From Acholoe squamosa (lineage: Eukaryota > Annelida > Polychaeta > Phyllodocida > Polynoidae), in contig OX439050.1 in NCBI GenBank assembly GCA_949317995.1, positions 1,302,001-1,366,000 of the forward strand: a DNA stretch of 64,000 nt. The letters are read 5' to 3'. The notes beneath the pieces are model-generated. The model was not told the DNA's origin and searched no databases. It worked only from the letters and a program-made list of their open reading frames with translations. This document shows, one piece after another, positions 1-64,000 of this stretch (the stretch's first letter is position 1; each line of letters opens with the position of its first letter). Made by a program: the position numbers and the translations under genes.

Positions 1-15
1 GACATTAATCTCAAT

Positions 16-2378
16 ATGTATGATGAAAATGATGCAGGGTGTAAAAGTTTCAGAAATGTGTGCAAGGATATTGGATGGAAAATACTAATTAATGAGGTGA
101 CGAGACCATTTAGTGGTACTTGTATTGATAACATAATTACAAATAGCTTAGATGTAACTAATGCAAGTACGCTCTCTGCCCTAATTTCTGATCACCTCCC
201 AGTTTTTGGTTGTAGAGGACATGAGAATATCAGTTATGTTAGCACTAAGTATAGAGGAAGAGATTATAGAAACTTTAATGAAGACAGATTTAGAGATTTT
301 TTAGAATCATGTGACTGGAAACCCTATTATAATATTACTGATGATCCTGATATATTATGGGATATGTTATTGACTCCGTTAATTGAGTATTTGGACACTT
401 TTCACCCTCATGTTGAACGATACATTAAAAAAAGTAGGAGATCATGGATTGATGATGAAGTTATGGATTTAGTATTTGAAAGAGAAGGATGGTTACGTCT
501 CTATAGTGCCAATAAAAGTGTTTAGGAAAAGCAAGCCATAAAGGATTGTCGAAGAAAAATTAGGAAGAAAATTAAAGCAAATCAAATTGGTGGTGTCATG
601 CAAGAGTTGCAAGTAAGTTATGGTAATCCCAAAAAATTCTGGAAAAACAAAAATGACTTGTTTAAAAATTCGAATTCTATTGTGTATCCAGACATGAGAC
701 ATCATATAACTGGTGCTGATGTAACTTCTGATGATGTTTGTGAATATGTAAATGATTATTTTTGTAAAATTGGTAAGGATCTGCATATTGCTGCTGTTGG
801 AACTGATCAATATCTTGTGGATAATAATCTAGATATAGATGAACTATTGGCAAATGAAAACTTCTTAGATCAGAATATTAAGGTTAATAAGTGGGATGTC
901 CATTTTGCTCTAAAAGAAATTGATAAAAATAAGTCATCAGGCATAGACGGAATAAGGGGAGATATACTACATTGTGCATTATTGTTGTTGATAAATCAAT
1001 TCACTCATCTGATATATATTAGTTTGGACAGGGGTATTTTTCCAAAATGTTGGGCAATGGCAGTTGTAAGACCATTACCTAAGGATGGGGATTTGGCAAT
1101 GGTAAAAAATTGGCGACCCATATCAATACTACCAATGCCGTCTTAAGTCATTGAGAAAATTATGTATTATTACTTATGTGAAAGTATGAAGAAAAATGGT
1201 ACTTTTTGTGAAAACCAATATGGTTACAAAAAAGGGACAGGTACTGGTGATGCCACTTTTGACTTTGTTAATGAGCTTTATGAATGTAGAAACAATGGTC
1301 TGATAACAGGGGCTCTATTTATAGACTTCACTAAAGCACTTGACAGTGTATTACATTCAAAATTGCTAATTAAACTCAGTAAACTTGGTTTGAGTAAATC
1401 TAATTTTCTATGGTTTAAAAGTTACCTGGAAAATAGAAAACAACGAAGTAGCTATGGTAATAAATTGTCCTCAAACCAAGATATTGATTACGGTGTCCCT
1501 CAAGGATCAGTTTTAGGTCCCCTGTTGTTTTCCTATATATTGATGATGTTGTTAAGGTCTTAAAAAAATGCAAGATTAAACTGTATGCTGAAGACATTGT
1601 GATTTATAGTTCTAACAAAGATGTAGACTTGGTTAATGAGAATTTGAATGAAGATGTAATTAACTTTAAGCGTTGGGTTATCGAAAACAGACTAACAGTA
1701 AATCCAACTAAAACTAAATTTATGTGGTTTTGTAGTGCTCATAAATTAAAAAGATGTCCGGATTCTACCATAGACTTCAATGGCAGCACTGTGCAAACTG
1801 TCACCTTCTTTCCATATCTAGGTGTACATATTGACAGTAAACTTAGTTTTGATAAACAGATTAAAATTATTAAAAGAAATGTATGTAATAAACTATTCAG
1901 GTTTGCTAAGTTAAGAAAGTTTTTAACACAAGAGCAAAGTGTAAAGATATACTGTTGTACAATCAGACCAATTATAGAATATTGTTCATTTATAAGTACT
2001 AGTTGTAATGAGGATGGTCTTGCAGCATTACAACGACTGCAAAATAGAGCTCTTAGAGTCTGTCTGAAATGCAATATTAGACGGTATAGTGAGAAGGAGT
2101 TGCATGAAATTTGTAAGGTTCCAGTGTTAGAGAAAAGATTTGACATGCTATTATTATGCTTAATGTATAAGAAATCAAAGACTGTGTTAAATAGACCACA
2201 ATCTTATAATACAAGGTCTCAAAAGAAGATTGTTTTTGAACTATCTAGGGTTATTACTAGACACTATAAAAGATCGCCATGGTACAGAGGGGTGGCTCTC
2301 TGGAATACTCTACCTGAGGAGATTCAGAAAGCTACGACAAAGGTAAAATTCAAAGAGGGTGTGATGAAGAAAATATAA
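16..2378 (+). pseudogene. LINE-1 ORF2 (endonuclease C-terminus plus reverse transcriptase), broken
   Basis: This encoded the EN-RT polyprotein that nicks target DNA and copies element RNA. The first segment ends in the endonuclease signature SDHLPVFG. RT follows with NWRPIS, QYGYKKG, IDFTKALD (the usual F-D-aromatic motif is altered), YGVPQGSVLGP, the palm motif, and the C-terminal YLGVHIDSKL and ALRVCLK regions. Breaks: in-frame TAG at 523-525, in-frame TAA at 1144-1146, and a one-base frameshift near 1530. The palm box reads YAED instead of [FY]ADD, so the metal-binding pair is mutated. The reading frame resumes as YIDDVVKV at about 1536 and stays open to the stop at 2378. RT identity is certain; the element is not functional. 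Confidence 0.9.
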
Positions 2379-2439
2379 GGTTGAACCTGAAATTGGGTTA
2401 TAATTGATAATGAGAAGCAGGTGTGGAAACTGCGCCGCT

Positions 2440-2477
2440 TCATATTCATATTCATATTCATACTCACATTCATATCC
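2440..2477 (+). repeat. (TATTCA)n-like microsatellite in LINE-1 3' UTR
   Basis: Imperfect hexamer array (CATATT repeated, then CACATT/CATATC) about 60 bp after the ORF2 stop. Confidence 0.8.
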
Positions 2478-2902
2478 TTTTTCATGTTTACATCCATATT
2501 GATATTGCTGATGTTCCCATATGCATATAACAGCATATACTACCAACTCTAATTATCACTTATTTGAACTAAAGACAAGGTGTATTTAGCTGTAATCATG
2601 ATGTACTGAAATAATGTGTAGACACACAAATCTCTATGTATGACATATTATTTACTATCTATCTCTTTTTGCTTTTAATTTGTTTGTCTGTATTTTGTAT
2701 GTAAATAACCTATTGAGTGAATATTGCCAGTCCCTATTATTTTTCCATCTGCTGATTGTGTTCATATTGAAATTTGTCAAGATTCATGAAGTTATTGTAT
2801 TGTTTCATTTGTGACTTTCCTTTGAAAAATCAATAAAACTTGGTCTGCTCTATAGTATTATTTAAATGAACATAGCAGTTCATTAATGCAATGAGCAAGT
2901 CC

Positions 2903-2919
2903 AAAAAAAAAAAAAAAAA
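2903..2919 (+). other. Poly(A) tail of LINE-1
   Basis: Run of 17 A, 65 bp after an AATAAA at 2832-2837. It marks the 3' end of the LINE-1 insertion. Confidence 0.75.
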
Positions 2920-4411
2920 TCAAAATAGCAAAATAGCAAAAGGTGAATTCACCGAACGCATCGCCATGTTCTCGGATGGCAAAATCATAGGTAATGAGAG
3001 CATCTTCCTTGTGAATCTCTCTCTTGTCCGTGAGGAATTTTACATGCATTCCATAATTTTTACATGGGTGGCCGCGTTCCATCATACTATTGAGAAGGCC
3101 CATACTAGCCGAGATCACATCTCCTAGTGCTGGATTCTTGTGTTTACTCTGAGGCATGTGCTGCTCAATATCAAAAGTAGTAAACTTACTCTTGGTGTCC
3201 TTTGAAGCATAAACAACCACAGGTGGGACTTGCTGCTGAGCCTGTTGTTGCTGTTGCCTAAATTGTTGCTGTTGCTTCAAGGACGGGACCGGTGCACTAT
3301 ACATTGAAGAAACAGATGGCTGAGCATTGACCAAGGGGGCAGGCGGATACAGGGGCCTACCATCAGCTGACTGCATAGGCCTACCAGCTCCTACCCATGC
3401 TGGTTGTTGTTGTTGCAAAGACACCATGTTGTTGGGGATATTGAACAGGAGAGTTAGATTGTTGTGGAAGACTACCATCCTCATAGAACAACTGTGGGTG
3501 TTGGGCAAGGCCATCCCCCCAGGCTGCAGCTCCCTCAACACTGCCAGTCGGTTGTCTACCTGGGGGCTCAACTTTGACACCAACAGACTGACCCACAGCT
3601 GAATTAGATGACAATCTGTCCTGCTTCCACTCTTTCCATAACAGAAATTCCTGGTACTCACTGTCTAAATCAACCCGAGACTGGGGAATAGTAGCTTGGT
3701 TGTGCGGTTGATTTCCCTGGGTGTGCGGTTGATTATACCGGGAAGTTGACTTGTCCGTGCGGGTAAGCGGCTTGTAAAAATGGCTATCCTGGGGCCCAGG
3801 AGGAAGATTATCACTCAATTTGGATAAGTCAAACATACCTGAGCTGGATTGAAGGCCAGATTGGCCTGCGACAGGGCCAGTAACCTTAGAATTAGGCCTT
3901 AAAGCATTGTTAGAAGCGGTTCCCCGGTTTTCCGGAAGGACAGGGTGGCCATCTTGGACTCCGCAGTGAATGTTAACATCGGCCTCTGATTGGCCAACAA
4001 ATGTGGGTTTATCAAGCGCCGAAATGGCGCCTCGCCAAGCCCGCTCACCATGTTCTAATTCACACAATGTCCTATTGTTTTCTGAACGAATACTAGCTAA
4101 CTCTAATTCTAATTCTCTGCGCTTAGATAAACGAACAATTTCATCTTTACGTGAGCGTTCTGCAGCAATCTGCCTTAGCAAGTCCCCATTCTCTCCCAAA
4201 TAATCGTCAGAATTATCGTCCTGCCATCCTGCCGGTCCTGCTGGTCCTGCCCGTCCTGCCTGTCCTGCGGGCCGGGCGGAGAGCTCTCTCCCCCGGTGGC
4301 TTGGTCCTGCTGCTCGGTAGGTAGGCTACTCGCCCCCTGCTGGTCACGGTTGGATGAATCCAATATATTATGAGACGTATCTCCCGAGTACGCTCTCCCC
4401 GGGTGGACATT
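2920..4411 (-). pseudogene. Gag/ORF1-like gene of an unidentified retroelement, broken
   Basis: Three overlapping minus-strand frames (about 4411-4180, 4199-3381 and 3420-2930) read as one decayed protein. It begins with Pro/Gly/Gln/Asp-rich repeats (PAG, QDR), then a charged helix (RKDEIVRLSKRRELELELASIR), a low-complexity Pro/Asn/Gln region, a Gln-rich tract, and a final part with a possible folded domain (SMGLLNSMMERGHPCKNYG to ITYDFAIREHGDAFG). Frame changes fall near 4190 and 3420. LINE-1 interrupts the 3' end. The layout resembles Gag-like ORFs of DIRS-type or similar elements, but I see no diagnostic motif. Function unknown. Confidence 0.5.
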
Positions 4412-4569
4412 TATGACCAAATGTCCATGGCGTCCATGACTCAGTCCCTTTGTTCAGTCTCAGTGCAGTGCCACCTGGTGTGGCAGCACAGAACCACCTG
4501 ACTCAGGTGGTGTGGAGGTCCATCTAGTGGGGGAAATATACCCCCATATCTTGCCCGTTCCTTTGAACA

Positions 4570-7290
4570 TATAGTAGTCAACTTTAAGACACCTGTTTTG
4601 CATTCTTTGTAATTTGTCATTCAAAGTTTTTTATGTTGCTTGGTATAATACACAACCATAGTCAAAAATTGGTAGTAGAAAAGTTTTGTATATTAAGGAT
4701 AGGGTATCTTGATCAAGGATATATGAAATTCTTCGTAATTGGTAACTTCTAAATTCAAGTGTTTATATTTGATTTTTGATGAAGACATCATACTTTAATT
4801 TGGAATCCAATGTTACTCCTAAATATTTGAATGATGGCACTTGGTGTATCTCTTGATTATTCAATTTCAATACAATTCTATTCTTTGTGTTGGGAAAGAA
4901 AATCATATATTTTGTCTTGGCGACATTGACTGTTAGCCAATTTTCTTTACACCATTTTGCATATTTGTCCAAGTCATTTTGCATTTTTGCAATAGTGGAT
5001 TGTAAATCATTACCTGAAGTATATATAACCGTGTCATCAGCAAATAACTAATTTTTTCAATGATCACAACAGGATTCTACATTGTTAACATAAATTAAAA
5101 AGAACAATGGTCCTAAAACAGACCCTTGAGGGACTCCAAAGGATTTTTTTTCTTCAGGTGAGGTAGTATTATTTGCCATTGTCAACTGAAATCTGTCTTT
5201 TAAGTAATTTCGTAATAAATCTAAGGTTTTTCCAGTTATTCCATAATATTTTATTTTTTGTCCAGTAGAACTGTATGATTCACTGTATCAAATGCTTTTT
5301 TTAAGTTAATAAAAGTTGCCAAAGTGAATTTTCCTTCATTCTTATTTAAATGTATGAAATCTGTAAGTGTTCCTATTGTTTCAATAGTGGATCTATTTTT
5401 CCTTTATCCTCCTTGTGCATCTGTCAATATTTTGTGTCTCTCAAGGTACTGTAATAGGTAATCATGAATAATGTGTTTAAATATTTTTCCAGGCAGTGTA
5501 AGTAATGATATTGGTCTGTAATTATTTACTGAAGATTTATCACCTGATTTGAAAAAAGGAACCACTTTGGCTACCTTCCATTCATTGGGGTATATTCCAG
5601 TGGAATATGAGACATTCAGTAAGTAGGTAAAACCATGGGTTATATGCAGAAGCCCAGCTTTTAATACAACTGTTGGTATACTATCAATTGCTGATGATTT
5701 TCCAGTGTCAACATTTTTAGGTGTTTTGTTTTATTTCATTTTCTATTGTAAGGTCTTCTATTTTTGTTAATTCTTGCCTTTGTATGGGTGTGGTCCATCC
5801 ATTGTCAAAATTTGCTGCAAGTTCAGAACCAATTTTCCTGAAGAAGGAATTTATATACTGTACTGTAGTATCATATGGTATGTATTCTTCTTGATTATTT
5901 TTTAAAACAATACAAGGATTATTTGCTTCTTTCAGAGGGAAAGCTTTGTTTAAATTGAACCAGAACTTTTTTGGATTACCTTGACTATTAATAACAGTAT
6001 CCCGTAGATATGTGTTTCTTGTATTATTGATCATGGTATCAACCCTTTCCTTGCTGTGTGAGCTCTATGTTTGTCAATGTCTCTACCCGTTCTTCTAGAT
6101 ATTCTTAGTAATCTGTCTTTTGTTTTTATTTCTGAGATAATTTCTCTAGATATCCAAGGTTCATGTGATTCTCTAACACTATATTCAATATATGGACACA
6201 TTTGGTCTAAGATATCATTGATTCGTGGTTGTATTACATTCCATATTTGACTAGAATTATTAATTCTATATAGATGTTCCCATTCATATTCGTCCAATTT
6301 TTGTTTAAAGATTGTTTCATCATAATTTTTTTTTTGATGACATTTGATTTATATTGTTTTGTGTGATTACTTAACTATATTTTTAACCAAATATGTAAGA
6401 TAATGGTCAGAGACATTCAACTTTTTTGTTCCATTTGATGATATACCTTCTATATTTGAAAATATTTGATCAAGTAAGGTTAACTTATCACCTTGGCTTG
6501 TACCTGTTTTAATTAAGGGTCTGCATCCAATATTTTCTATTATTTGTTGTACAGATATGTCTTGTTTGTCCAGAAAATCAAAATTCATATCTCCTAATAC
6601 AATAACATTCGTTCTATGGCGATGTCTGAAAGCTTCACATATTGTATGTTATTCATCAACAAAATCTTGAGCTGAACCATCCGGTGGACTGTATAAATTG
6701 ATTATTACACATTTCCTTTGGTAACCTCGCTTTACAGATAAAAATTGACATTCTATAGTATTACTAGATACATTCAGATATTCATATTCATTATTTACAA
6801 TGTAGTCATTTCTAATATATGACATAACTCCACCAGCAGTTTTTACTATACCTTTCTTATCTAGCCATGTTCTGTCATTTCGATATAATGTATAACCAGG
6901 TATGTTGTGATTGATAGTAAGGTCATTCTGTTTCAACCATGTTGCTGATATGGTAAAGATATCCACATTTTTTGTGGTTAAATACACCATTAATTATGGA
7001 AGTTTCTTTTCAACACTTCTCATATTAAAATGGGTAACAAGGAAGCCCTGTCCCAGATCCAATGGAGTCTTATCCAGTATCATAGGACCAATCTTGTATA
7101 TATATATTCTAAGCAGTGCCTGTACTTTGCTTATTTGAAGCTCCCCTGGTGGGTCCCTAACCTCCCCCCCCCCCCGCCCATCCTCAAGATTTTAATATTT
7201 AATATTTTGTATAAAAATAAAAATAAAGAACGTCTTATATCAAAATATGTACCTTTTTGATAGATATACTCAGTACATGTCTTTGAGAGA
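4570..7290 (-). pseudogene. LINE-2 ORF2 (endonuclease + reverse transcriptase), heavily broken
   Basis: Reading right to left: the EN opening motif HFNMRSVEKK near 7040, GGVMSYIRND, INLYSPPDG, FDFLDKQD and VSDHYLTY (6990-6367). The EN-RT linker spans 6297-5717 (the reading frames meet near 6031). The RT palm near 5010-5130 reads FGVPQGSVLGPLF then LFADDTVIY. The C-terminal thumb is at 4984-4570 (NVAKTKYMIF, FKYLGVTLDSKL, FDYGCVLYQ, MQNRCLKV). The catalytic FADD is kept, but stops and frameshifts occur throughout, including two stops just before FADD. This is an old copy. Confidence 0.85.
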
Positions 7291-7701
7291 GTAGGCATCT
7301 TTCGCCTCTCTCGTATGTGAACACATGGGCAGTTAATATGATTAGAAAAATCTTAATATTTGTATATATCTATCGGTTTGTGGGATTGTACTTATTGTTA
7401 ATAACAAGTATTTTCCACTCGCCATAAAGTGATTTCGTTTACAATGTTAATTTCTGAATATATGTGGCTGAGGGGATCAAAAATTGGTATAGTTGTTTTA
7501 CCTTGCAATCCTGAGTTGTTAGCTTGCCATGTGGGTGGATATATGAAATTTTCTCTCTTAAAACTACAATTTTAACACAACTGGTGAGAGAATTTAATAT
7601 TTAGTGTTTGAGCAACCATTCTATTCATCTCCCTTATTTTTGAAAACAATGGGTGAATTGTAGAATGTGCAGGGATTTTGTATTAAATCAAATAATTGTC
7701 T

Positions 7702-8342
7702 TTATATGGTTAACCAATACTCGTGCCCAGGCTTGAAGAACTCAGTAGAAGGATGTAATCCATCTTGTAGTTTGTCGTAGAGTTCCTTTCTACCTATGCT
7801 GGTATGTGACTGGTGTACGAATCTGCTAATCCATGGTGTGGTTAAATTTGACATCCTGTTGACGTGGTTTATGTCCGATACTGCAGCATTGACTAGTTTC
7901 TGTCTATTTTCAGTAGCATTTGCACACACTTTGTTGAGTTGTAGACCAGTTATGGGGACTATTACGACAGTTGTGTTCGGTGCATTTTCTTCAAATTTTC
8001 TTTTCACATCTGTAATTATACATTCCATAGCATTGGCTAACATATCAGTGGTGGCCCAGTCTGATAAAATATATAATTTCTCCAGGATTCGCCATTGCAT
8101 AGGCTAGTGCGCTGTCAGCGCTGTCAACAAAGGTCGCGCCAGGTTTGAATCAAACCCGTATTTTGGCACCACTGTCGTTAATAGAGTCTATTTCAGTTTG
8201 CAGGAATCTTCCTCTACTATCTATGAATATAATTACTGTAGTGGGGGTAACCTTTTTATGGTGTTTGGTACTGTTGTGGGTGTATATCTTCTCCATTTTC
8301 TTCTACAGCCTGGTCCGAGTCACCGTCCGGGTCTTTTGTCAT
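7702..8342 (-). pseudogene. LINE-2 ORF1: SGNH/GDSL-hydrolase-like protein, broken
   Basis: An ATG at 8342 opens an acidic leader. After a one-base shift near 8245 comes VIIFIDSRGRF, which fits SGNH block I with the nucleophile Ser in D-S-R. After a TGA and another shift the protein continues to KLQDGLHPS at its end, matching the block V D-x-x-H pattern with catalytic Asp/His. CR1/L2-group LINEs are known to carry SGNH/esterase domains in ORF1. The GxND block III is not clearly visible, so catalytic competence of the ancestor is uncertain. Confidence 0.6.
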
Positions 8343-8368
8343 TTGATGATGCGTTCCATGGTTTTCGC

Positions 8369-8393
8369 TTTTTTTTTTTTAAAGTTGTTTATT
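8369..8393 (-). terminator. Poly(A) signal and tail of LINE-3
   Basis: On the minus strand AATAAA (8393-8388) precedes a 12-A tail (8380-8369). It fixes the 3' end of LINE-3. Confidence 0.8.
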
Positions 8394-8593
8394 GGGATAA
8401 TTACATTTACAAGTAAGTGCAATTTTAACCTGGCGCCCACGCATTGTGGTAGTTATGCCAAGCCCCCTTCACATTTCATTTTTATACAACAATCTGAGTA
8501 AACATTTCAATCAGTAATGGCCTCGTGTTTGTTATTAACATCAAAAGTATATTATTAATACCGTAAAAAAAGGTCACAAAAATGAATCAGCGA

Positions 8594-10022
8594 TCAGAAT
8601 AATGATGAGATGAGATGAGGATGAGGTCTAACTTTAAAGTTACACAAAAATTTATCACATGAAACATTTCGGTAGTCTCTCTTAATGGAGTTCTTGAAAT
8701 CAGATAGGGTCTCTATGACTGTGTATTTTACTTTTAGTTGATTCCACCTCATGCAGGCTCTATACAAGGAGCTTCGAATTACGATAGGTTTAAGGCAGTG
8801 TGGTATTAACAATCTTTTTCCCTGACGGAAGCGGGTGGGTATGTTTCTCTTATCGACTAGGTTTTCACACTTTGACAGTTAGAAGGCATAGAATAAAAGA
8901 TGCTGATCTCTCCTTTCTGCAAGCTCCATACATTTGCTAGCATTTTTGATTTGCTCTGTTGTCATGGTTGGATTTTCTTCTAATTTAACTTTGAAAACAA
9001 CTCTTAATGCCCAATTTTGTAATAATTGTAATTCCCTTGTTTCCCCCCGGTAATCTCTGTCCCATACAAAATCACAATAATCAAAAGTTGGTAGCACAAT
9101 AGTCTTAAAGATATCTAGAGCTGTAGAATTATCAACAAATTTTCTCACTCTAGCAAGTTGGAAGATTTTATGCCTTATATTCTGTGAACACTTTGTTCTA
9201 TGGTTTGTAAACTTAAGTTCGGGGTCAAGATCAATGCCCAGATATGAAAAATTATACACTCTCTCTAAAACAGAATTGTTTAACATAAATACACTATTTT
9301 CATTTTGGGCACCGTTAAATAACATCCATTTAGTTTTCTTTTCATTAACAGTGAGGGAATTATGTAGACACCAGTTAAACACAGCTTTTATGGCATTTTC
9401 CATTTCTTGTGGTGTGTTTACAGTTATCACAGCATCGTCGGCGTACAGAGTGGTTTCGAATGCTCCAACATTTGGGAGAGAGTTAATATAAACCGAAAAA
9501 AGCACAGGACCTAATACTGATCCCTGTGGGACTCCATATTCTAATTTTTTAGAGGTGGACAGTACATCATTGGCTATAGTATTTTGTGTTCTATTATTAA
9601 GGTAATTTTCAAAAAATTTACAAGTTGTAAAATCAAGTCCTAGTTTGGACATTTTTTCTAATAATTTAGTATGTGAGACAGTATCAAAAGCCTTTTTGTA
9701 GTCTAGGTAGAGACAATATGAAGGTCTGTTCAATATGATGTTATTAATTATGGTGGATAGGTGTTCAGTTATAGCAGTCTGAGTGGAATGTCCAGTTCTA
9801 TAACCATGTTGCTTTGGGCATAATAACTTACAGTCATTCATATAGGTTTGGAGTCTTTTACATATGATTTTTTCTAGGATTTTTCCTGATATTTGTAGTA
9901 GACTTATGGGTCTAAGGTCATTTACATCAAGAGAGTTTGCCTTTTTGTGTAGAGGGATAACTGTTCCAGTTCCCTGTAGTCCCTTAGCAAATTTCCTAGT
10001 CTGTTTTCGCCAGGAATATTGG
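8594..10022 (-). pseudogene. LINE-3 ORF2, reverse transcriptase part
   Basis: RT fingers, palm and thumb are intact apart from one nonsense codon. The frame is open from 10022 and starts abruptly inside RT: KGLQGTGTVIPLHKK, LRPISLL, QHGYRTGHSTQ, YLDYKKAFDTVSH, YGVPQGSVLGPVLF, TLYADDAVIT (catalytic YADD kept), FSYLGIDLDPEL, then the WN and FK motifs of the C-terminal tail. A TAA at 8879-8881 interrupts about 95 codons before the natural stop at 8594. No endonuclease precedes it: the sequence jumps from the NADAR domain to RT within 55 bp. Best-preserved LINE palm domain in the window. Confidence 0.9.
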
Positions 10023-10077
10023 TTTCATAGATTTAATTTTGTCTTGCTAGTGTTAGCCCACATGCAAAGTACTTATC

Positions 10078-10965
10078 TTATGTGGCTTCATAGAGGTTAC
10101 CCTGGGTGCTCAGCAGATAATTTCTGTGTTTTTTGTTTTGGTCAAATTTTAAGTCTACACAGATTGTCATTGTATTGTCTTTGTCATACTCTATCCAGTC
10201 CTTATTTTCTTTAATCTGATCTCCTTCTCTCTTGGCTTCAAATGGATCGTCCATTTTCCTTATTCTTCTTGCCAAATCCTCCATACCATGCAGTCTTGCC
10301 TTTTCAGCTTGGTATAACGTTTCAGCACTGGAGTATGTGAACCCGTCGAATTCAATCTCACAGTGGCTAAAGTTCGACAGAAGTGCATGTGGTCCTTGAA
10401 ATGCTAAACCATCTCTAACAGGTACTGATTTTGCATCAGATAGCCTATGCCCTTCTAGTAGGAGTTCAAGTTGATCATATGTATAACGTTTCTTGTTGTA
10501 GATTAAGGTCAATCCCTTCATTTTGACTTCTAAGGTGCCGTTACCAAATTTTTCTTCAAGCCTCCTGATGTATCCTATTAGGTTTCTAATGTCTCTTTGT
10601 TTTCTTTGGTCTTCTGGGGATATGTCATCATTAATATACACCTTTTTCCAGGTTGGATTATCTTTCAAATTTTGAGACGTTTGAAGATGTTTCCTTTTTG
10701 TTTCATGGTATGAAACTTAAGCATGACAGGTCGAATGCGCCCATCTTGTCTTGGGGCGCCTACCCGGTAGAAGGCTGTCAAGTTGTCAACTGTCATATCT
10801 ACGCCTAACAATTGATTAACCTTTTTTTTTTGTCTTCGAATCCATTTTCTGGTATCCCCTCAATAGTGAGATTAAATTTCCTTCTATCCTGTTCTAGGAA
10901 CTCGATTCTTTTTTCAAGACTTTCTATTGTATAGGACTGTCTTTCCAATGCTGAAAGTGTTCTAT
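10078..10965 (-). pseudogene. LINE-3 ORF1 C-terminal half: RRM-like, CTD and NADAR domain
   Basis: Starting at the LTR-A junction, the frame reads the end of a coiled coil (ESLEKRIEFLEQDRRKFN), then an L1-ORF1-type RRM (LTIEGIPENGFED). After an A10 run at 10822-10831 the frame shifts, then FYRVGAPRQDGRIRPVMLKF and a CTD with VYINDDISPEDQRKQR. From about 10400 a NADAR domain (Pfam DUF1768/YbiA) follows: FQGPHALLSNF, FDGFTYSSAETLYQAEKA, ARRIRKMDDPFEAK, then KFDQNK..NYLLSTQGNLYE. It ends at a stop at 10078 before the family's C-terminal WG...G.N..GK.LM..R segment, removed by the internal deletion. The family hydrolyses N-glycosidic bonds of riboflavin intermediates or reverses guanine ADP-ribosylation. 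Its role here is unknown. Confidence 0.8.
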
Positions 10966-12319
10966 TGTCATACTAGTAATTGTGCATGATCAAGTTGTCA
11001 TATGAGAAATATCATAAGACTAGTGGTATATAGTGTAAATACATTAAGCTCTCATAAAATAGTGTTATTTCCAGTTGTCACTGGTTTATTCAGCTTTAGG
11101 CAACATGCAAGAAATATCAATCATACAGTAGTTAGTATGTAGGGAATTTGTACATACAGTAAATATACAATAGTTTATAAAGTATAATGTTCTGTTCCAC
11201 TCCACCTGTGAGGTAATAATAATACAATGTCTAGCATAGTTCTAGGTGGGTTCCCACACCTAGCTCCTGACCTGCTGTTTTAGAGGAATAATGTAATAAT
11301 GGATAACTTTACCCTCTGGTGGATGTCTTGAGGAAGATACCCTCTGGCCACTAATGATGGAAACCAATGCCTGTCTAGCATAGTTTCACCATAGTGCAGT
11401 GGTATAGCAGGTAGCAGGAGATGACTGGAGATGTTACCTCTGGAGCGGTTCTTGGTGTTCTGCTTTCTAGGAGGTGCAGCCAGGCTATTTGTAGCAAATC
11501 TTGGAAAAGCACCTCAGACTGACTGGGGCCAGTGGCATCTGCCTAACTCTGCAATTGTTTGAGGGGAGGCTTTCATGTGTCACTGGGTCCACAAAGGACC
11601 CCCATGGGCGCCGCTGTGTCCCCCATTGTCTTGGTCGGTTGTGTAACTTCAAACCCCCATATTTCGGAAGTTTACGCTGTTACAACCGCCATTTTGCGCA
11701 TGCGCGGAGTTGAATATGCCAAGTTTATAATGCCCGCTTGATAGGCGCGTAACTCGCGCCAGTTCGTCTGTAGTGCACTCGGAGGTTGATTCAGTCTCCA
11801 TAGCGTAACTTCCTTAATAATGGGAGTTCCGCCTTGATCTTGGGCTCATTCTGACCGTCTAATTATGGGCTTTTTTATAAATGCTTTGATATTTGACCTA
11901 GGTTGATAAGGAGCGACGCTAGAGCGACCGGACGGTTATGGCGTCGTGCTTATGTAACCCATTGTTCAGTTATTAGAGTGCTCAGACACTCATGACGGCG
12001 TCAGCGGTGCTCAGGCACCCGTGACGGCTGGTTGCATTCACTTACAACTTATTAGTTTGTGCACTGAACCATAAGGTCGCACACTGAGACCCTCATTTTT
12101 ATTATATTGTGCAGTGAACCATTAGGTCGGACCCTTTGATGTCATAAACAAACTCTGTCTAACTGACTTGGTTTGGTGTGCAGTGGGGCATGAACGCTCT
12201 TATACAAAGTTTGAGCGCTCTTATAGCTCTTAGAACCAACCTATGTATTAATTTCTTAGATATTCTTTGATTAATACAATAATATGTTAGAATTTATGGA
12301 ATAATAAAATGGTATATCA
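10966..12319 (-). repeat. LTR-A 3' LTR (1,354 bp)
   Basis: Near-identical to 25276-26585. On the minus strand it starts TGATATACC at 12319 and ends TATGACA at 10966. A minus-strand AATAAA at 11090-11085 lies about 120 bp before the LTR end, which fits an R/U5 poly(A) site. A short inverted repeat CCAGT..ACTGG is at 11071-11084. It contains a duplicated 29-bp stretch near 11990-12030 (GCTCAG..CAC repeated) that the other LTR lacks. Confidence 0.92.
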
Positions 12320-12326
12320 TAGAATA

Positions 12327-12339
12327 CTCCCTCTCCCCC
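12327..12339 (-). other. Polypurine tract of LTR-A
   Basis: On the minus strand GGGGGAGAGGGAG ends 7 nt before the 3' LTR start. Position and composition fit the plus-strand DNA primer of LTR elements. Confidence 0.75.
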
Positions 12340-12589
12340 GAGAGAATGCGAAACTCCGTCCTTTCGCCAAGGGAATGTACAATATATATATATTTTCACC
12401 TTATTTGGAGTTATACTGTTTGTAAGAGGATTTGAAGTAATGGGGAGTGCTTCAAATGCAATTTTTGTGGTAGAGCTTTGTCAGTATAAACAATTTTCTC
12501 CTGGGTATTAGTACATTTCCGAGATTCTATATCTTACCATACCTGGGTGTATGTGCTTATGTATCATCAATTTTGGGTACAATTTTCCA

Positions 12590-13240
12590 TTGTTATGTAC
12601 AACATACAATTTGGCAAATAGCGTGCAATTTTGGCATTAATGTTCAATTTAGTGTGCAAATTGAACATAAATGACAATTTTAGTGTGCAAATTTACAATT
12701 TCGCGTGTAATTGCGTTCAATTGACAATTTTAGTATGCAAATATATAATTTCCGCGTTCATTTGGCAATTTTAGTGTGCAAATATACAATTTCGCATTCA
12801 ATTCACAATTTTAGTATGCCAATATATAATTTTGCGTTCAATTGATAATTTTTAGTATGCAAATATACAATTTTGCGTTCAATTGATAATAATTTTTTTT
12901 CTTTTTTGTATGCACATATATAATTTTGCGTACAGCTTGGTTACACATGAAAATGTTGATTTTTGTAAAAAATCCGATTTAGTGTATGAATTGGGTACAG
13001 ATATACAGAATAATGTGCAACATACAATTTCAGTGTGCAAATTGGGTACAAACTTACAATCTAGTGTGCAAACATACAATTTTTGTGTGCAAATTGGGTA
13101 CAAGCGTACAATCTGGTGTGCAAACATACAATTTTAGTGTGCAAATTGGGTACAAGCATACAATCTGGTGTGCAACATACAATTTTAGTGTGCAAATTGG
13201 GTACAAACGTACAATCTAGTTTACACTATACAAATTTTGG
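12590..13240. repeat. AT-rich tandem repeats in LTR-A 3' non-coding region
   Basis: Two related arrays. At 12640-12900 units of about 40 bp alternate ACAATTTTAGTRTGCAAATA with TTTCGCGTTCAATTG. At 12985-13230 units of about 52-57 bp contain GTGCAAATTGGGTACAA and TACAATCTGGTGTGCAAACA. The short ORFs here are products of the repeat. It lies between the env stop and the PPT. Confidence 0.85.
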
Positions 13241-14639
13241 GATTTGAGACAAATTTTTCCGAGGACCGGAAAAACAAAGTACTTCATGTACAATAGTCTT
13301 GTTTGTCTCTGAGTTACTTCGTGATTTTGCTATATGGGTGTATTAATTGGCAATTTCGGCAGTGGGCCACTGCTTAATTGTCTTTTCCCTAGCCTTCTTG
13401 AGTATGTGTCCCTGAAAGAGATTATTTGGTGAGTATCTTAAGTAAACATTTTTCATGTCAACCATTTTCTCAACAATTTTTTTTTTTTTTTTTTTTCATT
13501 CATTTTTCTAACAATTTCTTGGATACCTAAAGTGTGTAAACCTTGGTATAGTATACAAGTGCTAGTGGGTACAAAAACTGTCTTAGTTATCTACCTGCAT
13601 TCATGTATATTAATGTTAGATTTGTACAATTTTACAATTTGTAATTTGCAATTTCGCAATTTTGCGCGTATATGCGCGCATTAATCATCGATTTTGTGAG
13701 AATACCATAGATTTTCATATTATACATCAACAAGTGGCTGTGTATATTTTCTAAAAATTTTTTTTTCTAATACTTTGATAATTTCATTGACAGTGGAGGT
13801 GTGTCAGGAATGAGATGTGAGTCTCCTCCCTGATGTGCTCATGCAGTGGTGGCACTTGAGGTGTTAGGTGCCAGGTTCTGGCATGTGTCTGTGGCAGTGC
13901 CAAGCTTGGTGTCAGTGGACAGTTCAGGGTGGGGGGGGGGTGTGTGTGTCCATTTAAGGAGTGGGTGGCTGGCATTGGAGTATCAGTTCCTCACTGGAAA
14001 CCTCTGCTGCAACATCATGGCTCACCTTCAATTTATCCTTGAATTGCCTGTCTCTCAGGTGATGGTGGTGGGGAGTCCAGCTAGGGCCCTGGTGGAGGCC
14101 AACCAGACCATACACTATGGCTATATAGTGAAAAATGTCAGAGAGATCAGTGAGCATGGTGATGTGCTGGTTGACATGTATTCCTGCCACTACTTTCTGG
14201 GTTCAGCCTTACGTCGGGGGGCCACTGTGGCCCTTTTGACCAGGGCCTTAAGTAATATAGGGTTCTGGCCCATGGACTCTAATTTCGGGCCACGGGAGCG
14301 AGTGTTATGGGACTATTTGTTGGCAGTCTCCTTCATTGATCTTGCGGCATCCGGGGACCCATGTATGGCAGCTGAGTACGGACTGGGATCGATGGAGGCC
14401 TGACTCGTTGAGTGGGATCATGACCACGGCCACCTGTATGGATCGGACTCCCACTCTCCCGTCGATGTTGAACCCGAGGATCTGTGGTAGGATCCTGACT
14501 GATTGAAACCTAGGGTGTAAAAACCCGCCATCCCAAAGGCCCTTTTCAAGGCCGGCAAATTGTCCGAAAAGTTCTGAATACTGTCTCTGATATGTTGTCT
14601 CCTGGTGGTGGACTGGGGGCAGTCTAGGCTGTGGGCAGT
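13241..14639. other. LTR-A 3' non-coding region
   Basis: Between env and the tandem repeats. It holds a T20 run at 13477-13496, a G-rich/GT stretch near 13930-13950, and one plus-strand ORF listed separately. No minus-strand coding sequence is recognised. Retrovirus-like elements sometimes keep accessory genes here, but no known domain is visible. Confidence 0.5.
13846..14403 (+). CDS. Unidentified antisense ORF in LTR-A 3' region
   Basis: A 185-codon plus-strand frame, opposite to the element's genes. The part from the second ATG (about 14017, MAHLQFILELPVSQ) looks more protein-like than the GT-rich first 55 codons. It is rich in hydrophobic residues with no domain I recognise. It could be chance, since GC content is higher here, or an antisense accessory gene of the kind some retroviruses carry. 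There is no second copy to compare, because the inverted LTR-A fragment stops before this region. Low confidence that it is expressed. Confidence 0.2.
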   Translation: MVALEVLGARFWHVSVAVPSLVSVDSSGWGGGVCVHLRSGWLALEYQFLTGNLCCNIMAHLQFILELPVSQVMVVGSPARALVEANQTIHYGYIVKNVREISEHGDVLVDMYSCHYFLGSALRRGATVALLTRALSNIGFWPMDSNFGPRERVLWDYLLAVSFIDLAASGDPCMAAEYGLGSMEA

Positions 14640-17273
14640 CTAGGCTGTTTCCACAGTCACCGGGGAGGGCTGGTGGTTTAGAAAATTAGCAATAGTCTGC
14701 ATGTTTGACCTTGTGGTCTCCTCCTGTTGTTCGTCAATAATTATATCTGTTGTATTTTCCAGTGCTGACATGGTCACGGGGCTGGTGCCACAATCATTCT
14801 GGAGAAGCATGGAGTAGTACAGTCCTTTGTTTTTAAGGGCTGGTATGGTACTGAACCTAGTGCGCCCAGGTAGGTGTATCACCTGAGGGAGGTTATAAGC
14901 AAATTCTCCTCTCTGTGTTGTTATAACTGCTGGTCCATTCCAGGTAAAGATAGCCTTAGGTAGTGGGAAGGTTTTAACCACTATATCCTTATAGGTAGGG
15001 GCAGCTGATTTAATCTCATCAAATTCATGTGGTATTAGCCTCAGGGGTAGCGCGAAGTTTGAGTCTCCACAATATATTTTAAAATATATTGTGGGATTTG
15101 TGCGCTTGGCTACATTTTTCTTGCCACAGTGTGTCTGTGCAAATTTCTTAAGGTACTTCATTATTCTGTAGGCTGAGTAGATGGTCAGGGTGAATAATAT
15201 AGCAATTATCAGGGTGTGGGTTTCCTGAATTGTGAGGAAAGGGGTGTGGGTTTCCTCTGTAGGGGTAAATTTGGTAGGATTCTTATCTTGGAGCAATTTG
15301 TGTAGGGGCAGCTCGGTGACTAGTCTGAATGCTTTGGCTGTAGGCAGGTAGGCTACAGTCCCTCCTAGTCTGTATAGTTTGAGTAGTATGTATACTATAA
15401 AAATGTGAGCTGATATCCCTAGGATGAGTCCTAAGCTTGGGAAGATTGGATGCTCTGTAACTCGACGTAGGTATGATTCTACGTAGCGTGTTTCCATTGC
15501 CTTATCAAGGTTGGAGGCATCATTTAATAATGTTTTGGCAAAGGGCTCTAAATTTAGTTGAGTAATATCATCCATGATTGGATTTTCTTGTAGTTTTTCT
15601 AAGGTTCTAGAAAGGTTTACTACTGGGAAATTTGGAAGATTCTCTCTTTCATCCGGTTTGGTTTCAGAAATATGGTTAAGTGCTGCCATGAATGGTAAAT
15701 TAATTGTCTTGAGAATGTAATGAAATGATAAGGTTGAGTTACAGGGCAACCTTGTGTTTGGAAGAGAAAATTCTCCTACACTGATTGTGCACCCACAGGG
15801 TACACCTATGATTGAGTAGGACTGGGCTTTTCGAGTTTCAGACGTTTTACCATGGCAGTTGATAAAGTAATGGGGTTCATTAGTAGTGACCAGATACTCA
15901 TCTTCAGAAATGGAAATAGCATGGGTGGTAGGTGTTTGCAGTGGTGAAACTGTATAATTGCAACGTTCCTTAATCTGTTGAGCCTGGTTAGTAAAAATGG
16001 CCTCAGGGCATGTAGGCCTGTGTTTATAACCATTTACATCTCTGCATACCTTTACTGTAGTACCATCACATGCCTGCATATCTGCTGAGTCCAATTCGAT
16101 GAATAATGGTTCGTCGTAAGATACTGCTAGAAACTCAGTTGTGGTTTGCAACTTGGTGACTCCTCTGGTGGGGGTCTCCTGTTTGTCTATAGGCATGGGT
16201 GATGTAATCATTTGGTACAGTTTGAAGGTCGAGGTGGTAGATTGAATTATAATGTCCAGATGAATATATATTTGGTGAGCTGAGTAAGTGTATGAGGTCA
16301 GCTTCTGTGAATAATAGAAATCTAAGTCATTAATTGCGACTTGTGCTCCAGGGTGTGTAATCCTAAGTTTGTTATTAATGTCAATTAAGTATCTACCAAG
16401 GTCTGAGGGTGGTACTATATCAGGGGTCAGGATTCCTGATGATAGCATCCTCAGGGCTGCATTTGTTCTTTGCAGTGATTGAACTGTATTCATTCTTGCT
16501 GCTATGATAATTAATGCATCATTTAATACTTGCATTTTTTCCCTTTGAGTTTTCTCGTGCCTTGAATATGAGTCAAGTGACCTGGACATGTTAAAGGCCC
16601 ACAGGTTGACGGTGTCACCTATGGTGTTGATTGTGCTGTCCAGTACCTTCTTATCTTGGATGTATGCTTTAACAAACTTATCTTCTCTGTCTGTGATCTT
16701 TTCAATGAGACTAGCTGCTTCCTGATCTTGTTTAGCAAATTTTCTTAGTATTTCATCTATGTTCTTGAGCTGTCCCATCACTTGGTTTAAATCTTCTACT
16801 GTGGCTAGACCTAGCGCACCGCGAAACAGGGGTGCTAGAAAACCCAGTATGGCCTCTCTTTTGGCCTTGTCCAATGTGTTTATGGGGTTGGATAGGAACA
16901 ATTTGATGGAGGCTAATGTTTCTTTTATCTCCTTGTCTGCAATTTCCAGCAAGGTGTCAAGCTCTTTGGCTTGTTGGATTATTTGACCAGAGGTATGATC
17001 TTGTAGAGTAGGAGTGGTCAATTGGAGTAATCTATCCCTTATGGATCCTTGGGTAACGGGTGCCCGAGGTATCTTGTAGGGGATAGCTAACAACAGTGTT
17101 GTGGTTGTATGTCCATTAACCAATGGTTGAGGGCTAGGTTTGAATACTACTCCTATGTTTTGTCTCACCACAGGTGTATAACCTGCAGTAAGTGGTTCTA
17201 TAGTATATAATAACAGCATAGTCAGCAGTATGGGTGAAACTCTCAGTCTCCCCATGGTGCTTGTGTAAAGCAA
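14640..17273 (-). CDS. env: LTR-A envelope-like glycoprotein (F-type architecture)
   Basis: Open 877-codon frame in the env position, after integrase. An N-terminal signal peptide (about residues 10-30, PILLTMLLLYTIEP) is followed by an ectodomain. Around residues 140-160 lies a Gly/Ala/Leu-rich stretch (AILGFLAPLFRGALGL) followed by acidic residues and a long coiled-coil-like helix to about 230. This matches the fusion peptide plus heptad-repeat layout of baculovirus-F/errantivirus-type Env. A Cys-rich region at about 395-520 follows. A membrane segment near 612-632 and a second near 683-703 precede a tail of about 170 residues. Two membrane segments and the long tail are unusual. No premature stop is seen, so env is the best-preserved gene of LTR-A. 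Assignment is by layout, not alignment. Confidence 0.7.
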   Translation of the reverse strand: MLYTSTMGRLRVSPILLTMLLLYTIEPLTAGYTPVVRQNIGVVFKPSPQPLVNGHTTTTLLLAIPYKIPRAPVTQGSIRDRLLQLTTPTLQDHTSGQIIQQAKELDTLLEIADKEIKETLASIKLFLSNPINTLDKAKREAILGFLAPLFRGALGLATVEDLNQVMGQLKNIDEILRKFAKQDQEAASLIEKITDREDKFVKAYIQDKKVLDSTINTIGDTVNLWAFNMSRSLDSYSRHEKTQREKMQVLNDALIIIAARMNTVQSLQRTNAALRMLSSGILTPDIVPPSDLGRYLIDINNKLRITHPGAQVAINDLDFYYSQKLTSYTYSAHQIYIHLDIIIQSTTSTFKLYQMITSPMPIDKQETPTRGVTKLQTTTEFLAVSYDEPLFIELDSADMQACDGTTVKVCRDVNGYKHRPTCPEAIFTNQAQQIKERCNYTVSPLQTPTTHAISISEDEYLVTTNEPHYFINCHGKTSETRKAQSYSIIGVPCGCTISVGEFSLPNTRLPCNSTLSFHYILKTINLPFMAALNHISETKPDERENLPNFPVVNLSRTLEKLQENPIMDDITQLNLEPFAKTLLNDASNLDKAMETRYVESYLRRVTEHPIFPSLGLILGISAHIFIVYILLKLYRLGGTVAYLPTAKAFRLVTELPLHKLLQDKNPTKFTPTEETHTPFLTIQETHTLIIAILFTLTIYSAYRIMKYLKKFAQTHCGKKNVAKRTNPTIYFKIYCGDSNFALPLRLIPHEFDEIKSAAPTYKDIVVKTFPLPKAIFTWNGPAVITTQRGEFAYNLPQVIHLPGRTRFSTIPALKNKGLYYSMLLQNDCGTSPVTMSALENTTDIIIDEQQEETTRSNMQTIANFLNHQPSPVTVETA

Positions 17274-18082
17274 GTTTGCTGTTTAAAGTCTTGTCAAATT
17301 TGTAGTGATTTGGTGCTGGTAAAGTCTAAGTGTATGGTGTAACACTGTAAATGAAGTGGTTCAAACTGTACCTTTGCAAGATTGAGCTGTCTTGGCAATA
17401 TGTCCGGTGAGTTTATAGAGATTGACCAGTAAATGGTAAGGTCAGGTTGAAGGTGAAGTAGGTGTGTTCTTTATCCTAGTGCAGTCTCTCCTAGTGGAGA
17501 AGTGGGCTGGCTAATTCCCAAGTGGGGTCCTGTAGACTTGTGTTCCAGACTGCAGCTGGATGAAGACTGATGGTGGGCTATGGTCCACAGTGCTTCTTAT
17601 GTAGCCTACCCTACCCGCATCCATTGTGGGCCTGGTATTGTTTCTCTGGAGTCATGTACCTAATCTCCAGTGTCTGCAACTGTGGGGTTCTATTGTGTAA
17701 TCTGTGTACTGGTAATTAGCTCCTCCTGTCATCCAGGACAGCCATTCATGACTGTCTACACAGTTGTCTGAGTGTAGCTTATAAGGTCAATTGATCTCTA
17801 TAGACTGCTGTGTTGGCATAGCGCGCTCTTTCATGTGGGGATTAGGCTTTAGACACTCCATTGTGTTACCCTTACTCTTCTTAGACTTCTTGTCTGCTTT
17901 ACTTGGAGGGTCCCAGTCTTTGACTATTTAGAGGCAATAACCTACTGATATATTTACAAATTTGATTAGCTTTATATACATATAAGTAATTCATTATCAG
18001 TCACACATGCCTTATGTGTGGATGAAGAGAATTTGTAATACATTTTGAAAATCTTGTGTTCTTTTGGTATCTCAATCTGTTT
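17274..18082 (-). other. LTR-A spacer between integrase and env
   Basis: About 800 bp without coding sequence, conserved in the inverted copy at 30095-30889. Env of such elements is usually made from a spliced RNA, so an acceptor is expected here. I cannot single out the site. Confidence 0.4.
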
Positions 18083-19885
18083 CTAATTTCTTGAAAATGC
18101 ACCACACCTAGATGTTTTTCTTAGTATGTGGTGCGCAGGCCTAGGCTTGATAGGGCCTATGCCTGTGGATTCTCTTGTAAGGGTGATATCATTTTTGTTC
18201 CTTACAATTTTGTTGTAGTATTTGGCTTCATGTGGAATAAGCCTGTGTGCAAATTCATTGTTTCTGACAGCCACAACCTTTTTCAGTCTGTCTATGTGCA
18301 CTGGTCTGGCCACCAATAGATTGGTGTCCAAGTTTTTGAGTTTGGCACTTGTCAAACTAGGTCTATCTACTACAACATATGGTCCCATAAAAAGGGGTTG
18401 AAGTTTCTTACACTCTGTGTTGGTCAGGATTCTTGGTATGTTTAGGTACACCATGTCGGTGACCTTGATTTCCTGTGGTGTAAGTTTCTTATCATATCTA
18501 TCCTTCCTTTCCTTTTGTAGCTTGGCGACCCTTTCTATAGCTTTCCTCCTAGAGGTATCTTGATTTGTTATCATGTTAGCTACATGGTCTGCTACGGTGG
18601 ATATGTCTTCCTGTATTCCCAGCCCTAAGTCCATTGGGGTGGCTGGGTTTCTTCCATGGAGTAGGAAGAAAGGGGTGAATCCTGTGGTTTGGGATTCAGT
18701 GTTGTTTAATGCAAAGGTTATGGGTTCAATGAATGAATCCCAGTTGTTTTGGTGCTTTGAGCAGAATGCTCTGAGCGCAGTGCCGATGCTAGCATTGAAT
18801 CTCTCTACAAGCCCATTTGATTGTGGCCTGTATGGTGAGGAGAATTTATGTTTGATCTTGAGGTGTTTAGTTAACTTTGTGAACTTTGCACCTGTATAAC
18901 ATGTTCCATTGTCTGTTTGAAGAGTGGCTGGTGTTCCATGATGACAAATTATATTCTTGTAGAACTCTGCTGCTGTTGTTTCAGCTTTTAAGTCAGTAGT
19001 AGCCCAAGCTGTTGCATATCTGGTAGCATAATCTATGCAGACTTGTATATGTTTGTTTCCCCTGGCAGTTGTCGGAAGTGGTCCCACCGCGTCGAGGTTT
19101 AGGAACTTCATTGGTGAAGCCATGTACTCTCTCACTGTCATTGGTGTTTTGTGTGAGTGTACTTGCCTTTTTGCTGTGAGGCATGTGTGGCAGGTGGAAA
19201 CATATTTTGTTGTGTCTGCTAGCATAGACTTCCAATATACCCTAGGTCGGAGTGCTGACAGCATCCTATTTGAACCAAGATGGCCACCCGTAGGTGAGTC
19301 ATGGAAATACTGTAGTGTACTTGTTACCCATTGCTGTGGTATAACAATTTGAAGTGGTACAGTTTTGGTTTTTCTCCAATTTATGGGGCATATATGGACT
19401 AATGTACCATTTACCAAGGTGTATGTCTGGCCTTGGTTGATGATTCTATTTCCTTGTGCTTTTGGTGCAGGCAAGGTCCCATCCTCAAGATATTGTATGA
19501 GGGGCAATAGGTCCTTGTCCTTCCTTTGTTCCAAGCCAAGGTTTGTACCTGAGAGGGATGTGTCGGGAATCTGATCCAGCAATTGATTTATGTCTAGCAC
19601 ATGTTGTTTTATTCTGTCTCTTTCTTTTTCTTTTTCATGGACTATTGGCCTATCTTGTGCCTTTTGTGGGGGTGTGTCACTCTTGTTTTGGTGTGTAGGC
19701 TCCTTTGGAGGGCCCATTCTCGCCTTGATGGGAGTGGCAACCTTTTTCTTTAAAGGCACAATTTGCTTTTTGTCATTCTTCTTTGTCTCAGAGTTCTTTG
19801 ACTTAGTAGATGCAGTGTCTTTTTTTGACATTTCTCCTGGCAGGTGGGGTTTTGGTAGGTTTGTTTCCTGTGACCTTTTTCTCAT
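18083..19885 (-). CDS. LTR-A integrase
   Basis: Open 600-codon frame, the C-terminal part of pol. A basic linker (about residues 1-130) is followed by a zinc-binding H-H-C-C domain (FHDSPTGGHLGSNRM...CHTCLTAK). The catalytic core carries D in NLDAVGPL, D in LQTDNGT and E in GLVERFNASIG, so the DDE triad is complete. The GPY/F module (LFMGPYVVVDRPSL) and HIDRLKKV follow. No chromodomain is seen. The first codons overlap the RNaseH frame by about 80 nt. Comparison with the inverted copy suggests RT and IN were once one frame and an extra A in the A7 run at 19821-19827 split them. Confidence 0.88.
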   Translation of the reverse strand: MRKRSQETNLPKPHLPGEMSKKDTASTKSKNSETKKNDKKQIVPLKKKVATPIKARMGPPKEPTHQNKSDTPPQKAQDRPIVHEKEKERDRIKQHVLDINQLLDQIPDTSLSGTNLGLEQRKDKDLLPLIQYLEDGTLPAPKAQGNRIINQGQTYTLVNGTLVHICPINWRKTKTVPLQIVIPQQWVTSTLQYFHDSPTGGHLGSNRMLSALRPRVYWKSMLADTTKYVSTCHTCLTAKRQVHSHKTPMTVREYMASPMKFLNLDAVGPLPTTARGNKHIQVCIDYATRYATAWATTDLKAETTAAEFYKNIICHHGTPATLQTDNGTCYTGAKFTKLTKHLKIKHKFSSPYRPQSNGLVERFNASIGTALRAFCSKHQNNWDSFIEPITFALNNTESQTTGFTPFFLLHGRNPATPMDLGLGIQEDISTVADHVANMITNQDTSRRKAIERVAKLQKERKDRYDKKLTPQEIKVTDMVYLNIPRILTNTECKKLQPLFMGPYVVVDRPSLTSAKLKNLDTNLLVARPVHIDRLKKVVAVRNNEFAHRLIPHEAKYYNKIVRNKNDITLTRESTGIGPIKPRPAHHILRKTSRCGAFSRN

Positions 19886-21572
19886 TTAGAATAGTTTGTG
19901 ATTGTGTGGGGGGTTTTGGTGTGCCCTCCTGAATCATTTCTCTAGTCTTTGAGCGTGTGGTCATAGGACACAAATGGTTTGATGTTTCCTCTCCCTGCAT
20001 TGGTTCAAAGAATCTGACTGATTTGGAAGTTGCTTGAGTAATAGCATATATTGTGTCTTCTGAATCTTCATCATCTGAGTCAGGTGGGGTGAAGGGTGGC
20101 TCCATAGGAGTTGCCTTCACCATCTGATTGAGTGATGAGAATTCAATAGGCTCGAAGTCATTATCTGGAAAGAGTTGTGAGTATTCTCTTTCACAGTGGC
20201 AAAACACATAATGTGTAGATTGCTTCAAGATACCCCTAATGGGTGTCTCTGGCCTTTCAATGGTGTTGGGTGGATCATCCCTTTTGAATGGTACCTTCTT
20301 TGTTTCCTTAGCAAACTTGGTTCTACTGGCTGCTCTAACTCTCCTTGGTGGGGGAGGAGGGTTAGTCATGGGTCCAGAATCTGGGTATTCTCTTCTAGAC
20401 ATAGCATCTGGTGGTATGTTATCATCACCTTTCACATGTTGGATGGTGAATGAAAATTGCTGTATGTCTAGAGCCCATCTGGCCCATCTATGTGTGAGTC
20501 CTGTATTGGTTAATAGTGGGATTAGGGCTGCATGGTCTGTGTATAATTGGAAGTGTCTAGCCTCTAGATAGTGTCTGAAGTGTAATACTCCATACACTAC
20601 TCCCAGTAGTTCTCTCTCTGGTCTGAGCACTCCTTCATTATCTCTCTGTGAGAGTACAGCTCCTAAACTCACATTGGAAGCATCAGTTGCCAAACTGAAC
20701 TCTTTCTCATAGTTTGGATATCTGAGAAGAGCATTGGTACAGAGGGCATGCTTTAATGTTTTTAAAGCATTATCTGCCTCTTCTGTCCAGACAAATGCTT
20801 TGAGATGTGTCTGTAGATCATACAATGGTCTAGCAATTTGGGCATAACCTTTGATAAACTTTTTGAAGTATTGGCATAGGCCTGTAAAGGATCTGACATT
20901 TTTGACTGATTTTGGTGTTGGGAAGGTTTTGATTGATTCCACCTTTGTGGGAGATGGTTGCAGTCCCTTGGGTGTCACTCTCATTCCCAAGAAGTCTATT
21001 CTGTCTATGAAGTATTCACATTTTGATTTCTTCAGTTTGAGTTTACCAACTCTTAAGCTGTTGAACACATCTTCCAGGTCATGGAAGTGTTGTTTGATTG
21101 ATGGTGATAATACCAATATGTCATCTAGGTATGGTAGGGAACACTTGTATTTGAGTTTGTTCAGAATTAATGTGACTAGATGGCAGAATCCTGCAGGTGC
21201 GGTCGCTAAACCCATTGGCATCCTTTCATAGACATATTTTTTGTCATTTGCTATGAATGCGGTTTTATGCTGGTCCTCCTGTCTTATAGGAATTTGAAAA
21301 AATCCCTGTTGGGCATCGAGCTTACTGAATACTCTTGGTCTGAGTGACCCTATCATGTCTAGAGTGTCATCGGCTCGGGGTGTAGATAAGGCTTGATTTA
21401 TCGTGTTCTGGTTCAGATAATGAAAATCTGTGACGAGCCTATGGTCTCCGATGATTTTTGTACTAAAAAGGATCTGGAAGCCCAGGGGCCCTCAGCACAT
21501 TCTCTCAGAATGCCCTGTTGTACTAGCCTTTCACACTCTTCCCCTTTTGCGGCCTGTTTTTCTGGTGTTTGT
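19803..21572 (-). pseudogene. LTR-A reverse transcriptase-RNase H
   Basis: RT with FSKLDAQQGFFQI, the fingers, and palm LPYLDDILVLS (catalytic YLDD present). RNase H follows with LATDASN and LYTDHAAL, and PPDAMSRR at the domain end. Two frameshifts in 21400-21572 separate RT from the protease frame. Relative to the inverted copy, RNase H has lost 18 codons in frame (the VAFAG to NTT segment) between GVLRP and ERELLG. The C-terminal 150 residues are a Pro/Thr/Glu-rich linker toward integrase. The element cannot make a normal Pol. Confidence 0.85.
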
Positions 21573-22783
21573 CTATATGGTAGGAAATGGTACTGCCTCA
21601 GGTTTTACATGTATTGAGTGGGTATACAGGTGTGTGGCATCAATGTCTCCATCTTTTCCTACAAATATATCATCATACTTGGTCAGCAGTGATTCTAATC
21701 TATCATGCTGATCTTTGGATGTGAGCACAGATTTTGGTGGAACATTCTCTTCTAATTCTGGCTCGAGGTCATGTGCCTCACTATGTATAGCAGCTATTTC
21801 AGAGAGTCTGATTGAGTTGGGTTCAGGGTCAGCATATGTGGACTTACAGTCTGAGTCTGTGTCACTGAATTGAGTTACATCCTCAGGCCGTATGGCTGAG
21901 ATGGATTGATCAGTGTGTGGGGTAGTGTCTGACACCTGTTGAGGTTTTTCTAAATCAGATTCCTTGACTTCCTGAAATAGAGCTATGATGGCACCCTTTT
22001 TGATTTTATGTGGGCGCCTGCTGGTGTTAAGTAACACTAGGGGATGTTTGTTATTTTCCCTGGGGGTTACTGCTGCCCTTTGAACTAGATATGGGGCATT
22101 GTTATTTCTTTGGAGGTTATCTACTACTCCAGTTTTCCCTTGCAGTGATTGAGTAGATGTGACCTTACCCAATACAGCAAGTTCAGAGAATGGAGGGATG
22201 GTAAAATCCCTCACTGCCCTAATGGGTTTGAGAATTTGTTCAGGATCAACATTAAATTCAATTTGAGATTTTGTAGTGCTTAAGAAATCTGTGCCGAGAA
22301 CAACGGGCTGTGTGAGGTTGGGTATTACAGCAAATTGGTATTGGAATCTGACACCTTGGATTCTAAGGTTCAGCATAGCTGAATGTCTAACATGACACAC
22401 CGATCCATCCGCCAAATGGATGTTGATTTTAGATTTCCTCAGTTGGATATGGAATCTCTTTTGGAGATCCATGAGGAATGATTGTCTGACACAGGTGATA
22501 GTAGCACCTGTATCAACCAAACATTGTACATCTGAAACATCATATAGATTTGCATTGATACAGCCATTTTAAAGAAGTACAATAGAAAGCTTGGTACTCT
22601 CACCTGTATCCTTTGATGATGAATCTGGTGGGGTGATGTGTATCACTGATGGACGTCTCTGTCTGTTAGATGGTAGATTGGCACTAGCAATTGTCTCTGG
22701 TTGGATCCTTGTTGATCCTGATTGATTGTTTGTTTTTTGGGTGTCACAGTGCACTGGCCCATCGGCACTGTGACATCCTAGTT
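21573..22783 (-). pseudogene. LTR-A protease and start of pol
   Basis: The pol frame is -1 to gag and opens at the gag stop. An in-frame TAA at 22571-22569 precedes VQCLVDTGATITC, the aspartic protease active site (D-T-G-A). The second signature VVLGTDFL (usually hydrophobic-hydrophobic-G-x-D) follows about 70 residues on. A Glu/Ser-rich linker leads into the RT N-terminus, where the frame is lost at 21573. Chain cleavage of Gag and Pol is the expected role. Confidence 0.8.
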
Positions 22784-22787
22784 TTCC
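22778..22787 (-). promoter_or_regulatory. Candidate -1 ribosomal frameshift site, LTR-A gag/pol
   Basis: On the minus strand the gag frame ends CAG GAA AAC TAG. The pol frame containing the DTGA protease lies exactly -1 and overlaps only here. The ten bases GGAAAACTAG are identical to the gag/pol junction of LTR-B at 38277-38286. Confidence 0.55.
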
Positions 22788-24214
22788 TGGTTCTGTGGGG
22801 CGGTTGAGATGCTTGCCACCAGGAGCTTGGAGATTTGATCCATTACATGAGGTGGTATTTGGGGGCTACTGTGTTGGTTCCCCTGGTAACCTCTTGTGTC
22901 AGGTTTGTAATCCTCCTGGCGTGAGTTGGAACCCTGGTTATATTGACCAGAGTTGCTGTATTGACCAGAGTTGTTGGATCTCTGGTTGTTGTAGGCACCA
23001 TTGTTGTTGTAGGATCAACTGTTGTAGTTCCTATGTGGACTATGGCTTCTACTGTTGGATCCTTGATTATAGGATCCAGAGTTGTTTGAACCCTGGCTGT
23101 TGTTGTAGGAACCATTGTTGTTGTAGGATCCAGAGTTGTAGTTCCTATGTGGACTATGGCTCCTACTGTTGGATCCTTGATTATTATAGGATCTGCCATT
23201 ACTTGGGGTTCTGTCTCTCCTATCACTGTATGAAGAGTTACCATTGTTGGAGTTGGAAGAGCTATTGTCTTTCCTACTGTTGTGACCCCCCCGGTTGTTG
23301 TTGTTGCCCCCCCTACCTCTACCTCTGTTGGATTGGTAGTTGGGGTCATAGTTATTTCCTCTATATCTACCGGTAGGGTCTTTTGATGCAACCTTAGCCT
23401 CCTGTTGCCTTACATGGGCACTAGACATTAGGTTAACATCTTCATCTGCACTAGTGCTGATTTCCTGGACCTTTTTCTTAGTAGGCTGTGGGTTAGACTC
23501 TGCCTCCCTTATCTTCCTCGATCTTTCTTGGGTCTCAACCTCTAAGGCTAGGTCTAGGGCTTGGTCAAAAGAGTCTATTTTCTTGTTTTCAAGAGCTACA
23601 GAGATCCAGGGCCTCATGCCTTGGGTAAATGCCTTGCTCAAGATTTCATCGCTTTGGCTTTGGGCTTTACACACTTTCCTGAGATGGCATGCATAGTCTA
23701 GGACAGGTTCATCTATCCTTTGTACACGGAGTGCAGTCCTTGAGATGATATTGTCTCGAGTAGCGGGTAGTGGTGATGGGTGTGAGAAAGTTTTGGGTTT
23801 TGTTACCTCATGTAGCCTGATCTTTCTGTCGTCCTGTTGCTTTCTGTCTATGAGTTTGGTCATGTTGGACACCATGGAGATTATGATGTCGTCTTTGGAT
23901 CCAGAGGCAGATGGTGTGACAACAGGTGTGATGGCTGGTGTGGGAGGCTGTGGGGTCTGGGATGATACCATCTTCATGAGATCTGCTATCTGTTGTTGTT
24001 GTCTCTCTAGGGACTTCCGCTGGTCTTCCATGGCCTTCTGTTGGGCGTCTATTGCCGCATTCCTCTCTGCCAGTTGTTGGTTGAGGATCCTCTCCCTTTC
24101 CTCCTGCTGGGACTTGTTGGTCTCTAGGGCAGTAACTGCATCTTGGATGGCCTTCTCATAGGCCCTTATCTTCTCAGCTGTCTGATTAGGTTGGGGGCCT
24201 TCATCGGTGTCCAT
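22778..24214 (-). pseudogene. gag: LTR-A Gag, one in-frame TGA
   Basis: 478 codons from ATG 24214 to TAG 22780-22778. Residues 10-95 form a Gln/Glu/Arg-rich coiled coil (KAIQDAVTALETNKSQQEE). A helical capsid-like part follows (about 120-240; RTALRVQRIDEPVLDYACHLRK, FTQGMRPWISVALENK). The C-terminus is Gly/Asn/Arg/Ser-rich with RGRGRGG and a 112-bp internal repeat (GSNSRSHSPHRNYNS twice) in place of a clear CCHC knuckle. A TGA at 23017-23015 lies inside that repeat, and the frame then stays open to 22778. The frame is also open without ATG back to about 24578, so the start is uncertain. Confidence 0.75.
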
Positions 24215-24565
24215 GATGGAGGGTGTGGGAGAAGTGTCTCTGGAGGAGTGGCTGTCAAAGGCCGGAGCTGGGGTGGAGGATCTAGATGAGGGTGCGGATC
24301 CACCCCCTGAGGCAGATCCTTCTTCCCCTAAGGTAGATAGCGTGAGTTGAGCGTCCTGTAGAGATCCCTGGGAAATGTTGGATCCCTGAGAACTGGTTGT
24401 TCCCTGAGTAGACAGGGTGGGAGGTGTGGGGTCTACTGAGTGTGGGTCTGTTGTACTGGAGGCTGATTTGCCCCCTGTGGGTCTCCTAGATCTAGGTGGG
24501 AGGGAGACCTCTTCAACAGGCCCCTGACTACGTAAGTAGTTGTGTGTTGTTCTGCCAGACCTTGA

Positions 24566-25134
24566 TGTGTGGGGTAGACCTCACTGACGTGTGGGAGACC
24601 TCACTGTCGTGTGGGAGACCTCACTGACGTGTGGGAGACCTCACTGACGTGTGGGAGACCTCACTGACGTGTGGGAGACCTCTCTGACGTGTTGGAGACC
24701 TCTCTGACGTGTGGGAGACCTCACTGACGTGTGGGAGACCTCACTGACGTTTGGGAGACCTCAGTGATGTTTGGGAGACCTCACTGACGTGTGGGAGACC
24801 TCACTGACGAGTGGGAGACCTCACTGACGTGTGGGAGACCTCACTGACGTGTGGGAGACCTCACTGACGTGTGGGAGACCTCACTGACGTGTGGGAGACC
24901 TCACTGACGTGTGGGAGATCTCACTGGTTGTGTGGGAGATCTCATTGATGTATGGGAGATCTCACTGATATGTGGGAGATCTCACTGATCGTGTGGGAGA
25001 TCTCATCGACGTGTGGAAGATCTCACTGATATGTGGGAGATCTTACAGTTGTGTGGGAGATCTTATTGATGTGTGGGAGATCTCACTGGTATGTGGGAGA
25101 TCTCACTGGTATGTGGGAGATCTCACTGGTGACC
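24566..25134. repeat. 20-bp tandem array in LTR-A 5' leader
   Basis: About 28 units of GTGGGAGACCTCACTGACGT, very regular to 24910, then degenerate units with GATCTC and 21-23-bp lengths to 25134. It lies between the 5' LTR/PBS and gag, in the leader RNA where packaging signals sit. Short ORFs across it are repeat artefacts. No spacer diversity, so not CRISPR. Confidence 0.95.
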
Positions 25135-25254
25135 TCTGTGGCCATGGTGTCAAGGTCACTGGGTGGGTGGAGTGGGGTTTACTGTGTGTATGGTTGTTTT
25201 CAGTAATGTTGCCAGCTTAATTTTCATGAGAGCATTGGGTAATTTGAGATCTTA

Positions 25255-25272
25255 GTAGGATGTTCTCCACCA
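25255..25272 (-). other. Possible tRNA primer-binding site of LTR-A
   Basis: Three nt after the 5' LTR (minus strand) comes TGGTGGAGAACATCCTAC. A PBS should start TGG, complementary to tRNA CCA. Position fits; the matching tRNA is not identified. Confidence 0.35.
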
Positions 25273-25275
25273 CTT

Positions 25276-26585
25276 TGTCATACTAGTAATTGTGCATGAT
25301 CAAGTTGTCATATGAGAAATATCATAAGACTAGTGGTATATAGTGTAAATACATTAAGCTCTCATAAAATAGTGTTATTTCCAGTTGTCACTGGTTTATT
25401 CAGCTTTAGGCAACATGCAAGAAATATCAATCATACAGTAGTTAGTATGTAGGGAATTTGTACATACAGTAAATATACAATAGTTTATAAAGTATAATGT
25501 TCTGTTCCACTCCACCTGTGCGGTAATAATAATACAATGTCCAGCATAGTTCTAGGTGGGTTCCCACACCTAGCTCCTGACCTGCTGTTTTAGAGGAATA
25601 ATGTAATAATGGATAACTTTACCCTCTGGTGGATGTCTTAAGGAAGATACCCTCTGGCCACTAATGATGGAAACCAATGCCTGTCTAGCATAGTTTCACC
25701 ATAGTGCAGTGGTATAGCAGGTAGCAGGAGATGACTGGAGATGTTACCTCTGGAGCGGTTCTTGGTGTTCTGCTTTCTAGGAGGTGCAGCCAGGCTATTT
25801 GTAGCAAATCTTGGAAAAGCACCTCAGACTGACTGGGGCCAGTGGCATCTGCAATTGTTTGAGGGGAGGCTTTCATGTGTCACTGGGTCCACAAAGGACC
25901 CCTATGGGCGCCGCTGTGTCCCCCATTGTCTTGGTCGGTTGTGTAACTTCAAACCCCAATATCTCGGAAGTTTACGCCGTTACAACTGCCATTTTGCGCA
26001 TGCGCGGAGTTGAATATGCCAAGTCTATAATGCATGCTTGATAGGCGCGTAACTTGCGCCGGTTCGTCTGTAGTGCACTCGGAGGTTGATTCAGTCTCCA
26101 TGGCGTAACTTCCTTAATAATAGAAGTTCCGCCTTGATCTTGAGCTCATTCTGACCGTCTAATTATGGGCTTTCCATAAATGCTTTGATATTTGACCTAG
26201 ATTGCTTAGGAGCGACGCTAGAGTGACCGGACGGTTATGGCGTCGTGCTTATGTAACCCATTGTTCAGTTATTAGAGTGCTCAGGCACCCGTGACGGCCG
26301 GTTGCATTCACTTACAACTTATTAGTTTGTGCACTGAACCATGAGGTCGCACACTGAGACCCTCATTTTTATTATATTGTGCAGTGAACCTTTAGGTCGG
26401 ACCCTTTGATGTCATAAACTCTGTCTAACTGACTTGGTTTGCCGTGCAGTGGGGCATGAACGATCTTATACAAAGTTTGAGCGCTCTTATAGCTCTTAAA
26501 ACCAACCTATGTATTAATTTCTTAGATATTCTTTGATTAATACAATAATATGTTAGAATTTATGGAATAATAAAATGGTATATCA
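25276..26585 (-). repeat. LTR-A 5' LTR (1,310 bp)
   Basis: Pair of the 10966-12319 LTR, same orientation. It has the same TG...CA ends and the minus-strand AATAAA at 25400-25395. It should contain the element promoter; I cannot place a TATA box with confidence. Confidence 0.92.
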
Positions 26586-26809
26586 CTATCAAGCTTGTCT
26601 GACAGCTTTGATTGATTTTCAATATATTCATCTAGCGACTGTGTAAGCTCCTTTATGTTGGTATTCACCTCCTCATTACTTTGCTTACCTTGTGTTTCTA
26701 GGTTTGTGAGCCCATTTCTAATATCTTTTAATTGTTCTTGAATGTTTTTATTCACGTCTGCTTTTGGGGTTTGTCCTTGGTTTCATCCTCCTCTATGGCC
26801 AGGCGCCAT
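26586..26809 (-). pseudogene. LINE-3 ORF1 N-terminus (coiled coil), cut by LTR-A
   Basis: ATG at 26809-26807 starts MAPGHRGG, then an in-frame TGA at 26785-26783, then a heptad-rich helix (KNIQEQLKDIRNGLTNLE...TNIKELTQSLDEYIENQSKL). The frame runs into the LTR at 26586 and continues in phase at 10961. Trimerising coiled coils are standard in L1-like ORF1 proteins. The frame is also open upstream of the ATG for about 28 codons. Confidence 0.75.
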
Positions 26810-27033
26810 CTTGATTTTATCTTCAGCTCGTTGTCTTCCTTGAGATCTTGTTTGGCGGTCAGAGTCTTGTGAGATGCTATGGTACCAAATATGTATATCC
26901 TTGGTTGATCCCTAGTCACTTAGGTTGTATAGGTTCATTTGCATTGTCCACGTTTGTTTACCTTGTGTATTGTGGAATATAACGTCTCCCCTCGCTGTGG
27001 GCACACGTCTACTCGTCCATGGTTCTTCTTCGA
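26810..27033 (-). other. LINE-3 5' region
   Basis: Sequence upstream of the LINE-3 ORF1 start. A minus-strand frame ends with TAG at 26914-26912 after EEPWTSRRVPTARGDV and MQMNLYNLSD. This could be the tail of a preceding ORF, but no domain is recognised. It ends where the inverted LTR-A fragment begins. Confidence 0.4.
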
Positions 27034-28404
27034 TATTAGTATTATCACCATCGATCGAACAACACTTCCATGACCTGGAAGATGTTTTCAACAGCTTAAG
27101 AGCTGGTAAACTCAAATTGAAGAAATCAAAATGTGAATATTTCATAGACAGAATAGACTTCTTGAGAGTGAGAGTCACACCCATGGGACTACAACCATCT
27201 CCCACAAAGGTGGAATCAATCAAAACTTTCCCAACACAAAAGTCAGTCAAAAATGTCAGAGCCTTCACAGGACTATGCCAATACTTCAAAAAGTTTATCA
27301 AAGGTTATGCCCAACATGCTAGACCATTGTACGATCTACAGACACATCTTAAAGCATTTGTCTGGACAGAGGATGCAGATATATAATGCTTTCAAAACAT
27401 TAAAGCATGACCTCTGTACCAATGGTCTTCTCAGATATCCAAACTATGAGAAAGAGTTCAGTTTGGCAACTGATGCTTCCAACGTGAGTTTAGGAGCTGT
27501 ACTCTCACAGAGAGATAATGAAGGAGTGCTCAGACCAGTAGCCTTTGCAGGTAGAACCCTCTCCAAACATGAGAGAAATTACAATACCACAGAGAGAGAA
27601 CTACTGGGAGTAGTATATGGAGTACTACACTTCAGACACTACCTAGAAACTAGACACTTCCAATTATACACAGACCATGCAGCCCTAATTCTACTATTAA
27701 CCAATACAGGACTTACACATAGATGGGCCAGATGGGCTCTAGACATACAGCAATTTTCATTCACCATTCAACATGTGAAAGGTGATGATAACACACCACC
27801 AGATGCTATGTCTAGAAGGGAATACCCAGATTCTGGACCCATGACTAACCCTCCAGCCCCACCAAGGAGAGTTAGAGCAGCCAGTAGAACAAAGTTTGCA
27901 AAAGAAACAAAGAAAGTACCATTCAAAAGGGATGATCCAACCAACACCATTGAAAGGCCAGAGACACCCATTAGGGGTATGTTGAAACAATCTACACACT
28001 ATGTGTTTTGCCATTGTGAGAGAGAATACTCACAACTCTTTCCAGATAATGACTTCAAGCCTATTGAATTCTCATCACTCAATCAGATGCTGAAGGCAAC
28101 TCCTAAGGAGCCACCCTTCACCCCACCTGACTCAGATGATGAAGATTCAGAAGACACATTATATGCTATTACTCAAACAACTTCCAAATCAGTCAGATTC
28201 TTTGAATCAATGCAGGGAGAGGAAACATCAAACCATTTGTGTCCTAAGACCACATGCTCAAAGACTAGAGAAATGATTCAGGAGGGCACACCAAAGCCCC
28301 CCACACAATCACAAACTATTCTAAAAGAGAGAAAGGTCACAGGAAACAAACCTACCAAAACCCTACCTGCCAGAAAAAAATGTCACAAAAGACACTGCAT
28401 CTAA
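27034..28404 (+). pseudogene. RT-RNase H fragment, inverted LTR-A copy
   Basis: Starts at ILVLSPSIEQHFHDLEDV, just after the position of the YLDD box, so the catalytic palm is missing. The thumb and connection are followed by a frame change near 27385. RNase H is then complete: LATDASN, VAFAGRTLSKHERNYNTTERELLG (with the segment missing from LTR-A) and LYTDHAAL. The linker runs to KRHCI and stop at 28404, caused by an extra A in the A7 run at 28374-28380. It supplies the ancestral RNaseH reading for comparison. Confidence 0.88.
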
Positions 28405-30094
28405 TAAATCAAAGAACTCTGAGAGACAGAAGAATGACAATAAGCAAAATGTGCCTTTAAATAAAAAGGTTGCCGCTCCCACCAAGGCATGAATAGGCCC
28501 GCCAAAGGAGCCTACACACCAAAACAAGAGTGACACACCCCAACAAAAGGCACAAGATAGGCCAATAGTCAATGAAAAAGAAAAAGAAAGAGACAGAAGA
28601 AAACAACATGTGCTAGATATAAATCAATTGCTGGATCAGATTCCCGACACATCCCTCTCAGGTACAAACCTTGGCTTGGAACAAAGGAAGGACAAGGACC
28701 TATTGCCCCTCATACAATATCTTGAGGATGGGACCTTGCCTGCACCAAAAGCACAAGGAAATAGAATCATCAACCAAGGCCAGACATACACCTTGGTAAA
28801 TGGTACATTAGTCCATATATGCCCCATGAATTGGAGAAAAACCAATACTGTACCACTTCAAATTGTTATACCACAGCAATGGGTAACAAGTACACTACAG
28901 TATTTCCATGACTCACCTACGGGTGGCCATCTTGGTTCAAATAGGATGATGTCAGCACTCCGACCTAGGGTATATTGGAAGTCTATGCTAGCAGACACAA
29001 CCAAATATGTTTCCACCTGCCACACCTGCCTCACAGCAAAAAGGCAAGTACACTCACACAAAACACCAATGACAATGATAGATTACATGGCTTCACCAAT
29101 GAAGTTCCTGAACCTTGACGCGGTGGGACCACTTCCCACAACTGCCAGGGGAAACAAACATATACAAGTCTGCATAGATTATGCTACCAGATATGCAACA
29201 GCTTGGGCTACTACTGACTTAAAAGCTGAAACAACAGCAGCAGAGTTCTACAAGAATATAATCTGTCATCATGGAACACCAGCCACTCTTCAAACAGACA
29301 ATGGAACGTTAACACCTCAAGATCAAACATAAATTCTCCTTACCGTACAGGCCACACAGCAATGGACTTGTAGACAGATTCAATGGTAGCATCGGCACAG
29401 TGCTCAGAGTATTCTGCTCAAAGCATCAAAACAATTGGGATTCATTTATTGAACCCATAACCTTTGCATTAAACAACACCATCCCCAAACCACAGGATTC
29501 ACCCCTTTCTTCCTACTCCATGGAAGAAACCCAGCCACCCAAATGGACCTAGGGCTGGGAATACAGGAATACATATCCACTGTAGCAGACCATGTAGCTA
29601 ACATGATAACAAATCAAGATACCTCTAAGAGGAAAGCTATACAGACTGTCGCCAAGCTACAGAAGGAAAGGAAGGAAAGATATGGTAAGAAACTTACACC
29701 ACAGGAAATCAAGGTCACCGACATGGTGTACCTCAACATACCAAGAATCCTGACCAACACAGAGTGTAAGAAGCTTCAACCTCTTTTTATGGGACCATAT
29801 GTTGTAGTAGATAGACCTAGTTTGACAAGTGCCAAACTCAAAAACTTGGACACCAATCTACTGGTGGCCAGACCTGTACACATAGACAGACTGAAAAAGG
29901 CTGTAGCTGTCAGGAACAATGAATTTGCACACAGGCTTATTCCACATGAAGCCGAATACTACAACAAAATTGTAAAGAACAAAAATGATATCACCCTTAC
30001 AAGAGAAACCACAGGTATAGGCCCTATTATGCCTAGACCTGCACACCACATGCTAAGAAAAACATTTAAATGTGGTGCAGTTTCAAGAAATTAG
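28405..30094 (+). pseudogene. Integrase, inverted LTR-A copy, broken and catalytically altered
   Basis: The frame with VTKDTASNKSKNSE continues the linker; a TGA sits near 28490. From 28610 come the HHCC zinc domain, NLDAVGPL (first D) and LQTDNGT (second D). About 35 bp are then deleted at 29308, shifting the frame. The third catalytic residue reads GLVDRFNGSIG, with Asp in place of Glu. After another shift near 29480 the GPY/F module (LFMGPYVVVDRPSL) ends at 30094. Confidence 0.88.
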
Positions 30095-30889
30095 AAACAT
30101 ATTGAGATACCTAAAGAACATAAGATTTTCAAAATTTATTACTAATTCACTTCAACTACACATAGGCATTTGCGACTGATAATGGATTACTTATATAAAG
30201 CTATCAAATTTGTAGACATATCAGTAGGTTATTACCACTGAAAGGTCAAAGACTGGGACCCTCCAAGTAAAGCAGACATGAAGTCTAAGAGCAAGGGTAA
30301 CACAATGGAGTGTCTAAAGCTTAATTCCCACATGAAAGAGCGCGCTATGCCAACATAGCAGTCTATAGAGATCAATTGACCTTATAGGCTACCCTCAGAC
30401 AACTGTCTAGACGGTCATGAATGGCTGTCCTGGATGACAGGAGGAGCTAATTACCAGTTCACAGATTACACAATAGACCCCCACAGTTGCAAACACTTGA
30501 GATCAATGCATTAACTCCAGAGAAACAATACCAGGCCCACAATGGATGCGGGTAGGGGTGGCTACATAAGAAGCACTGTGGACCATAGCCCATCATCAGT
30601 CTTCATCCAGCTGCAGTCTGAAACACAAGTCTACAGGACCCCACTTGGGAATTAGCCAGCCCACTTCTCCATTAGGAGAGACTGCACTAGGATAAAGAAC
30701 ACACCTACTTCACCTTCAACCTGACCTTACCATTTATTGGTCAATCTCTATAGACTCACCGGACATATTGCCAAGACAGCTCAATCTTGCAAAGGTACAG
30801 TTTGAACCACTTCATTTAAAGTGTTACACCATACACTTAGACTTTACTAGCACTAAATAACAAATTTGACAAGACTTTAAACAGCAAAT
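30095..30889 (+). other. Integrase-env spacer of the inverted LTR-A copy
   Basis: Non-coding, collinear with 18082-17274. No separate feature seen. Confidence 0.6.
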
Positions 30890-33030
30890 TTGCTTTACAC
30901 AAGCACCATAGGAAGACTGAGAGTTGCACCCATACTGCTAACTATGCTGTTATTATATATTATAGAACCACTTGCTGCAGTCTATACCCCTGTGGTGAGA
31001 CAAAACAAAGGAGTAGTATTCAAACCTAGCCCTCAACCTTTGGTCAATGGACATACAACCACAACATTGTTGTAGCTATCCCCTACAAGATACTTCGGGC
31101 ACCCGTTACCCAAGGATCCATAAGGGATAGAATACTCCAATTGACCACTCCTACTCTACAAGATCACACCTCTGGTCAAATATCCAACAAGCCAAGGAGC
31201 TTGATACCTTGCTGGAAATTGCAGACAAGGAGATAAATGAAACCTTGGCCTCCATCAAATTGTTTTTATCTAACCCCATAAACACATTGGACAAGGCCCA
31301 AAAAGAGGCCATACTGGGTTTCCTAGCACCCCTGTTTCGCGGTGTGCTAGGTCTAGCCACAGTAGAAGATGTAAACTAAGTTATTGGACAGCTTAAAAAC
31401 ATAGATGAAATACTAAGAAAATTTGCTAAACAAGATCAGGAAGCAGCAAGTCTCATTGAAAAGATCACAGACAGAGAAGATAAGTTTGTTAGAGCATACA
31501 TCCAAGATAAGAAGGTACTGGACAGTACCATCAACACCATAGGTGACACCTTCAACCTATGGGCCTCTAACATGTCCAGGTCCCTTGACTCATATTCAAG
31601 GCATGAGAAAACTCAAAGGGAGAAAATGCAAGTATTAAATGATGCATTAATCATCATAGCAGCAAGAATGAATACAGTTTAATCACTGCAAAGAACCAAT
31701 GCAGCCCTGAGGATGCTATCATCAGGAATCCTAACCCCTAATATAGTACCACCCTCAGACCTTGCTAGATACTTAATTGACATTAACAACAAACTTAGGA
31801 TTACACACCCTGGAGCACAAGTTGGAATTAATGACTTAGATTTCTATTATTCACAGAAGCTGACCTCATACACTTACTCAGCTCACCATATATGTACATA
31901 TATATTCACCTGGACATTATAATTCAATCTACTACCTCTACTTTCAAACTATACCAAATGATTACATCACCCATGCCTATAGACACACAGGAGACCCCCA
32001 CCAGAGGAGTCACCAGATTGCAAACTACAACTGAGTTTTTAGCAGTATCTTACGACAAATCATTATTCATCGAATTGGACTCAGCTGATATGCAGGCATG
32101 TGAGGGTACTACAGTAAAGGTATGCAGAGATGTAAATGGTAGAATTTATAAGCACAGGCCCACATGCCCTGTAGCAATTTGTACTAACCAGGCTCAACAT
32201 ATTAAAAAACATTGCAAGTTTACAGTTTCACCACTGCAAGCACCTACCACCCATGCTATTTCCATTTCTGAAGATGAGTATCTGGTCACTACTAATGAAC
32301 CTCATTACTTTATCAACGGCCACGGTAAAACATCTGAAACTCAAAAAGCCCAGTCCTACTCAATCATAGGTGTACCCTGTGGGTGCACAATCAATGCAGG
32401 AGAATTTTCTCTTCCAAACACAAGGTTGCCCTTTAACTCAACCTTATCATTTCATTATATTCTTAAGACAATTAATTTACCATTCATGGCAGCACTTAAC
32501 CAAATTTCTGAAACCAAACCAGATGAAAAAGAGAATCTTCAAAATTTCCCAGTAGTAAACCTATCTAGGACCCTAGACAAACTACAGGAAAATCAAATCA
32601 TGGATGATATTACTCAACTAAATCTAGAGCCCTTTGCCAAAACAGTATTAAATGATGCTTCCAACCTTGATGAGGCAATGGAAACACGCTACATAGAGTC
32701 ACACCTACAAAGAGTTACAGAGCATCCAATTTTCCAAAGCTTAGGACTCATCCTAGGGATATTAGCTCACATTTTTATAGTATACATACTCCTCAAACTA
32801 TACAGACTAGGAGGGACTGTAGCCTACCTGCCTACAGCCAAAGCATTCAGACTAGTCACCGAGCTGCCCCTACACAAATTGCTCTCAGATAAGAATCTTA
32901 CCAAATTTACACCTACAGAGGAAACCCACACCCCCTTCCTCACAATTCAGGAAACCAACACCCTGATAATTGCTATATTATTCACCCTGACCATCTACTC
33001 AGCCTACAGAATAATGAAGTACCTTAAGAA
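30890..33030 (+). pseudogene. Env-like gene, inverted LTR-A copy, broken and truncated
   Basis: Same signal peptide and ectodomain layout as the 14640-17273 gene. Breaks include loss of frame near 31070, a stop near 31378, TAA at 31680-31682 and a frame change near 31900. From 31892 the frame is open through the Cys-rich part and both membrane segments. It ends at about 33030 right after the second membrane segment, so the long tail is missing. No functional product is expected. Confidence 0.8.
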
Positions 33031-34096
33031 ATTTGTAAGTTGTAAGGTGATGACGCAGTAGTATTTATTCCAGCATATTGTACAGAGTCTTAAGGTATAT
33101 CAGTTCATGGTAGCGGTCGGTGCTGGTCTGTCCGGTACAATGGGGCGCAGCAGGTAGACTATAGTGGCGACTGGGGCGACCCCTACGGTGGGTGTATGGT
33201 ACTAGTGGGTCAGGTCGCCAGAAAGCAGTAGATTTTGTGTTTTTGGGTCATTTTGGACTTTTATGGCTCTGGAGAAAGAAGTTATGAACCAATCCTGTCT
33301 TACATAGACTCATTTGATAGAGTCTATCAGAAAAATGTAAATTTGTGGTCATCCATCAAAAACTTTAGGACTTATAGCCTGCCGAAGTGAAAAAACGGCC
33401 AAATTTGTTCTTTTTTTATACTTTTTGTATTCATTACAAGTGTCCGGTATTGAATAAAGAACACTATAGAGTATCCCAAAGTTATATTTTTGTATTGTAT
33501 ATCATAGGTATCATTTCCATGAGGTTTGGACATGTTACTGAGTGAGAATTTTTCATGATGTGTCTTTCAAAATGGAAATCTGTAATTTGTAACGTCCGGT
33601 ACCTAAATTTAAATCGATTATAAAACATGGAAAAAATGAAGCTTCAAAGTCTTTGTTATTACCCATATGACGGGCCCTATCATCCCCTACTTTGGTGAAG
33701 AAATTGTCTGTCTACCAGCTTATGTGAAATAATTCTGATAAAAGTACCGGACGTTACATAACGTCCGGTACTTTTATCATCATGTAGGAGGCAGTCTACT
33801 GTGCATGCATAACTCCAATTTTGTTCCATTCTGTAATTGAAGTCAATAATAGACATTTTAGCCTTGTTATTTCATATGTTTGTTATGCATAATGGGACAT
33901 TTTTATATTACTGAGAGCAACTTCAATTACCTCCATATTTCATTATTTTGGTACCGGACGTTACATGACACAAAACAAGCAATAAAAATGGAACCGGATG
34001 GCCTAGATCGGTATTTTTTGGTCTTCTGAGCTGAGGAGATGTACCTTGGCAATTTTGTTAAGGTTATATAAAGTAATTAGAAAATTAGTTTTTCAG
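33031..34096. other. Non-coding stretch with repeated GTACCGGACGTTAC motif
   Basis: No coding sequence. CCGG-centred motifs occur at 33129-33140, 33429-33440, 33592-33603, twice in the palindrome at 33737-33778, and at 33951-33964. A pyrimidine-rich tract ending in CAG at about 34096 resembles a splice acceptor and is followed at once by the open ORFX frame. It may be an intron end or an inserted non-autonomous element. Confidence 0.5.
33737..33778. repeat. Perfect 42-nt palindrome (20-bp arms, CA centre)
   Basis: Arms read GATAAAAGTACCGGACGTTA and its exact reverse complement, separated by CA. It could form a cruciform or RNA hairpin. Confidence 0.95.
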
Positions 34097-34584
34097 GGAA
34101 GAGGTTTTTAGGAAGAGACAGGCATCCGAATCTCCTAGCCGATCCAGGTCACCACTGGAAGCGCTGGAGAGACAGACAAATGGACAACGGAAGAAGCCAC
34201 ATCTTCCTTCTCCTACTGGAATCCCTTCCAACTATGGACGAGCACCAGCCCCGCAGGGTGGTGCAAGAAACCCGACATTCTTTGGTGTCAGTGGACCGGG
34301 TGGTCACTCCTCCCAAACACATACGCCTTTGAATGTCCGAGACCCGAAGCAGTACCCTGCTATGGGCCCACCCAGACCAGAGATGCAAGTCTTTGATCAG
34401 TACGGGAGGGTCAAGCAGGAACTACCGGCAGGAGGAGGTCAAACTCCACGTCCAGCAATGAGTGCTGTGGTGAGACAACGTCCACCCGCACCACTGTTGA
34501 CTGCTAAAGACCTTACAAGGGAATTGTCTGGGTTGCCCTTAGCCCAGGGACTACCAAACCAAGGCCTACACGATGCCCCAGTAC

Positions 34585-34807
34585 CACCATGTACCATATT
34601 TCAATGTCAAACAATCCTCTGGAATCAGTACATGTTTTGATATATACTATGGGGAGAGGCATAATAATATCTTTTGATACGCCTCGACCCATAAACTTAT
34701 TGGTCCATATTTCTACAAAATTACCATGTATACTCTGTCATTTGCTTGTTTAACTCATATGTTTATGACCAATAAAGTTGTTCAAAGTTGTTAAAAAAAA
34801 AAAAAAA
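34585..34807 (+). mobile_element. LINE 3' tail inserted in ORFX
   Basis: About 220 bp of AT-rich sequence ending in AATAAA and a 15-A tail (34793-34807), within an otherwise open ORFX frame. Its hairpin region matches the LINE-4 3' UTR, so it is a severely 5'-truncated LINE of the same clade. The left boundary is uncertain by about 10 bp. Confidence 0.8.
34651..34690 (+). other. 3'-UTR stem-loop of the LINE tail
   Basis: GGGGAGAGGC and GCCTCGACCC pair around a 20-nt loop containing AATATCTTTTGATAC. GAGGC/GCCTC and GGG/CCC form the stem with a GA/GA internal loop. The counterpart is at 59443-59482. Confidence 0.65.
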
Positions 34808-35349
34808 GGCCCTCCTACGACCACCACTAGTGTGGCTACTACTGCAGTTGCCTCATCGCATCCGCAGGTAGCTGTCACTCTGAGTGGGTCTGGTTCACAA
34901 CCGAAACCTCAGAGTCAGGTGCCCCCACCTGGCGCTATGGTTCATCGGCCTAAAGTGATCCAGACAGTGGAGACCTTCTTCAAGAAGGAGGATAAATTGT
35001 CTTGTACCATACAAACCAAGCAATTTGAAATGTTACAGCACCACTTGGAGAACCTCCATTTGGATATGTACCGTCGGACCGTGTCGAGTACTCTCCAGTG
35101 CATAGACGCGATCCAGAAGTCAGAGATTAACTGGATCTCTACTCAGATAAAGGCTGATGTTGCCAAAGAGAAGCAGGAAGCTGCTTATCTGCGGCAAGAA
35201 GCCTTATCCGAGAAGGAAACAGCTTCTCAGATGCTAGACCTAGAACGAGCAACGAATATGAAGAACCAACAAAAGTTCTTCAAGGTCTTTGGAGTTATCA
35301 TGGATAACTGGGATGGCACACCTGGACATGCTTTGACCTTGTTTGAAGC

Positions 35350-38286
35350 ATGCCAAAAGGGAAATTAGCACGGGTTGTCCCCGCACTACCTGTACCTATG
35401 GACGGAGCTGGTGATGGTATCGTAAACTTGTACCCGGGTACACCGCAAATGGTAGTACCGGATACGGGATTGTTTAGGGGAGTAATAAAACCCCCAACTT
35501 TAGACCTGAGTGATTGGTCCCAAGCTATAACTAGCAGACGCCAGCTGTGTCCTATTGTACCAGCAGGCTCGGCTAGTAACTTGGGTATCCCAGTAGCACA
35601 GAGCACTGGGAAGCGTACTGCAACTCCCCCAGAAGCGGTACCAGATGGTGTAAACGAAGTAGCCCCATTAATGACATCGTCGGACCATAACAGCGACGAT
35701 GATAAAGCCATAAGGGACCCAGTGGTCCCAGAAGTGAATGCGAAGATTAAGCCTAGGGATACTGAACCGAAAAGCTCGGAAAGGCATCACCTAGGCCGAT
35801 CTCTGGACGAAGGCTTGTCTGACTCCATGTTCAACCCTGGAGGCAGCCGCAGGTCTATATACGGACGTCGGATGGGTCCCGGGTATAAAACTACCCCGGC
35901 CTATTTGAAAGCCAAAGAACAGGTAGAGTTACAGGCTAAGAGGCAACATGAACAATTCATGGCGGCCCAATTAAAAATAGAAGAGGAAGCTAAGTCTCGG
36001 ATCGGAAAATTACGATCCGAGGAACAGGAGGCGATTCTAAAAGAATCTGACCTAAAATATCGTCTAACTTCCGTAACCCATCGTTTGGAGCGGAAGGAGA
36101 GAGACGAACGCGAGAAAGAGAAAAGATTGGCCGAGTTAGAACTCGAAGAAACCAATAGACTTAGAGCAATCGAAAAGGCTAGAGCCGAAGAGGTTGCTAA
36201 GGCACGGGATGTCAACAGACTACAATCCGAGTTGCATGCCATGGAGGAGAAGCTAAAGAAACTTCAACTCCGGAAGGCGGAGACAGAGGCCAGAATGGTC
36301 TCGGAACAAGCCGAGATAAGGAAAGAGACCAATGAGTACCAAAGGTCTCAGAAAGAAAAGGGTGAAAAGTACCGCCTACTAAAGGATACTTTTAAGCGAG
36401 AGGCTTTGGCCGCTCAAGAAGAACGAAACCGAGCTGTGGCGGAAAATGAAAAGATTCGATCCAAAATCTTAGCAGAAAACGCACAGCTGAGGGAGGAACA
36501 GCGAAACCTGACGACAGATTTAGCTACCCTCACAATAAATAAGTCTGCTATGGAGAGTTATTTACAGGAGCAGGAGCAAGCGAATGCCCCTCCGGCGAGT
36601 AAGGATACAAACCCGAACTCGACGTTCGTTAAACAGGGTGACCCAGTCTCCTGTTCTACGCCGAAGCATCCGCCGTATAATCCTTTTATCAATGATAATG
36701 CGACGCGGAATGTAGATCAAGGGGGAGTTTATATCAGAACCCAAGATAAGCATGGCCAAACTAGTAGAGTCCGGATAAGTGAAGTCCCCATAGTCCACAA
36801 CCTGGACCCGGACTATGTACCACGGGATGCCTCCGACAGTAGTGTAGAGACTAATGGATTCCACATACATGTGGATCCGAGAGATAGTGTGGGGTTGGGA
36901 GCTGGTAATGACAGCAACCAACCCAATCCATCGAACGATGGCAGTCATCCGGCGGGAAACCAACCTTCCGGCGACGAATATCAGGGCGCGCAAGGAGGGG
37001 GCGGTGCCCCGGGTACCACAGGCTACAGTGTTACCTCGGGTCCCGGCCCTAACCAGGGTGGTGTGGGCTATACGAACCACAGTGGTCTACAGTGGACGTA
37101 TACACAGCCACCACCACCACCTCCACCGGGCAACACGAGCTTCGGTGGTATAGGGGGCAATCGAACCTTGAATGAAACCAAGGCGTTTGAATGGAGCAAA
37201 CAGCAATGCACTAGATTGATGTATGCTCATAATTCTGCCCGAAGGGTAGCCGTTATTCCTAAGGAATATGACGGTACTCGACCATGGAAAGAGTGGTTTG
37301 AAGACTTCATCGATGTGATAAACTGTAATGGGTGGATCCCATACGAGGCCAAGCCGCATCTAGTAAGATGTCTGAAAGGCGGGCCGGGTCGCATGGCTGT
37401 AGAGCAATGGCGGACCTGGTACGGTCTTGTAGGGAGTTTTGAGCAGTTGGTAGAATCTGCTAGCGGACTGTTATGTAACATGGTCAAGGAGGACCCGATG
37501 GTCCGTTTTAAGAAACGTACACAGAAGCCTAACGAAGCTTTCCGAGCATACGGTATGGAACTCCATGCCCTGCTAAGCAAGGCTAGACCCGGTACTGAAA
37601 ACCAGGACTGGTATATGGACGATTTGATTACACAATTCGTCAAGGGTCTGAGAGACCGAGATGAGCAGATTGCTGCCAGGGATGCCTGGAAAGAAGGCGT
37701 AACGCTTCACGACATATTTAATGGCATAGATATGGCCGTGAAGAAGCGAACGATGTTAGCAGGGGACATACCGAATGCCAGCAGCTCGGCTCCTCTGGTA
37801 TCAGTAGTCCAGCAGTCTGAGGTACAAGTTCCCTCAGACGATTTCGAATTGATTGAAATCGAACAGGAGGACGGTACCTTCTGTTCGGTTCAATTAAGGA
37901 AAAATACTACAGGCAGGAAGTATATTCCAAGGAAGGCGCTCAACAAGCCAAGGGACTCTAGACCATCACCCGAGGTCAAGAGTAACCCGAAGGTCGGCGA
38001 AAAGGCAGCCAAACCTCCCGTAAGCACTGATAAAGTGAAGGGTCAGTCTCCAGACATGACCAAACTTATGGAGGACATGTGTAAGAAAATTACAGATGCC
38101 ATCCAAGCCAGTCGGCAAAGACCCCGAGTGGATCGCCGAACTGTTAAGTGTTTCAGGTGCCAGCGCATGGGACACTATTCATCCGAATGTACCGCTTCTA
38201 AACTGGTAATGGCTGCCTTCTATGAAGCCGAGGACACTGGCGAAGGAAGGGAAAACACTACGGATTCCACTGAGGTGGAAAACTAG
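35350..38286 (+). CDS. gag: LTR-B Gag (coiled coil, capsid, CCHC nucleocapsid)
   Basis: Open 978-codon frame. Residues 1-150 are a Pro-rich linker. About 180-415 form a long charged coiled coil (KAKEQVELQAKRQHEQF to ENAQLREEQRNL), unusual in size for Gag. About 420-590 are low-complexity Asp/Gly/Asn with a Pro7 run. About 595-800 are capsid-like helices (GTRPWKEWFEDFIDVIN, LVRCLKGGPGRMAVEQW, PNEAFRAYGMELHALLSK). One CCHC knuckle (CFRCQRMGHYSSEC) lies near 932. The ATG lies five codons before a GGGAAAT heptamer at the end of ORFX. The frame has a TGA just upstream, so it is reached either by that ATG or by -1 frameshift. It ends in GAA AAC TAG. Confidence 0.88.
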   Translation: MPKGKLARVVPALPVPMDGAGDGIVNLYPGTPQMVVPDTGLFRGVIKPPTLDLSDWSQAITSRRQLCPIVPAGSASNLGIPVAQSTGKRTATPPEAVPDGVNEVAPLMTSSDHNSDDDKAIRDPVVPEVNAKIKPRDTEPKSSERHHLGRSLDEGLSDSMFNPGGSRRSIYGRRMGPGYKTTPAYLKAKEQVELQAKRQHEQFMAAQLKIEEEAKSRIGKLRSEEQEAILKESDLKYRLTSVTHRLERKERDEREKEKRLAELELEETNRLRAIEKARAEEVAKARDVNRLQSELHAMEEKLKKLQLRKAETEARMVSEQAEIRKETNEYQRSQKEKGEKYRLLKDTFKREALAAQEERNRAVAENEKIRSKILAENAQLREEQRNLTTDLATLTINKSAMESYLQEQEQANAPPASKDTNPNSTFVKQGDPVSCSTPKHPPYNPFINDNATRNVDQGGVYIRTQDKHGQTSRVRISEVPIVHNLDPDYVPRDASDSSVETNGFHIHVDPRDSVGLGAGNDSNQPNPSNDGSHPAGNQPSGDEYQGAQGGGGAPGTTGYSVTSGPGPNQGGVGYTNHSGLQWTYTQPPPPPPPGNTSFGGIGGNRTLNETKAFEWSKQQCTRLMYAHNSARRVAVIPKEYDGTRPWKEWFEDFIDVINCNGWIPYEAKPHLVRCLKGGPGRMAVEQWRTWYGLVGSFEQLVESASGLLCNMVKEDPMVRFKKRTQKPNEAFRAYGMELHALLSKARPGTENQDWYMDDLITQFVKGLRDRDEQIAARDAWKEGVTLHDIFNGIDMAVKKRTMLAGDIPNASSSAPLVSVVQQSEVQVPSDDFELIEIEQEDGTFCSVQLRKNTTGRKYIPRKALNKPRDSRPSPEVKSNPKVGEKAAKPPVSTDKVKGQSPDMTKLMEDMCKKITDAIQASRQRPRVDRRTVKCFRCQRMGHYSSECTASKLVMAAFYEAEDTGEGRENTTDSTEVEN
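35359..35368 (+). promoter_or_regulatory. Candidate -1 frameshift site, ORFX/gag of LTR-B
   Basis: ORFX codons AAG GGA AAT TAG contain the heptamer G GGA AAT in the correct X-XXY-YYZ phase with the stop directly after. Slipping back one base enters the gag frame. Confidence 0.55.
38277..38286 (+). promoter_or_regulatory. Candidate -1 frameshift site, gag/pol of LTR-B
   Basis: Gag ends GTG GAA AAC TAG. The protease frame is -1 and opens only at 38274, so the overlap is confined to this site. Same ten bases as at the LTR-A gag/pol junction. Confidence 0.55.
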
Positions 38287-39615
38287 TGGGGGTTGTATCA
38301 ACGGCATCTGATATGACCCCAAGGAAGAACGAATGCCAAAATGCTACCGGGGGTGACCCGGTGGAAGATTTCAAATCAATTACACCTGGAGGCCGGGTGG
38401 CTGTAGGTGCGCACCCCTGCACCTTGGCCGGGGCCAGGGACCCTAGTGCTTGTATGTACGGGAGTGAACATATGGAGGCGAGTGGCCGCACTAGGGGAGA
38501 GGAAGGATGGATCAAAGAGTTGATCCGAGTGTGTGGGACACGCCTTCCCCCAAGTCATCTGTGTCTGGAATTCCTGAGAGGACTCGGATTGAATCTTGGT
38601 GATTCGGGAGACTTTCACCAGTTTACCAGTAACCCCTCACCTTTAGGGTGGAGACGGTGGTATGTACCCATATCTGTGGAAGGCCGGGTAGGAGAATTCT
38701 TGGTGGATACCGGAGCTAGCCACTCCTGTGTGTCCAAAAGATTTTTCGACTCGGTAAATGCTTGCACGGCCGACGGAAGCAGTATGCGTACATTTGGTAG
38801 GACGTTTATGCCTATCCGTATAGGAGGCAAAGAATTTGTTCTTTCGCCGACTATAGCAGAGGTTAGTGATGACGGAATCCTCGGACTGGATTTTGCAAGC
38901 TTATACGGGGCCGTCTTGGACCCGAGGGATGGTATGATGAGTATACGGAACCCGTATGGCTTGCATGTCCAATGCGTGTTGAGACAGGTGTCTTCGGTTG
39001 CATCAGTGATACATACGGTGAAGATCCCACCGGGTGCCACTTGCGATGTCCTTTGTGGTGGATCCATGGCCCAAAGGAATGAAACTGGAGTCTATGAACC
39101 CGATACGGTGTACTTGTCGAGCATCGGGTTAGACTCAGTGGATACATTAGTGGCTAATGCAGCTTGGACTGTATTACCCATGACTAACCGAAGTGGTTCG
39201 GTGGTTTACTTGAAGCGAGGCGACAGTATAGGTAGGATGGGTTCAGTGGAACATGTCGCCGAGGCTAAATTCAATAAACCACTGAACCCTGTTAGTAAGC
39301 ATCCTTTGGATGAAGAATTTCAAAAGCTGATTGACCAGTCTGATTTAGAGAATACGGAGGATAAGGATTGCCTAGCGAAACTCCTACAAAAGTACGAGAG
39401 TGCTTTTGGTAGGGAGGGAGGACCGGTGGGTAGATCCGATAAGGTGTTGCACACCATAGATGTGGGCAACGAGAAACCTTTTAAAATTCCGTATCGTAGA
39501 CTTCCTCTAAAGAAGAAGTTAATTTGTGAAGAGGAAATACAAAAACAGTTGGACCTAGGGGTCATCGTGCCTAGCTCGAGTCCCTGGTCCAGCCCTGTTT
39601 GTATGACCACTATAA
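38283..39615 (+). pseudogene. LTR-B protease and RT N-terminus
   Basis: The pol frame follows the gag stop. Protease: FLVDTGASHSCVSK (catalytic D-T-G-A-S), then VSDDGILGLDFASL as the second signature. A linker leads to RT entry (HTIDVGNEKPFKIPYRRLP, EEIQKQLDLGVIVPSSSPWSSPV). At the A8 run 39614-39621 the frame is lost and this reading ends at 39659; one more A, or a -1 slip, would continue into the RT frame. The first 90 residues show no known domain. Confidence 0.82.
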
Positions 39616-39616
39616 A

Positions 39617-41012
39617 AAAAACGGTACAATCCGCTTTTGTGTCGACAACCGGAAACTGAATGGTATAACAAAGAAGAACTCGTATCCTTTACCAAGGATA
39701 GACGAGACTTTAGATAGCTTGGGCGGAAACCAATGGTTCTGTACCTTGGACTTACAGTCCGGGTATTGGCAGATACCGATGCACCTCGATGACAAGGAGA
39801 AAACAGCGTTATCCAGTCATATGGGGCTATTCGAGTATAATGTCTTACCCTTCGGATTGTGTAACGCCCCCGCTACATTCGAGGCTATGATGGAATCTTT
39901 ACTGAGTGATCTTTTGTGGAAGAAATGCTTGGTCTACTTGGACGACTTGGTCGTGTTCGGCAAGTCGTTCAAGCAATGCCTGGCGAATCTGCAATTGGTC
40001 CTCGACCGGATACTATCAAACGGTCTTAAACTTAAACCCAAGAAGTGTAATTTGTTTAAGAAAACAATCACATACTTGGGAAGGATCATTACTCCTAACG
40101 GGGTGAGTGCAGATCCGGAAAAATTGGAAGCTGTGGAAAATTGGGAAAGACCCACGAGTGCTAAGGAGGTGAGATCATTTTTAGGATTCTGTTCCTATTA
40201 CCGTGATTTCATACCGAATTACTCTCGTGTGAGCTTCCCCATGCAGTGCTTAGCTCACTGGACCCCGAGTAGGGCACGGGACCCATTCCCATGGACCAGC
40301 GAGCAAGAAGAATCTTTTAATAAAATAAAAGATTTGTTTAGGAATACACCCGTGTTGAAATATCCCACTCCCGAGGGACATTTCATCTTAGACACTGATG
40401 CGAGCAACGATGCAATTGGGGCAGCTCTCTCTCAGGTCCAGGAGGGAGTCGAAGTGCCAATAGCATTTGCTAGCAACACGTTAAGCAAGACCCAGCGAAA
40501 TTATTGTACCACCAAACGAGAACTCCTCGCTGTGGTGGTGTATACGAAGAAGTTCAAGCATTTCCTTTGGGGAAGTGACTTTACCTTAAGAACAGACCAT
40601 TCGTCTCTTAGGTGGCTCCTTAACTTTAAGGACGCCGAGGGGATGATTGGATGATGGTTAGCTCATCTATCGGAATTCGGATTAGAGCATAAGCAAATAG
40701 AGCACCGACCCGGTGCTAAACACATCAATGCGGATGCCTTGTCGAGACGACCTATCCGAAGGTGCCAAAATGCCACTTGTGAAGACTGCGGGGCCCACAA
40801 TGCTGTGGTAGCCGGGTTGGTATTTAAATATACCACCCCCCGTATTCCCTGGGAGGAGGCTGTGAGTAGCTATCTCGATTGGTCCCCGGAGACCATCAAG
40901 AAGTTCCAACAGTCGGATCCCACCACTGCACGCATAATGGAATACCTACGGTCAGGTATTAAACCGGCAAGGCCGCTAGTATCCCTAGAAGATAGGGAGG
41001 TGAGGCGAGGCG
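39617..41012 (+). pseudogene. LTR-B reverse transcriptase-RNase H
   Basis: RT: GTIRFCVDNRKLN, FCTLDLQSGYWQI, FGLCNAPATFEAMM and palm CLVYLDDLVVFG (YLDD intact). RNase H: LDTDASNDAIGA, YCTTKRELLAVV and LRTDHSSL. A TGA at 40652-40654 stands where the family has Arg (GRW-like), consistent with CGA to TGA decay. The frame continues past it through HINADALSRRP to 41012, where one more one-base shift separates it from integrase. All catalytic residues remain visible. Confidence 0.87.
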
Positions 41013-41013
41013 A

Positions 41014-42495
41014 TTGCTAGCCCAATGGACCGAGCTAGAGATCCGAGACGGCATACTATGTAGGTGGAAGACAACTCCCACCAATGGTAGGCTGTTGCAA
41101 ATAGTGATACCCACCCCGATGAGGAGGGATATCATGTATTATTGCCATGGTCATCAAACGAGTGGCCATTTCGGTAAGAAAAGGTCAATAGAGCGCCTAC
41201 AAAGGCGTTACTACTGGCCCGGTATGAGAGGCGACCTGCTCCGGTGGATCGCCACTTGCCCGGATTGTTGTAAAATCAAGCCGGGACCCGGCTTGGGTAA
41301 GCAACCCCTATCCCAGGAATTGTTTGGTATCAGATTCACTCGGGTGGCGATAGATATCATCAGCGGAATTAAAACGACGCCCCGAGACAATACTTGTATG
41401 ATGGTCGTAACCGACTATTATACCAAGTACACTCGGGTGTTCCCCCTTCCTAACCACAAAGCCGCCACGTGTGCGGAGGCATTTGTGAAAGGCTGGGTGC
41501 TCCATTTGGGTGTTCCCCTTATGATGCACAGCGACCAAGGAAGGGAGTTCGAGTCGGAGCTATGGCAGGAAATGTGCCATTACCTAGCCATTTGCAAGAC
41601 CCAAACAAATCCATACCGACCACAGTCGGATGGACAGGTAGAGCGTTTCAACAGAACCCTCATACAAGTGCTAAAGCCCCTGGTTAATACCCACCAGGAT
41701 GACTGGGATGAACAGTGCGAGTTTGTGGTACATGCCTACAACAACACTGTCCATTCATCCACTAATTGCACCCCCAACATGCTAGTGTTCGGCGAGGACA
41801 TCATAATGCCCGCCGACTTAGTGTATGGAGTGGTTGGGATAGACCCGGAGGCGCCCTGCACTCTGTTGTTTGTGGAGTCATTAAGGGATAGGTTCAAACA
41901 GGCATACAAGGCCGTTCGGAAAGAACTGCTGAAGAGTGCGAAGTGGCAGAAGGTGGGCTATGACACCAATGCTAAACGAATTCGTTTTAATGTTGGGGAC
42001 AAAGTACTAAGGTACTACGAGCCGCTAGAAAAGCTGAAGCTCGTAACGCCTTGGGAAGGTCCGTTTAAAATTATTCGTGTCATCTCCGAGTCCACGGTGA
42101 TGATGGAGGACTGCCTAACTGGTAGGAAATGGAAGACAAATGTCGGAAAACTTCGGCCCTGGAAGGGACGCGAAGAGGCGGAGAGGGAGTTCGGTTACAA
42201 ACCACCTGTATCTGTCCCTAGCGGACCGAGCGTGGTAGTACCGATGAAGCGCCCTAGAGGCCGGCCGGGAAAGACGCCGGGAGACGAGGTTATGGTGAAA
42301 AAGAAGACGAAGGCCGGGAAACGACCTAATCGTAAGAAAAGGAAAAATGTCTCGCTGAGTGAAGGCATTACGTATGGGAAGGTGCCCGCAGTGGCTAAGC
42401 GGAATCCAGAAAAGGCCGTACGTAAAGCCGGGAAAAATAAAAGGCTAACCGAAGGCGTTAGACGCAGTCCCCGGTTGAGGTCTGCCGTAACCTAA
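41014..42495 (+). CDS. LTR-B integrase with basic AT-hook-like tail
   Basis: The zinc domain (HGHQTSGHFGKKRSIERL...CPDCCK) is complete. The core has D in RVAIDIISG, D in HSDQGREF and E in GQVERFNRTL. The GPY/F module reads WEGPFKIIRVI, and KLRPWKG closes the domain. The last 100 residues are very basic, with KRPRGRPGK (the GRP core of an AT-hook), a KRPNRKKRK cluster and RRSPRLRS. No chromodomain. The tail may tether integration complexes to chromatin. The natural start is upstream in the fused Pol; a frameshift at about 41012 cuts it off. Confidence 0.88.
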   Translation: MLAQWTELEIRDGILCRWKTTPTNGRLLQIVIPTPMRRDIMYYCHGHQTSGHFGKKRSIERLQRRYYWPGMRGDLLRWIATCPDCCKIKPGPGLGKQPLSQELFGIRFTRVAIDIISGIKTTPRDNTCMMVVTDYYTKYTRVFPLPNHKAATCAEAFVKGWVLHLGVPLMMHSDQGREFESELWQEMCHYLAICKTQTNPYRPQSDGQVERFNRTLIQVLKPLVNTHQDDWDEQCEFVVHAYNNTVHSSTNCTPNMLVFGEDIIMPADLVYGVVGIDPEAPCTLLFVESLRDRFKQAYKAVRKELLKSAKWQKVGYDTNAKRIRFNVGDKVLRYYEPLEKLKLVTPWEGPFKIIRVISESTVMMEDCLTGRKWKTNVGKLRPWKGREEAEREFGYKPPVSVPSGPSVVVPMKRPRGRPGKTPGDEVMVKKKTKAGKRPNRKKRKNVSLSEGITYGKVPAVAKRNPEKAVRKAGKNKRLTEGVRRSPRLRSAVT

Positions 42496-43005
42496 CTCAG
42501 TACACAACGAGCTGCTGCGTGTTGTCCGCCATAGGCGGGTAACATACGTTCCACGGCTGGAGATGCCAAACGCGCCCTCCCCGGGTAGCTGTATCCCGTG
42601 AGCGGCGGTCGGATTAACCGGTACATTCGCTTTGAAGCGTTGTATACACCGCCAAACTCCAGCAGATAGCACTCGGGTGATAGGCCGCGTCTCGCATGTC
42701 GAGTCGAATGTTAGTTCGGATCTAGTTCTCTAGGTGGCACCGCGGGTGCGGCAGGAAAGCGCGGAACTAGGTCACCGGATAGCCACGGCGGGATCTCGCG
42801 AGACGAGAGATCTGACGTCATACTGGTCATAACTAGAGCGGACTCGTGGTGGTTAGACGCCACCCGTTTTTGCTCTAGTTGGTGTTGGCAGTTTACAGGC
42901 CTTAGCTGTCGGGTTAGCTTGCCTAACTTCACCCTTTTGTTGGACGAATCCTTCGGGAGGAGTCCAACACAGACGCAAATTCGCTTGGAAGTCGGCCTCA
43001 GTGCC
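42496..43005. other. GC/CpG-rich non-coding stretch
   Basis: Between integrase and the second ORFX gene. It could be LTR/leader sequence, but no repeat partner was found in the window. Confidence 0.4.
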
Positions 43006-46000
43006 ATGGCACAGGGGACGATTGACGCCGCGCGTCAGACTGCCAACGTTCTGTTGGAGCTAGGCGAGGACCCGAAGGTCCCGTCTCGGGTCGAGGAATC
43101 TATGGATTCTTCGGCAGAGGAGGCAGCCCGGACGCTCTCGGCTATGGCCGAGGCCACCGACCGGGAGAGGATGCCACCTCCACCACCACGCCCGGAGCGC
43201 TCGTCTACAGCAGCAGCTTCGGGTAGCAAAGTGGATGTCCTGGACATTCCAATGTATCCTCCGGGATTCAAGACTCGGATCGAACGTATGGCACACGTCG
43301 ATCGCGAGGCCGGTGTGGTGTACACCTCCTGGGGGACCTACATCCCCATGCACGCCTCCATGTTCGGATGTGGACCGTTGGCGGCGCAGCAAGGCGTGCC
43401 CGAGCCCATACCAGATGACTTCAAGACTCTGGTAATGGACTCGTGCAGTGACGAGTTGGCTGACAATATGCCAGTCCTGGCTCCGCAACTACCTGAAGTT
43501 AGCTGAGAAGATGGCGGTCAACGAGAGTCTGGCACGAGCCGTGCTGATCTCCGAGGGCATCACCTGAAAGGCCTCGGAGTTAAGAGAGTCTGAATCCGAC
43601 ATGGATACAGACTCCACAGTCACTTTGTCCTTGGTGGAAACCGACCGGGTCAAGCGATTGACCCGCAAACCTGCGCCGAAGGGTCCTCTCACCGAGAGTG
43701 ATCTGGAGGCTGAGGATGTACGCATCGCCGTCGAGAGGTCCACAACCGAGACCGACCCAGCTGCCGACATTCCGGACGCACCTGGTGAGATCTCGGAAGA
43801 GGACATCTCGCGCCAGCAGGCTGCTGTCGAGGCCAAGTGAGCCGAGCTTGCCAAGCAGCAGAAGCAGCTCACCGCAGCTCGCCGGGCCCATCGCAAACAG
43901 CAGGCCCAACTGAAATCCAAGGTCTCTTCCGACTCTTACTCCCCGGTCAGCGGCAGGAGGAGCCCTCGTATAGAGGACAGGAATCCACGGGAGTCGGATT
44001 CCAGTCCTGAGATGCCGGCGCAGCCAACCAAGGTTCAGCGCCGGAAGAAGAAGAATGGAGCGAAAGCGTCTCCGGCAGAGCCTACGCCCCCCACCAAGCT
44101 GAGGGGTAAGGGCCAGCCGAAGGCGCCCGCCTCCACCACCACAACCACCACAGTAGCCACCTCGGTTGCTGCAGCTTCCACTGCCAGCACCAGCGGAAAA
44201 AGCGCCAAGTCCTCTACCAAGGCTTCGGCTGGTACCACCACCACCAGCCGAGCCAGCCGTAGGGGAGCAGGTAGCACGGACAGTGAGGACAGCGACAGCG
44301 ATCCAGAACTGCCCGAGTCGGCCAAATCTGATTTGGAGTCCGTGACAACGTGGGAAGAAATGACCACGGATGTCCCGAAGGACGACAATCAGAAATGGAT
44401 GTGGAAGAATGCAGCCGAGGGGTTCAAGGAACGGACTCCCCGCTGCTTCGCGGACTGTGCCTATGACACGGTCCACTACATGTGTCCCGGCGCCGTCAAT
44501 AGGGACGGTGACAGCGATGAGGAGGAGTGGATGAAATCCGGCCCCTCGGATACGCCAGTAGGTAAATTCTACCTCATTTGGATTGACCAGCTGAAATCCA
44601 AATTGGGGTCGATTTACAGCTACCAGGCCCGGACGAAAGTTCAGTGGGCAATGACCCAATGGGGACCAACCGGCAACCGCCGAAGGTGCCCATTCGAGTC
44701 ATGCCAGCTGGCTCTCACTGGTGAGAAGATGTTCGAGACGAAGCCTCGCTTCGCTCGGCACATCGTAGAACATCACATGCACCACAAGCCTGTGATGATG
44801 TGCGTGCTCGGAGACCGCCCGAGCAAACAGTGTGATGGTTCGTTCAGCACTCACCGGCGCCGAGACATGGCTCTGCACTTGCAGAAAGCCCATGGTATCG
44901 GCCTGGAGAAAACCAGGAAACGAGCCATCAAGTGCTTCAACGAGCTCCTAGCTAACTGGGCCTCGTTGAGCGTGAAAGACGTTAAAGAGCAGGCATTCGA
45001 GACCGGATTCTGCTCATGGAAGAGTGGCAACTTGTTGACCTTCTTCCAAATCAACTTATCGTCCACGAAGTTCGAGATGCCCAGTGAGGTGCACCTGAAG
45101 GTGAAAAAGTGGCGAGGGGACGATAAGCGGGAGAAGGCCAAGGCCCGCTCGAAGGGTCCCGGAGGAGGCACAACCATGGCTACTGGAGCAGACCGGTCCG
45201 TAAGCCCTTCGGGTAGCAAGGACCAGCCAAGACCAGCCAACCCAGCTGATCGTCGTGAGTCGGGACAACAAGTCTCGGCTCTGGATATGCCCAGCAACCA
45301 GGCCCGTAGGGTGGTTAGCCAGGCGGCCACCCCGGCCACACCTTCTACCTCAACACCTGCACCCGCGGAACAACGCCCAGGCGAAGCCTCTGGCAGCCAT
45401 GATGATGGGGACGAAGTCTTCGCTTCCCCATCTGCGTATTCGACCTACTGGGCTAGAGAGGGATCTTCCGGCAAGCGCCCCACGTATAGTGAGTACGCGG
45501 CGAAGTTCCCTGCTATGGGACCAGCTGGACCCGAGTCGCAGGTCCTAACCTCCCTGGGCCGGACCAAACCCCGTGGTAGAGGCCGTGGTGGGCTGGAGTC
45601 CACCCGAGCTTCCCCGGGTGGTGGCCGAGGCCGGGGCGGAATAACGGTTGAGGGCCCGTCTGCTCCTCCAGCAGGTACTCCGCCTGCCTCAGTGGAAGTC
45701 ACCGCGCCTCCACCAGCAATAGCTCCACCAACGGGCCCTCGGGCGCCCCTGATGGAGCTAATTTCGGATACACTGTCAGGTCTTCAGGATCCGAACACGT
45801 TTGTTGACCACCGGGATGTCCAAAAGGTTCAGATCCAGAACGAGCTGATGGCAGAGTGGCAGGCATTGCACCGCCAGAAGTCGGTCGACTACTGGCGGGT
45901 GATGACTGAAGCCACCCTCAATCTGGTATACGAAGTCCAGAAGAGGGAGGAAGATAAAATCAGGCAGCTGGAAAGGAAGAAAGTCGAGGAGGCTCGCGAA

Positions 46001-46489
46001 TCCTGCCGGCGTCAGCAGATGGAAGCTGAAAAGCTTAAGGAGTTCCACCAAGCTGAGAACGCCAGGTACATTCACAGGTTCAAGGAGGCTGACCTCAAGT
46101 TCTTCCTGGCATTCGGGAAATACCTGGAGGAGTGGGACGGCTTACCGTCGTCCCTTATCTTCATCCCGGATGCCCCACCGGATGCCCCACCGGTCCCGGC
46201 TGCTCCACCGGTTCCGGCCACTCCACCGGTCCCGGCTGCTCCGTCAGTTCCGGCAGCTCCCCTGCTTCCGGTCTCTTCTGTCATCCGGACTGCTCCAACT
46301 GCCACGGTTGCTTTACCTGCATCCGAGGCAATGGACAGTCCATCCGCGGTGATGAGGGCCTTGAGCTTGGGAAGCGATACGCCAAGCGAGGCTTCCGCGG
46401 CGCTCTCTGCAAGCAGCTGTAGCAGCTCGGCTCCATCTGCCTCAGTGGAGTCGGCTGAGAAGATGGACACGGATCCGGAAGATCTTTAA
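43006..46489 (+). pseudogene. ORFX-family gene with C2H2-like fingers
   Basis: ATG 43006 lies in a strong Kozak context (GCCATGG). The frame is lost near 43467, then reads SWLRNYLKLAEKMAVNESL onward. TGA codons at about 43565 and 43838 interrupt it; each becomes CGA (Arg) by one CpG-type change. From 43841 it is open to 46489. Layout: helical acidic N-terminus, Lys/Ser/Thr-rich linker (KVQRRKKKNG), a finger region (C-x4-C...H-x4-H, then C-x9-C...H-x4-H near 44690-44900), a low-complexity RG/Pro part, a helical domain shared with LTR-B ORFX (FVDHRDVQKVQIQNELM to YLEEWDGLPSS), and PVPAAP repeats. Probably a retroelement-encoded nucleic-acid-binding protein. Not recognised as a named family. Confidence 0.65.
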
Positions 46490-49400
46490 GTGTCCATCTG
46501 ACGGTGTCTTCTTTGTACCCGAGGGTAAAAGCATTTAATTTGCCAGAGGCACTGTTCCTTGCGCTGGACCCTTAATCTGGAACGGAACCTGCAGTGAAGA
46601 TGGACGCTAATCCGAAACAACAAAAGGATAACCACACCTAACCGGGGCTCCATCTTCCCATCTTCATCAGGGCACAACATAACAGCAACGTGGCTTGCCA
46701 CCACACACATGTCGCCAGGTGAAGCTGCAGAAACCAGTCGTTCCAGATTCGCCGGAAGTCCGGTATATTGTAAGGGTGATCCTGCTACCCTGGTAGGACG
46801 CCTATATTTATCAGTATTATTATTTTTGTATAAATATATTTTTATATCATATCTATATTCTTGTAATTAAAACAAACAAAATTTTTCTCGGGTTATCTAC
46901 CCCACCTCGGGTCGGTTGGTTAATACTGTAAAATTTTATTCATATCATCTGATTACTCGTCTACAACTTTTAAATGCGTCTCGTTTATAATAATAACATC
47001 ATTGTAACACTGTTACTATATATCACCATAGGTCGATGGTGCATAAGGCGCCACTTCCTATTTGTTATTATTGGTTATCATTACTTCGGGTTATATGTGA
47101 CGATGCCTCATTATGTACCTATTATTTATAATGCCCCTAAGTGTTCTATATCCTATACGAACTGTATATATAGACTTACCTATTTGTGTATAATACTACT
47201 GTATAAAGTTAACAATAGGTACTTGTTAATTACACCCAACCCTAGGTATAGTCTAGTGGGGGTGGTGTAGGGGCCGGTATCGTCGTATATATATTAGTGC
47301 CGTTCATCCGAGAGACGTGTTTGTGTGGTGCCTGTTCCTTCTATGCCAGCTAGGTGTCGCTTCGTGATACCCCGTTGGTACAAGAGGGGGCGGCACCATG
47401 CCTCGCCTCCAGCTCCTACTAAGGAGCCGGACGAGCGGCAGAAGGTGACTGGACCTAGTCCAGTCCAGACGCGCAGCTTAACCTGTAGACCAGAGTTGAA
47501 TAAAGTCCTACCCGAGAGGTAGGGGTTTCTGGGGCTTTGCCCAACCTGAACTACTCGTGTTGTGTTGGTGTTTCTAGTGGTAAGCGAGCCAAAGAGCCAC
47601 CCAGCATATAAGTCAATACGAACCATTACATGGGTATCAGTAGAAATGGATTTAGTATGTATTAAACTACTATTCTACTACTTCCATTGCTCTAAATTGT
47701 TCAGGAGAAGGTACAGGCAGGTTTTAGAGGTTAAAAGGAGTGGGAGTAGAATATATTTCCCACGTTTGGGGGGTCAGAAGAGAAATTTTCCAAAAAATTA
47801 CAAGTATTTTTTTATATGAGCAGTTGGTAGAGTGTGAAAAAAATGAAAATACTCCAATTAACTTAACCATGACATATATTCATCTCTACCCTCCCCTATT
47901 AATGTGTTGGTAAATGCATTACAATCATCTGACAACGGATACAGGGTGTACAGAGAACCGAGGAATAAATGTGACCATCGTTACCGTAGTATGTGATGTC
48001 GGCTATGGACCTAGTTTCTGACCTCTCACTCGAATAGTAATGGCGGGAGCCGGCAAAACACAATGCCAAGCGATGTACGACGGTCACTGTTAACGTAAAT
48101 AACTGTTTTCGATACACTATTTTTACACCAGAACATTCCATGGACCTTCATATATGATAACATTTCATCGATTTTCTTCAATTCTTACCTTGAATTCGAT
48201 TTTGGCGTATGTTTTGTAGAGGTAGATGGTCGAAATCGTCATCAAAATGTCAACAAAGTCCCTCTGCGTGATGCGCATGCGTCGCACTCCGCTCTACTTC
48301 CGGCCGGATAACGTACAGCGTGGAACACTTTCCCGCTTCTATTAGGCAAATAAAAGTGACCATCGTTACCGATCGGCTAGGTAGCCTCTGATAGGGGGGA
48401 AAGGATGTAACTACCGACGTAACACCTGGTCAATATTGTTCATTTTAGCCCTACATTTGATTTTCCAAGACGGAATGAATTATTTTTGCCAAACTATGGA
48501 CATGGGAGGGGGAAATGTACATGTAACAATGGTCACATTTATATTTGTGAAAAGTACATTAATGACTGTGGAGGGAAAACTATTTGCAGTGGAGCCAAAA
48601 TTTTTGGCACACCATACAAGTCAAACATACCCTACAGGAAGGCGGTATAAGGTGAAATATATTCCCAGTGGTTCCATGGTCATTGAGGAGGTAATATAAT
48701 AGTGACCATCGTTACATCGTTGATCTATTCCATTAAAAGGCATCAGGGATTGACAAAAACCACCTACCTGACCATCAACCAGAATTATTTTCTCAACTAA
48801 CACCCAGAACGAAAAAATAAAATTTAAATAGTGATCATAGCATTACTTTTGGACTCCCTGCATGCATCCAAAGTTAGAAAAATGACCAAAAAAGTGGTTT
48901 AAAAGGGTGTTTTTCAACTTTGAGAGTCCATATCTCAGGAAATAATCATGCCAGGTGCAAAAAATTATACTTTTCTGAAAGGTATACATGTCCTCTGTCA
49001 AATGACATAAACACTTGAAATCCAATTTTATCTGTGTGTATAACATAGAATGAATTGAATCAAAATCCTAGGACAAATTATTTCTCATCAAAGAATATTT
49101 TTCATTGACAAAAAATAAAGTAGCCACACTGAGACTATTTGTATGAGTTCTTTTGCACGTATGAGCTTAGCTACATTTCTGATTAATGCCAATTACCTGT
49201 ATCTCAGCCACATGTAGATGGACTGCTCAAGGAGATTAATACATTATTTTATATATGAATTTCTAAGAAAAATTCATGGGTACCCCATAAATAGGACAAT
49301 TCAGATTTCTTCTTGAGAATAAACTGATATACTCAAAATCCATTTGTATTTGTATTTATTGAGGCTTTCGTCCCCATGAATGGAGTCATTTTTGCGACCT

Positions 49401-50033
49401 ACAGTAACATTTCATGCCTTGTATTATTGGGGGTTGATATATGAATATTATTGCATAGCAAAGCACTGTAATCAAAAATGTACATATATGAGCCAGTGTA
49501 TAATACAAGTAAACGGGAATAGCAATCCCCAGTGCATGCAGCAATTCTAATTGAATTTGAAATATTGATAATGGCTTTAAATTTTTTTTTCACACATACC
49601 TTTGAGTAGGACTGAGTTGATAATTCAGTGTCAGTAAACCCCTAGGTGCCCAAGCTTGCATTTGAGCATGGTTTTAGGCTTAAATTCATGTATATTGAAC
49701 GAAACTTCCATCCAGACACTTCTACTGGTTCAATCTGCAAAGCTATGTGATATATAATTATACATGTAAAGATACCGATAATGATTATAGATAGGCTGAG
49801 TGGTGCGAGTAAGGATGACACACATCAAGGGAAACCTGGACTTTCATGAGTTTAGAGCTGTTAGATGCGTGGCACGTGATCGTGTGGTATGCTCTGGCAT
49901 ACAACAGGCCCATACAAATAACTTAGGGTCTCTTTATTTTAATATAAATCGTAGAAAAATCGTATTTCAGTTGTTTGCGTGCATAATGACTATTGGAACC
50001 TTGCTTAGGGTTACACCTGACAGAAAATATTAA
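46490..50033. other. Non-coding region, duplicated
   Basis: About 3.5 kb between the ORFX gene and the GT92 3' end. Possible LTR-like piece at about 46769-47609: it starts TGTAAGGGTGATCC, has AATAAA at 47501, then a CTACC..GGTAG hairpin and a GT-rich stretch, and ends CCCAGCA. No partner LTR was found. Beyond 47600 it is AT-rich with a thrice-repeated 14-mer and no credible gene. Confidence 0.5.
47971..48715 (+). repeat. Three copies of GTGACCATCGTTAC
   Basis: Exact 14-mer at 47971, 48356 and 48702, spaced 385 and 346 bp. Repeated in the duplicate at 53656, 54041 and 54387. Confidence 0.9.
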
Positions 50034-50117
50034 CTAGAGTGACTGTCTTAGTCTCTTCTTGAACCGTATTGCCGTAGTCTGTACAACATTATCCCAGAAT
50101 TCACTAGTTCCATTTAC
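50034..50117 (-). pseudogene. 3' fragment of GT92 gene left by the duplication
   Basis: Holds the last roughly 27 codons and stop of the 55719-56957 gene (LTLVNGTSEFWDNVV to the C-terminus). It is cut at the duplication breakpoint and has no coding potential of its own. Confidence 0.9.
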
Positions 50118-52174
50118 GGACTCCCCGCTGCTTCGCGGACTGTGCCTATGACACGGTCCACTACATGTGTCCCGGCGCCGTCAATAGGGACGGTGACAGC
50201 GATGAGGAGGAGTGGATGAAATCCCGCCCCTCGGATACGCCAGTAGGTAAATTCTACCTCATTTGGATTGACCAGCTGAAATCCAAATTGGGGTCGATTT
50301 ACAGCTACCAGGCCCGGACGAAAGTTCAGTGGGCAATGACCCAATGGGGACCAACCGGCAACCGCCGAAGGTGCCCATTCGAGTCATGCCAGCTGGCTCT
50401 CACGGGTGAGAAGATGTTCGAGACGAAGCCTCGCTTCGCTCGGCACATCGTAGAACATCACATGCACCACAAGCCTGTGATGATGTGCGTGCTCGGAGAC
50501 CGCCCGAGCAAACAGTGTGATGGTTCGTTCAGCACTCACCGGCGCCGAGACATGGCTCTGCACTTGCAGAAAGCCCATGGTATCGGCCTGGAGAAAACCA
50601 GGAAACGAGCCATCAAGTGCTTCAACGAGCTCCTAGCTAACTGGGCCTCGTTGAGCGTGAAAGACGTTAAAGAGCAGGCATTCGAGACCGGATTCTGCTC
50701 ATGGAAGAGTGGCAACTTGTTGACCTTCTTCCAAATCAACTTATCGTCCACGAAGTTCGAGATGCCCAGTGAGGTGCACCTGAAGGTGAAAAAGTGGCGA
50801 GGGGACGATAAGCGGGAGAAGGCCAAGGCCCGCTCGAAGGGTCCCGGAGGAGGCACAACCATGGCTACCGGAGCAGACCGGTCCGTAAGCCCTTCGGGTA
50901 GCAAGGACCAGCCAAGACCAGCCAACCCAGCTGATCGTCGTGAGTCGGGACAACAAGTCTCGGCTCTGGATATGCCCAGCAACCAGGCCCGTAGGGTGGT
51001 TAGCCAGGCGGCCACCCCGGCCACACCTTCTACCTCAACACCTGCACCCGCGGAACAACGCCCAGGCGAAGCCTCTGGCAGCCATGATGATGGGGACGAA
51101 GTCTTCGCTTCCCCATCTGCGTATTCGACCTACTGGGCTAGAGAGGGATCTTCCGGCAAGCGCCCCACGTATAGTGAGTACGCGGCGAAGTTCCCTGCTA
51201 TGGGACCAGCTGGACCCGAGTCGCAGGTCCTAACCTCCCTGGGCCGGACCAAACCCCGTGGTAGAGGCCGTGGTGGGCTGGAGTCCACCCGAGCTTCCCC
51301 GGGTGGTGGCCGAGGCCGGGGCGGAATAACGGTTGAGGGCCCGTCTGCTCCTCCAGCAGGTACTCCGCCTGCCTCAGTGGAAGTCACCGCGCCTCCACCA
51401 GCAATTGCTCCACCAACGGGCCCTCGGGCGCCCCTGATGGAGCTAATTTCGGATACACTGTCAGGTCTTCAGGATCCGAACACGTTTGTTGACCACCGGG
51501 ATGTCCAAAAGGTTCAGATCCAGAACGAGCTGATGGCAGAGTGGCAGGCATTGCACCGCCAGAAGTCGGTCGACTACTGGCGGGTGATGACTGAAGCCAC
51601 CCTCAATCTGGTATACGAAGTCCAGAAGAGGGAGGAAGATAAAATCAGGCAGCTGGAAAGGAAGAAAGTCGAGGAGGCTCGCGAATCCTGCCGGCGTCAG
51701 CAGATGGAAGCTGAAAAGCTTAAGGAGTTCCACCAAGCTGAGAACGCCAGGTACATTCACAGGTTCAAGGAGGCTGACCTCAAGTTCTTCCTGGCATTCG
51801 GGAAATACCTGGAGGAGTGGGACGGCTTACCGTCGTCCCTTATCTTCATCCCGGATGCCCCACCGGATGCCCCACCGGTCCCGGCTGCTCCACCGGTTCC
51901 GGCCACTCCACCGGTCCCGGCTGCTCCGTCAGTTCCGGCAGCTCCCCTGCTTCCGGTCTCTTCTGTCATCCGGACTGCTCCAACTGCCACGGTTGCTTTA
52001 CCTGCATCCGAGGCAATGGACAGTCCATCCGCGGTGATGAGGGCCTTGAGCTTGGGAAGCGATACGCCAAGCGAGGCTTCCGCGGCGCTCTCTGCAAGCA
52101 GCTGTAGCAGCTCGGCTCCATCTGCCTCAGTGGAGTCGGCTGAGAAGATGGACACGGATCCGGAAGATCTTTAA
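50116..52174 (+). pseudogene. ORFX-family gene, 5'-truncated duplicate
   Basis: Identical to 44431-46489 apart from a few substitutions, including Gly to Arg (KSRPS). It lacks the first roughly 475 codons and the original start. From the first internal ATG (50165) an open 669-codon frame keeps both finger motifs, the shared helical domain and the PVPAAP tail. Unlike copy 1, this shortened frame has no premature stop, so a truncated protein is possible if transcribed. Confidence 0.75.
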
Positions 52175-55100
52175 GTGTCCATCTGACGGTGTCTTCTTTG
52201 TACCCGAGGGTAAAAGCATTTAATTTGCCAGAGGCACTGTTCCTTGCGCTGGACCCTTAATCTGGAACGGAACCTGCAGTGAAGATGGACGCTAATCCGA
52301 AACAACAAAAGGATAACCACACCTAACCGGGGCTCCATCTTCCCATCTTCATCAGGGCACAACATAACAGCAACGTGGCTTGCCACCACACACATGTCGC
52401 CAGGTGAAGCTGCAGAAACCAGTCGTTCCAGATTCGCCGGAAGTCCGGTATATTGTAAGGGTGATCCTGCTACCCTGGTAGGACGCCTATATTTATCAGT
52501 ATTATTATTTTTGTATAAATATATTTTTATATCATATCTATATTCTTGTAATTAAAACAAACAAAATTTTTCTCGGGTTATCTACCCCACCTCGGGTCGG
52601 TTGGTTAATACTGTAAAATTTTATTCATATCATCTGATTACTCGTCTACAACTTTTAAATGCGTCTCGTTTATAATAATAACATCATTGTAACACTGTTA
52701 CTATATATCACCATAGGTCGATGGTGCATAAGGCGCCACTTCCTATTTGTTATTATTGGTTATCATTACTTCGGGTTATATGTGACGATGCCTCATTATG
52801 TACCTATTATTTATAATGCCCCTAAGTGTTCTATATCCTATACGAACTGTATATATAGACTTACCTATTTGTGTATAATACTACTGTATAAAGTTAACAA
52901 TAGGTACTTGTTAATTACACCCAACCCTAGGTATAGTCTAGTGGGGGTGGTGTAGGGGCCGGTATCGTCGTATATATATTAGTGCCGTTCATCCGAGAGA
53001 CGTGTTTGTGTGGTGCCTGTTCCTTCTATGCCAGCTAGGTGTCGCTTCGTGATACCCCGTTGGTACAAGAGGGGGCGGCACCATGCCTCGCCTCCAGCTC
53101 CTACTAAGGAGCCGGACGAGCGGCAGAAGGTGACTGGACCTAGTCCAGTCCAGACGCGCAGCTTAACCTGTAGACCAGAGTTGAATAAAGTCCTACCCGA
53201 GAGGTAGGGGTTTCTGGGGCTTTGCCCAACCTGAACTACTCGTGTTGTGTTGGTGTTTCTAGTGGTAAGCGAGCCAAAGAGCCACCCAGCATATAAGTCA
53301 ATACGAACCATTACATGGGTATCAGTAGAAATGGATTTAGTATGTATTAAACTACTATTCTACTACTTCCATTGCTCTAAATTGTTCAGGAGAAGGTACA
53401 GGCAGGTTTTAGAGGTTAAAAGGAGTGGGAGTAGAATATATTTCCCACGTTTGGGGGGTCAGAAGAGAAATTTTCCAAAAAATTACAAGTATTTTTTTAT
53501 ATGAGCAGTTGGTAGAGTGTGACAAAAATGAAAATACTCCAATTAACTTAACCATGACATATATTCATCTCTACCCTCCCCTATTAATGTGTTGGTAAAT
53601 GCATTACAATCATCTGACAACGGATACAGGGTGTACAGAGAACCGAGGAATAAATGTGACCATCGTTACCGTAGTATGTGATGTCGGCTATGGACCTAGT
53701 TTCTGACCTCTCACTCGAATAGTAATGGCGGGAGCCGGCAAAACACAATGCCAAGCGATGTACGACGGTCACTGTTAACGTAAATAACTGTTTTCGATAC
53801 ACTATTTTTACACCAGAACATTCCATGGACCTTCATATATGATAACATTTCATCGATTTTCTTCAATTCTTACCTTGAATTCGATTTTGGCGTATGTTTT
53901 GTAGAGGTAGATGGTCGAAATCGTCATCAAAATGTCAACAAAGTCCCTCTGCGTGATGCGCATGCGTCGCACTCCGCTCTACTTCCGGCCGGATAACGTA
54001 CAGCGTGGAACACTTTCCCGCTTCTATTAGGCAAATAAAAGTGACCATCGTTACCGATCGGCTAGGTAGCCTCTGATAGGGGGGAAAGGATGTAACTACC
54101 GACGTAACACCTGGTCAATATTGTTCATTTTAGCCCTACATTTGATTTTCCAAGACGGAATGAATTATTTTTGCCAAACTATGGACATGGGAGGGGGAAA
54201 TGTACATGTAACAATGGTCACATTTATATTTGTGAAAAGTACATTAATGACTGTGGAGGGAAAACTATTTGCAGTGGAGCCAAAATTTTTGGCACACCAT
54301 ACAAGTCAAACATACCCTACAGGAAGGCGGTATAAGGTGAAATATATTCCCAGTGGTTCCATGGTCATTGAGGAGGTAATATAATAGTGACCATCGTTAC
54401 ATCGTTGATCTATTCCATTAAAAGGCATCAGGGATTGACAAAAACCACCTACCTGACCATCAACCAGAATTATTTTCTCAACTAACACCCAGAACGAAAA
54501 AATAAAATTTAAATAGTGATCATAGCATTACTTTTGGACTCCCTGCATGCATCCAAAGTTAGAAAAATGACCAAAAAAGTGGTTTAAAAGGGTGTTTTTC
54601 AACTTTGAGAGTCCATATCTCAGGAAATAATCATGCCAGGTGCAAAAAATTATACTTTTCTGAAAGGTATACATGTCCTCTGTCAAATGACATAAACACT
54701 TGAAATCCAATTTTATCTGTGTGTATAACATAGAATGAATTGAATCAAAATCCTAGGACAAATTATTTCTCATCAAAGAATATTTTTCATTGACAAAAAA
54801 TAAAGTAGCCACACTGAGACTATTTGTATGAGTTCTTTTGCACGTATGAGCTTAGCTACATTTCTGATTAATGCCAATTACCTGTATCTCAGCCACATGT
54901 AGATGGACTGCTCAAGGAGATTAATACATTATTTTATATATGAATTTCTAAGAAAAATTCATGGGTACCCCATAAATAGGACAATTCAGATTTCTTCTTG
55001 AGAATAAACTGATATACTCAAAATCCATTTGTATTTGTATTTATTGAGGCTTTCGTCCCCATGAATGGAGTCATTTTTGCGACCTACAGTAACATTTCAT

Positions 55101-55718
55101 GCCTTGTATTATTGGGGGTTGATATATGAATATTATTGCATAGCAAAGCACTGTAATCAAAAATGTACATATATGAGCCAGTGTATAATACAAGTAAACG
55201 GGAATAGCAATCCCCAGTGCATGCAGCAATTCTAATTGAATTTGAAATATTGATAATGGCTTTAAATTTTTTTTTCACACATACCTTTGAGTAGGACTGA
55301 GTTGATAATTCAGTGTCAGTAAACCCCTAGGTGCCCAAGCTTGCATTTGAGCATGGTTTTAGGCTTAAATTCATGTATATTGAACGAAACTTCCATCCAG
55401 ACACTTCTACTGGTTCAATCTGCAAAGCTATGTGATATATAATTATACATGTAAAGATACCGATAATGATTATAGATAGGCTGAGTGGTGCGAGTAAGGA
55501 TGACACACATCAAGGGAAACCTGGACTTTCATGAGTTTAGAGCTGTTAGATGCGTGGCACGTGATCGTGTGGTATGCTCTGGCATACAACAGGCCCATAC
55601 AAATAACTTAGGGTCTCTTTATTTTAATATAAATCGTAGAAAAATCGTATTTCAGTTGTTTGCGTGCATAATGACTATTGGAACCTTGCTTAGGGTTACA
55701 CCTGACAGAAAATATTAA
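52175..55718. other. Non-coding region, second copy
   Basis: Same content as 46490-50033, including the LTR-like piece and the three 14-mers. Nothing additional seen. Confidence 0.6.
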
Positions 55719-56957
55719 CTAGAGTGACTGTCTTAGTCTCTTCTTGAACCGTATTGCCGTAGTCTGTACAACATTATCCCAGAATTCACTAGTTCCATTT
55801 ACCAGTGTTAAATCTTTCACTCTGTGTTTTCGAAAATGATGGACTTGGCCAATTTCTGGTGATACTACAACCTGTTGGCTTCCTCTCATTGATTGGGTTG
55901 GTTTATGAACACTAACATGTATTATCAGTTTGCATCGTGCAACAATTTTCGACCTCAGTCTTGGTGGTAGAACACCCTTTTGAATACTTACGATGTTGGC
56001 AGTTTTCATATCATTGCTGATTTTGGATACATTGAATCTATAAAATACATGTCGGAACATAAAGCTGGCATATGTTTCCTTATAAATTGCGTCCATCATT
56101 TTGCCCCTAGTACCATGAGCTAAGGGCACAATGAACTCATCAAGATCCGTAAAAACTATAAACTTAGAAGTCAATCTATGCCTGTAGAGGCAGTCATTCA
56201 TTGCAAGTACTTGACCATAATAATGGGTATGCTTCACTGTAGAAGGTTTTAATTTCCAATTGACAATTTCCATTAATCCCTCAGCTTTGTAAACTTCGAT
56301 AATTCTGTAGAGATTTTTTGGAATGCTAAGATTATAGATACAGAAGAAATCGGCTCCAAAGTATAGGTTTGTTTCCATCATCTCTATAAAATCCTGATTT
56401 GAAACTGTTCCCCACATTGGAGATATACATATTGTAAACCTATGGTGATGTTTCATTCTAGTGGCAACTTCTTTTTGTATTGGAACACGGAATTCTTGAA
56501 TAAAAGATGTACTGAGCAGATTACTTGGTAACAGACTTACGTAGAGTAGATCATATTTTAAAATTGAAGTTGAGATGTCACAAGTAAATTCTGTTGATAT
56601 CATGTACAATGCCTTCCGTGGTGCGCTATACAGAGGCGTTTTCTGAGCAACTGTGATGTTAACTATTGACTTATCTATACTGAAATGACAAAAGTGTATT
56701 CTGCTGTCATTTATGTGAGTCATTGTAAGCACCTTTATTTGTGTGATATTCTTTCCCTTGTTTACTCGACTGTCTTCATATGCACTATATCTGACAAATT
56801 GCAGATTTTGGTTTTCCATTGGAATTCCTTTTATCCCTTTCATTGCAAGAAATGTCATCGATCCAGGAATAATATTAGGTGAGGTGGCCCACATGATAAG
56901 GATGATGAGACCAACTAATAAATTTAAACTAAGGGCTAAATGTGTTCGTCGAAACAT
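55719..56957 (-). CDS. Glycosyltransferase family 92 (DUF23) protein
   Basis: Intact single-exon frame of 412 codons. Residues about 7-26 form one membrane anchor (LALSLNLLVGLIILIMW), so a type II Golgi protein is expected. The lumenal domain has the GT92 pattern: FTICISPMWG, a glycosyl-donor region (EMMETNLYFGADFFCIYN), VLAMNDCLYRHR, the metal/nucleotide-sugar motif FTDLDEFIVP (about 270), SFMFRHVFYRF, and a His-rich C-terminal part (IHVSVHKPTQS, VHHFRKHRV). Characterised GT92 members transfer galactose to fucose or related acceptors on N-glycans; the acceptor here is unknown. Start chosen because it gives the basic residues directly before the anchor. The 3' end is duplicated at 50034. Only clear host gene in the window. 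Confidence 0.87.
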   Translation of the reverse strand: MFRRTHLALSLNLLVGLIILIMWATSPNIIPGSMTFLAMKGIKGIPMENQNLQFVRYSAYEDSRVNKGKNITQIKVLTMTHINDSRIHFCHFSIDKSIVNITVAQKTPLYSAPRKALYMISTEFTCDISTSILKYDLLYVSLLPSNLLSTSFIQEFRVPIQKEVATRMKHHHRFTICISPMWGTVSNQDFIEMMETNLYFGADFFCIYNLSIPKNLYRIIEVYKAEGLMEIVNWKLKPSTVKHTHYYGQVLAMNDCLYRHRLTSKFIVFTDLDEFIVPLAHGTRGKMMDAIYKETYASFMFRHVFYRFNVSKISNDMKTANIVSIQKGVLPPRLRSKIVARCKLIIHVSVHKPTQSMRGSQQVVVSPEIGQVHHFRKHRVKDLTLVNGTSEFWDNVVQTTAIRFKKRLRQSL

Positions 56958-57561
56958 TTCAGTATGGTGCTCAATAACAATATGATAATTTTTTTCATGA
57001 AAGGGATTATAAAGAAAGGTTTGTTTACAGTGTCATACCAGTAACATTTTACTGTATGCATAAAAGTCATCAATTGCTAACCTCCTAACAAGGGAGGGGG
57101 TACATTAAAGTGGAAAAAAATAAAAGATTTTCATGAATATATTATATAAAACCTTTATCATAGGAACATATGGACACAAATATAATAAATGGATACACAG
57201 GGAAATGATTATTAATCAACTGCAAGTGTGTTAAGATATGTAATCCAATTAAAAGATCTATAATGGGAAATACTTTTTTTTTATTTTCACCACCAGGTGG
57301 CTTCTGTTTAAGTGTGTGTATTTGCTTTAGATAACAGCATGATATCGGGTGAGACCAATCCACTGATTGGTCTACGTATTGATACGGTCAGTACCACTCC
57401 TCACCCACCTGCTACTCCTACACACACACACACACACACACACACTGCTGCTGCTTACCTGGACATACCTGTGGGCAGTGACCCACTACTGCAGCTTTCT
57501 AGCCTAAGGGCACACACATGGGACTCTTCCACTGGTTCAATCTTTTTTTTTTGTATGCATC
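56958..57561. other. GT92 upstream region and intergenic DNA
   Basis: AT-rich, no gene seen. Promoter of GT92 presumably lies just right of 56957, but no core element stands out. Confidence 0.4.
57420..57445. repeat. (CA)13 microsatellite
   Basis: Uninterrupted dinucleotide run. Confidence 0.97.
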
Positions 57562-58737
57562 ATGGTGGCTTGTTTAGTATGCCAACAGTCATACCATGGC
57601 AACAAGAAGCACTGCCCCAATTGTGGGGTGCTGAACCACAAATTTACAGAGGAGACCAGGAGTAATGCAGTTTTTCATGAGGAAGAGGGGGGAGACCAAG
57701 GAGCTTCCAACATGGCCAACCCCCTGGGACAGAGAAGGCAGAGCAACACACAGCCCTCCAAATCACCAGAAGCTATCCTCCAGGAGAAAATTACAGGAGC
57801 AGAGGAAAAAGCAGGACTATTAAGGAAAAAAGGTGATCTTTTAGCTTTAGAAGAGAGGCTGGCCTTAATTGACTTAAAGAATGCAGAATTAGAGGAGGAA
57901 TATAAGAAACCTCTCAAGGACATACAGCAGAAGCAGCAGAGTGCTGCACACAAGAGAAGGGGTGCATTCGTAAATTTCATTGATTTGGCTGCACCCAACA
58001 GCAGCAATGCGCAAGGAAATGCGTTTACAAATGCGGCCGGGAGCAGCAGCACATACGCCGACCACCGAGGAGAGGACTACCGCACGTTTACGAATGCAGC
58101 CAGCAGCACGAGGAATACTGAAGACGCACGGACCTTGCCGAGAGCCTCCGAAAGTATATTCAACCCGAACACGGCCAGAAACCCACGGAGATACCCGAAC
58201 GCCGCCAAAAATGAGTTCAGAGAGGATCGGGGACGGTCGGGAAGCACACGGAAAATACCGAGCGCCACCTTGGGGATCTTCTGAGAAGCAAACATCGACA
58301 GCAGCAGGAACAGGTACGGTCAAGGCTTGGATTACGATATCTACCCGAAAACAAACGCGAGCAGCAGAATATTCACCGAGGACACGCCAAACACTGCCGA
58401 CGGCTTGGATCGGAAGTCTTTGGATTACGTTGACTCGGGCAAGTTCGGCAATATCCGGAAACGCTCGGGAATGCAAGATGGCGCTATTTCCGCTTTCGCC
58501 GAGGGAGACAATTTGCAGCAGGAGTTTAGGCAATTTTTGGCAGATAAACAGCAAAGACTGCTCAATCTGGCCAAACAGAACCCAGTAGGCAGTGTTACAG
58601 TCCCCACCACAGCAGCACAGGAGGTACCACAGCTGTATTACCTGGATGGGACACCCTACACTGGGTCTTTGCCTGGCACACAACACCTATTTGAAATAGC
58701 TGCCTTTGAATGTACATATATGTGTATGAATTTGTGA
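57562..58737 (+). pseudogene. Zinc-ribbon/coiled-coil ORF, one in-frame TGA
   Basis: 392 codons from ATG 57562 to 58737, interrupted only by TGA at 58282-58284 (CGA to TGA would explain it). N-terminal C-x2-C...C-x2-C zinc ribbon (CLVCQQSYHGNKKHCPNC). A charged helix follows at about 70-135 (ILQEKITGAEEKAGLLRKKG, LALEERLALIDLKNAELEEE), then an Asn/Ser/Arg-rich disordered part with repeated FTNAA, and a C-terminal helix (DNLQQEFRQFLADKQQRLLN). The layout recalls the Gag-like gene at 2920-4411, but I cannot show homology by eye. No partner pol is nearby. Could be a retroelement ORF1 or a domesticated fragment. Confidence 0.45.
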
Positions 58738-59010
58738 ATTTATAACTGACATTTATCACCAATATGCCAGGTGGGGAAAACCCCATACTGAAAAGATATT
58801 TGTCAGGTTATTTATGTATAGAAAACCTGTTTATCCCCAAACTCTCTCCATTTGAAATAACTGCCTCTGAATTAATATATTTGAAAGCTACACATTTATA
58901 CCTGATATATATTACTAATATACCAGGTAGGAACAGCCCACTGCTGAAACCATGTATGTCAGGCACCTACCAGGGTATGTCTATAGAATATTGTGTATAT
59001 TCATTTTAGA
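58690..59010. repeat. Imperfect tandem repeat, about 160-bp period
   Basis: TTGAAATARCTGCCTYTGAAT and AATATRCCAGGTRGG recur at 58690/58852 and 58761/58917, in the same order. Confidence 0.75.
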
Positions 59011-59317
59011 TGATTTGCTGAATCTCTGCAAAAAGGATCTACATGTGTATACATTGTTAAAATGGTGTGGTATTAAGCAACACAAGTCAAAAAAGGAAAC
59101 AACAACCAAATGAAATAAATCATGCATCTACCAACACCCACACATGAGTATCTCCAGGGTGGTGTGCAAAGAAGTCAGGCCATCGATAAACATAGGTCAT
59201 GCCAGGCAACTCAATTAGTGCTGGAAAAACCAAAGACGTAGAAATTATATGCAAAACACTCACGTAACTTAAGAGCTCCAGGGTTACTCAGATGAAGATT
59301 GTCATGAAAATACATAC
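59011..59317. other. Short non-coding gap
   Basis: Nothing recognised. Confidence 0.5.
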
Positions 59318-59345
59318 TTTTTTTTTTAACAGATTTAACTTTATT
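59318..59345 (-). terminator. Poly(A) signal and tail of LINE-4
   Basis: Minus-strand AATAAA at 59345-59340, A10 tail at 59327-59318. Confidence 0.85.
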
Positions 59346-59442
59346 GATTCTATAGGCACAAATTACAATGTATAAGGTGTGTCATCAGTTCCACAAAATA
59401 ATATGTAGAGGTATCAAGATATCAGTGAATCAATAAAGTTCT

Positions 59443-59482
59443 GGGGGAGGTCGTATCTAAAGATATTGTTCTGACCCCCCCC
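59443..59482 (-). other. 3'-UTR stem-loop of LINE-4
   Basis: Minus strand: G-run plus GGTC pairs with GACC-T-CCCCC around a 20-nt loop containing AATATCTTTAGATAC. Same loop length and near-identical loop as 34651-34690, but a different, still-paired stem. Confidence 0.7.
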
Positions 59483-59670
59483 CAGTGAGAATTTGACATG
59501 GGTCTCAGCTTTGACATTAGATATAAATATATACATGGTAATAGTGGCTGAGAATTATGAGACCGTTTACAAGTAGTTTTTACCATTTTTTTAAATATTG
59601 AAATTTTTTTGTGTTGAGATGTGTGTCACCAGGCGCCTAGAAATAATTAATACATATACCAAGTAGTTTG

Positions 59671-61045
59671 CTATATAACAGTGGACATCATGTCCTGCTT
59701 CACTTTGTCTTTAAATTCTGAAATGTTTTTTTTATTACGATATTCAGCTGGTAGTCCATTCCATGCCTTAGCACAAACGACTTCTGGACTTTTTTCATAG
59801 GCAACAGCATTAATGAGAGAGTATTCAAGGACAGGAGCTGTACATAGTCTTGTAATCCTAATTGGGTTTTTTACATTTAAACCATTTTTTACCATATGAA
59901 ATGCATGTAATTTTTGATGATAATCTCTTCTGGTATTAAGTTTAGGAACTTTAGCCAGTTGGTGTAAAAGATCAGTTGGCGTTAATATATTTCTTTTAAA
60001 ACATGTTTTCAAGCATCTATTTTGTAATATTTGCAGTTCTTCAAGAAGGGCATGATTTGCTGATCCATAAAAAATATGGGCATAGTCAATAATAGGAAGA
60101 ACATAGGTTTTTTACACTTTCAACATAACCCTATTTGACAACATTTTGCGCAACTTATACAATAAAAATGATTTAAAGCAAATGTTTTTTAACAATAATT
60201 TCACATGGCTATTGAAAGACATTTCTTGATCCAGAATTACTCCAAGATATTTATAAGAAATAACTTGTTTAAGTTTTGTGCCATTCAAAACAATATTAGT
60301 TTGTGGTAATTTCCTCAAAGTAGGAGATGCAGCAAACACCATAACCTTGATGATCACTTAAATGAATATCCAAAGGACCGTAGGACAAAATATTAACGCA
60401 ATTTGTGAATATTAAATCTATACATGTATTAAAACCAGTAGTGGTTGTAACACAATTTATCAACTGTCTAAGATGAAAATTATCCATAGTTTTATATAAT
60501 AAGATGCGTTCATTATCATCAATTAGTGCATCGACATTAAAATCACCTATACATACAATATCAAAGTCGTCAATAGAGTCAATCTGTAAGAATAATGCAA
60601 TAATAGTATTACAAAAGTTAAGCAGATTTCCTTGGGGGGGTCTATACACATTACAGACAATAGTTTTTTTCGCTTTACCTTTCTGAATTATTAACCATTG
60701 AACCTCTATATCTGGATTACCCCTGTTGAGATGTCGTAAAGTTTCAGCAGAACACATAACAGTATCTAAAATATGGGCAATCAAACCTCCACCTCTAAAT
60801 TCACTTATTCTATCATGTCTATACATAGAACAGCGATTTAATTTATAGTGAACGTCAGCATGTGAATTATTCAAGAATGTTTCAGAAAACAGGAGTACAT
60901 CAATATTTTTATTTTCTAATTGTTCTTTAATTCCAGCTATCTTATTTCTTATGCTCCGGGCATTTAGATGGACTACGTAAAAACCGGTATAAAAATTTGT
61001 TTTACCACCATATTTCAATATTATTAAAGAATAATAGTTTGACAA
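59671..61045 (-). pseudogene. LINE-4 ORF2: full endonuclease fused to RT C-terminus
   Basis: Endonuclease (61045-60345) with VHLNARSIRNK, LLFSETFLNN, FRGGGLIAH, CNVYRPPQGN, CIGDFNVDAL and the final LSDHQG: all catalytic blocks are visible. Within a few codons of SDH the sequence becomes the RT segment VMVFAASPTLRKLP and ISYKYLGVILDQEMSF in another frame. TAA at 60114-60112 interrupts, then LPIIDYAHIFYG, ILQNRCLKTCFKRN and the WNGLP/FKDKVK tail end at 59671. RT palm and YADD are absent, so it has no polymerase of its own. Confidence 0.88.
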
Positions 61046-61320
61046 GGGTTTTTACAAGAATTTCACGGGCATGACACACAACCTCAACACATGAAAAAGA
61101 AAAAACAAAGATAAAATAATACAAAAAAGAAAAAGAAAAATGTCCCTCGGAGGGCATACGGCTCTGCTGGCCACCCATCCTAACCAAAGGTATTTTCCAG
61201 GTGTAGAACGGCTCCATTAAATTCCTTTAATAGTTTATATTAATTTTTCTGGGTTGATAATATTATTCACACAAGATAAATCATACTGGTATGTGTGGAT
61301 CTGTCTATACATGTATCTCT

Positions 61321-62810
61321 CTATTCGACAATGGCTTCAGCTGCTTCTGGATGCTCTGGTAGTCTACCATCCGGAGTAGCATTTTCTGGACGATTTTCTG
61401 GAGTCAAGTGTAGGTTTTCTGGTCGATTTCCATCATTTCCTTCACCTTCATCACTCTTGTCATCAGGATAACGTGATAAGACTCGTCTCAGCCTCATCAA
61501 TAGCTTGCCCTGTACATTGGCACCATTTAAGTTGCCCTCTCTGCAGTGTCGATATTGCCCCAGGTGGTAGCCAACTCCATCACAGGATGGAAACTTCCCT
61601 CATACAGGTTTCTGGCATTGACTGATAATAGATATCCTCTCAGATTTGGGTCTGAAAACTTAATAGCGTTCAATTTGTACATGACTATTTCTGCATGTTT
61701 CACCCAGGAAGGATTTTCTTTGAGAATTTTTGTTGCATTCATCATTTGATATGGACATGATTGTTCTAAGATCCTTTGGGCAATGTCATCTCTGTCAAAG
61801 GTCTTTGCCTTATAGAACTGGAAACCCTGTTCCACACAGTTGAATGTTAGATCACCATCTTTAATTACACATGGATATAGGTTAGATAACCGATGATGCA
61901 CTGATCTGTACATTAGGCCATCAGGGGTCGAGGCCTCAGACAATTTCTCCATTGTCAAACCATGGGGTAGATTACCTAACTGCCTGTGACTGTAAGTTCT
62001 ATCATCAATTATAATATGTCTTTGACGTAGTTTGACTTTGATGGAATTTGCCTTGCATAAGAAATACATTGCTCTTAGATCAATAAACTGACAATGTTTA
62101 TTTTCACTCAGTTCATCTCCTATGGAAACATTATCCCATTTGCTTTTACCTCTCAAATTTTTCAGGTTTTTGAACAGTTACCTTTTACATTGCAGGTTGA
62201 GAAAGATCAAATGTATGGGCCTATGCTTACCCTCCATATTGGCTGTATTTTGGTTTAGTTTTCTTCGCTGAGGACCTTCTCTACGGACCGCTGCCACCAT
62301 GTCAACACCCCAGTTAACATTGGTATCGATGAATAGTTGTTTCATATCGGCGTACAGATCTTCATTTACCTTTTCCTCGTAACCTTCAATTATTACAACC
62401 TTCTGTGCATCAATTTTCTCCAGTTTTTCAAACTTATTTTGATGTGATTGTAGTAAATTGGTAGTCGCATCAGCTGTCTTGTTTACAATTTCTAGACTGT
62501 CCTTGACCTCTTGTGTGGCCTTCGAGTTCTCCTCTAGTTTTGTATCAACAGACGCCAAAGTATCATTTAGTCCCGCATTTGTATCATTTATGCATTTAAT
62601 TGAAGTTTGCAATGATAATAATGTTTGCAAAGTATTTGAGGTCATCAGTTCTTGAGCAGACATTCTTTTCTCAAGGGAATTTACTGCATCGATAACATCA
62701 GCTAGACTCGCCGTAGACTTCAACAATGGCTGGGCCGCCATATTTGAAATTTCAGATGCCTCACCTTGCTCAGGAGTTTTTGACCTAGTGTTGCCAGCAG
62801 GGGTTGACAT
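61321..62810 (-). pseudogene. LINE-4 ORF1: coiled coil-RRM-CTD-NADAR fusion, one stop and one frameshift
   Basis: Spans about 496 codons. Residues about 30-135 are heptad-rich (ADVIDAVNSLEKRMSAQ...NKFEKLEKID), then an RRM-like core (VVIIEGYEEKVNED, MVAAVRREGPQRRK, RPIHLIFLN). TAA at codon 211 (62180-62178) is followed in the same frame by the CTD (LFKNLKNLRGKSKWDNVSI). The NADAR domain (about 298-450) has HRLSNLYP, DGDLTFNCVEQGFQFYKAK, IAQRILEQSCPYQM, SWVKHAEIVMYKLNAIKF, GYLLSVNARNLYEGS and TTWGN. After a one-base shift near 61540 it continues with GNLNGANVQGKLLMRLRRVL, the family's C-terminal G-x-N...GK-x-LM-x-x-R signature. A Pro/Glu-rich tail ends at TAG 61323-61321. Expected substrate class is N-glycosidic bonds or ADP-ribose on guanine; partner nucleic acid would be element RNA/DNA. 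Confidence 0.85.
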
Positions 62811-62812
62811 TA

Positions 62813-63298
62813 CTATGTAAGTCTGCGCTTGAGTACCTTATAATCACTAATAACTCGCAAAGAGTTTCCACACTCGTGTTTTTTTTTAAAAATCAGGCTG
62901 ACCATGGGATAACACAATTTTGAAGGAAGGAATGAAGAAAGGAAACGTATTATGTATGGCAGTATTGAGCAACTTAATTTCTGGGCTGTCAATGCATTAT
63001 GACATAGGCGAGGGAAAATACTTAAAATGATGAACTTAGTATTGGGATAAAGTGAGGAGGCACAAGTGATCAACTCTTTAAATAAGTCAAGAATCTCTTC
63101 TGGGGAATTAACAAAAATGTTATTTGTTCCAACATGGAAAATAATACATGAATACTGGGAAAACACATATGGATCATGTAAAATGATAGAAATGATGTCC
63201 TAGATCTTTGCCCCCCCCCTGTAACTAAATGTATCTGTATCATTTAAATGATGAATGAAGCTTACAATAGGGTCCCCGATGATACCTCGAGATGACAT
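62813..63298 (-). pseudogene. LINE-4 5' ORF: SGNH-hydrolase-like, one in-frame TAG
   Basis: ATG 63298; stop TAG at 62815-62813, two nt before the ORF1 ATG, which suggests translation coupling. Block I reads IIGDPIVSF (the nucleophile Ser of GDS is Pro). Block II is YRGGAKI, followed by TAG at 63202-63200. Then DIISIILHDPYVFSQYS and block III IIFHVGTNNI. A C-terminal DxxH is not seen. So it has the SGNH fold but probably lacks activity or is decayed. The same kind of domain is ORF1 in LINE-2. Confidence 0.65.
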
Positions 63299-63350
63299 CT
63301 GTAAATAAATCAATAATATATGAGTCTACACAAGCAATTAAACAGGATAT

Positions 63351-63603
63351 TGTCATTTTAGTTATTGTGCATGATCAAGTTGTCATGTGAGAAATATCAT
63401 ATGACTAGTGGTTATAGTGAGTAAGAATATCAAGCTCTTATTTAGTGTTACTTCCAGTTATCACTGGTTTATTAACTTTAGGCAGACATATAAGAAAATC
63501 AATCATACACATGTTAATATGCAGGTAATTTCCACACACCGTAAATATACAATTGTTTATAAAGTATAATGTTCTGTTCCACTCCACCTGTGAGGTAATA
63601 ATA

Positions 63604-63645
<42 letters not shown>

Positions 63646-64000
63646 GTGATGGTGATGGTGATGGTGATGGTGATGGTAATGGTGATGGTGGTGGTGGTGG
63701 TGGTGGTGGTGGTGGTGGTGGTGGTGGTGGTGGTGGTGGTGGTGGTGGTGGTGGTGGTGGTGGTGGTGGTGGTGGTGGTGGTGGTGATGATGATGATGAT
63801 GATGATCAAAAGTCAAAACAGTCTCGGTGGCGTTACCTCCCTAATAATAGGGGTTCCGCCTTGATCTTGGGCTCATTTTGACCGTCTAATTATGGCCTTT
63901 TCATAAATGCTTTCATATTTGACCTAAGTTGCTTAGCAGCGACGCTAGATTGACCGGAAGGTTATGGCGTCATTACTTATGTAACCTATTGTTCAGTGTT
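63351..64000 (-). repeat. Diverged LTR-A-type LTR, cut by window end
   Basis: Starts TGTCATTTTAGTTATTGTGC and follows the LTR-A LTR from its same end. The stretch equivalent to about 11225-11790 is replaced by a trinucleotide array, and homology returns at about 63830. Same orientation as LTR-A. Whether it is solo or part of a full element lies outside the window. Confidence 0.85.
63597..63806. repeat. (ATG/GTG)n trinucleotide array, about 210 bp
   Basis: ATG units, then mixed GTGATG, about 40 GTG units, and ATG again. Apparent poly-His, poly-Thr, poly-Val and poly-Met ORFs over it are artefacts. Confidence 0.97.

Follow-up and report, generated by a model that had tools for sequence, protein, structure and literature searches.

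LINE retrotransposons of the annelid Acholoe squamosa encode an ORF1 protein fused to a NADAR domain, and the fusion recurs with distantly related reverse transcriptases (RTs), retains conserved catalytic positions and is under purifying selection. The NADAR of intact copies is best explained, tentatively and with a confidence just short of even, as a ribosyl N-glycosidase that would act on the element's own RNA or cDNA, with guanine ADP-ribose as candidate substrate and counter-defence as putative role.

A NADAR-bearing ORF1 in a decayed LINE copy

The 64-kb window, the whole stretch of A. squamosa DNA that we analysed, contains a minus-strand element at 59,674..62,837 with a LINE layout in which an ORF1 of coiled coil, RRM and C-terminal domain (CTD) is followed by an ORF2 with an APE-type endonuclease and an RT. 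Human L1 ORF1p terminates with its CTD and is not known to carry an enzyme domain. The features of this element and of a second remnant are as follows.

62181..62837, minus strand: first open segment of ORF1, with the N-terminal region, coiled coil and start of the RRM-like part (from the ORF list)
61530..62177, minus strand: second open segment of ORF1, 216 aa, in the same frame as the first
61962..62111, minus strand: ORF1 CTD, residues 23-72 of the second segment
61593..61895, minus strand: Pfam-matched NADAR stretch, residues 95-195 of the second segment
61324..61599, minus strand: C-terminal NADAR stretch (GxN..GKLLMRLR) and ORF1 tail, in a different frame past a frame shift
60299..61051, minus strand: endonuclease part of ORF2 (Exo_endo_phos_2, 1.3e-5; Exo_endo_phos, 7.9e-5)
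59674..60348, minus strand: C-terminal part of ORF2, matched by the ORF2 of relative L029
8672..10716, minus strand: second, different NADAR-LINE remnant, with ORF1 CTD and NADAR (from 10716 down to roughly 9967), then the latter half of an ORF2 at 9970-8672

The first ORF1 segment has its start codon at 62810 and is terminated by a premature in-frame stop, and the second contains the end of the RRM-like part, the CTD and most of the NADAR. ORF1 of the related locus L037 aligns with the window ORF1 at 90.6% identity over 62831-61557, and its residues 414-495 align with 61599-61354 at 76.8% identity (tblastn). Both Pfam endonuclease matches of the window ORF2 fall slightly below their cut-offs, and this part is 54% and 62.5% identical to two pieces of L029. 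Residues 4-107 of L029 ORF2 match 60661-60350 and residues 604-728 match 60348-59974; between residues 107 and 604 tblastn found no match at the window element, and the RT core is missing. The window feature is a dead LINE copy whose ORF1 protein is of the RNA-binding type, has a coiled coil and ends in a NADAR.

The original prediction, made from sequence alone, of a NADAR fused to a LINE ORF1 was borne out by Pfam, by structure and by the endonuclease and, in related loci, the RT downstream. The Pfam NADAR model PF08719 matches the window fragment at 49.1 bits (E 1e-12; curated cut-off 35.1) and six intact LINE ORF1s at 95-97.7 bits, and a predicted structure of the second segment (m45c936e264f9) matches Phytophthora NADAR (8bau) and YbiA (2b3w); the modelled fold is YbiA-like. 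Pfam scores and structure matches together rule out a chance motif match. A single-sequence model of the N-terminal half of ORF1 predicts helices only, and the assignment of the RRM comes solely from its position and alignment, with no match among solved RRMs.

The second remnant has a NADAR scoring 71 bits with a local NADAR HMM, a match to L029 ORF1 at 10701-9970, and an ORF2/RT with 61% identity to residues 447-879 of the ORF2 of L034 (group E, below). It also lacks the first half of ORF2 and belongs to another family than the element at 59,674..62,837. Two further pieces left over from LINE ORF2s, belonging to the same broad RT group, lie at 4547-7050 (minus strand) and 1-2375 (plus strand) of the window (tblastn).

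Recurrence across LINE lineages and selective constraint

We searched the 1.48-Gb genome with the window's 216 residues and obtained at least 150 matches, the best 150 of 2852 candidates being scored. Among these, at least 23 places besides the window align over residues 1-202 at 90-95% identity, 21 of them stop-free in the aligned part and 18 stop-free with an open frame of 467-506 aa, and more subfamilies appear at about 70, 57, 49 and 43% identity. The Pfam NADAR model gave at least 150 genome matches, all above cut-off (best 150 of 3224 candidates). The two best, L001 and L002 (184 and 169 bits), are apparently stand-alone NADAR genes, and the other six loci excised with them (L003-L008) are LINE ORF1 frames, whole or broken. 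We then compared loci of 6.8-9.5 kb around NADAR matches, picked so that frames were long and scores varied. All 27 loci with room for an RT have one downstream of a NADAR ORF1 and on its strand, with L012 counted by its first copy, which has endonuclease and RT frames, its second being cut by the locus edge.

Six LINE groups bear a NADAR ORF1, designated A, B, C, D, E and W. Group A has ORF1 frames of 488-673 aa with a C-terminal NADAR and extra frames ahead of ORF2; group B has an ORF1 frame of up to 774 aa with a mid-protein NADAR and no recognised RRM, and an ORF2 of 1167 aa; group C has an ORF1 of 524-530 aa and an L1/Tx1-like ORF2; and group W (L029, L037-L043) is the window's own lineage. 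Against human L1 ORF2p the RT of group C reaches 233 bits; that of group B reaches 95 bits with L1 and 70 with R2, and that of group A 47 bits with R2 and 32 with human L1 ORF2p. In an RT tree that leaves open 7 of its 15 inner branches, saturated branches separate B and C from A, D, E and W by 5.5 and 7 changes per site, and the RT of L029 groups with A, D and E. Judged by RT sequence, with L1 and R2 as the named references, groups W, A, D and E do not appear to be L1-like, A by its scores and W, D and E through their grouping with A. Scores and tree distances together place NADAR-bearing ORF1s in three or more RT lineages that are distant from one another.

A genome search with the ORF1 of L013, in which NADAR spans residues 333-475, was scored for the best 86 of 3960 candidates, down to 23% identity, and its rows were counted by eye. 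Seventy-seven of the 86 rows reach residue 474 or further, seven stop inside NADAR, and two stop before it, NADAR then continuing as a separate row in a different frame; because ranking by total score favours NADAR-bearing rows, this count could overlook weakly similar ORF1s that have no NADAR.

Several of these elements carry further coding sequence. In group A, ORF1 and ORF2 are separated by one or two additional open frames, most of them 210-390 aa long and all related to each other; extra frames occur in L004, L006, L008-L010, L013, L014, L028, L032, L033 and L035, with weak matches in L003, L005 and L031 and at 7705-8103 (minus strand) of the window. Several group A frames share a GGFND-like motif, and for three of four tested the best Pfam hint was a sub-cut-off GDSL lipase (E 0.05-0.2), the fourth giving none; the frame is perhaps an SGNH-type accessory ORF. 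In group B, L022 (1267-3537, plus strand) and its sisters show a sub-threshold SASA esterase match (E 0.003) after the mid-ORF1 NADAR, and in L022, L024 and others ORF2 starts in-frame immediately past the ORF1 stop. The extra frame of L031 (2463-3182; group D) weakly matches those of group A (1e-7) and has a sub-threshold Pfam NarE match (E 0.001, 19.7 bits, cut-off 27) that is probably due to chance.

Codon comparisons indicate that the NADAR of LINE ORF1 is under purifying selection. Between L037 and L039, NADAR differs at 9 of its 343 nonsynonymous sites and at 44 of its 89 synonymous sites (omega 0.03, Fisher 2e-26), with omega 0.03 in RRM/CTD, 0.11 in the N-terminal part and 0.45 (p 0.13) in the 41-codon tail past NADAR. 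Between L037 and L038 omega is 0.04 for NADAR and 0.02 for RRM/CTD, with mild constraint on the tail (0.39, p 0.027); the two comparisons are not independent, since L038 and L039 differ by 2.7%. L040 and L041 give 0.15 for NADAR and 0.25 for RRM/CTD, and very close pairs in groups B and C have few changes and NADAR values from 0.10 to 0.82. Omega is given for close pairs only because dS is saturated in most group pairs. L033 and L035, where dS is saturated except in the tail, are identical at 0.89 of positions in NADAR, 0.76 in RRM/CTD, 0.68 in the N-terminal part and 0.32 in the tail, and in L013-L028, L009-L010 and L037-L029 NADAR is no more conserved than RRM/CTD. From these pairwise comparisons NADAR appears about as constrained as the RNA-binding core, more so in some pairs and less in others.

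Catalytic site, substrate pocket and origin of the LINE NADARs

We number residues after the Phytophthora NADAR of PMC11543638. The window copy retains all four catalytic equivalents, E43 (61832-61830), K50 (61811-61809), W89 (61706-61704) and E125 (61601-61599), and its residues E116, K123, W158 and E193 are invariant columns when both window fragments are aligned with 43 viral and bacterial NADARs (alignment A3). For the genome-wide comparison we counted 31 distinct full-length LINE NADARs, having dropped six partial rows (both window fragments; L036, which is the window copy again; two pieces of L003; and L005), merged eight identical rows and set two host rows aside. E43, W89 and E125 are invariant in all 31, and the K50 position is lysine in 24 and arginine in seven. 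In E. coli C7 NADAR a K-to-R change keeps in vitro hydrolysis of guanine ADP-ribose and abolishes rescue of cells from the toxin (PMC11543638). The last-strand glutamate E125 (E193 in the window copy), which in place of Asp or His marks the YbiA subfamily, sets the LINE NADARs apart from the DarTG1 antitoxin, which has an Asp there and an adjacent DarT, whereas the frames downstream of the LINE NADARs are endonuclease and RT.

The phosphate side of the pocket has changed. R79, which contacts the ADP-ribose pyrophosphate in Phytophthora NADAR (PMC11543638), is arginine in 63 of 63 distinct bacterial and viral NADARs and in both host genes, and its position in the 31 LINE NADARs is Asp in 16, Lys in nine, His in six and Arg in none; the contact is conserved in the bacterial and viral rows and is not called defining for the superfamily in the source. 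Of the 31, 23 have a gap at the position of Y84, 22 have Asp at D130 and 16 have Trp at W133, and the stretch from E125 to D130 has five residues in all 31, against six in all 63 bacterial and viral rows, of which the structure alignment included 43. The stand-alone Phytophthora nicotianae NADAR (8bau) and E. coli YbiA (2b3w) likewise keep both Arg79 and the six-residue loop. By residue conservation, then, the LINE NADARs keep the catalytic, distal-ribose side and differ on the phosphate side, a combination that speaks for a shared LINE stock and against the bacterial specificity having simply been copied. With R79 lost, Y84 a gap in most and W133 variable, the substrate may differ from ADP-ribose, and of all results the loss of Arg79 weighs most against a de-ADP-ribosylation reading.

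The LINE NADARs share 24-29% identity (group means) with the host genes L001 and L002, which are much nearer to NADARs of bacteria and viral contigs (up to 59 and 57% identity) than to those of LINEs. A NADAR tree of 23 of the 31 distinct LINE NADARs and the second copy in the window, with 11 viral loci (of 35) and 9 bacterial ones (of 36), places Tx1-like group C, on a long branch, and the other LINE rows among bacterial and viral rows and YbiA, with three label changes; this bacterial and viral set under-samples NADAR diversity because a single host query and a single short pattern supplied it. A single clade of all LINE NADARs is not rejected (AU p 0.18; 0.37 without C), the tree gives no firm order among LINE groups (10 of 45 inner branches open), and it as sampled would fit one LINE origin or several, for example separate captures per clade. 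The five-residue loop common to lineages with distant RTs favours one stock moving between LINE clades with or within ORF1, and convergence on the shared deletion is possible. Any exchange between clades would be old, since the A-B and A-C NADAR identities (0.27 and 0.25) are no higher than those of the RTs (0.26 and 0.26). Three scans for LINE-type NADARs or ORF1s in viral contigs found no relative.

Function of the LINE NADAR

ORF1 proteins of the coiled coil/RRM/CTD layout bind LINE RNA. Multimers of ORF1 would coat the LINE RNA and thereby keep NADAR on the element's own RNA and cDNA, where the domain would hydrolyse a ribose-base N-glycosidic bond, most probably one that attaches ADP-ribose, or a similar ribosyl adduct, to guanine. 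Put in place by an ADP-ribosyltransferase of the host or of an invader, such an adduct would block translation or reverse transcription. This reading, in which ORF1 may bring a base de-ADP-ribosylase to the ribonucleoprotein (RNP), draws on ORF1 RNA binding, on NADAR chemistry and on a precedent in RNA viruses. NADARs strip ADP-ribose from guanine in DNA (PMC11543638, PMC11125620), among them the DarT1-associated antitoxins of the same superfamily (PMC11543638), and polyproteins of some animal RNA viruses, including bivalve and annelid picornaviruses, contain NADARs read as aimed at host ADP-ribosylation (PMC9503650). Selection and recurrence across distant RTs suggest that NADAR aids the element's copying, perhaps by undoing a host defence mark. 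A search of the genome for a Scabin-like ADP-ribosyltransferase gave no match and control genomes were silent too, which carries no weight either way, and we found no assay of a transposon NADAR among the open-access papers listed.

The original prediction had proposed a de-ADP-ribosylating activity carried by the LINE. We infer such an activity from the conserved catalytic positions and from selection, and the absence of R79 from 31 of 31 LINE NADARs tells against it. Its further suggestions, that the domain counters PARP-type end marks or trims nucleic-acid ends, fit poorly with NADAR chemistry: in the assays of PMC11833690, NADARs are active on guanine-base ADP-ribosylation of RNA and inactive on ADP-ribose at phosphate ends.

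The same pocket would also suit an N-glycosidase that is active on something other than ADP-ribosylated guanine, whether a smaller ribosyl-N compound or a modified nucleoside or RNA cap, much as YbiA acts on riboflavin intermediates. Catalytic-side residues kept in 31 of 31, a pyrophosphate arginine gone from 31 of 31, an adenosine-side loop shortened in 23 of 31 and a small-molecule role of YbiA (PMC11543638) all lean this way, but E. coli YbiA, which keeps R79, hydrolyses guanosine-ADP-ribose without Y84 and D86 (PMC11125620, PMC11833690), so the missing pocket residues need not exclude ADP-ribose, and a metabolic housekeeping step would bring a retrotransposon no obvious gain; we regard such a substrate as somewhat unlikely. 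A bolder form of the counter-defence reading, which we judge unlikely, holds that one altered NADAR stock passed between deep LINE clades as a cassette against an unrecognised invertebrate immunity based on nucleic-acid ADP-ribosylation, its pocket tuned away from the bacterial one.

Drift of the pocket residues might instead mark a non-catalytic module, a reader of ADP-ribose, nucleotide or RNA that helps RNP assembly or targets ADP-ribosylated chromatin, in a protein whose layout is otherwise, as generally known, that of a nucleic-acid binder. A pure reader would be expected to lose a glutamate somewhere, and the invariance of both catalytic glutamates across groups with only 22-30% NADAR identity makes this quite unlikely. 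Degradation of soluble ADP-ribose-type immune signals rather than nucleic-acid marks, as suggested for phage NADARs (PMC9503650), is improbable: fusion to an RNP-forming protein points to the element's own RNA or DNA, and the same source favours macromolecular targets for eukaryotic RNA viruses. That the domain is a functionless passenger, a host NADAR fragment captured once, scarcely merits credence despite the stand-alone genes L001 and L002, being ruled out by its occurrence in many families and three RT lineages, low identity to those genes and purifying selection, and contradicted by recurrence across the genome and in the L013 search.

The original prediction cited no described function for the fusion; the fusion itself has been described: PMC12477816 (Genome Biol 2025;26:320) reports, via Repbase, a YbiA-family NADAR in ORF1 of several Crassostrea gigas Tx1 LINEs and suggests that it processes element RNA intermediates. 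It also describes NADAR in the Pol of an Ectocarpus Gypsy, likewise a retrotransposon but an LTR element with the domain at another position, set apart by that description; the BLAST matches given there are almost only bacterial. We found no other report of a LINE ORF1-NADAR among the open-access papers listed, and the distribution of the fusion outside the A. squamosa genome is taken from PMC12477816 alone. Relative to the published reports cited, the sequences here add LINE lineages apparently not L1-like by RT, including the window's, in contrast to the Tx1 elements of Crassostrea, together with catalytic-residue and selection evidence, and likewise a LINE-wide loop deletion, the loss of Arg79 and the mid-ORF1 NADAR of group B.

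The roles of eukaryotic NADARs, those of animals included, are called unclear in PMC11125620. A catalytic-looking NADAR held at omega 0.03 and present in many copies offers a direct test of the element's dependence on an enzyme. To our knowledge, the L1-type ORF1 protein has no such enzyme function. If the element does depend on its NADAR, ORF1 would gain an enzyme function absent from the L1-type protein, and nucleic-acid ADP-ribosylation would become a candidate anti-transposon defence.
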